From Alphaproteobacteria bacterium (GTDB lineage: Bacteria > Pseudomonadota > Alphaproteobacteria > UBA7985 > JAUIBT01), in contig JAUIBT010000003.1 of NCBI GenBank assembly GCA_030428255.1, positions 124,001-188,000 of the forward strand: a stretch of DNA of 64,000 nt, in the 5' to 3' direction. The notes under the pieces were generated by a model. That model was not told the origin of the DNA and searched no databases. It was given only the letters and a program-made list of their open reading frames with translations. Made by a program: the position numbers and the translations under genes. Within the stretch, counting starts at the first letter, position 1. Each line of letters starts with the position of its first letter. This document shows, piece after piece, positions 1-64,000 of the stretch.

Positions 1-1395
1 ATCGAGCCCAACCGCGTTGTGGCCTATATGCCGATGGTCAACGAGGCGCTGGAGATCGCCAAGCATCAGCCGAGCGCAGGCGTTTTGGTCTGGCAGCGCG
101 AGCAGTGCCCGGCCGAGCTGACCGCTGGCCGCGACAAAGACTGGCAGGCCGAGCTTGCAGGCGCGACACCTGCCGATTGCGTACCCGTCGAGGCCACCGA
201 TCCGCTCTATATCCTCTATACCTCGGGCACCACGGGCACGCCCAAGGGCATTGTGCGCGATAACGGCGGTCACGCAGTGGCGCTCTATTGGTCCATGAAG
301 CATATCTATGGCGTTGAGCCGGGCGATGTTTATTGGGCGGCCTCGGATGTGGGCTGGGTCGTGGGGCACTCCTATATCTGCTATGCGCCGCTGCTGTACG
401 GCGCAACCACGCTGATCTATGAGGGCAAGCCGGTCGGCACGCCCGACGCCGGCGCCTTTTGGCGGGTGATTGCTGAACATCGCGTCAAGGTCATGTTCAC
501 CGCGCCCACAGCCATTCGTGCCATGAAACAGCAAGACCCGGAAGGACTGAAGGTCAAAGACTACGACCTGTCCTGCCTTAAGGCGCAGTTCGTGGCAGGG
601 GAGCGCTGCGACCCCGATACGCTGCGCTGGTTGCAAAAGCATCTGGGCGTGCCGGTGGTGGATCACTGGTGGCAGACCGAAACCGGCTGGATGATCGCGG
701 GCATTTGCTTGGGCGACGAGGCTCTGCCGGTCAAAGAGGGCTCGGCCAATCTGCCGGGGCCGACGTGGCAGATCGAGGCGCTGGACGCCGACGGTAAGCC
801 AGTCGCGCCCGGTGAGACCGGCAATATCTGTGCCAAGCTGCCCATGCCGCCCGGCACCTTTCCGACCATTTGGGGCAATGCGGATCGCTATCGCCAAGCC
901 TATCTGGACCCATTCCCTGGCTATTACATGACCGGCGACGCGGGCTATTTGGATGAAGACGGCTATATCTTCATCATGGCGCGCACCGACGACATCATCA
1001 ACGTCGCGGGGCATCGCCTGTCAACCGGCCAGATGGAAGAAGTGTTGAGCGATCACCCCTTGGTGGCTGAGTGTGCTGTCATCGGTGTTGCCGACGAACT
1101 GAAGGGCCAATTGCCTTTGGGCCTGTTAGTGCTCAATGCGGGCGCTGAGGACCAGGGCGAGCAGATCATCAAAGAGGTGGTGCAGTCGGTGCGCGAGGTC
1201 ATCGGTCCGGTGGCAGCCTTCAAGCTGGCGGCGGTGGTCAAGCGCCTGCCCAAGACCCGCTCAGGCAAGATTCTGCGCGGCATCATGCGAAAAATGGCCG
1301 ACGGCGAGGCCTACAAGGCACCAGCGACCATTGATGATATGGCGATCTTGCCTGAGGTGGAAGCGGCGCTGAAGACCTTGGGTTACGCCAAGTAA
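1..1395 (+). CDS. prpE: Propionyl-CoA (or acetyl-CoA) synthetase, 5' end outside window
   Basis: AMP-forming short-chain acyl-CoA synthetase that activates propionate or acetate by way of an acyl-adenylate. The frame is open from base 1, so the N-terminal part of the protein lies upstream of the window. The visible 464 residues contain the phosphate-binding loop YTSGTTGTPKG (about nt 214-246) followed by RDNGGH, the WWQTETGW motif (nt 667-690), the A8 hinge around GHRLSTGQMEE, and the C-terminal TRSGKILRG containing the catalytic lysine. The RDNGGH run after the P-loop is closer to PrpE/ACSS3-type propionyl-CoA synthetases than to Acs, so propionate is the preferred guess. Substrate cannot be settled from sequence. 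A strong hairpin terminator follows the stop. Confidence 0.88.
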   Translation: MEPNRVVAYMPMVNEALEIAKHQPSAGVLVWQREQCPAELTAGRDKDWQAELAGATPADCVPVEATDPLYILYTSGTTGTPKGIVRDNGGHAVALYWSMKHIYGVEPGDVYWAASDVGWVVGHSYICYAPLLYGATTLIYEGKPVGTPDAGAFWRVIAEHRVKVMFTAPTAIRAMKQQDPEGLKVKDYDLSCLKAQFVAGERCDPDTLRWLQKHLGVPVVDHWWQTETGWMIAGICLGDEALPVKEGSANLPGPTWQIEALDADGKPVAPGETGNICAKLPMPPGTFPTIWGNADRYRQAYLDPFPGYYMTGDAGYLDEDGYIFIMARTDDIINVAGHRLSTGQMEEVLSDHPLVAECAVIGVADELKGQLPLGLLVLNAGAEDQGEQIIKEVVQSVREVIGPVAAFKLAAVVKRLPKTRSGKILRGIMRKMADGEAYKAPATIDDMAILPEVEAALKTLGYAK

Positions 1396-1436
1396 GTACG
1401 CGCAACGCGGTGGCCCAGACGGTCAAATGACTGCAC

Positions 1437-1479
1437 CGACAAGGCTGTTCGGATCCAAGCCGAGCAGCCTTGTCGTTTT
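1437..1479 (+). terminator. Rho-independent terminator after the acyl-CoA synthetase gene
   Basis: An 11-bp perfect stem, CGACAAGGCTG (1437-1447) pairing with CAGCCTTGTCG (1465-1475), can extend inward through TTCGG/CCGA and is followed by TTTT. It lies 42 bases past the stop codon and separates this gene from the next. Confidence 0.85.
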
Positions 1480-1633
1480 GCGGCTCAGCATTTTTGACCC
1501 TCGGGGCCTGACGTCATGCAAAACAAGTTCCGCCCAACCAGGATTTGCGCTAGGGCTTGAGGGCTCGACCCGCTTGTAAATCGTCGGCCAGGACCTTGGT
1601 CGAGCCGCCTGGACACCCCCGTGAGATCCTCGC

Positions 1634-3589
1634 ATGTCGGTTAAGAAAAAGCCCTCAGTCTTCAAGCGCGTTTGGAACGCCTTGTTTAAACCCGCGCGCC
1701 CTGTCTATTTGGAAGACAAAGCCAGCGGCAAAACCAAGCGGCGGGCCAAATCTCAGGCCACACAGGCGCGCGCTGCGCACAAGCCCGCCAAGCGCGCAGC
1801 GGAGGTCGAGACCACAGCGCTGACGCCGGACCAGCCCGCCTATTGGGGCTATATGGACGGCAAGGGCAATGTGCGCCTTAAGGGCTCGGATCGCGTTTTG
1901 GGCAAGTCGAACCGCAGCAAGAAGGCGGCCTTGCAAGATTTTGCTGAGCGTTTCGCTGACCAAGAAGCGCGGGTCGCCGTCTTGGAAAGCCTGGGGCAGA
2001 GCGCTGCGCTGGAGCCCGCACACTGGCAGAGCTTGGAGCGTCTGGCTCTGGAGATCAAGCAGCAGCCAGGACTAGGCGATTTGTCGGCGCTTGAAGCGCG
2101 CCTTGCAGACCTTGAAGCACGCTTTGCGAACGCGGCTCGCGAGCTGCACGACCAGCGCCAAGCCATGCTGGATGAACTGGCGGTTTTGGCGCAACTGGGC
2201 AAGGCCCAAGATGTGAGTGGCGAGCTGGCGGACCTGGAAGGTCGTTGGTCAACCCTGGTGGTTACCGGCGCCGTCGATGAGGCCCCGCAGCTATTGCGCT
2301 TTGAGCGCAGCGTGAAGGCGATCCGCCAGCTCCAAAGCCAAGTCGATCACAACAAAGACGCGCTGCGCGCTGAAGGCGATCAACTGGCCGAAAACCTGGA
2401 GATCCTGATCGAGGACTCCGCTTGGATCGAGGCCGAAGCCTTGTTGACCAAACGTGGCGAGCGCCGCGCCCTGATCGAGCGCGCACTGGGCGAGGAGATG
2501 CGAAAGCGCTTCACCGATTTGGAGGCGGTCATTGCCGCCAACGCCGCAGAGCAGCGCCAGGTTCAGGCGGCAGACAAAGCGGCACAAGACGAGGCGCGCC
2601 AGACGGTGTTGGATCGCTTCAAAGCCTATTTGGAGCAAGGAGATTGGCGCGACGCGCCCGAAGTTGCCCGCGCAATCAAGCAAGACTGGCAGGCGCTGCA
2701 GGCCGACGCCTCCCTGCACAACCCCAGCCAGGACCTGATCTTCGCCCAGTTGCGTGCGGCTTTGCAAGATGGTCTGCGGGACCAACAAAGCGCGCGTGCA
2801 GAGTTGCGCCAAGAGGCCAGCAACACCCGACAAAGCATGTTGGAGCGGTTGGAGACCTTAGCTGCCGAGGCAAAGAGCGCACCCGCTGCTCAGGGCTGGT
2901 CGGTTTTTGACGACGGTATCAAGGATGTACGCACGGCTTGGGCTAAATTGAAACCGGCCGCCAGCGCCACCGAAGAACAGGCCTTGTGTGCGGCCATGGA
3001 TCGGTTGGGCGACCTCCGTCAGGCCCATTTTGAACGCCAAGCGGCGGGCCGCGATCAAGCGCTGGAGAAAAAGCGCATCTTGATTGATGACGTGGCCAAG
3101 TTCTCGCCTGCTCTGGGCTCCAAGGAGTTGCGCCAGCACTTGGCGGACAGCCTCGACGCTTGGAAGGCTGCAGGCTCGGCTGGGCGCGATCACGATGAAG
3201 GGCTGTGGCAGTCCTACAACGCCGCGCGCGATTTGGTGCGTTTGGAGATCGACCGCTTGCGCCAAATCGAAGCAGGGGAGGCCGCCGAGCGCCTGGCCGC
3301 CGCTTTTGCGGCCAAGAAAGAGCGCCAGGCCCAGATCGAAAACCTGATAATGGTCGATGAGTTGTTGCAGGAGTCCAAGCCCAGCAAGTCGCTGGAGAAG
3401 CAGATTGAAAAGAAACGCGCCCAAGTGCGTGAGCTGCAAGATCAGATGATGGATATCCAACGCCGCCTGCGTGAGATGGCCAAACGCAAGAAAAACGAAA
3501 CAGAAGCGGGCGACCAACAACAGCTCAAGTCGAACAACCTAAGCGAGAATTCTGGCTCCCAACCTGCGGAATCCGAGTCGCAGGTCTAG
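1634..3589 (+). CDS. DUF349-repeat coiled-coil protein
   Basis: A 651-aa soluble protein with no signal peptide. The N terminus (about residues 1-60) is strongly basic, rich in Lys and Arg. The rest is almost entirely charged helix, rich in Ala, Glu, Gln, Leu and Arg. Two stretches fit the DUF349 pattern of W...W...LW..F..A.D: around residues 420-475 (GWSVFDD, then VRTAWAKLKP, then RLGDLRQAHF) and around 505-540 (LDAWKAAG, then LWQSYNAARD). Earlier weaker repeats may be present. The C terminus (about 570-620) is a Lys/Glu coiled coil. DUF349 proteins are widespread but poorly characterised. The basic head suggests binding to nucleic acid or to an acidic surface, which is inference. The ATG start at 1634 has only a weak upstream GAG. 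Confidence 0.72.
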   Translation: MSVKKKPSVFKRVWNALFKPARPVYLEDKASGKTKRRAKSQATQARAAHKPAKRAAEVETTALTPDQPAYWGYMDGKGNVRLKGSDRVLGKSNRSKKAALQDFAERFADQEARVAVLESLGQSAALEPAHWQSLERLALEIKQQPGLGDLSALEARLADLEARFANAARELHDQRQAMLDELAVLAQLGKAQDVSGELADLEGRWSTLVVTGAVDEAPQLLRFERSVKAIRQLQSQVDHNKDALRAEGDQLAENLEILIEDSAWIEAEALLTKRGERRALIERALGEEMRKRFTDLEAVIAANAAEQRQVQAADKAAQDEARQTVLDRFKAYLEQGDWRDAPEVARAIKQDWQALQADASLHNPSQDLIFAQLRAALQDGLRDQQSARAELRQEASNTRQSMLERLETLAAEAKSAPAAQGWSVFDDGIKDVRTAWAKLKPAASATEEQALCAAMDRLGDLRQAHFERQAAGRDQALEKKRILIDDVAKFSPALGSKELRQHLADSLDAWKAAGSAGRDHDEGLWQSYNAARDLVRLEIDRLRQIEAGEAAERLAAAFAAKKERQAQIENLIMVDELLQESKPSKSLEKQIEKKRAQVRELQDQMMDIQRRLREMAKRKKNETEAGDQQQLKSNNLSENSGSQPAESESQV

Positions 3590-3821
3590 CGCGAAGCGAC
3601 CGCCGAGGCCTGCCGCAAAACAGCCGCAATTGATCGCAGCGTGGCGCGGACTAGCCACGCATTTGCCTTAGTTTACCCGTTATACCTGCATGCAATATGC
3701 ATTCGTGCTAGGCTAGGCCGAGCTCCATGCTGTCTCCTCGCTGTCGGTGATCGTCGAACATGATACACGCTTGACTTGTCTCCAAGCCAAGCTGCCGCGG
3801 CAACCATAATGGGCTGCAAAC

Positions 3822-5258
3822 GTGAAACAGGGTTTGTCTTTTCGCCGCGGATTTTTTGTTGGTCTCGTCGGCGTTTCTTTTGGTTTGGCTTTGGCCAGCG
3901 GCCTCTTGGCTGTTATGGAGCGCGCGGGCGTGCGTCAGACCCTGAATGATACCTTGGCGGGATTTTCGAACCAAGCTTTGCGAACGCCGCAAACCGAAAC
4001 AACCAGGGTCGCGATTAACGATACCACCGATGCCTTGGCAGCCCGCTATAGTTCGGGCAGCTTTGAGGCGGCTCCGCAAACGCTTCGCGAGCCGGCTCTG
4101 CGTGTGGGCCAAGCCATACCGGATTTGCAGCTACTGCCAACGGCAGATCAAATCTATATTCCAGAGCTAGAAGACACAGCACTGGCCCTAGCTGGCCCGA
4201 CGGCGCGTCTGAATGGCGAGGAGCTTGCGCTCGCTGGCCCAGGCACCAACCAAGATGGGATACAAGAGCAAGTCACCCCAGAGGCGGCGACCATATCTGC
4301 GCTCTTGCAGACCATCGAGCTCAGCCCAGCCCGGCAAGACAGCGCCCAAGACGGCCTGCAAGTGGCTCAGGCGGCGGGCCTGCCGGTTGACCCCAACTTC
4401 CGTTCGACGGCGACTTTGAAGACCCTGCCCAGCGGGCGCTCCATGTCTTGGGTCACGCCGGGCTTGGTCATGACCGAGCAACACAATCCACTCTATTTGG
4501 ATCAACGCGGATATTGCGCGCTGACCTTCGACGACGGTCCTGATCGCATCAAAGACAATCGCATCATGGACATTTTGCGCGCCGAGGGTGTGCCCGCTAC
4601 CTTCTTTGTCTTGGGCAACAAGCTGAAGGGGGCAGAGGCGACCATCGCACGCATGCTGGCCGAGGGCCACGAGGTGGGAAACCATTCTTGGTCTCACCCC
4701 CAGTTGACCAAATTAAGCGCCGCAAAGGCGCGTTCGCAAATTGAGCGCACCTCGCGCGCCTTGGAAAGGTTAGGCGCGGTGGTGCGGGTTTTTCGTCCAC
4801 CCTATGGCGATCAAAACAAGCGGGTGCGCCAAATTGGGCAAGATCTGGGTATGCGCAGCATGTTGTGGGACGTTGATTCGCTGGATTGGAAGGTCCGGCG
4901 CGCTGCCAGCATCCGCGCTGAAATCGACGACACGGCGGACAGGGGGTCGGTGATTCTCATGCACAGCCACGTCAATGGTACCGTAGAAGCACTGCCGCAG
5001 ATCATCAACGATTTGCGCGCCAAAGGCTGTCAGTTTGTAACCGCGAGCCAGTGGTTCGATGGGCTCAACTCCTATGGCATGCCCCTACCGCAGCGGCGAG
5101 CGCGGGTTGCCAAGACGCCCAAACCTCGCGCAGCAGAGCCTGCTGTTGTCGCTCCAAGCGTGCCCAGTACAAGTTATCAATGGGACCCCAATCCTGTGCC
5201 CAGCTATCCTGTTACCCCAAGCCAGCCCGCTGCTGGTGAGCCGATCTACATCTACTAG
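3822..5258 (+). CDS. Membrane-anchored polysaccharide deacetylase (NodB domain)
   Basis: A 478-aa protein with one hydrophobic N-terminal segment (about residues 10-30), a low-complexity spacer to about residue 225, a NodB/CE4 deacetylase domain (about 228-415) and a Pro/Ser-rich tail. All CE4 motifs are visible: TFDDGPD (catalytic base and metal Asp), NHSWSHP (metal histidines), RPPYGD, DVDSLDW and LMHSH. An active metal-dependent deacetylase working in the periplasm is therefore likely. The substrate could be peptidoglycan or an exported polysaccharide. Translation starts at GTG 3822, chosen because it puts the hydrophobic anchor at the N terminus. The gene is preceded by about 230 bases without another gene. 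Confidence 0.87.
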   Translation: MKQGLSFRRGFFVGLVGVSFGLALASGLLAVMERAGVRQTLNDTLAGFSNQALRTPQTETTRVAINDTTDALAARYSSGSFEAAPQTLREPALRVGQAIPDLQLLPTADQIYIPELEDTALALAGPTARLNGEELALAGPGTNQDGIQEQVTPEAATISALLQTIELSPARQDSAQDGLQVAQAAGLPVDPNFRSTATLKTLPSGRSMSWVTPGLVMTEQHNPLYLDQRGYCALTFDDGPDRIKDNRIMDILRAEGVPATFFVLGNKLKGAEATIARMLAEGHEVGNHSWSHPQLTKLSAAKARSQIERTSRALERLGAVVRVFRPPYGDQNKRVRQIGQDLGMRSMLWDVDSLDWKVRRAASIRAEIDDTADRGSVILMHSHVNGTVEALPQIINDLRAKGCQFVTASQWFDGLNSYGMPLPQRRARVAKTPKPRAAEPAVVAPSVPSTSYQWDPNPVPSYPVTPSQPAAGEPIYIY

Positions 5259-5423
5259 GTGGATGCGCGAGTAACAGGCGGTTGTTGGCCGTTCACGGCT
5301 TGGCGGTCGGTCTGGCAGTAAAAAACCGGCCTCGTTTCGACTCCTAATGTGCCTCCCCCCTTGCCAGCGCGCGTGCCACAACGCATCTATGCAGCAGTGT
5401 TCCCCAATTTGACGCTGGTAGAA

Positions 5424-5717
5424 ATGGTTGCCCTGATCTCAGTTTTCATTCTTTTGCTCAACATAGCGACGTTCTTACTGCTCGCGCATGTCATCATCGA
5501 CTACTTGGTGCGCTTTGGCGTAACCTCCTATCGCAATGGCTTTGTCGCCCAGCTCAAGGCCTTCACCACCGCCTTGTTTGAGCCTGTGTTGATGCCGCTG
5601 CGCAAGGTGCTGCCGCGCTTCAATGGCGTGGATCTGTCGCCATTGGTGCTGTTCATCATCCTCTATTTTTTGCGCGTGCTGGTATCGCAAGACCTCATGC
5701 CCCTGTTGGCGACCTAG
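5424..5717 (+). CDS. YggT family membrane protein
   Basis: A 97-aa integral membrane protein with two hydrophobic segments, near residues 2-25 and 70-95, separated by a cytoplasmic-type loop containing FEPVLMPLRKVLPRFNGVD. That loop is the typical YggT signature (P-hydrophobic-P-hydrophobic-R). The frame is open from GTG 5349, which would add 25 residues. The ATG at 5424 gives the usual family length and a clean N-terminal membrane helix, so it is preferred. YggT proteins are linked with membrane and osmotic homeostasis and with cell division, without a defined biochemistry. Confidence 0.8.
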   Translation: MVALISVFILLLNIATFLLLAHVIIDYLVRFGVTSYRNGFVAQLKAFTTALFEPVLMPLRKVLPRFNGVDLSPLVLFIILYFLRVLVSQDLMPLLAT

Positions 5718-5912
5718 AGCTTCGTCGCCGCGCCGTAGGCTTTACAAAGGGGTGAGGGCGGCGCGACGTGGCGGAAAGTCACGGCTTTTGGGCGGCTTTT
5801 GACGCGCCTTGCCTCCGGCCTTAATTTATTTGCTGCGACAGCTTCGTTAAGACGACATTGATACACCAGGGGCTGCGCAGCGCGCGGAGGCCCAAACCCG
5901 AAGGATAGAGAC

Positions 5913-6842
5913 ATGAGTGCGACCATATTGGACGGCAAAGCCTTTGCCGCAGCCCTGCGCCAAGGTCTGGGCAGCTTCGTTGAGGCCCTGAAGCAAGACC
6001 AGGGTCTCACACCGGGTTTGGCCGTTGTGCTGGTGGGCGAAGATCCTGCGAGCCAGGTCTATGTGCGCAATAAACACAAATCGACCATCGAGGCTGGCAT
6101 GGCCTCCTTTGAGTATCGCTTGCCCGACACAACCAGCCAAGAGGAGCTGGAGGCGCTGATCGACGAGCTGAACGCGCGCGAGGATGTTAACGGCATTCTG
6201 GTGCAGTTGCCCCTGCCCAAGGGGTTGGATGATCGCGCCATCATCGAGCGCATTCGCGTTGAAAAAGACGTGGACGGGTTTCACATCGAAAACGTTGGCA
6301 TGCTGGCGGCTGGCGTTGGCAAGCCCTTGATACCCTGTACACCGCTGGGCAGCCTGTTGATCCTGCAAGACCATTTGGGCAGTTTGTCCGGCCTGAACGC
6401 GGTTGTTTTGGGCCGCTCGAACATCGTCGGTAAGCCTATGGCACAGTTGTTGCTGAGCCAAAGCGCGACGGTGGAAATCTGCCACTCACGCACCAAAGAT
6501 CTGGCCGAGCATGTGCGTCGCGCCGATGTATTGGTTGCTGCCGTCGGCCGTCCTGAAATGGTTCCAGGCGACTGGATCAAGCCGGGTGCCACCGTTATCG
6601 ACGTGGGTATTAACCGCATTGACCACCCCGAAAAGCCCGGCAAGTCCAAACTGGTCGGTGACGTTGACACGGCCTCTTGCATGCAAGTCGCGGGCGCGAT
6701 CACTCCTGTTCCAGGCGGGATTGGGCCCATGACAATCGCCTGTCTGCTGGCTAACACCTTGACGGCGACCTGCCGTCAACACGGCCTGGCCGAGCCAGAC
6801 TTGCTGGCTTTGGTCCGCCAAGCCCGCGGCGATGACGCCTAA
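5913..6842 (+). CDS. folD: Bifunctional methylene-THF dehydrogenase/cyclohydrolase FolD
   Basis: A 309-aa cytosolic enzyme that interconverts 5,10-methylene-THF and 10-formyl-THF. Visible signatures are YVRNKHKS with the catalytic lysine (about residues 50-57), GILVQLPLP (about 96-104), the cofactor-binding GRSNIVGKP (about 168-176) and PGGIGPMT (about 265-272). Length is normal for the family. A good ribosome binding context (AGGATAGAGAC) precedes the ATG at 5913. The gene stands alone, with about 190 bases upstream and a similar gap downstream. Confidence 0.96.
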
Positions 6843-7028
6843 ACACCTAGACTGTCGTTAGATATGATCGGACAAAGCAAGCAGCAGGCGATTCTCACAG
6901 TCGCGTGAAGTGACAAGGCGTTCACCCAGGAAAATGAAGGCGAGCCCAAGATAAACGGTGCAATTGGGGGCGAAAATCGCCTATATGGTGGCTGCTCATC
7001 GTCCTGCCCATTATCTTGGAGCGTCACC

Positions 7029-9194
7029 GTGCCCTTGCGTCGTAACCTCGCGTTTATCTTTGTCGGTCTCTTTGTGTTCTTGGCCAATACTGCCGCAGCG
7101 CAGACAACAGCCGAAGACATCAAAGCCTTCATTGCAGAAAACTTGTCGAGCCCGGTCAACATCTTGTTGATGGGGCAGGTCGAGGTCGCGGAGATCAAGG
7201 TCAGCGGTGCGGAACCGAGCTATCAGGTTGAGATCAACGGCATAGCCTACCCAGGCAAACCCGCTTTTGCTAATGCCAGCTTTACGCTGCAGAACGTGCT
7301 GGGGCTTGAATACGATCTGAAAGACGCGCGCTACGAATTCACGTCAGAAAATCAGATCATGGAGCCCAAGGCCTGGTCCGGCCGCTGGTCGTTCCAGGTT
7401 CCACAGCGCTATGAAGCACTCACCTGGTCCGCCAGCAATATTCTTGCGCCCGGGTTTTCGCTCGGACGTTTGGACATTAACCTGCAAAACACGGTCGCCA
7501 GCAGCCAGAAGAGCTTGGCCGTTACTTTGGATGCCTTCTCTCAACAACTGGAGAGCGGCGAGACCAATACCATAAACCGACTGGACCTAAACTGGACACT
7601 CGACTCGCAAGACGCACTGGTTTTTACGCTGATGCATGATCTGCTCGCTCTGGTGATTGACCCAGAGCTGGCTAGCGATGACGTGGCGCGCGATACCTAT
7701 TTGATCGAGTTGTTCCAGCGTCTAAAGGGGCGCTTGCCGGCTTCAGATTTCAAAATGAACGCTGCGGGTTGGAACACCGCCCTTGGGGATGGCCGCATGA
7801 CCGCCGACCGCCTCGAACTAGCGCTGATGCAAGAAGAAGAGGCACCTGGCGTTGGCCCATTCCAGCTCGAATTGCAAGGCCAAGGGCTGGGTCTTCACAA
7901 GGAAAGCTGGGACCTAACAGCCGGTAGCCTGGATGTCTCCATGGGGGCCGATTCCTTACGGCCGAATAATCTGGTGCCCTATTTGGGGCAACTGCTGGCG
8001 CGTTTTGATCTAAACTTGGAAGAGCTGAGCGAAGGCCAGCCTACGCCGGTGGGTGAGCTGATCCAGATCTTGGGCGAGCTGGACCTGAGCGATTCCGATG
8101 TTGTGATTAAGGCTAAGGATGTCTTCTTGGATGACCGCGACGGCAAGCACAATCAGTTGCGGCTGAGCCAAGCCGGTATGACCTCCACGCAAAAGGCAAT
8201 CGACAGCGATCAAGGCCAGCAAGATATCGTCTATTATGCTGACGGAATATCCTTGGTGCGCAGCGTGGGTAAACGCAAACTCCACACCGATATTGAACGC
8301 CTTGAAATGAACCAACAGGCGGAAGGCCTGAACACGTCCAAGTCCTTGCGTGCGCTGATGCGGCTCGTGACCTTGCCATCGCCGCAAGCTGGCAATTTGC
8401 CCGCGACGATGGGCGATCTTTATGCCTACAGCTTCAATTTCGACAAGGCTGGCTTCGATGTTCGCCTTAAGGGGCTGACCTCATCGCGACCCGATACTGG
8501 CTCGGATCTCAAGCTTTCCGAGGGCCACTTTGGTCTGTCGTTTGACGGCGCACGTGCGGATCTTAGCCACTTTGGTTTGCGCTTTGGCTTTAGCGAACTG
8601 GTGACCAGCGTTGAGCTGGATCCCTTCTTGCAGGCCTTGTTCCCCAAATCGCTGGCCTATGAGCAGCGCATCGGACTGGCGGCGTTGCAAGAGATGGTCT
8701 TGTTGATGAATGAAACGCCGCGCAGCAGCACCTTGACCTCGGACGGATTTTTTGAAAACGACCTGAAGCCGTTGTTGGGCTTGATCGGCCCGTTCTTGCC
8801 GCTGTTGTTCAACGATTTTGAGGTGGCGAAAGCCAGCTTTGAAAGCTCCATGATCCAAGCCGAAATGAGCGGAAATCTCACCCGCGCTGACCTGATGTCA
8901 GAGGTGTTTGGCGGGCAATTGCGCTTAGATATCAAGGGTATGGCGGCCCTGCAGGACCTGGCACGTCAGAACGCCAACGACCCCAAAGCGCCGGGCGCTC
9001 TTTTCTTGACCTACGCGACGCCTTTGTTGGGCTATGTGCGCGATCCCGGGCAAACCGGCGATTGGCTGATTGAAATTGAAATGCCCAAGTGGGGCTTCTT
9101 GAAGATCAACGGGGCACCCTTGCCCGACCAAATTCGTTCACGCCTGTTTAGCCCCAGGTTGCTGAAGGTTTTACAATCGCGACTCTTCCGCTAA
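7029..9194 (+). CDS. Large exported protein of unknown function
   Basis: A 721-aa protein starting at GTG 7029 behind a good Shine-Dalgarno (GGAG, 7 bases upstream). Residues 1-24 form a Sec signal peptide ending AAAQ, so the product is likely periplasmic. The mature part has many alternating short strands, such as LGRLDINLQN, DRLELALMQ and DVRLKGL, and repeated motifs in which a small element of the form R/D-L-x-L alternates with charged turns. This resembles large beta-rich alphaproteobacterial periplasmic proteins (DUF945/DUF2125/AsmA-like). No family was firmly recognised. There are no obvious catalytic motifs, no cysteines in a CxxC arrangement and no C-terminal OMP signature. It lies alone between folD and zapE. 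Confidence 0.72.
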   Translation: MPLRRNLAFIFVGLFVFLANTAAAQTTAEDIKAFIAENLSSPVNILLMGQVEVAEIKVSGAEPSYQVEINGIAYPGKPAFANASFTLQNVLGLEYDLKDARYEFTSENQIMEPKAWSGRWSFQVPQRYEALTWSASNILAPGFSLGRLDINLQNTVASSQKSLAVTLDAFSQQLESGETNTINRLDLNWTLDSQDALVFTLMHDLLALVIDPELASDDVARDTYLIELFQRLKGRLPASDFKMNAAGWNTALGDGRMTADRLELALMQEEEAPGVGPFQLELQGQGLGLHKESWDLTAGSLDVSMGADSLRPNNLVPYLGQLLARFDLNLEELSEGQPTPVGELIQILGELDLSDSDVVIKAKDVFLDDRDGKHNQLRLSQAGMTSTQKAIDSDQGQQDIVYYADGISLVRSVGKRKLHTDIERLEMNQQAEGLNTSKSLRALMRLVTLPSPQAGNLPATMGDLYAYSFNFDKAGFDVRLKGLTSSRPDTGSDLKLSEGHFGLSFDGARADLSHFGLRFGFSELVTSVELDPFLQALFPKSLAYEQRIGLAALQEMVLLMNETPRSSTLTSDGFFENDLKPLLGLIGPFLPLLFNDFEVAKASFESSMIQAEMSGNLTRADLMSEVFGGQLRLDIKGMAALQDLARQNANDPKAPGALFLTYATPLLGYVRDPGQTGDWLIEIEMPKWGFLKINGAPLPDQIRSRLFSPRLLKVLQSRLFR

Positions 9195-9264
9195 ACCCAT
9201 GTCAGGCCCGTCTGCTCCTGGCGTTTGGGCCGTCGAATTGCGCTGAGTGGTTGAGGACAAAGCA

Positions 9265-10434
9265 GTGAGCATTGCGGTTGATGTAGCGAAGCATGATCAA
9301 GGGCCTTTGCACGGCCTTGAGCAAGCGGTCGCTGATGGCTTGATCGAGGCCAATCCCTCGCAGCGTTTGGCCGCGGAGCATCTGCAAAGCCTCTATGACG
9401 ACCTTATGGCCGACCCCAAGGCGGACAGGGAGAACAAGGGCGGTCTGACCTCTTGGCTGTTTCAAAACCGCACGACCAAGTCGCGCCACAAAGGGGCTTA
9501 CTTGGTCGGCAGCGTCGGCGTGGGCAAGTCCTTCCTAATGGATCTCTTCGCGGCCTCTTTGCCTGAAGGCATCGTGTGGCGCGAGCACTTCCACCGCTTC
9601 ATGTTCCAGATCCACGACCGCATGCTGGCCGAGCGCAAAGCCAATTTCGCCAAAGATCCCGGCCCCTTGGTGGCGGTGGCCAAACAGCTCGCCAAAGAAT
9701 TCAAAGTGATCTGCCTCGACGAGTTTTTCGTCAACAATGTCGCTGACGCCATGATTTTGCAGCGCCTGTTTGAAACGCTGTTCAACGAGGGCTTAGTACT
9801 GGTTACTACCTCAAACGTTATGCCGATTGATCTTTATAAAGACGGCCTGCAGCGCGAGCGTTTTGTGCCATTTATCGACCTGCTGTTGCACGAGGTCGAG
9901 GTGCTGACCTTGCAGGCGCCGCGCGACTACCGTCAGACGGTGGTCCATCTTTCGGAGCTTTACATCTCGCCTTTGGGCCGCAACTCAGAAGCGCGTCTGC
10001 AGGACAGTTTCCGTGTTCTAAACGCTGGCGAAGACGGCGACGAAGGCAAGGTCTTGGTGCGTGGCCGCGAGGTGGCAGTACCGAAAATGGGGCGCGGGGT
10101 GGCTTTTTTCCGCTTTGACGACCTCTGCAATAAGCCGCTGGGCGCTGAAGACTACTATACTTTGATCCAGCATTTTCGCGCCATCTTTATAGCGGACATC
10201 CCCGAGCTGTCCGACGAGCGACTGTCAGAGGCCAAACGTTTTATCACCCTGATCGATGTGCTGTATGACAACCACGTTTTGCTGATTGCCTCGGCCGCGA
10301 CTATGCCAAGCGAGCTTTACCATGGCCGCCAAGCGCCAGAATTTGAGCGAACCGCTAGCCGCATGATCGAAATGCAGTCGCCGGAATATTTGGAGTCCGT
10401 CAATCCGCAACTGCGCTTGCTGGGCGCATCATGA
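9265..10434 (+). CDS. zapE: Cell division protein ZapE (AFG1-like ATPase)
   Basis: AFG1/ZapE family P-loop ATPase associated with the division ring or inner-membrane quality control. Walker A is GSVGVGKS (about nt 9508-9531) and Walker B is CLDEFFV (about nt 9712-9735). The conserved REHFHRFMFQIH lies between them and the TTSN sensor motif follows. The open frame begins at GTG 9247. GTG 9265 has a Shine-Dalgarno GAGGA seven bases upstream and is preferred, giving 389 aa. The stop overlaps the next gene by 4 bases (ATGA), so the two are co-translated. Confidence 0.92.
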   Translation: MSIAVDVAKHDQGPLHGLEQAVADGLIEANPSQRLAAEHLQSLYDDLMADPKADRENKGGLTSWLFQNRTTKSRHKGAYLVGSVGVGKSFLMDLFAASLPEGIVWREHFHRFMFQIHDRMLAERKANFAKDPGPLVAVAKQLAKEFKVICLDEFFVNNVADAMILQRLFETLFNEGLVLVTTSNVMPIDLYKDGLQRERFVPFIDLLLHEVEVLTLQAPRDYRQTVVHLSELYISPLGRNSEARLQDSFRVLNAGEDGDEGKVLVRGREVAVPKMGRGVAFFRFDDLCNKPLGAEDYYTLIQHFRAIFIADIPELSDERLSEAKRFITLIDVLYDNHVLLIASAATMPSELYHGRQAPEFERTASRMIEMQSPEYLESVNPQLRLLGAS

Positions 10435-10790
10435 GTCAGATTGAGCTTTATGGCTTGCCGTCGTGCGATACGGTGCGCAAGGCTCGCAAGTGGCTGGATG
10501 CCCAAGGGGTCGCGTACAGCTTTCTAGCCTTTGCCAAGACGCCCGACCTGGCCGACCGCTTGCCGGACTGGGCGGCAAGCGCAGGCATGACGCGGCTGCT
10601 CAATACCAAAGCGCGCAATTTCAAGGCTCTACCCGAAGACGAGCAGGCGCGACTGCTGGCCGATCAGGGCGCGGCGCTGGCCGCCATGGCGCAAACCCCC
10701 CAGCTTATCAAGCGCCCCGTGCTGGTGACGCCCGATCTGGTGCTGACGGGTTTTGACGCGGACGCGTGGCGGCAGGCCCTAGGTCTTTAG
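10431..10790 (+). CDS. ArsC/Spx-family thioredoxin-fold protein
   Basis: A 119-aa protein of the ArsC-like family (Spx/MgsR/YffB type). The N-terminal LYGLPSCDTVRKARKWL carries a single active-site-like cysteine (residue 12) in place of CxxC, and KRPVLVTPDLVLTGF matches the conserved cis-Pro region. The classical arsenate reductase arginine triad is not evident and there are no ars genes nearby, so arsenate reduction is not claimed. It overlaps zapE by ATGA. Confidence 0.85.
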   Translation: MSQIELYGLPSCDTVRKARKWLDAQGVAYSFLAFAKTPDLADRLPDWAASAGMTRLLNTKARNFKALPEDEQARLLADQGAALAAMAQTPQLIKRPVLVTPDLVLTGFDADAWRQALGL

Positions 10791-10905
10791 CGAGCTTGGC
10801 AGGCGCCAGGCGAGCCGCACGGCTTGCTCTTGATCGCTGAGCGCGCTACACAAGCGCCGATTTCCCTAATTCGAAACGTATGTTGCAAGGACGTTGGACA
10901 GCCCC

Positions 10906-11658
10906 ATGGCAGGTCACAGTAAATTTAAGAACATCATGCACCGCAAAGGCGCTCAGGACGCTAAGCGTGCGAAGGTCTTCACCAAGGTTGGGCGCGAGAT
11001 CGCGGTAGCCGCCAAGATGGGCGATCCTGACCCGGCGAACAATCCGCGTTTGCGCGCGGCGATCCAGGCAGCGCGCGCGGTGAACATGCCCAAGGACCGC
11101 ATTGAGCGCGCCATCAAGTCCGCGCAAGGCGGCGGCGACAGCGCCAACTACGACGAAATGCGCTATGAGGGCTATGGCCCAGGCGGCGTGGCTGTCATCG
11201 TCGAAGCCTTGACCGACAATCGCAACCGCACAGCGGGCGAAGTACGCACAGCCTTCTCAAAGAACGGCGGCGCTTTGGGCGAGACCGGATCGGTGGCCTT
11301 CACCTTTGAGCGCGTGGGGTCGATCAAGTACCCGGTCGATGCCGCAGAGCTAGAGCGCATGGAAGAACTGGCCATTGAGGCCGGTGCGCAGGATGTGGAG
11401 AGCGACGAGGAATTCCACGAGATCATCACCGATGTCGAAGATTTCGGCACCGTCAAGGACGCTCTGGAAGCCGAGTTGGGCGACCCGGCTGAAGGCAAGC
11501 TGGTGTTTCGGCCCAACACCACGACCGAACTGGACGAAGACAAGGCCCGCACTTTGATGAAGATGATCGACACGCTTGAGGACAACGACGACGTGCAGGC
11601 GGTCTACTCCAACTTCGAAATCAGCGACGAGGTCATGGCCAAGCTGGCGTCGGAGTAA
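10906..11658 (+). CDS. yebC: YebC/PmpR family protein
   Basis: A 250-aa protein of the YebC/PmpR/TACO1 family, starting [10 protein letters not shown] at ATG 10906. An in-frame TTG at 10894 is too close to the AAGG at 10887-10890, and the family N terminus matches ATG 10906. Signatures [13 protein letters not shown] and [19 protein letters not shown] are present. Members act as transcriptional regulators or help translation of difficult sequences. The position just upstream of ruvCAB is conserved in many bacteria. Confidence 0.95.
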
Positions 11659-11858
11659 TGGCGCTGCGGGCAGCCCACGGACTGCCCGATCAGAAAAACC
11701 ATCTTGAGGCGAGGGGCCAAAGAGGCCTCGCGCCTTGGTAACAAGCCCTGGACAGAGCGGTCACAAAGAGGCAACGTTTGTTCGCAGGTGGCGCGCTTGC
11801 CCGGCACAGCGGGTGGGCGTGTGGTCTGCCTAACGCTTCACCAACGAAGGACGCTTTT

Positions 11859-12467
11859 GTGCGCTTGATCGGCATCGACCCCGGCTTAAGGAATACCGGC
11901 TGGGGCATTATCGACATGCAAGGATCGCACTTGTGCCACGTCGCCAACGGCACGGTTCAAAGTGACGGGACGGCCGCGCTGGCCTATCGCTTGTTGCAAT
12001 TGCAACTAGGGCTGCTTGGCGTCTTTGAAGAATGGCGGCCCGAAGAAGCGGCAGTTGAGGAGACCTTTGTCAACTCCAACGCCACCACCACGCTGGCCCT
12101 GGGCATGGCGCGCGGCATAGCCTTGCTGGTGCCGGCGCAAAAAGGGTTGAGTGTCGCGCAGTATCTGCCGAACAAAGTCAAGAAAGCTGTTGTGGGTGCT
12201 GGGCACGCGCAAAAAGAGCAGGTGCAGATGATGGTCCAACGCCTGCTGCCGGGTGTTACCTTTGCCAGCGCCGATGCCGCCGACGCTCTGGCTGTCGCCA
12301 TTTGCCACGCGCACTTACGGGCCTCTTTGGCTACATGGGAGGCCAGCCCAAGCACCGCTGATGCGGCCTCTGCGCCGCTGGCAACCGGTCAGGCACGGCC
12401 TGCTGCCAAAGGCAAAGCCAGCACGGCTGCCCAACGCTATAAACGAGCCCTAATGGTCCGCTCATGA
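11859..12467 (+). CDS. ruvC: Holliday junction resolvase RuvC
   Basis: A 202-aa endonuclease that cuts Holliday junctions. GTG 11859 is the start: GAAGGA lies 8 bases upstream and translation gives the family N terminus [16 protein letters not shown]. The frame is open upstream to 11778, but that extension has no family match. Catalytic acidic residues are in IGIDPG, VEETFVN and the [13 protein letters not shown] region. It overlaps ruvA by 4 bases (ATGA). Confidence 0.96.
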
Positions 12468-13081
12468 TTGCTCTGTTATCGGGGCGTGTTGCCCGCATCG
12501 AAGACGATTTTTTGATCCTGGATGTGCAAGGCGTTGGCTATCGCATCTTTGCTTCGCGCGCGACCCTCTCGCGCCTGCCCAGTGTCGGCGAGGCCGTTCA
12601 GTTGGAGATCGAAACCCAGGTGCGCGAAGATCATATCCACCTGTACGGCTTTGCCGATCAGGCCGAAAAGCGTTGGTTCAATTTGATCACCACAGTGCAG
12701 GGCGTCGGGGCCAAGGTCGGCCTGGCGATCCTGGGGGTGCTCCCCAGCGATCAACTGGCGCAAGCCATATCGGCAGGCGATAAGACCAGCATTACCCGTG
12801 CGTCTGGCGTCGGCCCCAAGCTGGCCCAACGCATCATTTCTGAGCTGAAAGACAAGGTGGCCGCCTTTACGGTGGCAGGTACAGCGGCGGGCGGCGCCGC
12901 GCCTGCAGCCGGTGCCGCGGCTCCAGCGGGCGGCCTGGCCAGCGACGTTGCCTCCGCTCTGGTCAACCTGGGCTACAACCAAGCACTCGTGTCTGGCGTT
13001 GTGGCGGGGCTTGTCGCCCAAGACCCGGACATCGGCTTTGATGATCTGTTCCGTGCGGCTCTGGCGGAGTTGGCGCGATGA
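12464..13081 (+). CDS. ruvA: Holliday junction branch migration protein RuvA
   Basis: A 205-aa junction-binding subunit. Domain I is an OB fold (about residues 1-65). Domain II carries helix-hairpin-helix motifs ([14 protein letters not shown] and [17 protein letters not shown]). An Ala/Gly-rich flexible linker (about 135-165) leads to the C-terminal RuvB-binding domain III. It overlaps both ruvC and ruvB by ATGA, so the three are translationally coupled. Confidence 0.96.
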
Positions 13082-14157
13082 CGGCCGGTCCTGATGTGCG
13101 CAACCCCATGACTGACGGCCATGCACAGGCCTCAGATCGTGACGGCGATTTTTCGGAAAACGCCATCCGGCCGCTCAGCCTGACAGATTTTGTTGGGCAA
13201 AGGCAGCTCAAGGACAACTTGGCCATCTTCGTCGAATCGGCGCGCCAGCGTGAGGAGGCCATGGATCACGTGCTGTTCCATGGCCCGCCGGGCCTGGGTA
13301 AAACCACCTTGAGCCAGATCGTTGCCAAAGAGCTGGGCGTCGGCTTTCGTGCCACCTCGGGCCCGGTGATCGCCAAGGCTGGGGATCTGGCGGCGATTTT
13401 GACCAACTTGCAGGCGCGTGACGTGTTGTTCATCGACGAAATTCACCGCTTGAGCCCGGCGGTCGAAGAAGTCCTGTACCCGGCGATGGAAGACTTCCAG
13501 TTGGACCTGATGATCGGCGAGGGGCCTGCGGCACGCTCGGTACGCATCGACCTGCCACCCTTCACGCTGGTCGGAGCCACCACCCGAACCGGGCTGTTGA
13601 CGACACCGCTGCGCGAGCGCTTTGGCATTCCCATGCGGCTGAATTTCTATGAGCTGGACGAGCTGGAGCACATCGTCACCCGTGGCGCACAAGTGCTGGG
13701 CTTTACGCTGTTGCCGACGGGGGCCAGCGAAATCGCCCGCCGCTCGCGCGGGACGCCACGGGTGGCCAACCGCTTGCTGCGCCGTGTGCGCGATGTCGCC
13801 GTGGTCTCTGGCACCGAGGTGGTGGATCAGGAGCTGGCCGATCACGCGCTCAGCCTGCTGGACGTGGATCAGCGCGGGCTTGATGCTAGCGATCGTCGCT
13901 ATATGCGCTGCATCGCCGAGTTCTATGATGGCGGACCGGTGGGAATCGAAACGCTGGCCGCAGCTTTGTCGGATCAGCGCGGCACGCTGGAAGATGTCGT
14001 GGAGCCTTATTTGTTGCAGCAAGGTTTGTTGCAACGCACACCGCGCGGGCGCATGTTGACCCGGGCTGCCTATGATCATCTGGATATGGTGCCACCGGCC
14101 CGCTACACCGCCGACGCCGAGGCACCGCCGCAAACGCGCCTGTTCGACGAGCCTTGA
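13078..14157 (+). CDS. ruvB: Holliday junction branch migration ATPase RuvB
   Basis: A 359-aa AAA+ motor that drives branch migration together with RuvA. Walker A is GPPGLGKTT, Walker B is [10 protein letters not shown], and sensor 1 is in [19 protein letters not shown]. The C-terminal winged helix holds [16 protein letters not shown] and TPRGRMLT. Length is normal. The ATG overlaps the ruvA stop. Confidence 0.97.
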
Positions 14158-14229
14158 GTCGAGCCAAGCACCAAAATCGAGGGCTTGACAGCAGATGCCA
14201 AATGAGGAGCTGCCAAATGAAGACACGTC

Positions 14230-14655
14230 ATGTCTGGTGACACCACTAGCCACAGCTTTGACTATCACATACGGGTCTTTTTGCCGGACACCGATGCTGT
14301 GGGCGTGGTCTACCACGGCACCTACGCGCGCTTTGCCGATATGGCGCGCACCGAATGGTTGCGCTCGTTGGGCTGGCCCATCACCCGTTTTGCAGAAGAG
14401 CACGGCTTGTCGCCCGTGGTTCACCGCATGGAGGTTGACTACACACGCCCTGCCAAAGTGGATGATTTGCTGCTAATCCGCTCGACCTTGGCGGGCATTG
14501 GTCCGGTTCGCACCACAATCGACCAGGAATTTTTGCGCGATGGCCTGCTGCTTGCTAAGGTTCGGGTTGTGTTGGTGTTTATTGACAAAGGCGGGCGACC
14601 CGCGCGGCAACCGGCTGCATTTCTACGCCATTTTGCGACCACAGTGGCGGAGTAA
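14230..14655 (+). CDS. ybgC: Tol-Pal-associated acyl-CoA thioesterase YbgC
   Basis: A 141-aa hotdog-fold thioesterase. The motif DTDAVGVVYHGTYARF (about residues 18-33) carries the catalytic aspartate and the conserved tyrosine/histidine of the YbgC/4HBT family. It is the first gene of the Tol-Pal cluster here, as in many Proteobacteria, and is thought to act on acyl groups of phospholipid precursors. It lies 72 bases after ruvB, with tolQ 112 bases downstream. Confidence 0.94.
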   Translation: MSGDTTSHSFDYHIRVFLPDTDAVGVVYHGTYARFADMARTEWLRSLGWPITRFAEEHGLSPVVHRMEVDYTRPAKVDDLLLIRSTLAGIGPVRTTIDQEFLRDGLLLAKVRVVLVFIDKGGRPARQPAAFLRHFATTVAE

Positions 14656-14767
14656 GGCGGCCCATGGCTGGATGGGCGCAAGGTCGAGCGACCAGCATCG
14701 CGCCTGCCTGTAGGGATCGTCAGCGATCGCCAGGCATGGCTGCGGCAAAAACAAGAAAGGCAAGGCT

Positions 14768-15447
14768 ATGTCCTCACTGTTGGACCTGATTTTAGATGCG
14801 GACATTGTGGTCCAGGCTGTCATGGGCATCTTGGTACTGGCCTCGATTTGGACCTGGGCGGTGGTGATCAATCGGGCGATGGTGTTTGGCAGCTCGCGGG
14901 CACGCAACAGCCGCTTTGAGCGCGCCTTTTGGAGCTCTGAAAACTTGGTGCTGCTGCAAAAAGATCTGAGCCAAGAAAAAGGTCTGGGGCCCATGGCCCG
15001 GGTCTTTGTGGTGGCCATGAACGAGTGGGCAAACGCGCCGAAAACCAATGATATTCACGCCAGCGATGGGCTGAAGGCTTCCTTTTTGAGCCGGGTGGAG
15101 CGGGCGATGGATCGCGAAATCCAAATCCAGCTCGAGGGCTTGGAGCGCCACGTTGGCGGGCTGGCCAACGTCGGCTCTGCGGCCCCCTTTATCGGCCTGT
15201 TTGGTACGGTCTGGGGCATCATGAACTCTTTTTCCTCAATCGCAGAAAGCGGCAATACCTCGCTGGCGGTGGTGGCTCCTGGCATCGCCGAGGCCTTGTT
15301 TGCAACCGCGCTGGGCTTGGTCGCCGCCATCCCGGCCAGCGTGGCCTATAACTGGTGCTCGGGGCGGGTCAATCGCACCGCGCTGCGGCTGGAGAGCTTT
15401 GCTTCGGAATTCGCGCTGATTATCCGCCGACAGATCGAGCAAGCCTA

Positions 15448-15448
<1 letters not shown>
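14768..15448 (+). CDS. tolQ: Tol-Pal system proton channel subunit TolQ
   Basis: A 226-aa MotA/TolQ/ExbB family inner-membrane protein. It has three hydrophobic segments: about residues 13-38, 130-155 (VGSAAPFIGLFGTVWGI, the conserved pore region) and 170-195. It uses the proton-motive force, with TolR, to energise TolA during outer-membrane constriction. ATG 14768 follows AAGAAAGG. The stop TAA overlaps the tolR ATG by one base (TAATG). Confidence 0.96.
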
Positions 15449-17302
<1,854 letters not shown>

Positions 17303-17461
17303 CAACAGTTTTATGGGGCGGTTTGGCGTCGCGAGGTCAGGCTCTGGTGTAGCAGCGTGGGGATGAGTGAACGATTTTTGTGGAACTGTGGCCCAAGGGC
17401 AACAGAGTGACCCGACAGCGCCACAGACCTGCCAAAGTTACAGCGCACATCAACGTCTAGG

Positions 17462-17480
17462 CGAGGGCGTTTTGCCCTCG
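17462..17480 (+). terminator. Small hairpin between tolA and tolB
   Basis: The stem CGAGGGC (17462-17468) pairs with GCCCTCG (17474-17480) around a GTTTT loop, inside the 251-base gap between tolA and tolB. There is no following T-tract (TTCAAG), so it is more likely an attenuator or mRNA-stability element than a full terminator. Confidence 0.4.
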
Positions 17481-17553
17481 TTCAAGAGACCCTGAGGCTC
17501 GCCTTGGGCTCGCGCGTTCCTCAACCGCTAATTTTCGAGTTTGTCAGCCTTTT

Positions 17554-18960
17554 ATGAACCGCTCCAGGTCTATGGTTTCTAACTTCAACGGCGCTTTGCG
17601 CATCAGGTCTACTGTGTCCGGTTTATTGTCGGGTATCGTTCTTGTGGTGCTGTGCTTGGCTGTCGGCGCCGCCCAAGCTCAAAATGCGGGTGTGGTGGCC
17701 TCGAAGGAGATCGAGCTGACGATCAGCGGCAGTGGTGCGCGTCAAGTGCCGGTGGCCGTGGTGGATTTCGTCGGTGGGACAAGCCAAGAAACCGATATGG
17801 GCATGGAAATCGCCCGTGTCGTGCGCAATAACTTGAGCCGCGCAGGGCTGCTACGCACCATCGAGCCCCACATGCACCCACAAGACGCGCGCGCTGCCTT
17901 GGCCAACCTGCAGTATCCGCAGTGGCAGTTGGCGGGCTCGGACAATGTGATCACCGGGCGCATCAAAATTAGCCAGTACGGCCGCCTGAATGTCGAATTC
18001 TTCTTGAGCGATACGGTGCGCCGCAACCAGCTCATGGCGCTATCGTTTTCGACCATGGTTAATAACTGGCGCCGGGTAGGGCATGTCATCTCTGACCAAG
18101 TTATGAAGCGCTTAACTGGCGAAGATGGCGCCTTTGATACGCGCATCGTCTACGTCGCAGAAAGTGGGCCCAAGACGCGGCGTATCAAACAGCTCGCGAT
18201 CATGGACCAAGACGGCGGCAATCACCGCATTTTGACCAGCAGCGATCTGCTTGTCACCACGCCGCGATTTTCGCCTGCCAGCCAAGAAATCACCTATGTC
18301 GCCCTGCAGGGCAGCACTTGGCGCGTCTTCATCTATAACCTGGAGACCGGCCAGCAAGAGGTCATTTCGGATTTTCCGGGCCGACCAACCGCGCCACGCT
18401 TTTCGCCCAACGGCGACCGCATGGTGCTGAGCATCCACTTGAACGGCAATACCGACCTTTACGAGGTAGATCTGACGACGCGCAGCCGCAAGCGCTTGAC
18501 CAAGAGCCAGGGAATCGACACCGCAGCGTCCTATGGTCCTGGCGGACGGCGGCTGGTGTTCGAGTCGGATCGTGGCGGAAATCAACAAATCTACGTCCAG
18601 TCGCTTGATACAGGCGAAACGCGGCGCATCTCACGCGGGGAAGGGCGCTACGCCGCTCCCGTTTGGTCGCCAACCGGCGAGTGGATCGCCTTCACCAAGC
18701 AAAAAGACGACAAGTTCTTTATCGGCATCATGCGCCCCGACGGCTCTGACGAGCGCCTTTTGACCAGCGGGTTTGTCGCTGAAAGCCCCACGTGGGCCCC
18801 CAATGGGCGGTTGTTGGCCTACTACAAGCAAGCACCGACCGAGTTCGGCGACTCGATGGAGACTGCGCTTTATGCGGTCGATCTCTTTACTTATCAAGAA
18901 CGCTTGGTCTTAACGCCCAGCGACGCCTCTGATCCGGCTTGGTCACCGCGCTTGCGCTAG
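17554..18960 (+). CDS. tolB: Tol-Pal periplasmic beta-propeller TolB
   Basis: A 468-aa periplasmic protein. A long signal peptide ends near AQAQ (about residue 43), followed by the TolB N-terminal alpha/beta domain (about 48-190) with VAVVDFVGGTSQETD. A six-bladed propeller (about 200-468) shows repeated PxxSPxG/W motifs such as APRFSPNGDRM, APVWSPTGEWI and SPTWAPNGRLL. It binds Pal and modulates the Pal-peptidoglycan interaction. An in-frame ATG at 17572 is a possible alternative start that would shorten the signal peptide by six residues. Confidence 0.94.
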   Translation: MNRSRSMVSNFNGALRIRSTVSGLLSGIVLVVLCLAVGAAQAQNAGVVASKEIELTISGSGARQVPVAVVDFVGGTSQETDMGMEIARVVRNNLSRAGLLRTIEPHMHPQDARAALANLQYPQWQLAGSDNVITGRIKISQYGRLNVEFFLSDTVRRNQLMALSFSTMVNNWRRVGHVISDQVMKRLTGEDGAFDTRIVYVAESGPKTRRIKQLAIMDQDGGNHRILTSSDLLVTTPRFSPASQEITYVALQGSTWRVFIYNLETGQQEVISDFPGRPTAPRFSPNGDRMVLSIHLNGNTDLYEVDLTTRSRKRLTKSQGIDTAASYGPGGRRLVFESDRGGNQQIYVQSLDTGETRRISRGEGRYAAPVWSPTGEWIAFTKQKDDKFFIGIMRPDGSDERLLTSGFVAESPTWAPNGRLLAYYKQAPTEFGDSMETALYAVDLFTYQERLVLTPSDASDPAWSPRLR

Positions 18961-19142
18961 CGCTGACCTGCGAGCACTTGGCCCTGTTGAGCCAAGACAT
19001 CCACAGTTCGCCCGCCCAGGGGCAGTGCGAACTGAGGCAAATGCGCTCGCCATGGACCTGTCGCGTTTCTGCCATATTTTCTGCTCACGCCTGGCACGCG
19101 CCGCGTGGTACAAGGTGGCTCTTCTGCAATTAAGGGTTTTCT

Positions 19143-19703
19143 ATGCCTCGCCTTTCGCTTCTTCTGCTGCCACTCGTCCTGATCTTGGCGGCCTGTAATC
19201 CAGCCAACCAGGCTGCTCTTAACGGAGATGGCAGTGCTGCCAACGGCGGCTTGCCAACCCAAGAACTCAGCAGTTACGGCGCTCAGCCAGCGGTGATGCC
19301 TGGCGGCCTCACGGCGTCTGCCAGCGGTTTCGATGGCCCCGTGCAGCCCGGCAGCCAGCGCGACTTGCAGCGCTTTGCCTCGGATCGCATTCTGTTCGAC
19401 ACCGACAGTACCCGCATCAATCAGCAGGGCTATGCCTTGTTGACCCAAGTGGCACAGTGGATGCGCAGCAATCCGCAAGTGCGTTTGCTGATCGAAGGCC
19501 ATGCCGACGAGCGCGGCACCCGCGAGTATAACTTTGCCCTTGGGGACCAGCGCGCTACGGCCGTGACCCAGACTCTGATTTCCTTGGGTGTCGCGCCCTC
19601 GCGCCTCAGCGCCGTCTCCTATGGCAAAGAGCGCCCAGAGGTTGCTATCTCACAGCCGGGCGCTTGGTCCGCCAACCGCCGCGCGGTGCTGTTGGTGATG
19701 TAG
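19143..19703 (+). CDS. pal: Peptidoglycan-associated lipoprotein Pal
   Basis: A 186-aa outer-membrane lipoprotein. A signal peptide ends in the lipobox LAAC (Cys at about residue 18). A Gly/Ser-rich tether is followed by an OmpA-like domain (about 75-186) containing LIEGHADERGTREYNFALGDQRA, the peptidoglycan-binding signature with its Asp and Arg. It couples the outer membrane to peptidoglycan within the Tol-Pal complex. Confidence 0.96.
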   Translation: MPRLSLLLLPLVLILAACNPANQAALNGDGSAANGGLPTQELSSYGAQPAVMPGGLTASASGFDGPVQPGSQRDLQRFASDRILFDTDSTRINQQGYALLTQVAQWMRSNPQVRLLIEGHADERGTREYNFALGDQRATAVTQTLISLGVAPSRLSAVSYGKERPEVAISQPGAWSANRRAVLLVM

Positions 19704-19777
19704 CGCGCTTTGCAGGTCTGCGGGACGCAGGCCTGACGGCTTACATTGTCTTCTTCTTGCGTCGTTAAAGGATGCTC

Positions 19778-20896
19778 ATGTCGCCCCATCGTCTGCTGTT
19801 TCGCCCTGGTCTTGTCCTTGCCAAAGGCGCGCGAGGGGGCCTTGTTGCGTTGCTCGCAGTCTGGGCGCTGAGCGTCGCTGCCCCAGCGCAAGCACAATTG
19901 ACCGAGATTATCCCGTCGTTGCGCACCCTTGAGGAACGCGTTTTGGGGCTTGAGACCCAAGTCGGCCACTTGATCCAACAGGTGCAAAGCGGGGCAGGGT
20001 TGGGCACAGCGGCGGGCTTGCAAGGCCAGCAACTCGGCTCAAACATGGCGGACCTGGCCGACGAAGTGCGCCGTCTGACCGGCCAAGTCGAAGACCTGCA
20101 GTTCGCTCTAGAGGATCTTCGAGCCTTGCAGAGCGCCATGCTGACCTTTGAGCAGCGCTTGGCAGCGGTCGAGCAGCGCTCCCAACAACAAGCGCAAGCC
20201 TTGGCGCAGGTTCAGCAGGCCGCTGGGCCCTCTTCTGAACAAGCCGCGCTGGCCGATCCGGCAGCCACGGTCGCTTTGACCTCGCCCGTAGCAACCCCGA
20301 CGGCTCTGCAGGGCGGCGGCAGTCAAACCTTGGTGCCGCAACCGACCGTACCCGTCTTGGATCGCGGCCAGGGCCCTGACAGCGTATCACCCGCAGGTCT
20401 GGCCGCCATCGCCGCGACGCCCAAGCAGGGGCAGGCGGCGAGCGGAGATGCTTTGTCCGGCCTCATTAGCGAGCAGTCCGGTGGAGCAGGTCAGCAGACC
20501 TTGGCGACGGTCAGCGATGCTGATCGCCTCTATCAAAGCGCAATCGACGCCATCAAGCAGGGGCAATTCGCCGCCGCGCAACCCTTGTTGCAACAATTCA
20601 TGGACACGTACGCCGATCATCCTTTGCTGCAAAACGCCCAGTATTGGATGGGCGAAACCTACTATGCCCAGCAGGACTACAGCAGCGCTGCGGCCTATTT
20701 TACCCGCGCTTATCGCCAGGATGCCCAAGGCCCTAAAGCGCCCGACACGCTGCTGAAACTCGGGTTTTCTCTGTTTGCGCTGAACAAGCCTGCTGATGGT
20801 TGCAAGGTGTTGGAGGCTCTGTTCGACAAGCACGAAGCGGCCCGCCAAGAGGTGTTGAGCCTGGCCGCAGAGACCCTCAGCGAACGTGGCTGTTGA
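19778..20896 (+). CDS. cpoB: Cell division coordinator CpoB (YbgF)
   Basis: A 372-aa exported protein, with a hydrophobic signal segment ending near AQAQ (about residue 35). A coiled coil of heptads follows (about 40-140), then a low-complexity Gln/Ala-rich linker, then TPR repeats (about 250-370) with YQSAIDAIKQGQFAAAQPLL and YWMGETYYAQQDYSSAAAYF. ATG 19778 is chosen over ATG 19772 because AAAGG sits six bases upstream. It links peptidoglycan synthesis to Tol-driven constriction. The 3' end overlaps the next gene by 11 bases. Confidence 0.92.
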   Translation: MSPHRLLFRPGLVLAKGARGGLVALLAVWALSVAAPAQAQLTEIIPSLRTLEERVLGLETQVGHLIQQVQSGAGLGTAAGLQGQQLGSNMADLADEVRRLTGQVEDLQFALEDLRALQSAMLTFEQRLAAVEQRSQQQAQALAQVQQAAGPSSEQAALADPAATVALTSPVATPTALQGGGSQTLVPQPTVPVLDRGQGPDSVSPAGLAAIAATPKQGQAASGDALSGLISEQSGGAGQQTLATVSDADRLYQSAIDAIKQGQFAAAQPLLQQFMDTYADHPLLQNAQYWMGETYYAQQDYSSAAAYFTRAYRQDAQGPKAPDTLLKLGFSLFALNKPADGCKVLEALFDKHEAARQEVLSLAAETLSERGC

Positions 20897-22226
20897 GGCC
20901 CTGAGGAGCGATCATCGGAGCGGCGGTAAGCTGAGCCCAGTTACCCCGACTCCGGGTGTCCTGACCCCAACAGCGCTGCAAGACCGCGCCTTTGCTGTTT
21001 TCGACGCCTTGATACCCAACACCTCAAAGCCCAGTCTTGTCGCGCTGTCTGGCGGTCCTGACAGCACCGCCTTGTTGGTATTGCTGGCGCGCTGGTGCCA
21101 AGCACACAGCTATCAGCCCCCGGCGGCAATGGTGATCGATCACGCGCTTCGGCCTGAGTCGTGCGCCGAGGCCGAGCGGGTCGTCAAGCGCTGGAACGGC
21201 TATTTGGGCTGTCAGGTGGCGCACCTAGTCCTGGACCCCAAGCCGGGGCCCAGCCAAGACGCCTTGCGCCGTGCGCGCTACACAGCGCTGACCCAGGCCA
21301 GCTTGGCGGGAGGATTTGGTCAACTTCTAACCGGCCATCACAGCGATGATCAGCTTGAAACCATGCTGGAGCGCCTGTCCCGGGGCTCGCACATGGCGGG
21401 GCTCGCAGGCCTGTTGCCCGAGCGGCTCTTGCTGCCGGACCCTCAAGCGCCGCGCGTATTGCGCCCGCTCTTGTTCGCACGCAAGGCTGAGTTGCAGGCC
21501 TTCTTGCGCGCCGAGGGGCTCAGCTATGAGACCGATCCTAGCAACCAGGCCACGCACTATGCACGTGCGCGTTGGCGCAACCTCGCAGCTCAGCTTGACC
21601 AACAGGGCATCGCCGCCGCTGCGATTCTAGCCTTGGCAAACGCCTGTACGGACCTGACCGAACGCCAGCAGCGGCGCATCCAAGCGGTGCTGGGCCAGCA
21701 GGCCCGCTGGCGCGATGGCTGGCTGATTGAGCTTGACGCTTCGGCCTTGGACGCGCTGGAGCCTGGCACCCGCGCGCGTTTGCTGTCGGGTCTGTCCCAA
21801 GTGGTGGGGTGGCGAGGCTACCCTGCTAGCGCGCGCGCGCTGGGGAAGCTGAAAGCAGGGCAGAGCCTCAGCCTCAATCGCTGCTTGCTGCTGGCTCGCC
21901 GCAAACGAGTCTGGATCATGCGTGACCCGCGCTGCTTGCAGGATATGCAAGACGGCCCTTGGCAAGCGACCGGTGCTTTCGACGGCCAAGGGCTGAGAAT
22001 CAGTCATCACATTCCGGAGGGACCAGACGCCTGGCCAGCAGCGCTAAAGCTGGGCAGCTTGCCGCAGTCGGTTGCCAAATTCGCTCCCGTGGCCCGCAAT
22101 TCGCAAGGAGACTGGCAGCTTGCGACAAAATCCGTGTTGGCGCTTGCGCCACAGTTTCACACAGTTGATCAATCCTATCGCCTTGTAACTTCGGCGATGC
22201 AACTTAGATTTAGCTCACATGCCTGA
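20886..22226 (+). CDS. tilS: tRNA(Ile) lysidine synthetase TilS
   Basis: A 446-aa ATP-dependent enzyme that modifies C34 of tRNA-Ile(CAU) to lysidine. The PP-loop motif LSGGPDSTALLVLL lies at about residues 53-66. The family motifs LTGHHSDDQLETMLERLSRGS and the region around YETDPSN (about 215-225) are present. It starts with GTG 20886 inside the cpoB 3' end, with a weak Shine-Dalgarno, so the exact start is uncertain. tilS between cpoB and ftsH is a conserved alphaproteobacterial order. Confidence 0.92.
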   Translation: MAVEALRSDHRSGGKLSPVTPTPGVLTPTALQDRAFAVFDALIPNTSKPSLVALSGGPDSTALLVLLARWCQAHSYQPPAAMVIDHALRPESCAEAERVVKRWNGYLGCQVAHLVLDPKPGPSQDALRRARYTALTQASLAGGFGQLLTGHHSDDQLETMLERLSRGSHMAGLAGLLPERLLLPDPQAPRVLRPLLFARKAELQAFLRAEGLSYETDPSNQATHYARARWRNLAAQLDQQGIAAAAILALANACTDLTERQQRRIQAVLGQQARWRDGWLIELDASALDALEPGTRARLLSGLSQVVGWRGYPASARALGKLKAGQSLSLNRCLLLARRKRVWIMRDPRCLQDMQDGPWQATGAFDGQGLRISHHIPEGPDAWPAALKLGSLPQSVAKFAPVARNSQGDWQLATKSVLALAPQFHTVDQSYRLVTSAMQLRFSSHA

Positions 22227-22328
22227 GCCAGCGTGGCCGTTTTGCTGCGCGCCTCCTTTGATCGGTAGAAATCCCGGTGACAAGGCAACCCTTAGGCAGC
22301 ACTGGATCGGCAAAGAAAGGATCTTGCC

Positions 22329-24227
22329 TTGAATTTTGGACGCAATGCGGCGCTCTGGATCATGATGATCGTGATGGGATTGATCGTTGTCAATTTCCTC
22401 ACCAATCAGGCCGGGCAGAGCCAAGATAACTCGCAACCCTATTCTGTCTTTGTCGAGGACGTACAAAGCGGCCAGGTCAGCGAAGTCACTATTGAAGGCA
22501 ATGACATCACCTATGTCACCGGCAATGGTAGTTTCGAGACCTACAAGCCGGACGACAGCGCCTTGATCCCCTTGCTGCGGGAAAACAACGTTAAGATCAC
22601 CGCCAAGCCAGTGGTGCGCTCAGTCTCCTTTTTCGACATTTTGCTGCAATTGCTGCCTGTGTTGATCATCCTGGGCGGAATTATCTTTATTTCGCGCATG
22701 ATGCAGGGCGGCGGGCGCAACGGGCTCGGCTTTGGCAAATCCAAGGCTAAGATGCTGACTCAAAACAACAATCGCGTCACCTTCGATGACGTCGCTGGCG
22801 TCGAAGAGGCCAAGCAAGACGTTGAGGAGCTGGTCGAATATCTGCGCGATCCGGGCAAGTTCAACCGTTTGGGTGGCAAGATTCCGCGCGGCGTGCTGCT
22901 GGTGGGCCCTCCTGGTACCGGTAAGACCTTGTTGGCGCGGGCCATTGCGGGCGAAGCCGAAGTGCCGTTCTTTTCCATTGCGGGCTCTGACTTTGTTGAA
23001 ATGTTTGTTGGCGTTGGCGCTAGCCGGGTTCGCGACATGTTCGAACAAGCCAAAAAGCATGCGCCAGCCATCATCTTCATCGATGAGATCGACGCGGTCG
23101 GTCGTCAGCGCTCTCAGGGCATCTCGGGCGGGCATGAAGAACGCGAGCAGACCTTGAACCAGTTGCTGGTTGAGATGGACGGCTTTGAGTCCAACGAGGG
23201 CATCATCATCGTCGCCGCCACCAACCGGGTCGATATTTTGGACAAGGCCCTGCTACGTCCGGGCCGTTTTGACCGCCAGGTCATGGTCGGTCTGCCAGAC
23301 GTCTTGGGGCGTGAGAAGATCCTTGATGTGCATGCCAAGCAAGTGCCGCTGGCTCCTGATGTGAATATGGCGCACCTGGCACGAGGCACCACCGGCATGT
23401 CCGGTGCAGATCTTGCCAACTTGATCAACGAGGCCGCCTTGCGTGCTGCGCGCAACAACAAGCGCATGGTGACCCAAGATGATCTTGAGTGGGCCAAGGA
23501 AAAGGTGCTGTTCGGTGCGGAGCGGCGCTCTTTGAAGCAAAAAGAAGAAGAGATCGAAATGACCGCCTATCATGAGGGCGGCCACGCGATTGTCTCTTTG
23601 TTCGTGCCGGTCAAAGACCCGCTGCACAAGCTGACCATCATTCCGCGCTCGCGCTCGCTGGGCTATGCTCTGTTCCTGCCAGAAGATGACACGCGAACCA
23701 TGAACTATGAGCAGTTGCGTGCCAATATGGCCATGGCCTTTGGTGGTCGTCTGGCAGAGGAGCTGATCTACGGCAAGGAGCACATCTCAACCGGTGCGTC
23801 GATGGACATTCGCCAAGCCTCTGATATGGCGCGGCGCATGGTCGAAGAGTGGGGCTATTCCGATAAGGTTGGCCGCGTTTTCGTCGGCAAGACCGAGGAG
23901 CAGTCGATGCTAGGCGGTCAGTCGCGAGATATCTCGCCAGCGACTGCAGCGTTGATTGACGACGAAGTGCGTCGTTTGATCGACGAAGCCGAGCAGACAG
24001 CGCGGGAAATCTTGACCCAACATCTGGATGCTCTGCATCGTTTGGCTAAAACCTTGATCGAATACGAAAATCTGACCGGCGATGAGGTGCGCGCCATCGT
24101 TCGCGGTGAGGAGTTCGAGCGCGAGGACTATGGATCAGCGCGTCCTGCCGGCCATCGCTCGGCTTTGCCAAGCGCGGGCAGCCGTCGCCCGGTGGCACCC
24201 TCAAACCCGGAGCAGGGTCACGCCTAA
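22329..24227 (+). CDS. ftsH: ATP-dependent zinc metalloprotease FtsH
   Basis: A 632-aa inner-membrane AAA+ protease that degrades misfolded membrane proteins and regulatory substrates. Two membrane helices (about residues 7-25 and 98-120) flank a periplasmic domain. Walker A is GPPGTGKT (about 197-204), Walker [15 protein letters not shown], the second region of homology [20 protein letters not shown], and the zinc site HEGGH (about 416-420). Translation starts at TTG 22329. AAAGG ends 8 bases upstream and the deduced N terminus [10 protein letters not shown] matches relatives. The gene ends in a strong terminator. Confidence 0.96.
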
Positions 24228-24261
24228 GGCAGCCTTGGCCTGCAAACGTGCAAACTAAGAG

Positions 24262-24313
24262 AGCCTCGGTCGGCCAGAGCATTGCGCTCTGGAGCCTGCC
24301 GAGGCTTTGTTTT
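24262..24313 (+). terminator. Rho-independent terminator after ftsH
   Basis: A two-part hairpin: outer stem AGCCTCGG (24262-24269) with CCGAGGCT (24299-24306), inner stem CCAGAGC with GCTCTGG around ATTGC, followed by TTGTTTT. It closes the tol-tilS-ftsH transcription block. Confidence 0.9.
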
Positions 24314-24427
24314 ATCCTCGCGCCAGCGGAGTTCGCTCCCAGCCCATCGCCCCGTGGCTCCTAACGTTAGAACGGAACTCTGAATGCAGGTCAGAACAAG
24401 ATCCGCCTGTGGTAAGGCGGCGCAAGC

Positions 24428-25285
24428 ATGAGCTCAAATCGTCAATCCGTTAATCAGCTAGCCAGCACGTTTGCCGGGCTGCCGCTCGACCGTCCTCAGA
24501 TAATGGGCATTGTCAACGTTACGCCAGATAGCTTTTCCGATGGCGGTCAATTCGCAGGCTCGGCTGGGGCGGCCATCGAACACGGCCTGGCGCTAGCCGA
24601 ACAGGGAGCCAGCATCTTGGATGTCGGCGGCGAGAGCACCCGACCTGGCGCCGATCCTGTCAGCCTGTCAGACGAACTGGCGCGCGTCCTGCCGGTGGTC
24701 GAGGCCTTAGCGAGCGCGGGGCACTGCGTGTCTATTGACACCCGCCATGCTGAGGTCATGCGCCAAGCCTGTGCGGCTGGGGCTGCCATCATCAACGACG
24801 TTGCCGCACTGCGCGAGCCGGGTGCTCTGGAGGCCGCCGGCGCTCTGGGGCGGCCTGTCATCTTGATGCACATGCAGGGCGAGCCGCGTTCTATGCAGCA
24901 AGCTCCAAGCTATCGCGATGTTGTGGGCGAGGTAGCGGCCTTCTTGCAAGAACGGGTGGCGGCCTGCCGAGCGGTCGGTCTGGCTGCAGAGCAGATTTGC
25001 CTGGACCCGGGTATCGGATTTGGCAAGAATCTGGGCCATAATCTGAGCCTGCTCAAGCATAGCCAAGCGTTGCTGGCGCTGGGCCATCCGCTGTTGATCG
25101 GAGCCTCGCGCAAGTCCTTCATCGCCAAAATCGACCGTCCAAGCAGCGCTGATCAGCGCGAGGCGGGAACCCTCGCCGCGCACCTGGCGGCTTTGCAAGC
25201 TGGCGCGCAGATCTTCCGTGTCCACGATGTGGCCAGCGCGCGTCAGGCCTTTGCGGTTTGGCAGGCTATACAATCCGCCGATTGA
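24428..25285 (+). CDS. folP: Dihydropteroate synthase
   Basis: A 285-aa TIM-barrel enzyme that joins p-aminobenzoate with 6-hydroxymethyl-dihydropterin pyrophosphate in folate synthesis. Both family signatures are visible: IMGIVNVTPDSFSDGG (about residues 25-40) and DVGGESTRPGA (about 63-73), along with LDPGIGFGKN and GASRKSFI. It precedes glmM by 88 bases, as in many Proteobacteria. Confidence 0.95.
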   Translation: MSSNRQSVNQLASTFAGLPLDRPQIMGIVNVTPDSFSDGGQFAGSAGAAIEHGLALAEQGASILDVGGESTRPGADPVSLSDELARVLPVVEALASAGHCVSIDTRHAEVMRQACAAGAAIINDVAALREPGALEAAGALGRPVILMHMQGEPRSMQQAPSYRDVVGEVAAFLQERVAACRAVGLAAEQICLDPGIGFGKNLGHNLSLLKHSQALLALGHPLLIGASRKSFIAKIDRPSSADQREAGTLAAHLAALQAGAQIFRVHDVASARQAFAVWQAIQSAD

Positions 25286-25373
25286 TTTTGAGCGCGCGCG
25301 GCCTATAGTCTGCCGCCACAATTCAGCACCGCTCACAAGGTTGCAATTCGTTTTTTGAGAGAAGAGACCAAGC

Positions 25374-26735
25374 ATGGCTCGCCGATACTTTGGAACCGAC
25401 GGCATTCGTGGCCGCGCGAACATGGACCCAATGACCGCAGAGATGGCGCTGTATGTCGCTATGGCGGCGGGCTCGCACTTCACCGCGGACCACCGCCGTC
25501 ACAAGGTGGTAATCGGCAAGGACACGCGGCTCAGCTCTTACATGTTGGAGCCCGCTTTGACCGCAGGCTTTACCGCGGTCGGCATGGATGTCTTGATCGC
25601 TGGCGTGCTGCCGACCCCCGCCGTGGCTAAGCTGACCGCCACCATGCGCGCCGATCTTGGCGTGATGATCTCGGCCTCGCACAATCCCTTCCAGGATAAC
25701 GGTATCAAGCTGTTTGGCCCAGATGGCTACAAGCTGTCGGATCAGATCGAAAGCGAGATTGAGGAGCGGATCGACTCCTTTTTTGCTGGCCGCGCCCAAG
25801 AGGTACGGGTGGACTCGGCCGATCTAGGCAAGGTCGAGCGGGTTGAAAGCGTGTTTGGCCGCTATCTGGAATCGACCAAGCGCTGTTTCCCGCAACACTT
25901 GTCGCTCAAGGGCCTCAAGATCGCGGTGGATTGCGCCCACGGGGCGGCCTATCGCATTGCGCCGACTGTGCTCTATGAGCTGGGCGCAGAAGTGGTGGCC
26001 ATGGGTGTTGAGCCCAACGGCACAAATATCAATGACAAATGCGGGGCAACCCATGTCGAAGCACTGCAAAAATTGGTGGTGGAGCAGGGCTGCGACATCG
26101 GCCTGGCCTTGGATGGCGACGCGGATCGGCTGATTGTCGTCGATGAGAAGGGCACCAAGGTCGATGGCGATCAAATCATGGCCGCTATCGCCGAGGCTCT
26201 GTCTGCCGACGGCAGCCTGGTCCGCAATACCTTGGTGGCGACGGTCATGTCGAACCTAGGCATGGAGCGCCACTTGGCAGCGCGTGGTATTGCGACCGAG
26301 CGCACGCAGGTCGGAGACCGCTATGTGCTGGAGCGCATGCGCGCGCAGGGCTACAGCCTGGGCGGCGAGCAGTCCGGCCACCTGATCTTGGCCGAGCACG
26401 CCACCACCGGCGACGGCCTGGCCGCGGCGCTGCAAGTTCTGGCGCTGATGCAGCGCGAGGCCAAACCTGCCAGTGCCTTGCTGACGCGCTTTATCCCTTT
26501 GCCGCAGCTCTTGTTGAATGCACGCTATAGTGCGGACAAGCAGCCGTTGGACATGCCCGAGATTCAGGCCGCCATACGTGACGCAGAAGTTGAGCTTGAA
26601 GGCCAGGGCCGTCTGCTGATTCGCAAATCTGGCACCGAACCGCTGATTCGCGTTATGGCCGAGGCCGAAGATGCTGCCATGGTCAAACGCCTGGTGACCG
26701 ACTTGCGCGATCTAATCGCCCAGCTTGGCGCTTAG
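25374..26735 (+). CDS. glmM: Phosphoglucosamine mutase
   Basis: A 453-aa alpha-D-phosphohexomutase converting glucosamine-6-P to glucosamine-1-P for UDP-GlcNAc, and so for peptidoglycan and lipid A. The active-site phosphoserine is in [12 protein letters not shown] (about residues 100-111), the metal loop is DGDADR (about 243-248), the sugar loop GEQSGH and the phosphate loop [14 protein letters not shown]. Length is normal. thiD starts 14 bases downstream. Confidence 0.97.
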
Positions 26736-26749
26736 AAAGAGGTCTGGTT

Positions 26750-27583
26750 ATGCAAGGACGCGTACTGATCGTTGCGGGCTCTGATTCAGGCGGCGGCGCT
26801 GGCATTCAGGCAGATATCAAGGCGGTGACCGCGCTGGGCGGGTTTGCCATGACTGCCATCACAGCTCTGACGGCGCAAAACACCCTCGGCGTCCACGGCG
26901 TCTTTGAGGTCGATCCCGCCTTTATCCAGCAGCAAATGCGGGTCTGCCTGGACGACCTGGGTGCGGATGCCATCAAGACCGGCATGCTGCATTCCGTACC
27001 GGTGATTGAGGCCGTCGCAGAGGTGCTGGCCGACTACCCCGATATTCCCTTGGTGGTTGATCCCGTGATGCGAGCCAAGGGCGGAGCGGCCTTGCTGCAG
27101 GATGAAGCGCAGGAGGCTTTGACCCGGCTGATGGTCTCGCGGGCGCGGGTGGTGACGCCCAATGTCCCCGAAGCCGAGGCTCTGCTGTCCAGGCAGGCGT
27201 TGCACATTGCGAACGTCGAGGCGCTGGAAGCGGCGGGGCGCGCTTTGGTTGGCTTGGGCGCTGGTGCGGCACTGATGAAAGGCGGCCACCTAGACGGCGC
27301 GGCTGAGATGGTGGATGTGCTGGTCGATGCGCGCGCCGGTACGCCTGGCGCAGGCGCTCCTGCTGTGCGCCGCTTTAGCCACGGGCCGCGCCTTGAGACG
27401 CGTCACACGCATGGCACTGGCTGCACTCTGGCCTCGGCCTTGGCTTGCGGTTTGGCCCAGGGCTTGACGCTTGAGGCAGCAGCCCAACGGGCGACAGCCT
27501 ATGTCCGCCGCGCCATTGAGACCGCGCCGGGCTATGGCGGCGGGCACGGCCCGCTGAACCATGCCTGGCCGCTCGACTCCTAG
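26750..27583 (+). CDS. thiD: Hydroxymethylpyrimidine (phosphate) kinase ThiD
   Basis: A 277-aa ribokinase-fold kinase that phosphorylates HMP and HMP-P for thiamine synthesis. Motifs are AGSDSGGGAGIQADIK (N terminus), DPVMRAKGG and the anion hole/catalytic Asp region HGTGCTLASALACG. It directly follows glmM with AAAGAGGT upstream of the ATG and is convergent with the next gene, 33 bases away. Confidence 0.95.
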   Translation: MQGRVLIVAGSDSGGGAGIQADIKAVTALGGFAMTAITALTAQNTLGVHGVFEVDPAFIQQQMRVCLDDLGADAIKTGMLHSVPVIEAVAEVLADYPDIPLVVDPVMRAKGGAALLQDEAQEALTRLMVSRARVVTPNVPEAEALLSRQALHIANVEALEAAGRALVGLGAGAALMKGGHLDGAAEMVDVLVDARAGTPGAGAPAVRRFSHGPRLETRHTHGTGCTLASALACGLAQGLTLEAAAQRATAYVRRAIETAPGYGGGHGPLNHAWPLDS

Positions 27584-27616
27584 GATTTGGGCAAAGCTAC
27601 TAACGCTTGGACTCGG

Positions 27617-28600
27617 CTAGTCCGCGACCTTCAGCACGATTTTGCCCATGACCGAACCGCTCTCCAGCAGACGATGAGCCTCGCTGGCTTGCTCCAGATC
27701 AAAGCAGGCTTGGATGGGTTGGTGCAGGCGCCCGTCTAAGATCGACGGCCAAACGCGCGCTTTGATATCGTCAGTGATGGCTTGCTTTTGCGCATCGCTT
27801 TGTGGGCGGAGCGTCGAACCCGTAATGGTCTGGCGTTTGACCATCAGGTGGGCTGCGTGAAAGTTCGCCTGCATTCCGCCCTGCGTCGCAATGATGACCA
27901 AGCGGCCATCGACCGCCAGGCATTTGAGATCGCGCGCGATGTAGTCGCCTGCCACCATGTCGAGGATGACATCGACCCCGCGTCCGTCGGTCAGGGCTTT
28001 AACCGCCTCGACGAAATCTTGCTCGGGATAGATGATGGCCGCTTCTGCGCCCAGAGCCTGGCAGTAATCTGCCTTGTCCTGGCTCTTAACCGTCACATAA
28101 CAGGTCTGGCCTTGAAGGCCCGCTAACTGGATCGCCATTGAGCCGATGCCGCTGGAGCCACCGTGCACCAAAAGGCTTTCACCAGGTTTCATACCCGCGC
28201 GCATATAGAGATTGGACCAGACGGTAAATAGGGTCTCTGGCAGCGCTGCAGCTTGATCGAGCGGAAAGCCCTCGGGCAATGGCAAGACCTGGCCCTGCGG
28301 GATGGTCACGAATTCAGCATAGCCGCCGCCGTTGGCCAACGCACAGACCGCTTGCCCGACTTGCCATTGGCGCACACCCGCACCCACAGCCTCGATAGTG
28401 CCGGCCACCTCAAGGCCGGGCAGGAGGCTTGCGCCCGCAGGCGGCGCATAAGAGCCCTGGCGCTGCAGCAGGTCGGGGCGGTTGATGCCTGCATAGGCAA
28501 CGCGCACCAGGATATCGGTGTGGCCAGGCTGTGGTGCGATGACCTCGCTCAGGGTCAGAACCTCGGGTCCGCCAGCTTCAGGAATAGTGATTGCGCGCAT
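27617..28600 (-). CDS. NAD(P)H-quinone oxidoreductase (zeta-crystallin type MDR)
   Basis: A 327-aa medium-chain dehydrogenase/reductase without the structural-zinc cysteines. The N-terminal catalytic domain starts MRAITIPEAGGPEVL and the Rossmann domain carries LLVHGGSSGIGSMAIQLA. This is the PIG3/TP53I3-like quinone reductase group. The start at 28600 has AAGGAG seven bases upstream, and a longer reading frame to 28708 lacks family match. It is divergent from rpsB, with a 301-base gap between them. Confidence 0.9.
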   Translation of the reverse strand: MRAITIPEAGGPEVLTLSEVIAPQPGHTDILVRVAYAGINRPDLLQRQGSYAPPAGASLLPGLEVAGTIEAVGAGVRQWQVGQAVCALANGGGYAEFVTIPQGQVLPLPEGFPLDQAAALPETLFTVWSNLYMRAGMKPGESLLVHGGSSGIGSMAIQLAGLQGQTCYVTVKSQDKADYCQALGAEAAIIYPEQDFVEAVKALTDGRGVDVILDMVAGDYIARDLKCLAVDGRLVIIATQGGMQANFHAAHLMVKRQTITGSTLRPQSDAQKQAITDDIKARVWPSILDGRLHQPIQACFDLEQASEAHRLLESGSVMGKIVLKVAD

Positions 28601-28830
28601 GTGGGACTCCTTGGCTGGTAACAGGGGGCTGTTGGACGATGCAGCAAAGCTGCCGACTCGCGCGAGCCTGCCAAATATCTGAGGCCAAAACCAGGCAACA
28701 AATTTCACAGCTTTACAGTCGGTATGCGGGTGGGCGCAAAAACCTGTGCGGGGCGGGGGAAAAGCCTTGTCAAGCCCGCGCTGGGCGGCTAAATAGGCGC
28801 GACTTCACACGCGAGGGTGTCGGTGGGCGG

Positions 28831-28861
28831 CGTAAGCTGTGCATCGCTCCGGTGGCTTACG
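28831..28861 (+). promoter_or_regulatory. Inverted repeat in the rpsB leader
   Basis: CGTAAGC (28831-28837) and GCTTACG (28855-28861) are separated by 17 bases, ending 40 bases before the rpsB start. The 301-base gap between the quinone oxidoreductase and rpsB holds no gene. This element could fold in the mRNA leader. Autoregulation by S2 through leader structures is known in other bacteria but is only an inference here. Confidence 0.4.
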
Positions 28862-28901
28862 GGCCTTTGCCTCGCGGAGGATTAACCGGAAAAAGGAAAA
28901 T

Positions 28902-29726
28902 ATGGTTATGGATACGCCGACCTTTACCCTGCGTCAGCTCATGGAAGCTGGTGTTCACTTTGGTCACAACACCCGCCGTTGGAATCCCCAAATGGCGCCC
29001 TACCTGTTCGGTGCGCGCAACGGCATTCACATCATCAATTTGGAGCAGACCGTTCCGCTGCTGTATAAGGCACTGGAAAAGCTGCAATCTGTTGCGTCTA
29101 ACAATGGTCGTGTGCTGTTCGTTGGCACCAAGCGCCAAGCGCAAGAAAAGATCGCCGAAACCGCGACCGCTTGCGGCCAGTACTACGTCAACCACCGCTG
29201 GTTGGGTGGCATGATGACCAACTGGAAGACCATCTCTCATTCAATCAAGCGCCTGCAAGACCTTGAGCGCCGCTTGACCGAAGAAGCAGCCGTGCTGACC
29301 AAGAAAGAGGCTCTGTTGATGAGCCGCGACAAGGAAAAGCTGGATCGCGCGCTGGGCGGTATCCGCGACATGAACGGCCTGCCCGATGTCATGGTTGTTG
29401 TGGACGTGGTCAAAGAGCACCTGGCGGTTAAAGAAGCCAACAACCTGGGCATTCCAGTGATCGGCATTCTGGACTCAAACGCGAGCCCCGCTGGCATCGA
29501 CTTCCCGGTTCCGGGCAACGACGATGCACTGCGCGCCATCAACCTCTATTGCGATTTGTTCAGCGAAGCCATCGTTCAAGGCATCCAAGCAGAGTTGACT
29601 CGTTCAGGCGTTGACCTGGGCGAAGCGGTTGAAGTGCCTGAAGAAATCGCGCTGGCGAACGGTGTTGAAGCAGAGGCACCTGCCACTGACGCCGCTGCAG
29701 ACAACGGCGAAGCCGCAGCGCAGTAA
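28902..29726 (+). CDS. rpsB: 30S ribosomal protein S2
   Basis: A 274-aa S2 protein: FTLRQLMEAGVHFGHNTRRWNPQM at the N terminus (shown as FTLRQLMEAGVHFGH), VLFVGTKRQAQEKI, the YYVNHRWLGGMMTNW region, and DSNASPAGIDFPVPGNDDA. The C terminus has an acidic Ala/Glu tail. ATG 28902 and ATG 28908 are both in frame after AAAGGA (28892-28897), and either could be used. The frame extends to 28839 without family support. tsf follows after 136 bases. Confidence 0.96.
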   Translation: MVMDTPTFTLRQLMEAGVHFGHNTRRWNPQMAPYLFGARNGIHIINLEQTVPLLYKALEKLQSVASNNGRVLFVGTKRQAQEKIAETATACGQYYVNHRWLGGMMTNWKTISHSIKRLQDLERRLTEEAAVLTKKEALLMSRDKEKLDRALGGIRDMNGLPDVMVVVDVVKEHLAVKEANNLGIPVIGILDSNASPAGIDFPVPGNDDALRAINLYCDLFSEAIVQGIQAELTRSGVDLGEAVEVPEEIALANGVEAEAPATDAAADNGEAAAQ

Positions 29727-29862
29727 CTGCGCCTTGAGCCGGAGCGGTGCTTGCTCCCCCAAAAGCGGGCAGGCATCGATCTGGTAAGCCCGTGCCAAAT
29801 CTGGTAAGCAAGCGGGCAACGATAAAGAACTTTCCCCAAAAATCGAAATTGATGAGGATACC

Positions 29863-30789
29863 ATGGCAGCGATTACAGCAGCACTGGTCAAAGAACTGCG
29901 CGACATGACCGGCGCAGGCATGATGGACGCCAAGAAGGCTTTGGTTGAAACCGAAGGTAACGTCGAAGAAGCGGTTGATTGGCTGCGCAAAAAGGGCCTG
30001 TCGAAGGCTGCAAAGAAGTCTGGCCGCGTGGCCGCTGAGGGCCTGGTGGCCGTGGCAACATCTGGCACCGCTGGTGCCGTTGTCGAGGTCAATGCCGAGA
30101 CCGACTTTGTGGCGCGCAACGAAATTTTCCAAGCCTATGTTGGTAAGGTTGCTGAGGCCGCTGTGGCTGCCAAAGGTGATCTGGAAGCCGTCAAGACCCA
30201 AGACGTACCGGGCTCTTCACGCAACTTCGCCGACGAGATCACTCACATGATCGCAACCATCGGTGAAAATATGGGCCTGCGCCGCGCGGACTACCTGTCC
30301 GTTGAGCAGGGCGTCGTTTCTTCGTATGTCCACGGCTCTGTGACCGCTGGTATGGGCAAGATCGGCGTGCTGGTTGCTCTGGAATCGGCTGCTGACACCG
30401 CCGCTCTGGAAGGCATTGCCAAGCAAGTTGCTATGCACATCGCGGCGACCAACCCGGCGTCTTTGTCGGTTGACGAGCTGGACCCAACAGCGGTTGAGCG
30501 CGAGCGCAAGGTCTTGATCGACCAGGCGGTTGCCTCTGGCAAGCCGCAGGAGATCGCTGAGAAGATGGTCGAAGGCCGTATGCGCAAGTACTACGAAGAA
30601 GTTGTGCTGCTGGAGCAGACCTTTGTCATCAACACCGACTTCAAGGTTGGAAAGTTCCTGGAAGCGCAAGGCAAAGAGCTGGGCGCGGCCATCAAGATGA
30701 CCGGCTTCAAGCGTCTGGCGCTGGGCGAAGGCATCGAAAAAGAAGAGAGCGATTTCGCCGCGGAAGTGAAAGCGGCTGCTGGTCTGTAA
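29863..30789 (+). CDS. tsf: Translation elongation factor Ts
   Basis: A 308-aa guanine nucleotide exchange factor for EF-Tu. The N-terminal UBA-like domain contains [20 protein letters not shown] (about residues 8-27), and the TDF motif is in [11 protein letters not shown] (about 78-88). ATG 29863 follows TGAGGAT. A strong terminator is found 55 bases after the stop, so pyrH does not continue this operon here. Confidence 0.97.
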
Positions 30790-30844
30790 GACCGCAGAAG
30801 CGCCTTGGCTGATACCGGGGGCGCGGCGATCGCACAAAATGAAG

Positions 30845-30875
30845 GCCCTACCGTTAGCGCGGTGGGGCTTTTTTT
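30845..30875 (+). terminator. Rho-independent terminator after tsf
   Basis: GCCCTACCG (30845-30853) pairs with CGGTGGGGC (30860-30868; one G-U pair) around a TTAGCG loop, followed directly by seven T residues. Confidence 0.92.
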
Positions 30876-30983
30876 GTCGGGATTGTTGGTCGAGCGGTTG
30901 CCCAGAGGTGGTGCGGGGCTTAGCAATCGCCGAGGCCAAAGATCCAGCACCTCCCCAGAGGCCAGGTACGGCGGCGCTCCGCG

Positions 30984-31403
30984 CTAAACCCGGCACTCAT
31001 CGAGGTAGTGACGGCAAAGCACATCAATCAAGTCGCGCACCACGTCGTTTTTCAACGAATAGAGCATGAACTGTTGAGACCGGCGCGCCACGACCAGATC
31101 GTCAGCGCGCAAGCGGGTCAAATGCTGCGAGACAAGGCTCTGGCGTAGGCCAAGCTGTTCTTGAATTTCGCCGACCGAGGCCTCGCCGCCTGACAATATG
31201 CACAGGATCAGCAGGCGGTGGGGATTGCCCAACGCACGCATAATGGAAGACGCCTCTTCGGCACGGTCCGCCATCAACGCCATTTCAAGGCCGGACTTGT
31301 CCCCAGGCAATGGTGCTTGATCGCGTGGCAAGGCGTCGGTCATGGCAAGGGCAGAGCCTTTTTTTGGGTCATTGGTTTGCTCTTTGCTATCGTCAAGTGG
31401 CAT
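30984..31403 (-). CDS. ArsR-family repressor, SqrR/BigR-like (persulfide-sensor type)
   Basis: A 139-aa winged-helix regulator with an unstructured N-terminal extension (about residues 1-40). The core has ALGNPHRLLILCIL, EASVGEIQEQLGLRQSLVSQHLTRLRADDLV and RRSQQFMLYSL, which match SqrR/BigR/YgaV repressors of sulfide genes. Cys68 (in LLILC) is at the first sensor-cysteine position. The second conserved cysteine aligns near Leu134, but Cys130 and Cys137 flank it. It is divergent from soxCD and an operator-like palindrome lies between, so it probably represses soxCD and itself in the absence of reactive sulfur. ATG 31403 has GGAG about 10 bases upstream. Confidence 0.85.
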   Translation of the reverse strand: MPLDDSKEQTNDPKKGSALAMTDALPRDQAPLPGDKSGLEMALMADRAEEASSIMRALGNPHRLLILCILSGGEASVGEIQEQLGLRQSLVSQHLTRLRADDLVVARRSQQFMLYSLKNDVVRDLIDVLCRHYLDECRV

Positions 31404-31577
31404 GCAGGCGGTCTCCGTCGCAGTCTAGGCTGTCCGCTGGGATTTGTTGAGGGAAAAATGGCACTGCGCCCCTGAGTGTGGGAAACAGGCCTCGCATGTC
31501 CGGCCGATTAACTGAACCAAGACAGGCGTAATCCCCTTGCCCAAGTGCTCTGCTTCATGGTTGTTCCTGGGCGTATT

Positions 31578-31597
31578 ATATCTTAGTTTGTGAATAT
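31578..31597. promoter_or_regulatory. Second, imperfect SqrR/BigR-like operator
   Basis: ATATCT-N8-GAATAT: the right half-site is identical to the perfect palindrome at 31711-31730 and the left half differs at two bases. The spacing is the same. It is nearer the repressor gene and could serve autoregulation. Confidence 0.4.
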
Positions 31598-31710
31598 ATC
31601 TAGTGCTTGAAGCTTGCGGCAAACATCGGGCCCTCGTATCAGCCGGGCGAGCATCCCAATGTGTGGCGGCGCATAACCAGGCGCGTGATCCCCAAGCCGA
31701 GAAATTGCGC

Positions 31711-31730
31711 ATATTCGTATAATAGAATAT
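31711..31730. promoter_or_regulatory. Perfect palindromic operator for the SqrR/BigR-like repressor
   Basis: ATATTC-N8-GAATAT, a perfect inverted repeat. It fits the ATTC-N8-GAAT box described for BigR/SqrR-type ArsR repressors and overlaps a perfect TATAAT (31718-31723), a plausible soxC -10 element. It lies 75 bases upstream of the soxC ATG in the 402-base divergent region (31404-31805), which otherwise shows no gene. Confidence 0.75.
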
Positions 31731-31805
31731 TGATATCTAAGTCCCGCTTTGCTAGCTTGCGTTTCATTGACATTCGAATATAGCGTTAAGTGGAAGATAC
31801 GTACG

Positions 31806-33062
31806 ATGACAAGCGCTCTCAATCGCCGGAGGTTCCTGGCCGCAGGTGCTGCCTCAGCCGGAGCTGTTGCAACCGGCACGCTCACCGCCGGGGCCGCAAA
31901 GGCAGCCAGCCCCTTTGAAATGAAAGAGTGGAATCAGTACCTGGGGGCCGGTGTTGATGACGAACCATATGGTACGCCTTCTGACTATGAAGCGCATGTG
32001 GTCCGCCGCAATGTGCCTTGGCTGACCGCCGATTCCGTCTCCTCTATCAATTTTACCCCGCTGGCGGACCTGGAGGGATTTATCACCCCCAACGGACTGC
32101 ACTTCGAGCGCCACCACGGCGGCCGGGCGATCGTGGATCCTGCCGAGCACCGCCTTATGATCCACGGCTTGGTGGAAAAGCCGCTGGTCTTTAGCCTGGA
32201 GGATTTGAAGCGCCTGCCCAGCATCTCACGCTTTTACTTCATCGAGTGTGCTGCGAACGGTGGCATGGAGTGGCGCGGCGCCCAGCTCAATGGCTGTCAG
32301 TTCACCCATGGCATGGTGTCCTGCTGCCAATATACCGGGGTGAAGCTCTCGACGCTGATGGAAATGGTGGGCGTCAAGCCGAATGGCAAATGGGTCATGG
32401 CAGAGGGCGCGGATGCAGCGGGCATGAACCGGTCGATCCCCATGGAAAAAGTCATGGACGACTGCATGATCGCCTGGGCACAAAATGGCGAGGCGCTGCG
32501 CCCAGGTCAAGGCTACCCCATGCGGCTCGTTGTGCCTGGTTTTGAGGGCAATATGTGGGTTAAGTGGATCCGGCGCCTTGAAATCGGCGATCTGCCCTGG
32601 TTCGCGCGCGAGGAGACCTCCAAGTACACCGATTTGCTGGCCGATGGCCGCGCGCGCATGTTCACCTGGGTGCAGGACTGCAACTCGGTCATCACCCGTC
32701 CTTCGCCGGAAAAGCCTTGGTTGGATCGCAAGGGCTTCCACATGATTTCGGGTCTGGCATGGTCCGGGCGTGGGGCTGTCAAAGGGGTGGATATCTCGCT
32801 GGATGGCGGCAACTCCTGGATCCCGGCCGACCTAGAAGGCCCGGTGATGCCCAAGTGTCTGACCCGCTTCAATCTGCCGTTCGAGTGGCAAGGCCAGGAG
32901 ATGCTGATCCAGTCTCGCGCCTATGACGACACCGGCTACGTCCAACCGACGTTCGCGCAAAACCGCAGCGTGCGCGGTGTGAACTCGATCTATCACAACA
33001 ACTCGATCCACACCTGGCACATTAAGCCAGATGGCAAAGTCGAAAATGTTCAGTTGGTGTAA
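31806..33062 (+). CDS. soxC: Sulfane dehydrogenase SoxC (molybdopterin subunit)
   Basis: A 418-aa periplasmic molybdoenzyme of the sulfite-oxidase fold. SoxCD oxidises the outer sulfur of SoxY-bound persulfide. The Tat signal NRRRFLAAGAASAGAVA is at the N terminus. The Moco domain holds the conserved cysteine in FYFIECAANGGMEW, with RLVVPGFEGNMWVKW further on. The dimerisation domain ends VRGVNSIYHNNSIHTW, closely typical of SoxC. ATG 31806 is chosen, since the frame open to 31749 would bury the Tat motif. soxD follows one base after the stop. No soxXYZAB genes are in the window. Confidence 0.92.
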   Translation: MTSALNRRRFLAAGAASAGAVATGTLTAGAAKAASPFEMKEWNQYLGAGVDDEPYGTPSDYEAHVVRRNVPWLTADSVSSINFTPLADLEGFITPNGLHFERHHGGRAIVDPAEHRLMIHGLVEKPLVFSLEDLKRLPSISRFYFIECAANGGMEWRGAQLNGCQFTHGMVSCCQYTGVKLSTLMEMVGVKPNGKWVMAEGADAAGMNRSIPMEKVMDDCMIAWAQNGEALRPGQGYPMRLVVPGFEGNMWVKWIRRLEIGDLPWFAREETSKYTDLLADGRARMFTWVQDCNSVITRPSPEKPWLDRKGFHMISGLAWSGRGAVKGVDISLDGGNSWIPADLEGPVMPKCLTRFNLPFEWQGQEMLIQSRAYDDTGYVQPTFAQNRSVRGVNSIYHNNSIHTWHIKPDGKVENVQLV

Positions 33063-33063
33063 G

Positions 33064-33714
33064 ATGATGAAATCACAAACGATTTTTGCTGTTGCTGCCC
33101 TTGTCGGGCTCGGCTTTGTTGGCACCGCCCTGGCGCAGGACTATCAGCGGCCAAGCGTTTCGGGCATAGGCTCTGTTCCCAGCGAGGCGCAAATCGCAGC
33201 TTGGGACATCGATGTGCGACCCGATGGCTTGGGCTTGCCGATTGGCAGCGGAACAGCAGAGCTAGGCGAGGAGATCTTTGCTGATCGCTGTGCGCAATGC
33301 CACGGTGATTTCGGCGAGGGCGTGGACCGTTGGCCCGTGCTCACAGGCGGCCAGGGATCACTGACTGAACATCGGCCAGAAAAAACCATCGGCTCCTACT
33401 GGCCCTACAGCTCAACCCTGTTCGACTATATCTATCGCGCCATGCCTTACGGTGAGGCCAAGAGCCTGACGCCGGATGAGGTCTATGCAATTTCGGCATA
33501 TTTGCTGGCGGAAAACGAGATTGTTGAGCGCGATCAGGTGCTCAATCAAGACAACTTCGCGCAGATCAAAATGCCAAATCAGGCCAATTTTTTCGCCGAC
33601 GATCGCTCCAAGAGCGAGGCCTATACCGAGCGCTGCATGACCAATTGCAAGACCGAGCCGGTGACCATTGTCTCCGCCGCGCCCGAACTGGACGTAACGC
33701 CGGAAGACGAATGA
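33064..33714 (+). CDS. soxD: SoxD-type c-type cytochrome
   Basis: A 216-aa periplasmic cytochrome with a signal peptide ending TALAQ and one haem site CAQCH (about residues 78-82). A distal methionine is available in YRAMPYGEAKSL. The C terminus carries CMTNC, which is common in SoxD N-terminal-type proteins. It has one haem, unlike long diheme SoxD forms. It accepts electrons from SoxC. Two ATGs in tandem (33064 and 33067) lie immediately after the soxC stop, so translation is coupled. Confidence 0.88.
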   Translation: MMKSQTIFAVAALVGLGFVGTALAQDYQRPSVSGIGSVPSEAQIAAWDIDVRPDGLGLPIGSGTAELGEEIFADRCAQCHGDFGEGVDRWPVLTGGQGSLTEHRPEKTIGSYWPYSSTLFDYIYRAMPYGEAKSLTPDEVYAISAYLLAENEIVERDQVLNQDNFAQIKMPNQANFFADDRSKSEAYTERCMTNCKTEPVTIVSAAPELDVTPEDE

Positions 33715-33873
33715 TCGCGGGGGCGCGACGGTGAGCCCTGTCGCCTCTGGGTCTCAAGTAAGACCCTATCAGGTATCAAAACTGAACCAACTGACAGCGC
33801 AAAGAACGGACCAAGAAAGGATCAGAGCTGGAGCAACCAGCCAAAGGCACAACGAACTCGAAAGGACATACGA

Positions 33874-34071
33874 GTGACCAGCATGTTGAACCAACGCCCG
33901 CGCCAGCGGGTTTCCGACCAGACCGTGCAGTTGATCTTGGCGGAGTACCAGAAGGGCGTCAGCGTACCTGAGCTTTTGCACCGCTATCAGATCACTGACC
34001 GCTCATTTTATCGCTGGAAGAAGAAGTACGGCGTTGCCAATGTGGCGCGCAGCAAGATCGCCTGCGCCTAG
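33874..34071 (+). CDS. Small stand-alone HTH protein, IS3 OrfA-like
   Basis: A 65-aa basic protein with a transposase-type helix-turn-helix: VQLILAEYQKG, then VPELLHRYQITDRSFYRWKKKYG, the pattern of HTH_Tnp_1/IS3-family OrfA N termini. It starts at GTG 33874 with AAAGGA seven bases upstream, so it looks translated. No OrfB, no leucine zipper and no terminal inverted repeats were found around it. It may be a remnant or a domesticated DNA-binding protein, and its position after soxD may be chance. Confidence 0.65.
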   Translation: MTSMLNQRPRQRVSDQTVQLILAEYQKGVSVPELLHRYQITDRSFYRWKKKYGVANVARSKIACA

Positions 34072-34159
34072 TCAGCGCGCCTAATTCACGCGCGCCTTAC
34101 CCAACGCTTGAGGTGCTGACCTGGAAGTATCAGGCCAGACAGAGCCGAAGTGCGTGACC

Positions 34160-35128
34160 TCAGCGTGCGATCTTGGGCAGTTGTCCCTTGTAGTCCTTGA
34201 ACATCACAACCAGCGTGCGGAAGCCATCCTTGGTGAGCAAGCTGCCATCGTCGGCATAGAGCAGTTCGCCCTGGCGATTGTAGCCGCGCCGCACGCTTTT
34301 TGAAGGCGAGGAGCGGAAGAAGCGGGGCACTTCGCCCTTGACCTGAGCGTCCGCCAGCGCGTCATCGCGCCCTAGGACCCGGTTGAACAGCGCGCGCGAA
34401 TTGCGCTTGTGCATGCGAATGCAGCCGTGGCTATCGACGCGTCCCAGCTTGCGATACTGGCTTGGCGTGGTGCCGTGCAGAGCGACGCCCGACCGGCGAC
34501 CTGAACTGTAGTGCAGATCAATGAACATGGCGTCGTACATGCCCGCGGAATAGAATCCGAGTTTCTGCCGTCCACGGCGTTCATCTAGGTTAAACACGCC
34601 AGCTGGCGTGGGGCCAGAGAACTTATCGCCGGGATACTTGCGGCCAGTGGAGACCAGCCAGGAGTAGGTAGGCACCTGTTTGTGCTTGTCCCAATACACC
34701 GGGTCCCACATGCCAAGGCGCCAAGGCAGCTTAGCTGGTTCTGAGGTCAGGCCATCGGTCTGGCCATCACCGGCATTCGCAATCAAAGTGCCGATGGCGT
34801 CCAGCCCGGCGCTGGCGTTTTGCTCGTCACGGTCACGATGCAAGACCCACATGCGCTGCGCCGTTTTTCCCTTGGTGGCCAAATTGATATAGATGACCGT
34901 TTCGTAGCGCCAATCGATCTTGCTGGGCGCAACGAAAGTATCGATGCCGTCCAAGCTCTCTAGGTAGGCGATGCCCGGATTGTCAGCTTTCAACAGGGCG
35001 GCAAGCTCTGGTTCGGGGGCGCTGTTGTTCTCGGCCCAAGCGCTTGCGCCAAGCGCCAACATGCCCAGGCCAGCCGTTATGGCGCCTGCAAGTGCGCGGG
35101 TAGCTTGGCGTCGCGAAATGTGAATCAT
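34160..35128 (-). CDS. L,D-transpeptidase (YkuD domain), exported
   Basis: A 322-aa protein with an N-terminal export signal containing a twin-arginine-like SRRQAT and ending near ASAWA (about residue 32). The YkuD catalytic signature is HGTTPSQYRKLGRVDSHGCIR (shown in part: HGTTPS, then SHGCIRM), with the nucleophilic cysteine at about residue 239. It crosslinks peptidoglycan by 3-3 bonds or attaches proteins to it. Monocistronic: a 226-base gap with a palindrome precedes it. Confidence 0.9.
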   Translation of the reverse strand: MIHISRRQATRALAGAITAGLGMLALGASAWAENNSAPEPELAALLKADNPGIAYLESLDGIDTFVAPSKIDWRYETVIYINLATKGKTAQRMWVLHRDRDEQNASAGLDAIGTLIANAGDGQTDGLTSEPAKLPWRLGMWDPVYWDKHKQVPTYSWLVSTGRKYPGDKFSGPTPAGVFNLDERRGRQKLGFYSAGMYDAMFIDLHYSSGRRSGVALHGTTPSQYRKLGRVDSHGCIRMHKRNSRALFNRVLGRDDALADAQVKGEVPRFFRSSPSKSVRRGYNRQGELLYADDGSLLTKDGFRTLVVMFKDYKGQLPKIAR

Positions 35129-35213
35129 GGTATGTCCCTAGCCTCAGTCAAACGGTCAGCGCCAGCTTCGGCTTGGCGGCTCGCGGGCTGGCGGCATTTT
35201 TTGTGTCGGGCAG

Positions 35214-35225
35214 TTTGACGTCAAA
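35214..35225. promoter_or_regulatory. 12-bp palindrome upstream of the L,D-transpeptidase
   Basis: TTTGACGTCAAA is a perfect palindrome 86 bases upstream of the transpeptidase ATG, in the gap between gapR and that gene. It may be an operator, but no regulator is identified. Confidence 0.3.
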
Positions 35226-35354
35226 CGAGGGCGGCTGACAAGAGGGCAAGCGCGCTCGTTGTGAAAATGCCAATCACATTTCCATCAAGCAAAGCATTGA
35301 CGCAGCTTGCGGGCCTGCCGTTGGTCGCGGCGCGCGGCCCTGGCTCGGGAGTGT

Positions 35355-35594
35355 TTACTCGCCCAGAGCGTCCAAATAGACCTGCAGCAGCTCTTCTTGC
35401 TCTTGGCGCTCGGCGTCGTCCATCTTGCGCAGCTTCAGGATTTGGCGGATGATTTTGGGTTCAAAACCGCTCGACTTTGCCTCGGACAAGATGTCTTTGA
35501 TGTCGTTGGCGATGCCCTTGCGGTCCTCCTCTAGGCGTTCGATGCGCTCGATGAATTGGCGCAGATGGTTTGCGGCAAGCTGACCTTCGGCCAT
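35355..35594 (-). CDS. gapR: GapR family DNA-binding protein (DUF2312)
   Basis: A 79-aa helical protein: [22 protein letters not shown] at the N terminus (in part [16 protein letters not shown]), then [20 protein letters not shown] and ILKLRKMD. This is the alphaproteobacterial GapR family, which encircles overtwisted DNA ahead of replication and transcription forks and stimulates gyrase and topo IV. ATG 35594. It follows DUF1244 by 20 bases on the same strand. Confidence 0.93.
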
Positions 35595-35614
35595 GATAGT
35601 TCTTCCTTCAGATT

Positions 35615-35953
35615 TTATGTGTCGCTGCCGTGGGTGGCGGCGTGCGAGATTTTGAACGCTGCTTGTTGTTCGGGCGTTGCTTCGCGTTGGTACTTGGCTT
35701 TCCAGCTCTCGTAGGGCTCGCCATAGACCAGCTCACGCGCCGCGTCATAGCTCATGGCTTCGCCCTGAGCTTCGGCGGCGGCTTTGTACCACTTGGACAG
35801 GCAATTGCGGCAAAAGCCAGACAGGTTCATCAGGTCGATGTTCTGTACGTCCGTGCGGTCACGCAGGTGCTGCACCAGGCGGCGATAGGTTGCGGCCTCG
35901 CGCTCCAGGGTGGCCAGCTCTTCGGGGCTATAGCTGCGGCTGCTGTCGCTCAT
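35615..35953 (-). CDS. DUF1244 protein
   Basis: A 112-aa cytosolic protein with the family signature [17 protein letters not shown] (about residues 45-61), including the CxxC pair, and [14 protein letters not shown]. Function unknown. The family is largely confined to Proteobacteria. It sits between the N-formylglutamate amidohydrolase and gapR with gaps of 20 bases each, suggesting an operon. Confidence 0.9.
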
Positions 35954-35973
35954 AGGGGCAAATCCTTCTGGAA

Positions 35974-36810
35974 TCAGGCGCTGGCGGTGCTGGTCTGTTC
36001 GCGCCAGACTTGGCCAAGCTCGTGCGCCTTGCGGCGCGGGTAGGGGCCCGCTGATAGCACGCTGGCCAGGGCCGCCGCAAGCTGCGCTGCGTGAGTTTTT
36101 TGTCCGGTCGCATCGCCGATCAAGTCTTGGCGAATTTCAATCGCCACATAGGGGCGCCCGGCCTCTTCGCCGTGGTGGTTGATGGTATAGGACTTGGGCG
36201 CGTGGGCCCCATAGGGCTGGTTATCGCCGACCGGCGCGGGGCTGGTCTTTTGCAGCTCAGAGCGGGTGGCCAGCGACAGGCGGCCATCGGTATCCCAGAT
36301 GACGCCAAAGTGCCACGGGCGCGGCAGCCCGCCATCCATCAGTTGCGGCGTGAAGGAGTGGATCGAGATCAAGGGAACGCAAAGGCCGTGGCGCTGGTCG
36401 AGGGCGCTCAACAGGTCGCCCAGCTTGCTCTGATAGGGATGAAACAGGGCTTCGGCGCGCTGGTGACGTTGGTCTGCGGTCAGGCTTTGGTTGCCGGGAA
36501 TCGGCACCGCGTCGGATGTCGGCGGGATCGAGGAGCCGTCCTCCAAATAGCGGTTAGGGTCCAGCGCCAGGCGTGAATAGTTGTGCTGGATCATGGGGAT
36601 ATCCAGCGCGTCAGCCACCAGACTCGACACCGCCAGCGCGCCAATATCGTAGGCCACGTGCTGGCCAAACACCGCCTCTGGCAGACCCAGGGTGCCTAGG
36701 GTTTGCGGCACGCGATTGCTGGCGTGATCGACACAGATCAGGGCTGCTGCCCGGCCGTGTTCGCGGTAGAGCGACCAAGCGGGCAGTTCATGAGGGGCGA
36801 GCAGCGACAT
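35974..36810 (-). CDS. N-formylglutamate amidohydrolase family protein
   Basis: A 278-aa metal-dependent amidohydrolase. ICVDHASNRVPQTL near the N terminus, NYSRLALDPNRYLED (about residues 77-91), LISIHSFTP and VAIEIRQDLIGD are the family motifs. Classical members remove formate from N-formylglutamate in histidine degradation. No hut genes are nearby, so the substrate may differ. It lies 38 bases after the M16 peptidase gene. Confidence 0.88.
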   Translation of the reverse strand: MSLLAPHELPAWSLYREHGRAAALICVDHASNRVPQTLGTLGLPEAVFGQHVAYDIGALAVSSLVADALDIPMIQHNYSRLALDPNRYLEDGSSIPPTSDAVPIPGNQSLTADQRHQRAEALFHPYQSKLGDLLSALDQRHGLCVPLISIHSFTPQLMDGGLPRPWHFGVIWDTDGRLSLATRSELQKTSPAPVGDNQPYGAHAPKSYTINHHGEEAGRPYVAIEIRQDLIGDATGQKTHAAQLAAALASVLSAGPYPRRKAHELGQVWREQTSTASA

Positions 36811-36848
36811 GGAGACATCCAGCGGCGGGTGAGAGACGGTGGCGCAGA

Positions 36849-38210
36849 TTACTCGGCTGCTTGCGCCGCTTCAAGGTCTGCGTTGAGGCCCACAGGTTGA
36901 CCCACCGCCACCACGCGCAGGCGGTCAGGATCGAACCAGTCCTTGGCAACGCGCTGGATGTCCTCAACGGTGATGGCGTTGATCAGCTCAGAGCGCACAT
37001 TGGGGTAATCGCGGTCCAGACCAGAGATTTGCAGCCCTTGCAAATAGCGCGCGGTCTGGCGGATCGAGGTGCGTTGCAGGGCATAGTTGCCGATGATGTA
37101 GTCCTTGGCGGCCTGCAACTCAGCCTCACTCAAACCGTTGGCGGCAATGTCGCCCCAGATCTCTTTGGTGAGGGCCAGCGCATCGCCAGCGTGTTCGTTC
37201 TGGGTGCTGAAGGCAATTTGCACCAGCGGCGCAAGGTCGCCCAGCGAGAAAAAGGAGCTGGCACCATAGGTCCAGCCGCGCTTTTCGCGCAGCTCCTTGT
37301 TCAGCCGTGTTGTCAGGGTCGAACCGCCCAAAATATGGTTGATGACATAGGCGATTAGATAGTCGGGATGGTCGCGCGGCAGGCCCTCTTGGCTGGCCAT
37401 GATAAAGGTCTGTGGCGTCGGCCAGTCACTGACCTCCAGCTTGCCGGGATTGTTGAGCGTTGCGATTTCAAACGTATCTAGGCTTGCGGTCTCGGCGATA
37501 CCGGCAAACAGGCGGTCGATATAGGGGCCAAGCTCGGCCTCTGTGATATCGCCCGATGCGCCGATGACCAGCGTATCTTTGGCAAAGCGGGCGCGAACAA
37601 AGGCCTGCAAGTCGTCTTTGGTAATGGCATCCAGGCTGTCATCGGTGCCGCGCTGGCGACGGCCATAGGGGTGGTTGTCATAGAGCATGGCGCGCATCAG
37701 CCGAATGGCGATCCACTGCGGGTCTTTGGCGTCGATTTGCAGGCGGGTCTTGACCTGGCTTACATTGCGCTCAATCGCGTCGGCGTCAAAGCGCGGTTGG
37801 GTCAGCGTTGAGTTAAGCAGCTCGGCAGCCTGGTCTTGAAACTGAGTGAGGGTGGTAAACCGACCAGTGAAATAGTCCCGGCCCGAGGCAAAGGACAAGC
37901 GCATGCCAATGTCATTGGTTGCAGCAGCGAAAGCTTGATTGTCCAGATCGCCCGCGCCCTCGGTCAGCAGGCCCTCCAACAAAAAGGCCAGGCCCTCCTT
38001 GCCCTGCGGGTCATAGATGCTGCCGCCCTTGAAGGCGAAAGACACGGAGACCAGCGGCGCGCTGTCATCGGGAAGAAACCAGACCTTAAGGCCCGAAGGG
38101 GTCGTGATTTCTTGGATGTTCATCGAGGCTCCGGCAGGTAGAACTGTGGCGAAGAGGCCACCGGCGGCCAGCAACATTGCGGTGCCAACGGTCTTGAGAA
38201 AACGATACAT
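36849..38210 (-). CDS. Inactive M16 family peptidase-like protein
   Basis: A 453-aa exported M16 protein with a signal peptide ending PAGAS. At the zinc-site position the sequence reads GLAFLLEGLL, so the HxxEH motif is lost and the protein is not expected to hydrolyse peptides. The M16 C-terminal fold is retained (RTSIRQTARYLQGLQ region). It probably forms a heterodimer with the active M16 protein encoded 41 bases upstream, like the alpha/beta pairs of mitochondrial processing peptidase. ATG 38210 has AGGAG upstream; the longer frame starts from TTG 38234. Confidence 0.9.
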   Translation of the reverse strand: MYRFLKTVGTAMLLAAGGLFATVLPAGASMNIQEITTPSGLKVWFLPDDSAPLVSVSFAFKGGSIYDPQGKEGLAFLLEGLLTEGAGDLDNQAFAAATNDIGMRLSFASGRDYFTGRFTTLTQFQDQAAELLNSTLTQPRFDADAIERNVSQVKTRLQIDAKDPQWIAIRLMRAMLYDNHPYGRRQRGTDDSLDAITKDDLQAFVRARFAKDTLVIGASGDITEAELGPYIDRLFAGIAETASLDTFEIATLNNPGKLEVSDWPTPQTFIMASQEGLPRDHPDYLIAYVINHILGGSTLTTRLNKELREKRGWTYGASSFFSLGDLAPLVQIAFSTQNEHAGDALALTKEIWGDIAANGLSEAELQAAKDYIIGNYALQRTSIRQTARYLQGLQISGLDRDYPNVRSELINAITVEDIQRVAKDWFDPDRLRVVAVGQPVGLNADLEAAQAAE

Positions 38211-38251
38211 GCCTGACTGCTCCTGTGGACGCAAGATTCTTGTGGGCAGGC

Positions 38252-39643
38252 TTAGGAGCCTGCGGTGGGTCGCAAGATGGCAACAACGGTCTGTTTTTTC
38301 TTCAGTACGGCCTTGGCGGCGGCCTCGACCTGCTCTTTTGTTACGGCGCCCAGGCGTGTCGCGTAGGACTGGACGTCCTCCAATTGCCCGCCGACCGACA
38401 AGGTGCGGCCGATGATGCGCGCGCCTGTGGTCAAAGAGTCTTGTTCATAGACCAGCTCGACAGTCATGCGGCGCACAGCGGTCGCCACCTCCTCATCCGT
38501 GACGCCTTCGCTCAGCACCAGGTCGATTTCGCGGTTTAGGGCGGCTTCTGCGGCCTCCAGATCTCCGCCCGGCGCTGGCACGATGTATGCAGAAAAACCG
38601 GAATAATCCAGGCCGTTGGGGTCATAGTAAGCCCCTGCTGCCACTGCGATTTTTTCCTCCTCAACCAAGCGGCGATTGAGGCGCGTGGTGGTGTCGCCGC
38701 CCAGGATATAGGCAAGAACGGTCAAGGCGACCGGGTCTGCACCTTCGCCAAACAAGTTCGGATCGTTCGCAACCATGGTGGGGGCCAGGTAGCGGATTAG
38801 CAACTGGCTTGTGCCAACGGTCTCATCTTCGATCAGCACCCGCCGCTGGCCGTACTGAGGCGGCTCTTTGGGGCGCTGCCGCTCGCTGACCGGGGCGGTG
38901 GGCTCAACCTGGCCATAGGTGGACTTGGCCAGTTCAAACACGGCCTCGGGCTCGACATCACCAGCGACAACCAGAATGGCGTTTTGCGGCCCATACCAAA
39001 GGTCATAAAAGGCCAGCACGTCTTCGCGCGTCAGGCTCTCGATTTCGTGCCGCCAGCCGATCACCGGCTTGCCATAGGGGTGGTTTTGGTACAGCGCTGC
39101 GGTCATGGCCTCGCCCAACTTGGCGCTGGGATTGTTGCCGACCCGCTGCTCGCGTTCTTCGATGACCACCGAGCGTTCAGAGCTGAACTCAGCCTCTTCC
39201 AGCACCAAGTGGGTCATGCGGTCCGCTTCCATGGCCATGATCTCAGGCAGATGCTCTTTGGCGATGGTTTGATGGTAGGCGGTCTGGTCGTTGGACGTGA
39301 AGGCGTTCTCGCTGCCTCCGTGGCGCACAACAAACTGGGAGTAGGTATCGCGCGGGTGCTTCTCAGTGCCTTTGAACATCAGGTGTTCCAGCAGGTGCGC
39401 AATGCCGGACTTGCCCGGCGCCTCATCAGCCGCCCCGACCTTGTACCACACCATGTGGTGAACAATGGGCGCTCTGCGGTTGGGCAGCACCACCACTTGC
39501 ATGCCGTTGTCCAGCTCGAATTGGTGGGCGTTAAAGCCCCCACTGCTCTGGCTGTCGGATGCGAACGCGCTGGCGGACATGCTTGCCGCCAAAGCGGTCG
39601 AGAGTGCCAGGGTCTTCAAAGAGGGAAGGGCCTTGATGGACAC
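38252..39643 (-). CDS. Zinc-dependent M16 family peptidase
   Basis: A 463-aa exported metalloprotease starting at GTG 39643, with a signal peptide ending ASAFAS. The inverted zinc motif HLLEH is in SGIAHLLEHLMFKGTEKH (about residues 83-100), with the distal glutamate in the following helix. Inactive half and active half are adjacent, active first. Genes of this pair commonly follow lspA and the DUF3035 lipoprotein in Alphaproteobacteria. Confidence 0.93.
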   Translation of the reverse strand: MSIKALPSLKTLALSTALAASMSASAFASDSQSSGGFNAHQFELDNGMQVVVLPNRRAPIVHHMVWYKVGAADEAPGKSGIAHLLEHLMFKGTEKHPRDTYSQFVVRHGGSENAFTSNDQTAYHQTIAKEHLPEIMAMEADRMTHLVLEEAEFSSERSVVIEEREQRVGNNPSAKLGEAMTAALYQNHPYGKPVIGWRHEIESLTREDVLAFYDLWYGPQNAILVVAGDVEPEAVFELAKSTYGQVEPTAPVSERQRPKEPPQYGQRRVLIEDETVGTSQLLIRYLAPTMVANDPNLFGEGADPVALTVLAYILGGDTTTRLNRRLVEEEKIAVAAGAYYDPNGLDYSGFSAYIVPAPGGDLEAAEAALNREIDLVLSEGVTDEEVATAVRRMTVELVYEQDSLTTGARIIGRTLSVGGQLEDVQSYATRLGAVTKEQVEAAAKAVLKKKQTVVAILRPTAGS

Positions 39644-39853
39644 GACTGCGGGTTTCCTCTGCGTTGGTTGGCTCAGCCCGGGGGAGCGGATACCGATTAT
39701 TCTTGGGTGGGATTCAGACCTGGTTCAGTTCCAGATAGGTCGCCCCAGGCAAGGTTCAACACTGGACCTATGGCCAGGACAAGGCAAGGTCTAAGGCTTA
39801 GGGGTCACTTGCCATCACATGCCGTTCAGCGGGGCTGGGCCGGGACCGCGAGG

Positions 39854-40447
39854 CTAGTTTTCTCGCCTTTGCCCGAGCAGACTGGCCGGATCAAAGGGAC
39901 GCTCCGTGCCGGTCTGGAGCAAAAGCAAGGAGTGCCCTTCGCTGGCAAAGGACTGAGTGGCCGTCGCAACACCCTTGGAGCGCAGCAGGCGCAGCTCTTC
40001 GTCTACGTCAACCGGTGTTCCTTGAACCTTGGTGATCTTGTTGAACCGCAAGGGCTTGAGCAAATTGTCAATTGCGTTGCGCGGGCCGGATTGTTTGCCA
40101 ACGGCCTCTTCTTGCAGCACTTGGCGGATGTTGGAGTCCTGATACTGGCCAAAGTTGCTTTGCAGGGCCGGGACGCTGGCAACCTGTTGGCTGTCCCCAA
40201 GCAAGGCTCTGCGCGCAATTTCCTGGGTAAGGTTGGCGTCCTTATCGTAGTACGATCCTGTTTGTGGTTCTGGCAAGCCAACGCCCGCAGGCGGCTCGGC
40301 CAGCGCGCTGCGCGGCACAACGGCGTAAGCGTCAGGCTTACCACGGAACGACACCTTGCCGGTACTGCAAGCAGAGAGGCCAACAGCCATCAGCAAGCAG
40401 GCAAGCAAGGCCGTCGACCGGCGCGGTGAGGCGGATATCTGGGTCAT
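39854..40447 (-). CDS. DUF3035 lipoprotein
   Basis: A 197-aa putative lipoprotein. Signal peptide with lipobox LSAC (Cys at about residue 27), then a region with KPDAYAVVPRSAL and PPAGVGLPEPQTG that identifies DUF3035. Function unknown; the family is alphaproteobacterial and usually next to lspA, as here. ATG 40447 is preferred because it places the lipobox correctly. The frame is open to 40585 inside lspA. Confidence 0.88.
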   Translation of the reverse strand: MTQISASPRRSTALLACLLMAVGLSACSTGKVSFRGKPDAYAVVPRSALAEPPAGVGLPEPQTGSYYDKDANLTQEIARRALLGDSQQVASVPALQSNFGQYQDSNIRQVLQEEAVGKQSGPRNAIDNLLKPLRFNKITKVQGTPVDVDEELRLLRSKGVATATQSFASEGHSLLLLQTGTERPFDPASLLGQRREN

Positions 40448-40460
40448 GGCGCGGATAATA

Positions 40461-40934
40461 TCAGCGGCTGGGCGCGGGACGCAAGTTGTCATACAAGAAC
40501 AAGCAGGCCCCCACAAAAATGACGGAATCGGCAACATTGAAAGTCGGGTAGTGGTAGCCGAAGGCGTGAAAATCCAGCCAGTCAATCACAGCCGATATTC
40601 GCAAGCGATCCACCATATTGCCCAGGGCTCCTCCAACGATCAGCCCAAAGGCCACCGCGCGGCGCGGCGAGGGCTCGGCGCGAAGATAGACCAGCAGGCC
40701 GATGATGATGGCCAAGGCCACTGCGATGAAGAACCAACGGCCAAAACCACCCAAGTCTGCGCCAAGCGAGAAGGCTACGCCGGGGTTGAGTTCGTAAACA
40801 ATGTTGAGGAAGGGCAGGGCCCAAACGCTTTCTTGCAAGCTCGACAGGCTGCGGACCACCAGCAATTTGCTGAGCTGATCCACCACCAGACTTACGATCG
40901 CAAGGAAATAAAAGCGATGCCAAATGCCAGTCAT
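40461..40934 (-). CDS. lspA: Lipoprotein signal peptidase LspA
   Basis: A 157-aa inner-membrane aspartyl peptidase that cleaves prolipoprotein signal peptides after lipidation. Four hydrophobic segments are visible. Catalytic motifs are VDQLSK, NPGVAFSLG, GNMVDR with DWLDF, and FNVADS, which together supply the two catalytic aspartates. ATG 40934 lies 10 bases after the ileS stop, so ileS-lspA-DUF3035 form an operon. Confidence 0.96.
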   Translation of the reverse strand: MTGIWHRFYFLAIVSLVVDQLSKLLVVRSLSSLQESVWALPFLNIVYELNPGVAFSLGADLGGFGRWFFIAVALAIIIGLLVYLRAEPSPRRAVAFGLIVGGALGNMVDRLRISAVIDWLDFHAFGYHYPTFNVADSVIFVGACLFLYDNLRPAPSR

Positions 40935-40944
40935 AAGCGCTCCC

Positions 40945-43842
40945 TTAAGCCTTAGCAGCGTTGGCGTCATAAGCCGACGCACAGCGACCGCACACGCTGG
41001 GGTGCGCGGCAACTGAACCCACATCGGGCTCGTGCTTCCAGCAGCGCTCGCAGCGGCTGTCGTCGGCCTTGGCGAACACCACGGCGACGCCCGGCACATC
41101 TTCAAGCGTGAAGGCACCCGCGGGCGCTTCATCTTGCAGCAGGCTGATTTGCGAGGTGATGGCAATGTCGTCCCAAGGCTCGCCGTCGGCCACCGCAAAG
41201 CGCTCAGCGCTCAGATAGACGCGCGGGGCGGCTTCCAGGCTGGAGCCAATGGTCTTTTCCTTACGTTGGATTTCCAGCGCGCCGGTGATGACGCGGCGGA
41301 TTTGGCGGATTTCTTCCCACTTGGTCGCAAGCTCGGGCGCCAGCCAAGCGTCAGGCAATACCGGCCATTGGCGCAAATGCACCGAATCCTCGGGCGCCAA
41401 GCTGGTCGCCAAGCCGTGCTCAGCCTCATCGGCCTTGCGCTGTTGCCAGGCTTCTTCGGCGGTGAAAACGGTGAAGGGGGCCAGCCAAGCGGTGAGGCAG
41501 GCGAAGACTTCGGCCAAAACGGTCTGGGTTGCGCGGCGGCTGAGCGAATTGCGGGCATCGCAATACAGCACGTCTTTGCGGACGTCAAAGTAGAAGGCCG
41601 ACAGCTCAACGCCACAGAAGTTGATCAAGGCATTGTAAATGCGGTTGTATTCGTGCTGATCGCTGGCGTTGCGCATGAGCTGATCGAGTTGCTTGAGGCG
41701 GTGCAGAACCCAGCGCTCCAGCTCGGGCATCTCGGCTGCGGCAACCGCGTGCTGAGCTTCAAAGTCGGCCAGGTTGCCCAGCGTAAAGCGCAGCGTGTTG
41801 CGCAAACGGCGGTAAGCGTCAGCCTGAGCCTGAAGGATGGATTTGCCGATGCGCTGATCGGCAGTGAAGTCGGTTGAAATCACCCAAAGGCGCAGAATAT
41901 CAATGCCGTATTGGTTGGCGACCTCCAGCGGGTCGACGCCATTACCCAGCGATTTGGACATCTTGCGGCCTTGCTCGTCCATGGTAAAGCCGTGGGTGAG
42001 CACGGCCTTATAGGGCGCGCGACCTCGCGTGCCCGCCGATTCCAGCAAAGAGGTGTGGAACCAGCCGCGGTGTTGATCGGTGCCTTCCAGGTAGAGGTCG
42101 GCGGGCCAGCTCAATTCGGGGCGCTTTTCCAGCACAAAGGCATGGGTCGAGCCGGAGTCAAACCAGACCTCCACCACGTCTTGCACCTGCTCGTAGTCAG
42201 CCAGATCGTAGTCGGAGCCCAGGAAGTCTTGCGGATCGCGCGTAAACCAAGCGTCGCCGCCTTCTTCGTCAAAAGCCTTGGCGATGCGTTCGATCACGGC
42301 TGCATCGCGCAGGGGCTCGAAGGTCTCTTTGTTCATGAAGATGGGCAGCGGCACACCCCAGACGCGTTGGCGCGACACACACCAATCCGGGCGCGCTTCG
42401 ATCATCGAGCGCAGGCGGGTCTTGCCCTGGTTGGGGAAAAAGGCCGTCTCGTCGATGGCGGCCAGGGCTTTATCACGCAGCTCGTTGGTCTCCATAGAGA
42501 TGAACCATTGCGGCGTGTTGCGATAGATCAGCGGAGCCTTAGAGCGCCAAGAATGCGGGTAGGAGTGCAGTTGCGAGCCCTTGTGCAACAGGCCGCCGGA
42601 TTCATCCAGCGCTTTGATCACTGGCCCCAGATGGCTGCCCATCTTGCCCTTTTGGTCATAGACCGTCAGGCCCGCGAACAGCGGCACGTGCGGGTAATAG
42701 CTGCCGTCTTCAGAGACGGTCATGGGCACCTCGATTCCGTGCTTGAGGTGCGCCAGCTCGTAGTCTTCCAAGCCGTGACCAGGCGCGATGTGGACAAAGC
42801 CCGTGCCAGCCTCTGCGGTCACATAGTCGCCCGCCAGCATGGGCACGTCGAAATCATAGCCGCCTTCGGCTTCGGCCAAGTTGGACAGAGGGTGGCGCGT
42901 CACCATGCCCTCGTGCACCGCTGCGTCGCCCAGGCGTGTGAAGGCCTCGACCTTGGACAGCTTCATCACCTCGTCGGCCAGATCGTCGGCCAAAATCAGC
43001 ACTTCGCCAGCCTGCGCGCGACCGCCCTCGGCCACAGCGTCGACCTGATAACGGCCATATGACAGGGCCTCGTTAAAAGCCAGGGCGCGGTTTGCGGGCA
43101 TGGTCCAGGGCGTGGTGGTCCAGATCACCACAGAGCTGCCCTCCAGCTCGGGCGCTTTGGGGGCAGAGATGACCTTGAAACGCACCCAGATGGTGACCGA
43201 TTTGTGGTCAGCGTATTCGACCTCGGCATCGGCCAAGGCGGTCTTCTCGACCACCGACCACAGCACGGGCTTAGAGCCGCGATACAGGCCGCCGTTGAGC
43301 AAGAACTTGCCCAGCTCGCGTACAATCTGGCCTTCGGCATCAAAGCTCATGGTCTTATACGGCTTGTCCCAATCGCCCATGACGCCTAGGCGCTTGAACT
43401 GGGGGATTTGCTCGCCGATCCAGTGCTCGGCAAAGGCGCGACACTCCTGGCGGAAATCCACCACCGGCACGTCGTCTTTTTCCTTGTTCTCGGCGCGGTA
43501 TTTCTCTTCGACCTTCCATTCGATCGGCAGGCCGTGGCAGTCCCAGCCGGGGACGTAGTGCGCGTTGTAGCCCTGCATTTGGCGGGTGCGAACGATCTGA
43601 TCTTTCAAGATCTTGTTCAGTGCGTGACCGATGTGGATGGCACCGTTGGCGTAGGGCGGGCCGTCGTGCAAGATGTAGGGCTTGCGGTCTTTGCTCTCTT
43701 CGCGCAGGCGATCAAACAGGCCCAGCTCCTCCCAGTTCTGCAAAATCTCGGGCTCACGCTTGGGCAGGCCAGCGCGCATCGGCAGGCCGGTGGCGGGCAG
43801 CAGAACGGAATTCTTGTAATCAGGCGTGGAGGACTCGGTCAT
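40945..43842 (-). CDS. ileS: Isoleucyl-tRNA synthetase
   Basis: A 965-aa class I synthetase. The HIGH motif is in GAIHIGHALNKILKD and KMSKS in GRKMSKSLGNG. Editing-domain TTPWTMPANRAL is present. The C-terminal zinc cluster is CERCWKHEPD...CGRC. Start at ATG 43842 gives MTESSTPDYK, typical of the family. The frame runs open to 44013 without similarity. It is preceded by a 212-base gap that contains a hairpin. Confidence 0.97.
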   Translation of the reverse strand: MTESSTPDYKNSVLLPATGLPMRAGLPKREPEILQNWEELGLFDRLREESKDRKPYILHDGPPYANGAIHIGHALNKILKDQIVRTRQMQGYNAHYVPGWDCHGLPIEWKVEEKYRAENKEKDDVPVVDFRQECRAFAEHWIGEQIPQFKRLGVMGDWDKPYKTMSFDAEGQIVRELGKFLLNGGLYRGSKPVLWSVVEKTALADAEVEYADHKSVTIWVRFKVISAPKAPELEGSSVVIWTTTPWTMPANRALAFNEALSYGRYQVDAVAEGGRAQAGEVLILADDLADEVMKLSKVEAFTRLGDAAVHEGMVTRHPLSNLAEAEGGYDFDVPMLAGDYVTAEAGTGFVHIAPGHGLEDYELAHLKHGIEVPMTVSEDGSYYPHVPLFAGLTVYDQKGKMGSHLGPVIKALDESGGLLHKGSQLHSYPHSWRSKAPLIYRNTPQWFISMETNELRDKALAAIDETAFFPNQGKTRLRSMIEARPDWCVSRQRVWGVPLPIFMNKETFEPLRDAAVIERIAKAFDEEGGDAWFTRDPQDFLGSDYDLADYEQVQDVVEVWFDSGSTHAFVLEKRPELSWPADLYLEGTDQHRGWFHTSLLESAGTRGRAPYKAVLTHGFTMDEQGRKMSKSLGNGVDPLEVANQYGIDILRLWVISTDFTADQRIGKSILQAQADAYRRLRNTLRFTLGNLADFEAQHAVAAAEMPELERWVLHRLKQLDQLMRNASDQHEYNRIYNALINFCGVELSAFYFDVRKDVLYCDARNSLSRRATQTVLAEVFACLTAWLAPFTVFTAEEAWQQRKADEAEHGLATSLAPEDSVHLRQWPVLPDAWLAPELATKWEEIRQIRRVITGALEIQRKEKTIGSSLEAAPRVYLSAERFAVADGEPWDDIAITSQISLLQDEAPAGAFTLEDVPGVAVVFAKADDSRCERCWKHEPDVGSVAAHPSVCGRCASAYDANAAKA

Positions 43843-44016
43843 GACAAAGGCGGCAATCAGGTAACTTGGCAGGAAAGGTTGGGGCGTAGAGCGCGACGGC
43901 GAAGGCAGGCGAGCACGCATCAGTAATCGCGCGCTGACGAGCCCCTCGACGCGGGCACACCCTAGCCAGGCGGCAAGGGCACGGCAAGCAGCATTTACCC
44001 CGGCGGGGGCCAAAGG

Positions 44017-44037
44017 CGGCCTGGCTCAACCAGGCCG
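44017..44037 (-). terminator. Hairpin after rppH
   Basis: On the minus strand, CGGCCTGG pairs with CCAGGCCG around a TTGAG loop, a perfect 8-bp stem 18 bases after the rppH stop. It is followed by CCTTTGG rather than a T-tract, so termination would be weak. Confidence 0.5.
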
Positions 44038-44054
44038 AAGCGGTCAGGGAGCTG

Positions 44055-44546
44055 CTAGCGGGCGATCAGCGGCCTGAACTCAGCAACAATCAGATCGTAA
44101 AGCGGGCGCTTGAAGGGAACAATCAGGTCTGGAACGTCGCCAAAGGGCACCCACTTCCAGGCCGAAAACTCAGGGTGGTCGGTCTCAAGGTTGATGTCCT
44201 GCTCGCGGCCCGTAAAGCGGGCCAGATACCACATCTGCTTTTGCCCCTTAAAGGCACCGCCCCACAACTTGGCTGCCAGCTCCTCAGGGAAATCGTAGGA
44301 CAGCCAGTCGCGGCTCGTGGCCATTAGATCGACTGCGTGCGGCGCGATGGAGGTCTCTTCTTCCAACTCACGGTAGACCGCAGCCAGCGGGTCTTCGCCT
44401 GCGTCGATCCCCCCTTGGGGCATCTGCCAGGCAGGGCCGGGGTTGTCGATGCGCTGAGCGACAAAGACCTGACTATCGGCGTTGAGCAACACCATGCCTA
44501 CGCCCAAGCGATAGCGTCGGTCTTCTGGGGGGATAGGGCTGTTCAT
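44055..44546 (-). CDS. rppH: RNA pyrophosphohydrolase RppH
   Basis: A 163-aa Nudix hydrolase that removes pyrophosphate from 5' ends of RNA. N-terminal YRLGVGMVLLN and the Nudix box GGIDAGEDPLAAVYRELEEE (catalytic Glu cluster) are visible, although the usual Gly after the EE is replaced by Ser in ETSI. C-terminal WKWVPFGDVPDLIVPFKRP matches RppH. ATG 44546 gives the normal family length; the frame is open to TTG 44579. Confidence 0.93.
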   Translation of the reverse strand: MNSPIPPEDRRYRLGVGMVLLNADSQVFVAQRIDNPGPAWQMPQGGIDAGEDPLAAVYRELEEETSIAPHAVDLMATSRDWLSYDFPEELAAKLWGGAFKGQKQMWYLARFTGREQDINLETDHPEFSAWKWVPFGDVPDLIVPFKRPLYDLIVAEFRPLIAR

Positions 44547-44654
44547 GGCTTTGGACTTGGTTATCAGAGTGGGAAACAAAAAGCAGGTGAGGGCAAAGCA
44601 AAGGGGCGTGCCTGGCTGGCCCGCCCCTTGCGCGATTGGGATGATTGCTCGCTA

Positions 44655-46073
44655 TCAGAAGAAAGCCAGGCCCCTGATCAAATCAACGGCGCGCAAAAGC
44701 TGATAGTCTACGGGCTCTTCTTCGGGCTGAGAGAAGACGGTGGTTATGTTGTCTTCCGGCGCTGGGGTTTCGCCGTTTTGCTCTTCACTTTTTTGATCCT
44801 CAACGGGTGCGGTTTTATCGCCCGTTGGAGCGTCGTGCGCAGGCGCTGCGTCCCCAGCGCTGCCCTCTGCGGGCGCTTCGTCTTGCGGGTCCTGCTCGCC
44901 TTCTTGCGGGTTTGCCAGAGAGTTGCGCAGGTCGCTCTCGCGACGCAAACGGCGCTGGCCTTCCAGCGGCTCGATGCGCGCTTGTTCAACGATGATATCA
45001 GGGACAATGCCGGTCGCTTGGATCGAGGTGCCCGCTGGCGTGAAATAGCGCTGGGTGGTGATCTTCATGACACCCGCACCGGGCAGGTCATAGAGGGTCT
45101 GGACCGAGCCTTTGCCGAAGGTGGTGGTGCCCAAAATGACCGCGCGGCGATGATCCTTGAGCGCGCCAGCAACAATCTCTGACGCAGACGCTGAGCCGCC
45201 GTTGACCAGCACGATCAGCGGCTTGCCGTCGATCAGGTCACCTGGCACCGCTGCGATGCGCCGCACGTCGCGCGGATCGCGACCACGGGTTGAGACGATT
45301 TCGCCCTTGTCCAAAAAGGCATCAGAAATATCAATGGCTTGGGTCAGAAGGCCGCCTGGATTGTTGCGCAGGTCCATGATGTAGCCAACGATTTTATCCC
45401 CATTCTCGCTCTCCATTTCCTCCAGCTCGCGCTTGAGCGAATCGTAGGTCGTACCGCTGAACTGGGAGATGTGGAAGTAGCCGACGGTGCCATCGCCTTC
45501 CAGGCGCGCGCGAACGGTGCGCAGCGGAATAATCGCCCGAACCAGCTCGACATCAAAGGTGTCGTCCATGCCTTCGCGATAGACGGTCAGGGTGATGGAG
45601 GTGCCGACCAAGCCGCGCATAATATCAACGGCTTCGGACAAATTCATGCCCTGGACCGCCTGGCCGTCCAGGTGGGTGATTAAGTCGTTGGGCTGCAAAC
45701 CAGCCTTCTCGGCTGGCGTGTCACGCAATGGGGAGATGACCTTCACAAAGCCATCTTCCATGGTGACTTCGATGCCAAGACCACCGAACTGCCCGTCGGT
45801 CTCAATGCGCATTTCTTCGGCCTCGGAAGCCGGAATGTAGGTCGAGTGGGGGTCAAGGCTGCGGAGCATGCCGTTGATGGCCGCTTCGATCAGCTCTTTG
45901 TCGGTCTTTTCGTCAACGTAGAGGTTACGCACTCGCTCAAAGACTTGACCGAACAGCTCGGTCTGCCGGAACACCTCGTCTTTGTTTTGCGCGCTGCCGT
46001 TCTGCGCCGTAGCGGTCAAGGCCAGGCCGAGCGCCGCCAGGCCTATAAAAGCGATAAATGCACGTTGGATCAT
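44655..46073 (-). CDS. ctpA: S41 family C-terminal processing protease (CtpA)
   Basis: A 472-aa exported serine protease with a signal peptide ending TATAQ. A PDZ domain (about residues 90-170) includes EKAGLQPNDLITHLDG. The catalytic Ser is in NGGSASASEIVAG (about 300-312) and the catalytic Lys in TTFGKGSVQTL. A charged Glu/Ala-rich tail follows from about residue 385. ATG 46073 follows AAGGAAG. The gene order gpmI-ctpA-rppH is conserved in many Alphaproteobacteria. Confidence 0.95.
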   Translation of the reverse strand: MIQRAFIAFIGLAALGLALTATAQNGSAQNKDEVFRQTELFGQVFERVRNLYVDEKTDKELIEAAINGMLRSLDPHSTYIPASEAEEMRIETDGQFGGLGIEVTMEDGFVKVISPLRDTPAEKAGLQPNDLITHLDGQAVQGMNLSEAVDIMRGLVGTSITLTVYREGMDDTFDVELVRAIIPLRTVRARLEGDGTVGYFHISQFSGTTYDSLKRELEEMESENGDKIVGYIMDLRNNPGGLLTQAIDISDAFLDKGEIVSTRGRDPRDVRRIAAVPGDLIDGKPLIVLVNGGSASASEIVAGALKDHRRAVILGTTTFGKGSVQTLYDLPGAGVMKITTQRYFTPAGTSIQATGIVPDIIVEQARIEPLEGQRRLRRESDLRNSLANPQEGEQDPQDEAPAEGSAGDAAPAHDAPTGDKTAPVEDQKSEEQNGETPAPEDNITTVFSQPEEEPVDYQLLRAVDLIRGLAFF

Positions 46074-46270
46074 GTGTCTTCCTTTCAGTGCCAGCCAGCG
46101 CGGGCCGCGTCACAGCGCGAGCCTGAGGGCCAGGGGCCGTGTGGGCCCAAGCGTATTTGCTCAGACCTTAACACTCATGGCTGCAATGGAAAGAGCGTAT
46201 TTGTGGTCATGCTGAGGCAAGTGGCATCATAGCCGCTCACGTTTGCGCGTAAGTCGCCGTGAGCAGGGGG

Positions 46271-47794
46271 CTAGGCCAACAGAGTGCCGGCGGTCATGGC
46301 CTCGGGCTGCGCTAAACCCATCAGCGTCAGAATTGTCGGCGCGACGTTGCACAAACTGCCGTCCTTCAGCGCCCGATCGGCTCCAAACAGCGAGATGGTC
46401 ACCGGGTTAATGGTGTGGGCGGTGTGCGGCTTGCCACTGTCGGGATCGACCATGGTCTCGCAGTTGCCGTGGTCGGCGGTCACCAGAGCGCAGCCGCCCT
46501 TGGCCGCCAAAGCCTCAAGCACTCGGCCTAGACAGGCGTCAACGGTCTCAACCGCCTTGATGGCGGCGGCCAGATCGCCCGTGTGGCCCACCATATCGGG
46601 GTTGGCATAGTTGACCAGTAAGAAGCTGTAAGCCTCGCTGTTGATGGCCTCGATCAAACCTTGGGTGACGCCTTCAGCCGACATCTCGGGCGCCAGGTCA
46701 TAGGTGGCGACTTTGGGCGAGGGCACAAGGTTGCGTGCCTCGCCCTCAAATGGGTCTTGGCGGCCACCGTTAAAGAATTTGGTGACGTGCGGGAATTTTT
46801 CAGTCTCTGCGGTGTGGAATTGCGCCAGTCCCGCCTTGGCCACGGTCTCGGACAAGCCATGGGTGACGAATTCGGTCGGGAATAGCACGCCCATAATGGG
46901 GTCGAGCGCCGCCGAGTAGCTGGCCATGCCGAGTGCGTAGGCAACCTGAGGGCGCGGCTCTGCGCGCTCGAAGCCATCGAAGTCGGCTTGCAGCAGGGCT
47001 TCCAGCACCTGGTTGGCGCGGTCCTTGCGGAAGTTGATCATCAAGATGCTGTCGCCGTCGCGCAGCCCGTCATAGTCGGGCGCGATCATCGGCTCCAAGA
47101 ATTCATCGCCGGTGCCTTTGGTGTGCTGGTCTTGGACATCGGCTTCAAAGTCGCGGCTGACATTACCTTTGGCAGAGACGATCAGATCATAGGCGCGCTC
47201 TACGCGTTCCCAGCGCTTGTCGCGGTCCATGGCGTAGTAGCGGCCAATCAAGGTGGCAAGCTGCGTGCGCGGTGCAGCGGCGCGAAAGTCGGCCAGGCAG
47301 TCGTGCGCGATCATGGGGGCCGTGTCGCGGCCATCGCTAAAGGCGTGCAACAGCACCGGCAAGCCCGCGTCGGCCAGGATGTTGGCGAGCGCCGCCGTGT
47401 GGTCCTGGTGCGCATGCACGCCGCCCTTGGAAAAGCAGCCCATCAGGTGGACGCGCCCGCCGCTGGCTTTGGTCTTAGCGATCAGGGTTTGCAGGGGCGC
47501 GAAGTCTTTCAAGGCGTTGTCGCTGACGGCCTTATTGATGCGCAGCAAGTCTTGCAGCACCACGCGCCCGGCGCCCAAGTTCAGGTGGCCGACTTCTGAG
47601 TTGCCCATCTGTCCAGCGGGCAGCCCGACAGCCTCGCCGTGCGCAATCAGGTGGGCGGTGGGGTGCTGGCTGACCAAGCGATCATAGGTTGGGGTCCTGC
47701 CCAGCTTGACCGCGTTGTTTTCGGCGTCCTTGCGGTCGCCCCACCCATCCAAAATAACGAGCATTACGGGAGGCTTTGTGTCAGGGCGAGGCAT
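46271..47794 (-). CDS. gpmI: Cofactor-independent phosphoglycerate mutase
   Basis: A 507-aa two-domain metal enzyme interconverting 3- and 2-phosphoglycerate. VMLVILDGWGDR at the N terminus, the phosphoserine nucleophile in GQMGNSEVGHLNLGAGR (about residues 61-77), HAFSDGRDTAP, and the metal-binding VTADHGNCETM in the phosphatase domain. ATG 47794 is preferred; the frame continues upstream without family match. Confidence 0.96.
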   Translation of the reverse strand: MPRPDTKPPVMLVILDGWGDRKDAENNAVKLGRTPTYDRLVSQHPTAHLIAHGEAVGLPAGQMGNSEVGHLNLGAGRVVLQDLLRINKAVSDNALKDFAPLQTLIAKTKASGGRVHLMGCFSKGGVHAHQDHTAALANILADAGLPVLLHAFSDGRDTAPMIAHDCLADFRAAAPRTQLATLIGRYYAMDRDKRWERVERAYDLIVSAKGNVSRDFEADVQDQHTKGTGDEFLEPMIAPDYDGLRDGDSILMINFRKDRANQVLEALLQADFDGFERAEPRPQVAYALGMASYSAALDPIMGVLFPTEFVTHGLSETVAKAGLAQFHTAETEKFPHVTKFFNGGRQDPFEGEARNLVPSPKVATYDLAPEMSAEGVTQGLIEAINSEAYSFLLVNYANPDMVGHTGDLAAAIKAVETVDACLGRVLEALAAKGGCALVTADHGNCETMVDPDSGKPHTAHTINPVTISLFGADRALKDGSLCNVAPTILTLMGLAQPEAMTAGTLLA

Positions 47795-47859
47795 GGCTGG
47801 CGAATCTTTTCTTTGTATCGTCGCGGCTTGGTGTGCAGCGGGTAGGGGCAGGCTGGCGG

Positions 47860-48297
47860 CTAGACCTTGTGGTAAGGGTGGCCGTCCAGGATTGTCTGTG
47901 CTCTGTATAGCTGTTCGGCCAGCAGGACTCGAGCAATTTGGTGCGGCCAAGTCATGGCACCAAGTCGCAGTTTCACTTGCGCGCGCTGCTGCAAATCTGG
48001 CGCCAGGCCCGCGGCGCCACCGATCATAAAGGCAATGGGTTTGTGTCCAGCCTCAAACTCGCGGCCGAGCCAGGAGGCAAAGCGGGGGCTGTCCCAGTCC
48101 TGGCCGCGCTCGTCCAGGCAGACCCACAGCGGACAGGCGGTACAGGCTTTTTCCAGGGCCTTGGCTTCCTGGGCCTTGTCACCTTTTTCCGGCAGCTCGA
48201 CCAACCGCGCCTTCCAGCGCAGGCGTTGCCAATAACGCTGAAACAAGGCGGCTTCTTCGGCCTTCAGGCGTCCGACGGCGGCCAAGATGATCTCCAT
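47860..48297 (-). CDS. rlmH: 23S rRNA (pseudouridine-1915-N3) methyltransferase RlmH
   Basis: A 145-aa SPOUT methyltransferase acting on the 70S ribosome at helix 69. The knotted SAM site contains FMIGGAAGLAPDL and the C-terminal LRLGAMTWPHQIARVLLAEQLYRA helix (in part MTWPHQIARVLLAEQLYRA). The ATG lies immediately after the lipB stop codon. In many relatives rsfS is upstream, but it is absent here and lipB occupies that place. Confidence 0.94.
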   Translation of the reverse strand: MEIILAAVGRLKAEEAALFQRYWQRLRWKARLVELPEKGDKAQEAKALEKACTACPLWVCLDERGQDWDSPRFASWLGREFEAGHKPIAFMIGGAAGLAPDLQQRAQVKLRLGAMTWPHQIARVLLAEQLYRAQTILDGHPYHKV

Positions 48298-49017
48298 CTA
48301 ATCGGCCACCTCGAGCGACGAGCCGAACACCGAGCCGAAGGCGGCAATTAAGGCTTGATCGACGCGGTGCATGTCGCTGGCCTTGCCCAGCGCGGCCAAT
48401 GAGGTGACGCCGTGGGCCTGGATTCCGCACGGCACGATGCCCGCGAAGTGCTCCAGACTCGGCGCGACGTTGAGCGCAATGCCGTGGCTGGTGACCCAAC
48501 GGCGGATACGTACACCAATGGCAGCAATCTTGTCCTCTGCGCCGCCGGGCTGCTCAACCCACAGGCCAACGCGGTCTTCGCGCACATCGGCTGCGACATC
48601 CAAGTGCCCCAAGGCGGTAATCAGCCAGCGCTCCAGCTTGGCCACATAGGCCCGCACGTCTTTGCCGCGCTGGTTCAGGTCCAGCATGAGGTAGACGACC
48701 CGCTGCCCGGGACCGTGGTAGGTATACTGGCCGCCGCGCCCGGTTTGATAGACCGGAAAGCGCTCGGGCGTTAGCAGGTCTTGGTCCTTGGCCGAGGTGC
48801 CCGCCGTATAGAGGGGCGGGTGCTGCAGAAACCAGACCAGCTCGCGCGCTGTGCCGCCTGCGATATCCGCCTGGCGTTGCTCCATGACCTCCAGCGCTTG
48901 GGCATAGTCGGTCAGGCCGGGCGTGATGCGCAGCTCGGGGTGCAGATCGCTGGCATGTGAGGGCGCAGCGCTGCTGGCGGCGATATGAGCGCGGGACGGC
49001 TGGCCGCTCTGGGTCAT
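48298..49017 (-). CDS. lipB: Octanoyl-[acyl carrier protein]:protein octanoyltransferase LipB
   Basis: A 239-aa enzyme transferring octanoyl groups from ACP to lipoyl domains. Motifs: [40 protein letters not shown] with the catalytic Lys, and the catalytic Cys in [18 protein letters not shown] 49017 lies four bases after the stop of the preceding leucine-rich repeat gene, and the stop abuts rlmH, so LRR-lipB-rlmH are likely cotranscribed. Confidence 0.95.
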
Positions 49018-49021
49018 GGCG

Positions 49022-49669
49022 CTAGCCAGCTTGGGCCAAGCGGTGGCCGGACTTGAGCGCTGGCGTGCCATACAGCTCAACGCTGGACAAAGAGGCGAGG
49101 CGGTCGAGTGGGCTCAGGTCAGCTACCTTGGTCGAGGCCAGATCCAGTTCGCGCAGCTCGCGGCAGCTTGCCAGGGCTGAGATGTCTTTGACCGGCGCGT
49201 CGCAGAGCAGCAAGGTCTTAAGGTTGGCCATGCCCGCCAACGGGGTCAGATCGCTGACCTGGGTTAAGGACAGGTCCAGGTACTCAAGCTGGCTCAGATT
49301 GGCGATGGCCTCCAGGCTGGTGATGGGCGCTTCGTAGAGGTGTAAGCTGCGCAAGGCCTTCAGTTTCTCCAAGCCCGCCAGATCCTCGACCGCGCAAAAG
49401 CTGAGGTCCAGGTGGTGTAAGGCGGTCAGCTCAGACAAGGCAGACAGGTCGTTGACCTCACTGCCGGACAAAGACAGGCTTTCAAGGTTGGTCAGGCCAG
49501 CCAGGTAGCGAATGTCCGCAAGCGGATTGTCTTCTAGCGTCAGCATGGTCAAGGACTTGAGATTGGTGATGTCGCGCGGCAGGGCGTCCAGATCCAGTCC
49601 GGCCAGGTCCAGCTCCTCTCCGGTTTTCCAGAGGGCGATGCGGCGGTCGGCGGTGGCGGTCTCTACCAT
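49022..49669 (-). CDS. Cytoplasmic leucine-rich repeat protein
   Basis: A 215-aa protein built almost wholly of eight 22-residue repeats of internalin type, with the pattern L..L..L.L....I.DL..L. Examples are [20 protein letters not shown] and [20 protein letters not shown]. There is no signal peptide and no attached enzymatic domain. The ATG at 49669 has AAAGGA seven bases upstream. It is coupled with lipB. Likely a protein-binding scaffold; partner unknown. Confidence 0.85.
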
Positions 49670-49827
49670 GAGGGGTCCTTTTGAGTGGGCGGTTGCGCGC
49701 TCAGAGTTGGGGGGTGACCCAGGCGCTGGGGCGGGTTGGGGCTCTTCTAACCAAGGCGAAGCGCTGTGTCACGGTCATGTGGTCAAATTTATTTGCTGAA
49801 CAAGGCCAACAGGCCGGTTTTGAGCGC

Positions 49828-49855
49828 TTGCAATTGGCCGACAAATGGTGATAAG
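49828..49855 (+). promoter_or_regulatory. Possible promoter of tRNA-Leu
   Basis: TTGCAA (49828-49833) and GATAAG (49850-49855) with a 16-base spacer match four of six positions each of the -35 and -10 consensus. The expected start would be just upstream of the tRNA at 49870. Confidence 0.35.
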
Positions 49856-49869
49856 TCAGCCTCCGGTTT

Positions 49870-49957
49870 GCGATCGTGGCGGAATTGGTAGACGCGCAGC
49901 GTTGAGGTCGCTGTGGGATAATATCCCGTGGAAGTTCGAGTCTTCTCGGTCGCACCA
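49870..49957 (+). tRNA. tRNA-Leu (GAG)
   Basis: An 88-base tRNA with CCA encoded. The acceptor stem GCGATCG pairs with CGGTCGC (one G-U pair). The D arm contains TGGCGGAATTGGTAGACGC. The anticodon stem CAGCG/CGCTG encloses TTGAGGT with anticodon GAG at 49904-49906. A long variable arm TGGGATAATATCCCGT (class II tRNA) is followed by the T arm with GTTCGAGTC. It is flanked by TCCGGTTT (49862-49869) and AAACCGGA (49957-49964) as inverted repeats, followed by TTTTT. Confidence 0.97.
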
Positions 49958-50228
49958 AACCGGATTTTTAGCCATTTAAGTCTTTGATTTTACAAAGAAA
50001 AATCACAGCTCTGGCCGCGCGAAATCAGGCGCGGGCAAACTGAACTCCGAAGATTCTGTCCAGCCGCACGATGCAAGGCAATAGGCGACAGTGTGTTGGC
50101 CACTGACGCGGACTTTTCGCAAGGTCGTGCGGTCGAAGCAAAGTCCGCCAGAAAACCTGGCCAAGCACTGAAAAGACTTAGGCGAATAGCAGGCCACTCC
50201 GCCAACACCTGGTCTTGCCCTCAAATCC

Positions 50229-51158
50229 TCACCGGGCCGCAGTCAACAGGGGCGCTGAGCGAGCGCAAAGCTCCAAAAGTCGGGTCAAAGGCGGCCAACT
50301 TGCCATTTCGGCGCGATAGACCGCACCGCTGTGAATGAGGCTGAGAGGCTGTTCGTAGGGCAGCGCGCGCAGCCGGGGCCCCATGACCCCCTGCGCTGCA
50401 GCTTCTGGCAAAATGCCGAGGTAAGGGCCGTGTTGCAGCAGACCCAGCACCGTAATCAAAGACTGAGAGCGCACCTTGATGTTTGGCGCCTTGCCAAGGG
50501 CACTGTACAGCGCTTGTACGCTCGCGCGTTCATAGGCCGGATCAGCGGTGTAGACGACCCAAGGAAAGTCAAGCACGACCTGCGGCATGGTCGCCTCAGC
50601 AGGATCGATGTGAGCGAAAATGGCGTGGCCCTCATGGGCGAGAACGCGATCATGAACCGTCGATAAGACCTTCTGCTGCAACCGCCGATCAAGGCCCTGC
50701 GCGCCTTGCAGACCGCCCAAAAAGACATCAATCTTGCCCGCAACAAGATCGTCAAAGGGGCCTGACATCCCGCTGGTTTCGACTTCGATTGTCAAGCCGT
50801 CGAACTCGGCTTGCAAATGCGCGACTATGTTCGGCAAAGCACGCGTGGCCCAGACCGGTCCCGCGCACAGCCGCAGCACGCCTTGGTTGCCGCGGTTGGC
50901 ATCCCGAAACCCGTCGGTCTCAAGCTGCCAGAGCCGGGATAAGCGGTCGATCGATTGCATGACCTCGCGCCCAAACCCGGTTAGTGTAACGCCCTTGGCG
51001 TGGCGCTCCAGCAGGTCACGACCAAAGCTGCGCTCCAGAATTTGGATGGATCGCGTCAAGGCGGGCTGGGTCAGCCCCAGTGCTTTGGCTGCTCTGCGCA
51101 TGCTGCCGTGTTCAGCGATAGCCTGAAGGCGAAACAGATGAGTGGCTTGATCCAACAT
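50229..51158 (-). CDS. LysR-family transcriptional regulator
   Basis: A 309-aa regulator. The N-terminal HTH (about residues 1-60) contains AEHGSMRRAAKALGLTQPAL and TRSIQILERSFGRDLLER. A LysR effector-binding domain follows (about 90-300). It is divergent from the isomerase/oxidoreductase operon starting at 51257 and most likely controls it. The effector is unknown. Confidence 0.93.
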   Translation of the reverse strand: MLDQATHLFRLQAIAEHGSMRRAAKALGLTQPALTRSIQILERSFGRDLLERHAKGVTLTGFGREVMQSIDRLSRLWQLETDGFRDANRGNQGVLRLCAGPVWATRALPNIVAHLQAEFDGLTIEVETSGMSGPFDDLVAGKIDVFLGGLQGAQGLDRRLQQKVLSTVHDRVLAHEGHAIFAHIDPAEATMPQVVLDFPWVVYTADPAYERASVQALYSALGKAPNIKVRSQSLITVLGLLQHGPYLGILPEAAAQGVMGPRLRALPYEQPLSLIHSGAVYRAEMASWPPLTRLLELCARSAPLLTAAR

Positions 51159-51162
51159 AGTG

Positions 51163-51190
51163 ATCAGCTTTCTTAATCGAAGATGCTGAT
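51163..51190. promoter_or_regulatory. Inverted repeat between LysR gene and isomerase operon
   Basis: ATCAGC (51163-51168) and GCTGAT (51185-51190) are separated by 16 bases in the 98-base divergent gap. The location is right for a LysR binding site, although the classic T-N11-A dyad is not exact. Confidence 0.4.
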
Positions 51191-51256
51191 AATTGAAATA
51201 TACCTATCGCTCCGCTTTGACCACTATGGCAGAAACCAGAGGGGTCGGATCCATCC

Positions 51257-52051
51257 ATGATACACACCGCCTTGCAAACCATCACCTGGGGCGATCCCCA
51301 GCACCAACTATTTCCCGAAATATTTCGCGTGGCCAACCAGGCGGGCTTTGGTGGCCTGGAAATAGGCTACAGGCGTCTGTCCCAGGTACCAGTCGAACAC
51401 GTGCGCAAGCTCCTAAATCAACACGACCTGCGGCTCAGCGGTTGCCATGTCGGCGGAAATCTTGCCGATTTGGCTCAGGCGGAAACCGAGCGCGCGGGCC
51501 TGGCAAAGGTGCTAGCGACGGTCACCGCGCTGGATGCCCGCTTTGTCATCTATTCAGGCTTGAAGCAGGACAGCACCCAGGCCCTTGGCCAAGAAATCGA
51601 GCAAATCCGCCTATTTGCCGACCTCTGTGCCGATCAGGGCGTGCGGCTCTTGTACCACAACCACGATTGGGAATTTCGCGACAATCGCCTGGTCTGGCGG
51701 ATGCTGGGCGATGCGCAGATCCAGGCCTTACAGTTCGCCCTAGATCTGGGATGGGCCGCAAGAGCCAAGCAAGACCTGACCCAGTTGTTGACCGAGGTCG
51801 GGAGCCAGGCACCGATCCTGCATTTCAAGGATTTTTCGAATTGGCACGACGACATGGCCACCTGCCATTTGGGGCAGGGCGTGATCGACTTCGCGCCCGC
51901 TTGGCGCTGGATCGCCGCGCAATCTGATCTGGACTTGTGGGCCACCGCTGAGCAGGACTTTGCTGATGACGCTGACCAAGCTTGCGCGGCCAACGCGGCC
52001 TATTTGCAGGCGTCTCTGCGGGCATCGCTGGCGCGCGGGCCGGGCTCATGA
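51257..52051 (+). CDS. Sugar phosphate isomerase/epimerase (TIM barrel)
   Basis: A 264-aa protein of the xylose isomerase-like AP endonuclease 2 family (IolE-like). LYHNHDWEF (about residues 132-140), the metal-site LDLGWAARAK, ILHFKDF and the C-terminal TAEQDF match. It probably isomerises or epimerises a sugar or inositol derivative. It overlaps the following oxidoreductase by 4 bases (ATGA), pointing to one pathway. Confidence 0.87.
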   Translation: MIHTALQTITWGDPQHQLFPEIFRVANQAGFGGLEIGYRRLSQVPVEHVRKLLNQHDLRLSGCHVGGNLADLAQAETERAGLAKVLATVTALDARFVIYSGLKQDSTQALGQEIEQIRLFADLCADQGVRLLYHNHDWEFRDNRLVWRMLGDAQIQALQFALDLGWAARAKQDLTQLLTEVGSQAPILHFKDFSNWHDDMATCHLGQGVIDFAPAWRWIAAQSDLDLWATAEQDFADDADQACAANAAYLQASLRASLARGPGS

Positions 52052-53085
52052 GCCTGCGAATTGGCATTGTCGGATGCGGAGATATGGGCCGAAAACACGC
52101 GGCCGCCTGGGCCCAGGCACCCGGCGCTTGCTTGGCGGCGCTCTGTGACCAAGACGCCCAGCGCGCGCAAGATCTGGCGCGTTTCTATGGCACTGACGCT
52201 TACCTCGACTGGCGCGACATGCTGGCTCAAGAGACGCTTGATGTCGTCAGCATCTGCGTCCCTTGCAGCCATCACCACGACATAGCGGTCGCCGCAGCCG
52301 AACGAGGCTGTCATGTCCTGTGCGAAAAACCCATGGCCATGTCCTTAACGCAGGCCGACGCGATGATCGGCGCGGCCGAGGCCAACCAGGTCCAGCTCGC
52401 CATTTGCCATCAGTACCGCAGCTTGCCCCACTACCGGGCCATCAAAGATCTGGTTGCGAGCGGACGCATTGGCGCGCCGCTGTATATCCGCTTTATGGAG
52501 GCGCGCGAGGTGCGCCCAAAATTGGAAATGCATCGTCTCTCGGGCAATGGCGGGCCGGTTCATGACATGTGCGGCCACCTGTTCGACTTGGCGCGCTTTA
52601 TCACAGGAGCCGAGTTTGGCACCATTTCCGCTCAGGGCGCAGTTTTCGGGCGAGATAAGAAGCGGCTGCAAGCAGTGCAGGACTTTGGTGTCGATACGGC
52701 CGAGATTCTGGCCCGGATGCAGCACGGTCATTGCCTGTCTATCGGATTGAACTGGGGGCTGCCCGAGGGCTTCCCAGGCTATAGCAGCGCAGTGATTCAT
52801 GGGCCCCAGGGTCTGATCTATGCCATCGATAGTCAGGAGCCCGATCGCTTCCTGGGCGACCCATCGCCAACGCTGGAAATTGTTGTTAAGGACGCCAAGG
52901 GCAGACAACATATCCCTTGTCCGACGGGCGACAATAGCCCTGAGGCCTGCGTTCTGGACTTGATGCGGGCGATAGAACATGGGCACCCGCTTGAGTTCAG
53001 CGCCGCCAATGGGCGCGCGGCGTTGGCGGCCATTCTGGCGAGTTTGGATGCCATTCATGCGAACGGCCAAGGCACAGACTTATAG
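52048..53085 (+). CDS. Gfo/Idh/MocA family oxidoreductase
   Basis: A 345-aa NAD(P)-dependent dehydrogenase. Rossmann motif IGIVGCGDMGRKHAAAW at the N terminus, catalytic EKPMAMSLTQAD (about residues 93-104), and GGPVHDMCGHLFDLARFI (about 170-187) with the His/Asp pair. ATG 52048 overlaps the isomerase stop; the longer frame starts inside the upstream gene. Together with the isomerase it likely forms a short sugar/cyclitol catabolic unit under the LysR regulator. Confidence 0.92.
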   Translation: MSLRIGIVGCGDMGRKHAAAWAQAPGACLAALCDQDAQRAQDLARFYGTDAYLDWRDMLAQETLDVVSICVPCSHHHDIAVAAAERGCHVLCEKPMAMSLTQADAMIGAAEANQVQLAICHQYRSLPHYRAIKDLVASGRIGAPLYIRFMEAREVRPKLEMHRLSGNGGPVHDMCGHLFDLARFITGAEFGTISAQGAVFGRDKKRLQAVQDFGVDTAEILARMQHGHCLSIGLNWGLPEGFPGYSSAVIHGPQGLIYAIDSQEPDRFLGDPSPTLEIVVKDAKGRQHIPCPTGDNSPEACVLDLMRAIEHGHPLEFSAANGRAALAAILASLDAIHANGQGTDL

Positions 53086-53248
53086 GTCATAGCCAGACGG
53101 CCAGGGATGCGAGCTTGAGCGTGGCGAACGCGTTGGCTACGGGGCAGTCGCCTGCTTGGCCCTCAGTGAGGACGCGACCCACAGCCCAAACGAATTCCAA
53201 CTCTCTTGAGCGTGTAGGGCTTAGTACAGCAGCCCCAATATAGCGGCC

Positions 53249-54916
53249 CTAGTACAAGGGAATGTGCAGCCTGCCTTCCAGGGTCTGGCTGGTGTTGTTG
53301 CGGCCAAAGCTGGAGCGGCTGTATTCGAGCGAGACATTGCTGCCGTTCAGAACGCTGCCGACCCAGGTTCCAGGCGCAAAGCCCGTCAGGCGGCCGCGCA
53401 GGCCCGTGGACCAGGTGACACCCCAGTCGTCTGCCGTCAGCACGTCGCCGTTGGTCAGCGTGACATCGCCGCCATTGATCCAGTCCCATTCGCCCTGCAG
53501 GCTGATAAAGGGGCTAAGGCCCAGCGCCACCGGATCACGGCTGTCGATCATAAAGCCAAAGGCGCCCTGGCTCAGCTCTGCGCTGGAGGCTGCAATGGTC
53601 ACGCCGCTGGCGGTCCGATAGCCATCAATCCGCTCGTACATGTAGGTGGCTGAGGCATAGGGCGAGAGTTCAACCCCGATGGCGTCGAACTTGCTTTCTA
53701 TTCTGGCACCGGTCATCCAGCGCTCGCTGTCCGCCCGGCCCTTTTCGAAATCGGCTGTGACCTCGTTCTTAAAGCGGCCATAGGAGGCAAAGCCCTCGAC
53801 CGACACCAGCGCGTCCAGCTGCCAGCCGCCATAGACATCGCCGCGCCAACCGTCGCGCACCACTTTGCCATTGGCCAGCGCGTCGTATTCCAGGCGGCCC
53901 CATTCATAGGACACGCTGCCGCCCAGCAGCAGGTCGGGCGTGATCAGGTAGTCCGCGCCTGCAGTGGTGATGTAGCCGTAGCCATCATAGCCCGCCGTGC
54001 CTTTGCGCTCCAAGCTGCCCCAGGCCGCCGAGGCGTAAAAGTCCAGCGCGGCTTTGTCCAGGCCCACCGCCTCGATCGCCTCGTCGGCCAGGCCGAGCGC
54101 CTCTAAGTCCAGGTCCTCGATCTTATCGTTGGCCAGCTGGGCGGCATTGCGCGCCACCATGCTGGTTACATCGTCAGAGGAGATGCGCGTCCAACCGCTG
54201 TCGGTGAAGTCCGCCTGGCTGCCCTGTGCCCCGCAGCCCAAAGCGTCGTCCTGACGGCAGCCGATGCGTGAGAAGGTGCTGCTGGCGGCAATCTTGGTCG
54301 CGGCCTGCCCAAAGGCCTGTGCGCCAGCTTGGGCGGCTTGCTGATAGTGCGCTGTGGTCGCGGCAGGCACTGGCGGCGCTGGCGGCGCTGGCGGCGTGCC
54401 CGCGATCACAGGCCCGAATAAAACAGTGGTTGAATTTTCGGCCTTATGAACCCGCACATAATAAGGAGCACCTAGATAAACCCAGGTCAAATGATCGTCA
54501 AATGCCTTATCCTTCGACGAGTTGGGTATTTTGTATGAATTAGCCACGGAGTCACCATCGTATGGCGACAAGTCAACCCCACCGAAATATACAGAAATTA
54601 GCTCCGGAGGCGCGCCTATTGCCACGTACACGCCGTCTTGCAAGAACCCAGTACCAGCCTCGCTCGTGTTATTTATAATAACAATATTACTGAATACTTG
54701 CAAAGGCGTAATATTCCCGTTCGTCAGTGAACAGCTGTCAGCACGTATCACAATGTAAGATACTGCCACAAATGACACATCTCCGGATCCATTGTCGTCA
54801 GAAAAGGGTGCTTCGGCCCCACATCCTATCGTACTGGGCGTAAATGCATAGCTGGCAAACGGAGCGGTGCTAAAGACGAAGACCAGCAGAGATCGCAGGA
54901 CAAATGACCGGAACAT
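53249..54916 (-). CDS. Autotransporter-like outer-membrane beta-barrel protein
   Basis: A 555-aa protein. Signal peptide to about residue 24 (FASYAF); an N-terminal passenger (about 25-170) with several Asn, Ser and Thr and a Cys pair; a Pro-rich linker GTPPAPPAPPVPAATT (about 173-188); a helical segment; then an autotransporter beta-domain (about 295-555) with amphipathic strands such as LLLGGSVSYEWGRLEY and a terminal tyrosine (LHIPLY). The 5' end (about 54420-54800) is clearly more AT-rich than the barrel part. ATG 54916 has AAAGGG eight bases upstream. Substrate, target and secretion mode are unknown. Confidence 0.82.
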   Translation of the reverse strand: MFRSFVLRSLLVFVFSTAPFASYAFTPSTIGCGAEAPFSDDNGSGDVSFVAVSYIVIRADSCSLTNGNITPLQVFSNIVIINNTSEAGTGFLQDGVYVAIGAPPELISVYFGGVDLSPYDGDSVANSYKIPNSSKDKAFDDHLTWVYLGAPYYVRVHKAENSTTVLFGPVIAGTPPAPPAPPVPAATTAHYQQAAQAGAQAFGQAATKIAASSTFSRIGCRQDDALGCGAQGSQADFTDSGWTRISSDDVTSMVARNAAQLANDKIEDLDLEALGLADEAIEAVGLDKAALDFYASAAWGSLERKGTAGYDGYGYITTAGADYLITPDLLLGGSVSYEWGRLEYDALANGKVVRDGWRGDVYGGWQLDALVSVEGFASYGRFKNEVTADFEKGRADSERWMTGARIESKFDAIGVELSPYASATYMYERIDGYRTASGVTIAASSAELSQGAFGFMIDSRDPVALGLSPFISLQGEWDWINGGDVTLTNGDVLTADDWGVTWSTGLRGRLTGFAPGTWVGSVLNGSNVSLEYSRSSFGRNNTSQTLEGRLHIPLY

Positions 54917-55424
54917 TGGAAAACCCTTTAGTGGCCCATATTGTTTGGACGCCGCGCCGCAGTGACCGGCAAGCGCGATGACAGGAGGTTCAAAACACGT
55001 CGAATCATCGCCTGGCACGGCATGGAGCGACGCGGCTTTAGCGCCAGGAACCGTTTGTTATGTGTGTTGGTGGCTGCCTCAGCCTGTACCCAATCGATCT
55101 TCGCCTTTGGATGGCCTCCAAAGCGCGGATGTCTATGAGGCTGGCTTTGCTCATAAAGCCGAGACAGGATGGCTTGGTGCCGCTGACACGTCGTTGCGCT
55201 GAGCGCCAAACCTGATGTGAGGTACCGCGCTCGACTGAGAGCGCCTGCAATCGGCCCGGCCAAGCGGTGGTACCGCTTGCCAAGACTGTGCTGTCTGATG
55301 GGTCCAAGGCTGCCGGACGCCCTGCGCGCCCGCTGCTTGAACAAATGCCACGATGTCACGGCTTGCCCCTATGCGCCTCCGGTCGTTTCTAGCCGACTTT
55401 GGAGATGCTAACTTGTTCATAACT

Positions 55425-55459
55425 GTAGCGCATTTATACCTTAGGTTTTATTGCGCTAC
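55425..55459. repeat. Inverted repeat GTAGCGCA/TGCGCTAC
   Basis: GTAGCGCA (55425-55432) and TGCGCTAC (55452-55459) are perfect inverted repeats around a 19-base AT-rich spacer. It lies 35 bases before the DnaA boxes. Confidence 0.55.
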
Positions 55460-55493
55460 CTAAACGTGTATAGATTGAGGCAGGCTTGTCAAG

Positions 55494-55524
55494 TTATCCA
55501 CACATTTTCGCCGAATTATCTACA
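55494..55524 (+). promoter_or_regulatory. Pair of DnaA boxes
   Basis: TTATCCACA (55494-55502) is the consensus DnaA box; TTATCTACA (55516-55524) differs at one base. They are in the same orientation and 22 bases apart, start to start, i.e. about two helical turns. AT-rich sequence lies beside them. Confidence 0.55.
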
Positions 55525-55760
55525 GATTGGCAGAAAGCGCTCCAGATGCGCCACGTCCTGCCGCGGGGGGAGTTCGACGGAAAAATTTTCAGGCGGGCAA
55601 CGTAACTTTCGTGCTCCATCAAAGGGGCGGAAGGCACCTTTGAGCGTGGTGCGCAGAAAGGCATGTGTCACTCACGCTCCTATGTGACTGCCACGCCGCA
55701 GGAACCGCTGTGCCGTCTAACACCTCGCTGCAATGCCAGTCGGATCAAGGCGTCGAATGG

Positions 55761-55784
55761 CCTAGAGCAGGTCGCTGCTCTAGG
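55761..55784 (+). promoter_or_regulatory. Perfect hairpin upstream of nhaA
   Basis: CCTAGAGCAG (55761-55770), loop GTCG, CTGCTCTAGG (55775-55784): a perfect 10-bp stem. It is followed by CATCCCGG, not by T residues, so a terminator is unlikely. It could be an operator or a leader structure for nhaA, 134 bases downstream. Confidence 0.5.
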
Positions 55785-55917
55785 CATCCCGGCACGCCAG
55801 CTTGGCGGAAAATTGGCCGCATATCCTGTTTTTCGCTGCACTGAGCATGCGCATGCCCTTGTTTTTCGCGACTAGGTGTTCATCTCATTCGAGAATATTT
55901 TAACTTTGGGGCAAACT

Positions 55918-57102
55918 ATGAAGATATCGTCAGACGCGCTTGGTGGCGTTCTGCTTTTGGCATCTGCGCTCGTCGCACTTGCGTTCTCCAACTCCGCTTT
56001 TGGGCCACTCTACAGCGACATCTTGTCGGCCAAACTGACCGTGGGGTTTGAGGCCGCAAACATCTCCAAGCCATTGGTTTTGTGGATCAATGACGGCCTG
56101 ATGGCGATCTTCTTTCTCTACGTCGGCCTTGAGGTCAAGCGCGAGGTTCTAATCGGCAAGCTATCGAGCTGGGAGCGGGCGAGCCTACCGCTGTTTGCAG
56201 CGATCGGCGGCATGGCGATTCCCGCTTTGGTCTATGTTCTGGTGATTGTGCTAAGCGGCGGGGTCGATGCCTCTAACCTCAATGGCTGGGCGATTCCCGC
56301 CGCTACCGACATCGCCTTTGCGGTGGGGCTTCTGGCGTTGTTTGCCTCCAAAGCACCGCCCGCGGCCAAGATCTTTCTGCTGGCGCTGGCGATTTTTGAC
56401 GACATCGGCGCGATCTTGATCATTGCCGTCTTCTATAGCTCAAGCTTGAGTTTGTTGAGCCTGTCCATCGCCATCCTGGCGGTCGGCGCGGCATTCCTTG
56501 TCAACCGCATTGGGGAAAAGACCTTTGCCCCCTACGTCTTCTTGTTCCTAATCGCCTGGGTCGCGCTGTTGAAGTCGGGCGTTCACGCAACCTTGGCTGG
56601 CGTGCTGATCGCGATGGCAATTCCGCTCAAGGATTCCAGCGGCCAACCGGCCCTGCTTGAAAAATTGGAACATGACCTCAAGGACTGGGTGGTCTTCTTG
56701 ATCATGCCGGTCTTTGCCTTCGCAAACTCTGGTTTGCCCCTGTCCAGCTTTACACTGACCAACCTGATGACGCCTGTGTCTTTGGCTGTGGCTTCTGGCC
56801 TGTTTCTTGGCAAGCCTATCGGCATTGTCGCAAGCACCTGGATTGCGGAAAAACTTGGGCTCGCGCGGCGAGCGCCAGAGCTGGATTGGTCGCTGGTGAT
56901 TGCGCTCAGCATGCTGGCGGGTATCGGCTTTACCATGAGCCTGTTTATTGGCGGCCTGGCATTTGAGGTCGAATCCAGCGCGAACGCGGTCAGGGCCGGG
57001 GTGATGATAGGATCGCTGCTTTCTGGATTGGCTGCATTTGTCATGTTCCGAGTTTGGCATGCAAAGGCAGCACGGCGCGCAGCCCCAGCAGCGACCGGCT
57101 AA
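55918..57102 (+). CDS. nhaA: Na+/H+ antiporter NhaA
   Basis: A 394-aa inner-membrane antiporter with about 12 hydrophobic segments. The ion-binding aspartate pair is in LAIFDDIGAIL (about residues 157-167), the unwound-helix region is IPAATDIAFAVGLL (about 123-136), and the late LAGIGFTMSLFIGGLAF matches TM XI. ATG 55918 gives MKISSDALGG, matching the family N terminus, and is preferred to GTG 55876, which has no Shine-Dalgarno. Provides sodium and alkaline pH tolerance, in keeping with a saline habitat, though that is inference. Confidence 0.95.
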   Translation: MKISSDALGGVLLLASALVALAFSNSAFGPLYSDILSAKLTVGFEAANISKPLVLWINDGLMAIFFLYVGLEVKREVLIGKLSSWERASLPLFAAIGGMAIPALVYVLVIVLSGGVDASNLNGWAIPAATDIAFAVGLLALFASKAPPAAKIFLLALAIFDDIGAILIIAVFYSSSLSLLSLSIAILAVGAAFLVNRIGEKTFAPYVFLFLIAWVALLKSGVHATLAGVLIAMAIPLKDSSGQPALLEKLEHDLKDWVVFLIMPVFAFANSGLPLSSFTLTNLMTPVSLAVASGLFLGKPIGIVASTWIAEKLGLARRAPELDWSLVIALSMLAGIGFTMSLFIGGLAFEVESSANAVRAGVMIGSLLSGLAAFVMFRVWHAKAARRAAPAATG

Positions 57103-57195
57103 ACGCCGCCGAGTGCCTGGCGCGCTGTCGTGCGGCATGCTTATCGGCTTGTGATCGCGGCGGCGGCGATCAAGGGCGCTAGCGTGGGATTTGCG

Positions 57196-58839
57196 CTAGG
57201 CCGGGGCGGCGGCCGGTCCGCCGAAGCGGTCCAAGACGTTGCGGGTGACCGCCATAACCTGCAGGTCGCGCCGCTCAAGCCCGGCCACCCATTCGCAGGT
57301 CGCAGCGGTAAAGATGTCGCCCGCACCCTTGCGCCAGGCAATGATCATTCCGGTGCCGCGGGCGCTGGCGTCCAGCGTCTTCGCGCTAACCTCACCATAG
57401 AGCGCTTTGGCCTTGAAGGCTGCGTCGCTGGCGCCGACATACAGCGTCTCTCCCCAAACCTTCCTATCCACTTCGATGTTGGCGGCCAGTCCCATGGCCA
57501 GGATGTTGATCTCAGCGCTAGCGCCGTCGCTACCGGTGGGGAAGGGCAGGCCGCCTTGCATGCGATAGTCCAGCCCATCGACTTCGTAGCCGAAAATGCG
57601 CGAGGACGCTCCCAGCACATCCCCAAAGCCAAGCCCCGCACCATCGAAGCACCAGTAATCGGGGCGGTATACGGTAAAGCCGCCTGCACCGTTACCAGCG
57701 CAGCCACCGAGCCCCGCATAGATCCCTCTTAGTGCGTTGACGCCAAAGGTGGCCGCGCCGGGCCTGTTCACCGGTGCGACCTCCCAGGCTGCCGTGGTCA
57801 AATGCGGGGTCGCGCTGGCGGCCATAGGGTCGCGCACGGCTTCGTATTTGTAGCAAACTTGGGTCTGCCCTCGATCCTCAAGACGCGTTTGCCACAGGAA
57901 ATTGCCTGCAAAGCGAGCCACCCGCCCGCCTGCGTCAACATAGGCATCCACGGCGTCGCGCATGGGTGCGCTCCAGTACTCGTCGTGCCCCACAAAGATT
58001 GCGCAGGCATGGCCGTTCAGCCGGCTGGGATCGGCGTCAAGGTCGTGCAAGGTCGCGACGTCCAGCTCATAGCCCTCGGCTTCGGCCCAGCGGGCAAAGA
58101 GGCGCTCATAGCTCGCCCAGCCACTTGAGGCATATTTCTTGGAATAGCCGTAGGCATAAGCCCATTCCATGTAGGGGTAACGCGTCATCTCGCCCGGTTT
58201 GGCCGGAACATCGGGCAGGGCGCGCGGGGCACCGGCAGGCAATTTGCAGAACCCGCGTGTCCAGGGGCGTTGGCTGGACAGAACCGGCGAGTATTGGTTG
58301 GCCTGGGGCCCGGTGATGCCGTCGTAGTGGTTCGAGCCGCCCCAACAGTTGTAGGCGACCCATGTCCCGGTCGCGCAAACCAGTAGGTAGGGCGCCGGGG
58401 GCAAATGCGCTGCCCGGCGGACCAGGATCAGGTGGTGTTCTTCTACGCGATCGTTGCCTCGCGTGGCGGTCAGGGTGATCAGATATCCCCCGGGTCTCCA
58501 GTCGTCGGGTACTTTAAAGCGCGCGCCTTCCGGCCAGCCGCAGCCGACTATCGAGCAATCTTTGGGGGTGTCGTGATGGCGGCCCGGCAAATCCGCCTCG
58601 CTCAACAACGGCTCATAGCGCAGCCCGTCGCGGCCAACCTCAAACGACCAGCGCTCCGCAGTTGTCGAGACATGCAGCGCTACCTCTTCGCCTGGTGCGT
58701 AGGTCATGCGCGGCGTGTAACCCCATATCTCTAACACCGAGGCATCGCGCGCAGGCCCGATGTAATAATTGTCGAGGATGTGACGGGCCCGGGCGCGGGT
58801 GCGCGGTGTGATGGCAGGGCCTGGGCCTTCGGTCGTCAT
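57196..58839 (-). CDS. N,N-dimethylformamidase large subunit-like hydrolase
   Basis: A 547-aa protein without a signal peptide that matches the C-terminal catalytic part of dimethylformamidase beta subunits. Family landmarks are VAYNCWGGSNHYDG (about residues 161-174), YPYMEWAYAYGY (about 221-232), YELDVATLHDLDADPS and FVGHDEYWSAPMRDAV (His285, Glu287). From recollection the characterised enzyme holds a mononuclear iron with two tyrosines and a glutamate, and the HxE and tyrosine-rich motifs here are compatible. An N-terminal beta-rich domain (about 30-140) is present. It is shorter than the DMFase large subunit and no small-subunit gene is adjacent. ATG 58839 has GGAG eight bases upstream and lies four bases after the CoA-transferase stop. 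Confidence 0.82.
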   Translation of the reverse strand: MTTEGPGPAITPRTRARARHILDNYYIGPARDASVLEIWGYTPRMTYAPGEEVALHVSTTAERWSFEVGRDGLRYEPLLSEADLPGRHHDTPKDCSIVGCGWPEGARFKVPDDWRPGGYLITLTATRGNDRVEEHHLILVRRAAHLPPAPYLLVCATGTWVAYNCWGGSNHYDGITGPQANQYSPVLSSQRPWTRGFCKLPAGAPRALPDVPAKPGEMTRYPYMEWAYAYGYSKKYASSGWASYERLFARWAEAEGYELDVATLHDLDADPSRLNGHACAIFVGHDEYWSAPMRDAVDAYVDAGGRVARFAGNFLWQTRLEDRGQTQVCYKYEAVRDPMAASATPHLTTAAWEVAPVNRPGAATFGVNALRGIYAGLGGCAGNGAGGFTVYRPDYWCFDGAGLGFGDVLGASSRIFGYEVDGLDYRMQGGLPFPTGSDGASAEINILAMGLAANIEVDRKVWGETLYVGASDAAFKAKALYGEVSAKTLDASARGTGMIIAWRKGAGDIFTAATCEWVAGLERRDLQVMAVTRNVLDRFGGPAAAPA

Positions 58840-58843
58840 ACGG

Positions 58844-61324
58844 CTACTCCGGTAGGTATCTTTCGGACCAGCCTTCACCGGCCGCTCCTGCCTGGATCAT
58901 TGCGTCAATTTCCGCCTCGCTCACCCCCAAGCGCGCAAGGATCGTGCGGGTTTGCGCCCCAGGCTTCGGTGCGTGGCCAGGGATGGTGATCGCAGCGTTC
59001 ATGGGGCGAACGGCATTGGGGGCGACCAGATCGACCCAACGGCCCATGGGGTGCGCATCGTGCCGGATCGCGCGATAGGTGGCCTGGCGAATATCAGCGG
59101 GGCCTTGGCTTTCGTGCTGCAGACTGGCGTCACGGTTGGCGGACAGCGATCCCAGCGCCACCAGGCCGACCGATCCCTGGCGAAACCGCTGCTGCCAGTG
59201 CGCGATAGGCTGTAGAGCAAAGCGTTCGGCGAGCTTGTCGGTTAGCCCATCGCCGCTCATCGCAGCCAGGTCTGCCAGTTCTGGCACCCTTGCGAGGCAG
59301 CGAGCGCCCTCGCTTGGAGCGGCGAAAAAGAACCAGCCGTCTGCTGCGTGATAGCAGTGGTAGAAGGGCCCCCAGCCGTGCGCCTGCCGCCCTGCGGGTT
59401 CATCAAAGGCGGCGCGACCAGCAAAATCGTACATGAACTGCGCTTGGATCATCGCCCCACAGCCAGCCAGCGCCGCACGCGCCAAACTGCTCTTGCCGGT
59501 GGTGCGCCGCCGCTCCAGCGCTGCGCCAAGGGCAACGCAGGCAGTGTGACCCGTGAGGGCGTCTATTGTGCCAAAATGGGCATGCTCCTCGGGCGTGTCA
59601 GGGCCTCCGCCAAACCGGACCATCACGCCAGTTGCAGCCTGAGCAAGATCGTCATAGCCCAAGTGGTCTGACCTTGGCCCGCGCCGCGGTCCTCCCCAAG
59701 CGTCGAGCTGCACCAGAATGGCCTTGGGGTTCAACGCCGCGAGCGCGGTGGGCGACAGGCCAAGCGCATCGCGCTGTTGGTCAGTTCCGTTGATCGTCAC
59801 CACATCAGCACCTTCGACGAGCCGCTTTAAGACCCCGCGCCCTTCCGCGCTGCCAAGGTCCAACAGCAGGCTCTCCTTATCGCGATGAGCCTGCAGGCCA
59901 AAGACGATGGCGTTCCAAGGATCGACCGATGGGGTGACTGGCTGCACCGACGTTACCTTGGCTCCGAACCGCGCCAAGGTCGAGCCGATGGTCGGACCGG
60001 CGATCACATTGGTTAGATCAACAACGTTAAGGCCATCCAGCCACCCGCCTTGACCTCCGGCTTTGGGCGCGGGGCGTGGCGGTTCGGCCAAGAGCGCGGG
60101 CAGGGCGGCGCGGAAATCATCGACCTGGGGACCGGGCGTCTTATCCATCGCGCCCGGGTCATCGGCCAGCCATGCCAGATTGCCCAGTTGGCGCATGGTG
60201 CCATGTCGCGGATCATCGACCGACAGCACCAGCCCTGAGGCCTGCGCATGCGGATCGGCCAGCCATTCTTTGGTGCTGAGCTGTGAGGTTGCTGGAGCCT
60301 TGGCCGCACCGAACAGGGCCTGCCATTCCCACGAGGGCTTGGTGGCAAAGGCCGCTTGCATCGCCTGAGCCAGGCGCGCACGGTCGCGGTCGCCCACAGG
60401 ATAGTTGCGCATGGCCCAGGCGTCCGGCCAGTCTCGTTGATCTAGATAGGCGTCAAAGTCGGGCAGCGTTGCCGCCAATTCTTGTAATCCCAACACCTGC
60501 AGCACCCGTTGTGGGTGGGTGGAGATCGAACAGGCGACGACATAGAAGCCGCGTCCGTCCGCACAGCGGTAGGTTCGATAAAATGGGTCTAAAAAGGCGC
60601 TCAAATCCTGAAAGCTCAAATCCAGCGGCAGCCCAGCCGCGCGGCGGCGCTCCAACTCAACCTCACGCGGGGACTTGTATCGCGCGGGGTAATCCTCAAC
60701 TTGTTCGCAGTTATAGACCAAGCCTTCAAACAACGCAGAGGCCAGCGGCACTTCGATATGTTCGCCGCCCAAGCGGTCACGCGCACCAAGCGCGAACAGA
60801 ACCGACATGGCCCCAAAGGCCGCGCCATAGGCCGAGGCCAGGCCAAGCGGCGTAAAGGAAGGGTTGATCCCCATCAACTGCCTGTTGAGTCCCATGTCGG
60901 TAAACTGCCCCGTGCGTGCGGCGATCACCGCCTCCCAGGCGGCGACGGGAGCAAGCTCGGGATCGCTGGAGGCGAAGCCTGGCAGTGAGAGCGAAACAAT
61001 GCCGGGGTTCGCAGCGCGTAAATCGGCAGGGCCAAGCCCCAGCCGTGTCATCACACCGGGGCGGAAATTGTCGATCACCACATCAGCGCGCGCGACCATT
61101 TGCAGAGCCGTTTGACGGTCTTCGGCGTCCTTAAGGTCCAGCGTCAGCGCCCGTTTCCCGCGCGATAGCATATCACATGCGGGATCTTGCCAACGCGGCC
61201 CGCCTGGCGGGTCGATGCGAATCACCTCGGCCCCCATGTCGGCAAGCATCATGCCCACCATAGGCCCAGCAAGATAGTGGCCGAAATCCAAAACGCGAAG
61301 GTGCGATAAGGGGCGAAGGCTCAT
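58844..61324 (-). CDS. Tandem-fused CaiB/BaiF CoA-transferase
   Basis: An 826-aa protein with two class III CoA-transferase units in one chain: domain 1 about residues 1-400 (VLDFGHYLAGPMVGMMLADMG) and domain 2 about 425-826 (VVDLTNVIAGPTIGSTLARFG), joined by a Pro/Ala-rich linker (411-425). The catalytic aspartate motif is visible only in domain 2 (GTIDALTG, Asp588). The corresponding stretch of domain 1 reads PLGLASAYGAAFG and lacks Asp. Likely moves CoA to or from a carboxylic acid; substrate unknown. It is the first gene of a two-gene operon with the dimethylformamidase-like hydrolase and is divergent from an AraC-type regulator. Confidence 0.88.
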   Translation of the reverse strand: MSLRPLSHLRVLDFGHYLAGPMVGMMLADMGAEVIRIDPPGGPRWQDPACDMLSRGKRALTLDLKDAEDRQTALQMVARADVVIDNFRPGVMTRLGLGPADLRAANPGIVSLSLPGFASSDPELAPVAAWEAVIAARTGQFTDMGLNRQLMGINPSFTPLGLASAYGAAFGAMSVLFALGARDRLGGEHIEVPLASALFEGLVYNCEQVEDYPARYKSPREVELERRRAAGLPLDLSFQDLSAFLDPFYRTYRCADGRGFYVVACSISTHPQRVLQVLGLQELAATLPDFDAYLDQRDWPDAWAMRNYPVGDRDRARLAQAMQAAFATKPSWEWQALFGAAKAPATSQLSTKEWLADPHAQASGLVLSVDDPRHGTMRQLGNLAWLADDPGAMDKTPGPQVDDFRAALPALLAEPPRPAPKAGGQGGWLDGLNVVDLTNVIAGPTIGSTLARFGAKVTSVQPVTPSVDPWNAIVFGLQAHRDKESLLLDLGSAEGRGVLKRLVEGADVVTINGTDQQRDALGLSPTALAALNPKAILVQLDAWGGPRRGPRSDHLGYDDLAQAATGVMVRFGGGPDTPEEHAHFGTIDALTGHTACVALGAALERRRTTGKSSLARAALAGCGAMIQAQFMYDFAGRAAFDEPAGRQAHGWGPFYHCYHAADGWFFFAAPSEGARCLARVPELADLAAMSGDGLTDKLAERFALQPIAHWQQRFRQGSVGLVALGSLSANRDASLQHESQGPADIRQATYRAIRHDAHPMGRWVDLVAPNAVRPMNAAITIPGHAPKPGAQTRTILARLGVSEAEIDAMIQAGAAGEGWSERYLPE

Positions 61325-61390
61325 GGTGGGGCTCCACTGGAATTTGGCCTTTGATACTAGCGGTAGCGGCGATCAAGGAAATCACCAATA

Positions 61391-61418
61391 CTGCCAATTA
61401 TGCAACCGATTCTGCCAA
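61391..61418. promoter_or_regulatory. Direct repeats CTGCCAA at the AraC-type regulator start
   Basis: CTGCCAA occurs at 61391-61397 and 61412-61418, 21 bases apart (two helical turns), as expected for AraC-family half-sites. The second copy is inside the regulator's first codons, which would suit autoregulation. Confidence 0.35.
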
Positions 61419-62332
61419 AAACGAACGCGAAGCTTTGCGTGAACATCCTGGTATTCGACGCATTCTCCAACATGCTCCTAGCGTGTTTGCTGGAACCGCT
61501 GAGGGTTGTGCGCGATGAAAGCAACGTTGACATAAGCTGGGTCATTTTTACCCCACATGACAGGGCCGTCACCTCGTCAAGCGGCCTATTGCTTGCGCCG
61601 GACCGCCACCTATCGCACCTGAAAGCCTGCGATGTGCTGTTGGTGATCGGGGGGGATCGCTTTCGCGGCGAAGCCAGCGCAGCCGAGACCCGGCGCGCCT
61701 TGATGGCGGTGCACAAGGCCAGCAGCGTCATCGCTGCGGATACGGGTGCTTGGCTTTTGGCGGCCGCTGGATACCTGAACGGCAAACAGGCCACCTTGCA
61801 TTGGCAACTGCTGAATGAGTTCGCCGAGACTTTTCCCGAGGTGCTGGGTCTGCGCACACCTTTTGCCACAGATGGCAAGTGGATGACCTGCGGTAGTGCA
61901 GCCGGCGCCATGGAGCTGGTGCTTCAGGAAATCGCTCGGCGGTTTGGCGCAGCAGCGCGCTTTGATGCCGCTTCGATGTTCCAGGATGCCCCGCGCCGTG
62001 GGCGCGCGCTCGATACTGGCTTTGGCGGGCTTCCCTCACACCCGAATCCACGTGTGCGCAAGGTGCTGGATCTCATGGCCGCCTCGATTGAAACCCCCCG
62101 CAGCTTGCCGGATCTGGCCGCTGCCGCTGGCCTTACTTTGCGGACAATGGCGCGCTTGTTTGAGGCGGAGGTCGGGCTGCCTCCCGGTAAATGCTACCAG
62201 CATATGCGACTGGCCCGGGCGCGGGGGCTCATGACTCAGCAAGGCATGACCGCCGACCAGGCTGGGCGGCTCTGCGGGTTTTCCTGCGCCGCGTCGTTGA
62301 AGCGCGCCTTAGCAAAGTGCCAGCCTGTTTAG
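61400..62332 (+). CDS. GATase1/DJ-1 + AraC-type transcriptional regulator (GbdR/CdhR/ArgR-like)
   Basis: A 310-aa regulator with an N-terminal DJ-1/PfpI-like domain (about residues 10-190) and a C-terminal AraC HTH domain (about 212-310). In place of the DJ-1 nucleophile the sequence is AADTGAWLLAAAG followed by KQATLHW, the Asp-type signature of GbdR, CdhR and ArgR, which respond to amine or amino-acid-derived ligands. The AraC domain ends soon after LCGFSCAASLKRAL, so the second HTH is slightly short. It is 75 bases from, and divergent to, the CoA-transferase operon, which it probably controls. Confidence 0.87.
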   Translation: MQPILPKTNAKLCVNILVFDAFSNMLLACLLEPLRVVRDESNVDISWVIFTPHDRAVTSSSGLLLAPDRHLSHLKACDVLLVIGGDRFRGEASAAETRRALMAVHKASSVIAADTGAWLLAAAGYLNGKQATLHWQLLNEFAETFPEVLGLRTPFATDGKWMTCGSAAGAMELVLQEIARRFGAAARFDAASMFQDAPRRGRALDTGFGGLPSHPNPRVRKVLDLMAASIETPRSLPDLAAAAGLTLRTMARLFEAEVGLPPGKCYQHMRLARARGLMTQQGMTADQAGRLCGFSCAASLKRALAKCQPV

Positions 62333-62755
62333 AGCAACGCCACCATTACTACTATCGTGTAAGGACCAACCCGAGGCGGCTGCACGCAAGCAAGGGCCTT
62401 TCGCACAGCCCTAGTCAGCCCGTTCTCGCGCCTTTTGCCTTGTTGCGCGCCTAGCTCAAAGCGCGAGAAAGTTGTAGCAGCTTCGAGCATGGAGTTGCGC
62501 TAAAAACCAAAGAGCTAGAGCGACGGTTCCGCCGTAATGCCAGCACCCACCGCTCTAAGCCGTTGTAAGTCTGGTAGGGCTGTCGGGATGAGGGTTGTGG
62601 CGCCCGCGCGTGTCATCGTCACAAAAAAGGGGCCTGGTGCAAGCCGAATTGGCTTGGTCTCAGGCCCCGTCAGAGAGGAAGGCTATGTCTTGTGCAAAAT
62701 TGAAAGCAGGCTTTCCATCGACGTCAGGGCTACGGGCAAACGCCTGAGCTGTCGT
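62333..62755. other. Gene-free stretch between regulator and oxidoreductase
   Basis: A 423-base convergent intergenic region. Apart from the minus-strand terminator at 62623-62668 no gene, RNA or repeat was recognised. A plus-strand reading frame that begins at 62537 only continues as the shadow of the oxidoreductase gene. Confidence 0.6.
62623..62668 (-). terminator. Rho-independent terminator for the oxidoreductase operon
   Basis: Read on the minus strand, GGGGCCTG pairs with CAGGCCCC (outer stem), with an inner CAAGCC/GGCTTG stem around AATTC, followed by six T residues. It lies 87 bases past the oxidoreductase stop. Confidence 0.9.
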
Positions 62756-63883
62756 TTACAGCGTGATCCAGCGCCTGTCTGCGTGCGATTGCTGCATGGC
62801 TTCAACCGCTCTTTGCACCTCGTAGGCCTCGCGGAAATCAGGTCCGCATGCTGGCCCACCGGCGTGGGCGCTCAACAGCTCGGCCACCTCGATCACCTTG
62901 AGATCGTTGAAGCCCAGGTGATGGCCAGGGGCGGGGCAAAAGGCGCCGTAAGGCGGATGGGCTGGGCCGGCTTCGATCCGCGTATATCCGCTGCGACCAG
63001 GCGTTGCCGACCAAAGCAGCAGCTCGTTCATCTGCTCCTGGCTGAACCCCAGCGCACCCTTCGTGCCCGTGATTTCCCAAGACAGATCCATGGTGCGCGC
63101 CGTTGCGGCCCAGTTGGCCTCCAGGCTGCCGCTCACACCGTTCTCAAACCGCAGCAGGGCATGGGTCATGTCGTCAACTTCGACCGGAGCGCGCTCGCTG
63201 GCACCAGGGGCCACCGGACGGGTAGCGTGGATGGTCCGACAATCGGCCTGCACCTCAGCGATGGGCCCCAGCAGATAGCGCGCCATCGAGATGATGTGAC
63301 TGCCGATATCGGCCAGCGCGCCGCCGCCTTGCGGATCGGTGCGGAAGGAGTGAGCAACCTCTGAGTTCGCCATGTAGTTTTCGGCATGACGACCACGAAA
63401 GCCCGTCACCTCGCCGATCTCACCAGAGGCGATGATCTCGCGTGCCAGCTTGATCATGGGATTGCGCAAGAAGTTGAAGCCAACTAGCGTGACCACACTG
63501 GCGGCCTCGGCGGCCTCGGTCATTTCCAGCGCGATGGCCGCTGTGGTTGACAGCGGCTTTTCGCAATAGACCGTCTTGCCCGCCGCAATCGCGGCGTGCG
63601 CAATGGGGGCATGCAGCACATTGGGCGCCGTGATGGCGACGATATCGACCGCCTCATCAGCCACCAGTTCTTGCCAGCTCCCGGTGCCGCGCACAAAGCC
63701 CAGCGCTTGGGCGGCTTGGGCTGCCAGCTCGTCGCTTGCATCGGCCAACACGTTTAGCCGCGGTTCAAGGGGCACATCGAACAGCCCGGCGACCGACCTG
63801 AAGGCATTCGCGTGGCAGCGCCCCATGAAGCCCGATCCGATCAGGCCGATTCCGACCGATGCGCGTTTGTCGTCCTGAGCCAT
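62756..63883 (-). CDS. Gfo/Idh/MocA family oxidoreductase
   Basis: A 375-aa NAD(P)-dependent dehydrogenase. Rossmann IGLIGSGFMGRCHANAF at the N terminus, catalytic YCEKPLSTTAAIALEM (about residues 93-108), and GGGALADIGSHIISMARYLL with the Asp/His pair (about 188-207). The ATG is six bases after the stop of a sugar ABC permease gene, so it belongs to an uptake-and-oxidation operon running in from the right edge. Substrate probably a sugar or cyclitol. Confidence 0.93.
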   Translation of the reverse strand: MAQDDKRASVGIGLIGSGFMGRCHANAFRSVAGLFDVPLEPRLNVLADASDELAAQAAQALGFVRGTGSWQELVADEAVDIVAITAPNVLHAPIAHAAIAAGKTVYCEKPLSTTAAIALEMTEAAEAASVVTLVGFNFLRNPMIKLAREIIASGEIGEVTGFRGRHAENYMANSEVAHSFRTDPQGGGALADIGSHIISMARYLLGPIAEVQADCRTIHATRPVAPGASERAPVEVDDMTHALLRFENGVSGSLEANWAATARTMDLSWEITGTKGALGFSQEQMNELLLWSATPGRSGYTRIEAGPAHPPYGAFCPAPGHHLGFNDLKVIEVAELLSAHAGGPACGPDFREAYEVQRAVEAMQQSHADRRWITL

Positions 63884-63889
63884 GTCACC

Positions 63890-64000
63890 CTACCGGTTTG
63901 ATGATTTCAGATTATCGAGCCAGACCGCCACGATGATCACAACACCAATCAGCACTTGCTGATAGAAGGACGAAATACCCAAGATGTTCAGACCGTTGGT
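63890..64000 (-). CDS. Sugar ABC transporter permease, C-terminal end
   Basis: The last 36 residues of a reading frame entering from the right edge. The visible part, TNGLNILGISSFYQQVLIG followed by VVIIVAVWLDN, matches the C terminus of RbsC/BPD_transp_2 permeases, which form the channel of ribose/xylose/inositol-type ABC importers. The start lies beyond the window. Confidence 0.82.
   Translation of the reverse strand, partial: TNGLNILGISSFYQQVLIGVVIIVAVWLDNLKSSNR

Follow-up and report, generated by a model that had tools for sequence, protein, structure and literature searches.

Analysis of a 64,000-nucleotide stretch of an alphaproteobacterial contig (hereafter, the window) confirmed that the three genes reported in a preliminary description of this DNA are real and lie at the positions noted there (Table 1). 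They encode a hydrolase of the dimethylformamidase (DMFase) type, a fused class III CoA-transferase, and a divergently oriented regulator of the GATase1-AraC group. The stop codon of the transferase gene is separated from the ATG of the hydrolase gene by 4 bases; the list of open reading frames places the hydrolase start farther out, at the GTG of 58878, but a frame of that length would run into the preceding gene. A scan for sigma-70 promoters found none. The window neighbours of the module were NhaA, a Gfo/Idh/MocA oxidoreductase, and the GATase1-AraC regulator. The closest family of the oxidoreductase (window positions 62756-63883) was levoglucosan dehydrogenase, with a score far under the cut-off of that family, and the gene next to it runs beyond the window edge. 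An autotransporter beta-domain protein (PF03797) encoded at 53249-55018 showed no evident tie to the cluster.

Table 1. Features of the hydrolase-transferase-regulator locus in the window and the corresponding gene pair of Dinoroseobacter shibae.
Feature	Position	Strand	Description and basis
DMFase-type hydrolase (PF20254)	57196..58839	-	547 aa, ATG at 58839; Pfam
Fused class III CoA-transferase, DddD-like paralogue	58844..61324	-	826 aa; tandem PF02515
First CaiB half of the transferase (residues 6-401)	60122..61309	-	Lacks the catalytic Asp, conserved SAYG; domain range and alignments
Asp588 codon	59561..59563	-	GTID motif of the second CaiB half; predicted catalytic, invariant; alignment
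Regulator/transferase intergenic region (divergent genes)	61325..61399		75 bp
Predicted operator	61391..61418	-	Direct repeat TTGGCAG-N14-TTGGCAG; 21-bp period
GATase1-AraC regulator, CdhR/GbdR-like	61400..62332	+	DJ-1/PfpI and AraC helix-turn-helix domains; tree
Gene pair on D. shibae plasmid pDSHI01	L090, 14602-16143 and 12001-14481

The hydrolase matched the DMFA2_C family at 8.5e-64. A search of the PDB with the hydrolase as a single sequence gave no match even at E = 10, and a profile search tied it to DMFase and N-acetyl-(R)-beta-phenylalanine acylase. The iron ligands and catalytic residues of DMFase are Y399, Y440, E521, H519, N547, and E657 (PMC7686228). In the alignment these corresponded to Y163, Y172, and E287 of the hydrolase, the predicted Fe ligands, and to H285, N313, and E419, the predicted catalytic residues; all six were invariant among 32 hydrolase homologues. 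The AlphaFold model of the hydrolase (mean pLDDT 73) was most similar to the acylase (8i5a, Z 24.7; also solved as 8huy) and to DMFase (6lvb, Z 24.1), and the many beta-sandwich and ThuA-like matches returned by Foldseek and VIA-align ranked below both amide hydrolases. Loops 164-196 and 316-358 were modelled poorly, and the assignment of the second tyrosine ligand, Y172, rests on the sequence alignment because its loop has low model confidence.

Comparison with the N,N-dimethylformamidase of Paracoccus demonstrated a common core fold and the same set of metal and catalytic residues (2-Tyr-1-Glu, His, Asn, and Glu). However, the hydrolase has 547 aa against 762 aa in the large subunit of DMFase and lacks most of its N-terminal part, and no open reading frame of the DMFase small-subunit type was found adjacent to it. 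The acylase belongs to the same superfamily and acts on an N-acyl beta-amino acid; relative to it, the hydrolase is shorter and only 13–23% identical. The hydrolase is probably an iron-dependent amide-cutting enzyme with an intact predicted Fe site. The dimethylformamidase-like assignment of the preliminary description is thereby upheld, including the presence of the metal-site residues for which a structural check had been suggested.

The transferase consists of two PF02515 (CaiB) stretches in one chain, of which only the second retains the catalytic Asp. It was 40–46% identical over its full length to proteins of the DddD clade and resembled DddD of NGR234, Marinomonas, and Halomonas in the tandem CaiB halves, the equal total length, and the retention of the Asp in the second half only. 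Against the L-carnitine CoA-transferase CaiB (NF002914), it scored 99.1 bits, with a cut-off of 413. The crotonobetaine-carnitine system CaiB/CaiD belongs to the same transferase superfamily, and its product, carnitine, would also be the product in the reading proposed below; however, CaiB and CaiD are separate proteins, whereas here a single fused protein is found. DddD is well established as an enzyme that carries out CoA transfer followed by a lyase/hydration step, with DMS and a 3-hydroxypropionate product (Alcolombri 2014 as cited; PMC3338564). By analogy, the clade of the transferase may perform DddD-like chemistry at a beta carbon, the reaction being assumed from DddD at the above level of identity. 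The CoA activation of the acid envisaged in the preliminary description is not supported in that form; the transferase is a paralogue of DddD, a type that combines CoA transfer with beta-elimination/hydration.

A phylogenetic analysis of 57 transferase proteins showed that the window protein and its relatives were separate from the clade of dddD genes known from the literature; both stems had support of 100/100, and about 4 substitutions per site lay between the clades. The DddD clade included the gene of Sinorhizobium fredii NGR234, which has been named dddD (PMC3338564), and a Phaeobacter piscinae gene flanked by genes for GMC, BCCT, and semialdehyde dehydrogenase proteins, while every hydrolase-linked copy fell on one side of the tree. 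Both types were present in sampled Ruegeria genomes. Dshi_3632 of D. shibae is listed as dddD, with 43% identity to Halomonas DddD (PMC4069834). Because the D. shibae genome has only one such match, Dshi_3632 must be the pDSHI01 gene of the hydrolase-linked clade; it thus almost certainly belongs to that clade, and its dddD/DMSP-lyase label is doubtful.

That annotation, together with the full-length similarity and the equal catalytic layout, would be consistent with a genuine DMSP lyase in the window, next to which the hydrolase would be an unrelated neighbour. We consider this very unlikely, given the deep separation of the clade from the NGR234 gene and the genes with dddA/T/C-type flanks, and given that the regulator and the operons of relatives are of the carnitine type. 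In addition, the partners of the transferase are the hydrolase and the GATase1-AraC regulator rather than dddA/T/C/R-type genes: unlike at locus L095, no linked dddA (GMC dehydrogenase), dddT (BCCT), dddC (semialdehyde dehydrogenase), or LysR genes were found among the window neighbours.

Scanning of genome contigs with the hydrolase as the query yielded 80 loci, 46 of which had at least about 62% identity. The fused transferase was found in the flank of approximately 30 of these 46 close-hydrolase loci, mostly 4–8 bases upstream, and the matching divergent regulator in 19 of the 30 loci that had both genes. The claim that the pair is co-transcribed, first made from the 4-base gap alone, is strengthened by the conservation of this spacing. 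To quantify the linkage, 394 genomes from a single Rhodobacterales family (that around Ruegeria marisrubri) were compared. The transferase clade (68–81% identity) was present in 10 of them, with a close hydrolase directly adjacent in 6, while an intact close hydrolase occurred in only 1 of the 384 genomes without it; two more close matches were fragments (Fisher p ~3e-10). The other 14 transferase matches in these genomes were of the DddD type (41–47% identity), and none had a close hydrolase beside it. The linkage of the two genes is thus beyond chance, and the homologues proved to be linked in the gene-neighbourhood search that had been recommended.

The partners were also found apart. Five members of the transferase clade had no hydrolase and were accompanied by a divergent LysR gene, and four close hydrolases stood alone. 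Some of the five transferase loci adjoined recombinase-/transposase-like or phn-like (C-P lyase) genes. Such separate occurrences would be expected if the genes were mere neighbours and did not serve one pathway. Against this stand the direct adjacency in 6 of the 10 transferase carriers, the retention of the pair with a 50% identical hydrolase paralogue at one locus (L139), and its presence in the gammaproteobacterium Halomonas (L016), which make independent functions extremely improbable.

The pair is also plasmid-borne in Shinella and D. shibae, and its distribution points to a conserved, horizontally mobile module. The alphaproteobacterial order of the host is rarely sampled; in the 11 genomes of its family and order that were searched, the transferase was found only in that of the window. 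As it was absent from the 10 other genomes, including two congeners, the locus was probably acquired by the host; for the same reason, conservation was studied in other orders.

The regulator scored 127.4 bits against GbdR (NF052371), with a cut-off of 480. A tree of 25 regulators, in which those of carnitine operons came from Rhodobacterales and P. aeruginosa CdhR was not included, grouped the regulators of the module with those of carnitine operons (L176, L183-L187) and apart from those linked to gbc or glycine betaine genes (support 100/99). The closest outsider came from L176, where carnitine genes and the module share one operon. The predicted operator is a perfect repeat, and a search of the whole window that allowed up to one mismatch returned this site alone, with 0.07 matches expected. 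The repeat was found with 0–1 mismatch at the equivalent place in 14 other related loci, although some loci that have this type of regulator lack it; in loci without the regulator type, it was not seen at that place. The CdhR protein of P. aeruginosa recognises GGTCGC half-sites separated by 15 bp, and the 21-bp period of this mapped operator is that of the predicted one (PMC5806209). As the repeat covers the annotated ATG at the 5' end of the regulator frame, the true start may be downstream, possibly at the GTG near 61439.

These features resemble the CdhR-controlled caiX-cdhCAB-hocS operon of P. aeruginosa, which likewise has a divergent GATase1-AraC regulator, a direct repeat of 21-bp period, and a hydrolase as an accessory gene; the downstream genes are the same in relatives of the window locus. 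In contrast to that operon, the dehydrogenase and BKACE genes are on another contig in the genome of the window, the additional enzymes resemble DMFase and DddD, and the ABC transporter of relatives is of the peptide type and not of the betaine type. The regulator is most likely of the CdhR type, with predicted control by compounds of the carnitine family. Its domains and its position in the tree agree with the earlier placement in an amine- or betaine-sensing group.

Three relatives carried the hydrolase in one operon with carnitine genes and a peptide-type ABC transporter, two of them together with the transferase. In L176 (continued by L151), a divergent regulator is followed by BKACE, a fused carnitine 3-dehydrogenase/thioesterase (NF005716, 732 bits, cut-off 592), SBP5, two permeases, an ATPase, the DddD-like transferase, and the hydrolase. 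L035 contains BKACE, CdhAB, SBP5, permeases, an ATPase, and the hydrolase as the last gene, without the transferase, and L046, where the contig end cuts the run so that only the thioesterase part of the carnitine genes is present, contains this thioesterase, the transferase, SBP5, permeases, and the hydrolase. In three further loci, the binding-protein gene of the transporter is retained between the transferase and hydrolase genes. A rough binomial estimate for finding three such carnitine operons in 45 loci was ~1e-3. Further genes near the module included one similar to gamma-butyrobetaine dioxygenase (BBOX) in three loci, with scores under the family cut-offs; choline sulfatase, GbcA-like, and BKACE-type genes at L150; and a BCCT transporter at the Halomonas locus. 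These operons, the DddD likeness, and the conserved predicted operator are absent from the preliminary description.

In most loci, however, the carnitine genes are located elsewhere in the genome. The window itself lacks carnitine dehydrogenase and BKACE, and its genome has a BKACE-CdhAB operon on a different contig, C56. Genome-level co-occurrence with carnitine dehydrogenase is weak evidence, as the gene was present in 301 of the 394 genomes. In D. shibae, which has both the transferase and the hydrolase, carnitine dehydrogenase was not found at E<=1e-60. In three genomes, a second carnitine dehydrogenase of higher similarity was encoded on the contig of the transferase, 22–35 kb away; the two of these regions that were inspected also contained, nearby, a gene resembling acetoacetyl-CoA synthetase (by eye) and one for a BCCT-like transporter.

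Taken together, the hydrolase family reaches beyond carnitine, because distant members occur in ectoine clusters or beside acetylpolyamine-deacetylase-like genes. On two Rhizobium plasmids, a 49–50% identical paralogue is part of ectoine/hydroxyectoine degradation clusters with eutB, an Xaa-Pro peptidase, an M20 peptidase, and an Lrp regulator. In Mesorhizobium, a class III aminotransferase gene and one resembling acetylpolyamine deacetylase (by eye) often come after hydrolases of approximately 50% identity, which suggests a different amide substrate. Other distant relatives adjoin hydantoinase and oligopeptide ABC genes.

This diversity, the likeness of the hydrolase to DMFase, and the lack of a detected carnitine dehydrogenase in D. 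shibae would all fit a pathway outside carnitine metabolism that degrades a different N-substituted amide and simply activates the acid with CoA. We regard this as improbable in view of the carnitine operons, the regulator tree, and the geometry of the operator, which point to carnitine metabolism specifically. The breakdown of an N-substituted amide, as put forward in the preliminary description, is supported with regard to the amidase-type hydrolase but not for a generic amide as substrate. Its remark that the combination is not a recognised pathway holds: no paper describing it was found, and a literature search for dimethylformamidase paired with a CoA-transferase returned only an unrelated hen-gut study.

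We infer the link to carnitine from gene neighbourhoods, with regulator phylogeny and operator geometry pointing in the same direction, and propose, at slightly better than even confidence, that the locus provides a mobile side entry into the catabolism of carnitine and is controlled by a regulator of the CdhR type. While the parts of the module, their conservation, and their association are evident from the sequences, its substrate, order of reactions, and product are deduced. The cell would take up a betaine of the carnitine family that carries an amide (or acyl) group, and the hydrolase would cut the amide/acyl bond with Fe3+-activated water. At Asp588 of the transferase, the acid set free would be transferred to CoA; elimination and hydration at its beta carbon, of the kind that DddD carries out on DMSP, would then give carnitine. 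Carnitine 3-dehydrogenase, BKACE, and thioesterase, encoded elsewhere in the genome, would convert carnitine to glycine betaine. The points against a side entry are the result in D. shibae, the restriction of the shared operon to three loci, and the occasional separation of the partners.

Candidate substrates are N-acyl-aminocarnitine, carnitinamide, and O-acylcarnitine. For the last of these, the hydrolase would be a short-chain O-acylcarnitine hydrolase analogous to HocS, and the transferase would handle crotonobetaine or D-carnitine via CoA thioesters, so that the chemistry would be that of an ester and the module would still belong to carnitine. The P. aeruginosa caiX-cdhCAB-hocS operon encodes short-chain acylcarnitine hydrolysis (PMC5806209), the hydrolase of L035 is the last gene of a carnitine operon, and transferases without a hydrolase would be expected if the two enzymes had different substrates. 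However, both enzymes of solved structure found with the hydrolase fold act on amides, and the peptide-type ABC transporter is no known acylcarnitine importer; on balance, we judge ester cleavage possible but unlikely.

The side entry would take its most specific form, here quite speculative, if the module degraded N-acyl-aminocarnitines of the emericedin type. The hydrolase would then act as an acylase of N-acyl beta-amino acids that releases aminocarnitine (emeriamine), a natural compound (PMC11154567), and the DddD-like enzyme would exchange the beta-amino group for a hydroxyl via a CoA thioester to form L-carnitine. If true, the pathway would be new, and so would the activity for the DddD family.

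The dddD gene serves as a marker for the production of the climate-active gas DMS. The roseobacter and rhizobial dddD-like clade described here, including the D. shibae gene, keeps different neighbours and probably does not act on DMSP; therefore, counts of dddD as a marker gene may be inflated. In addition, the analysis proposes a previously undescribed way into carnitine catabolism, for which it defines a pair of enzymes and an operator that can be tested, and the widespread DMFA2_C hydrolases, so far without a function, gain a concrete metabolic context.
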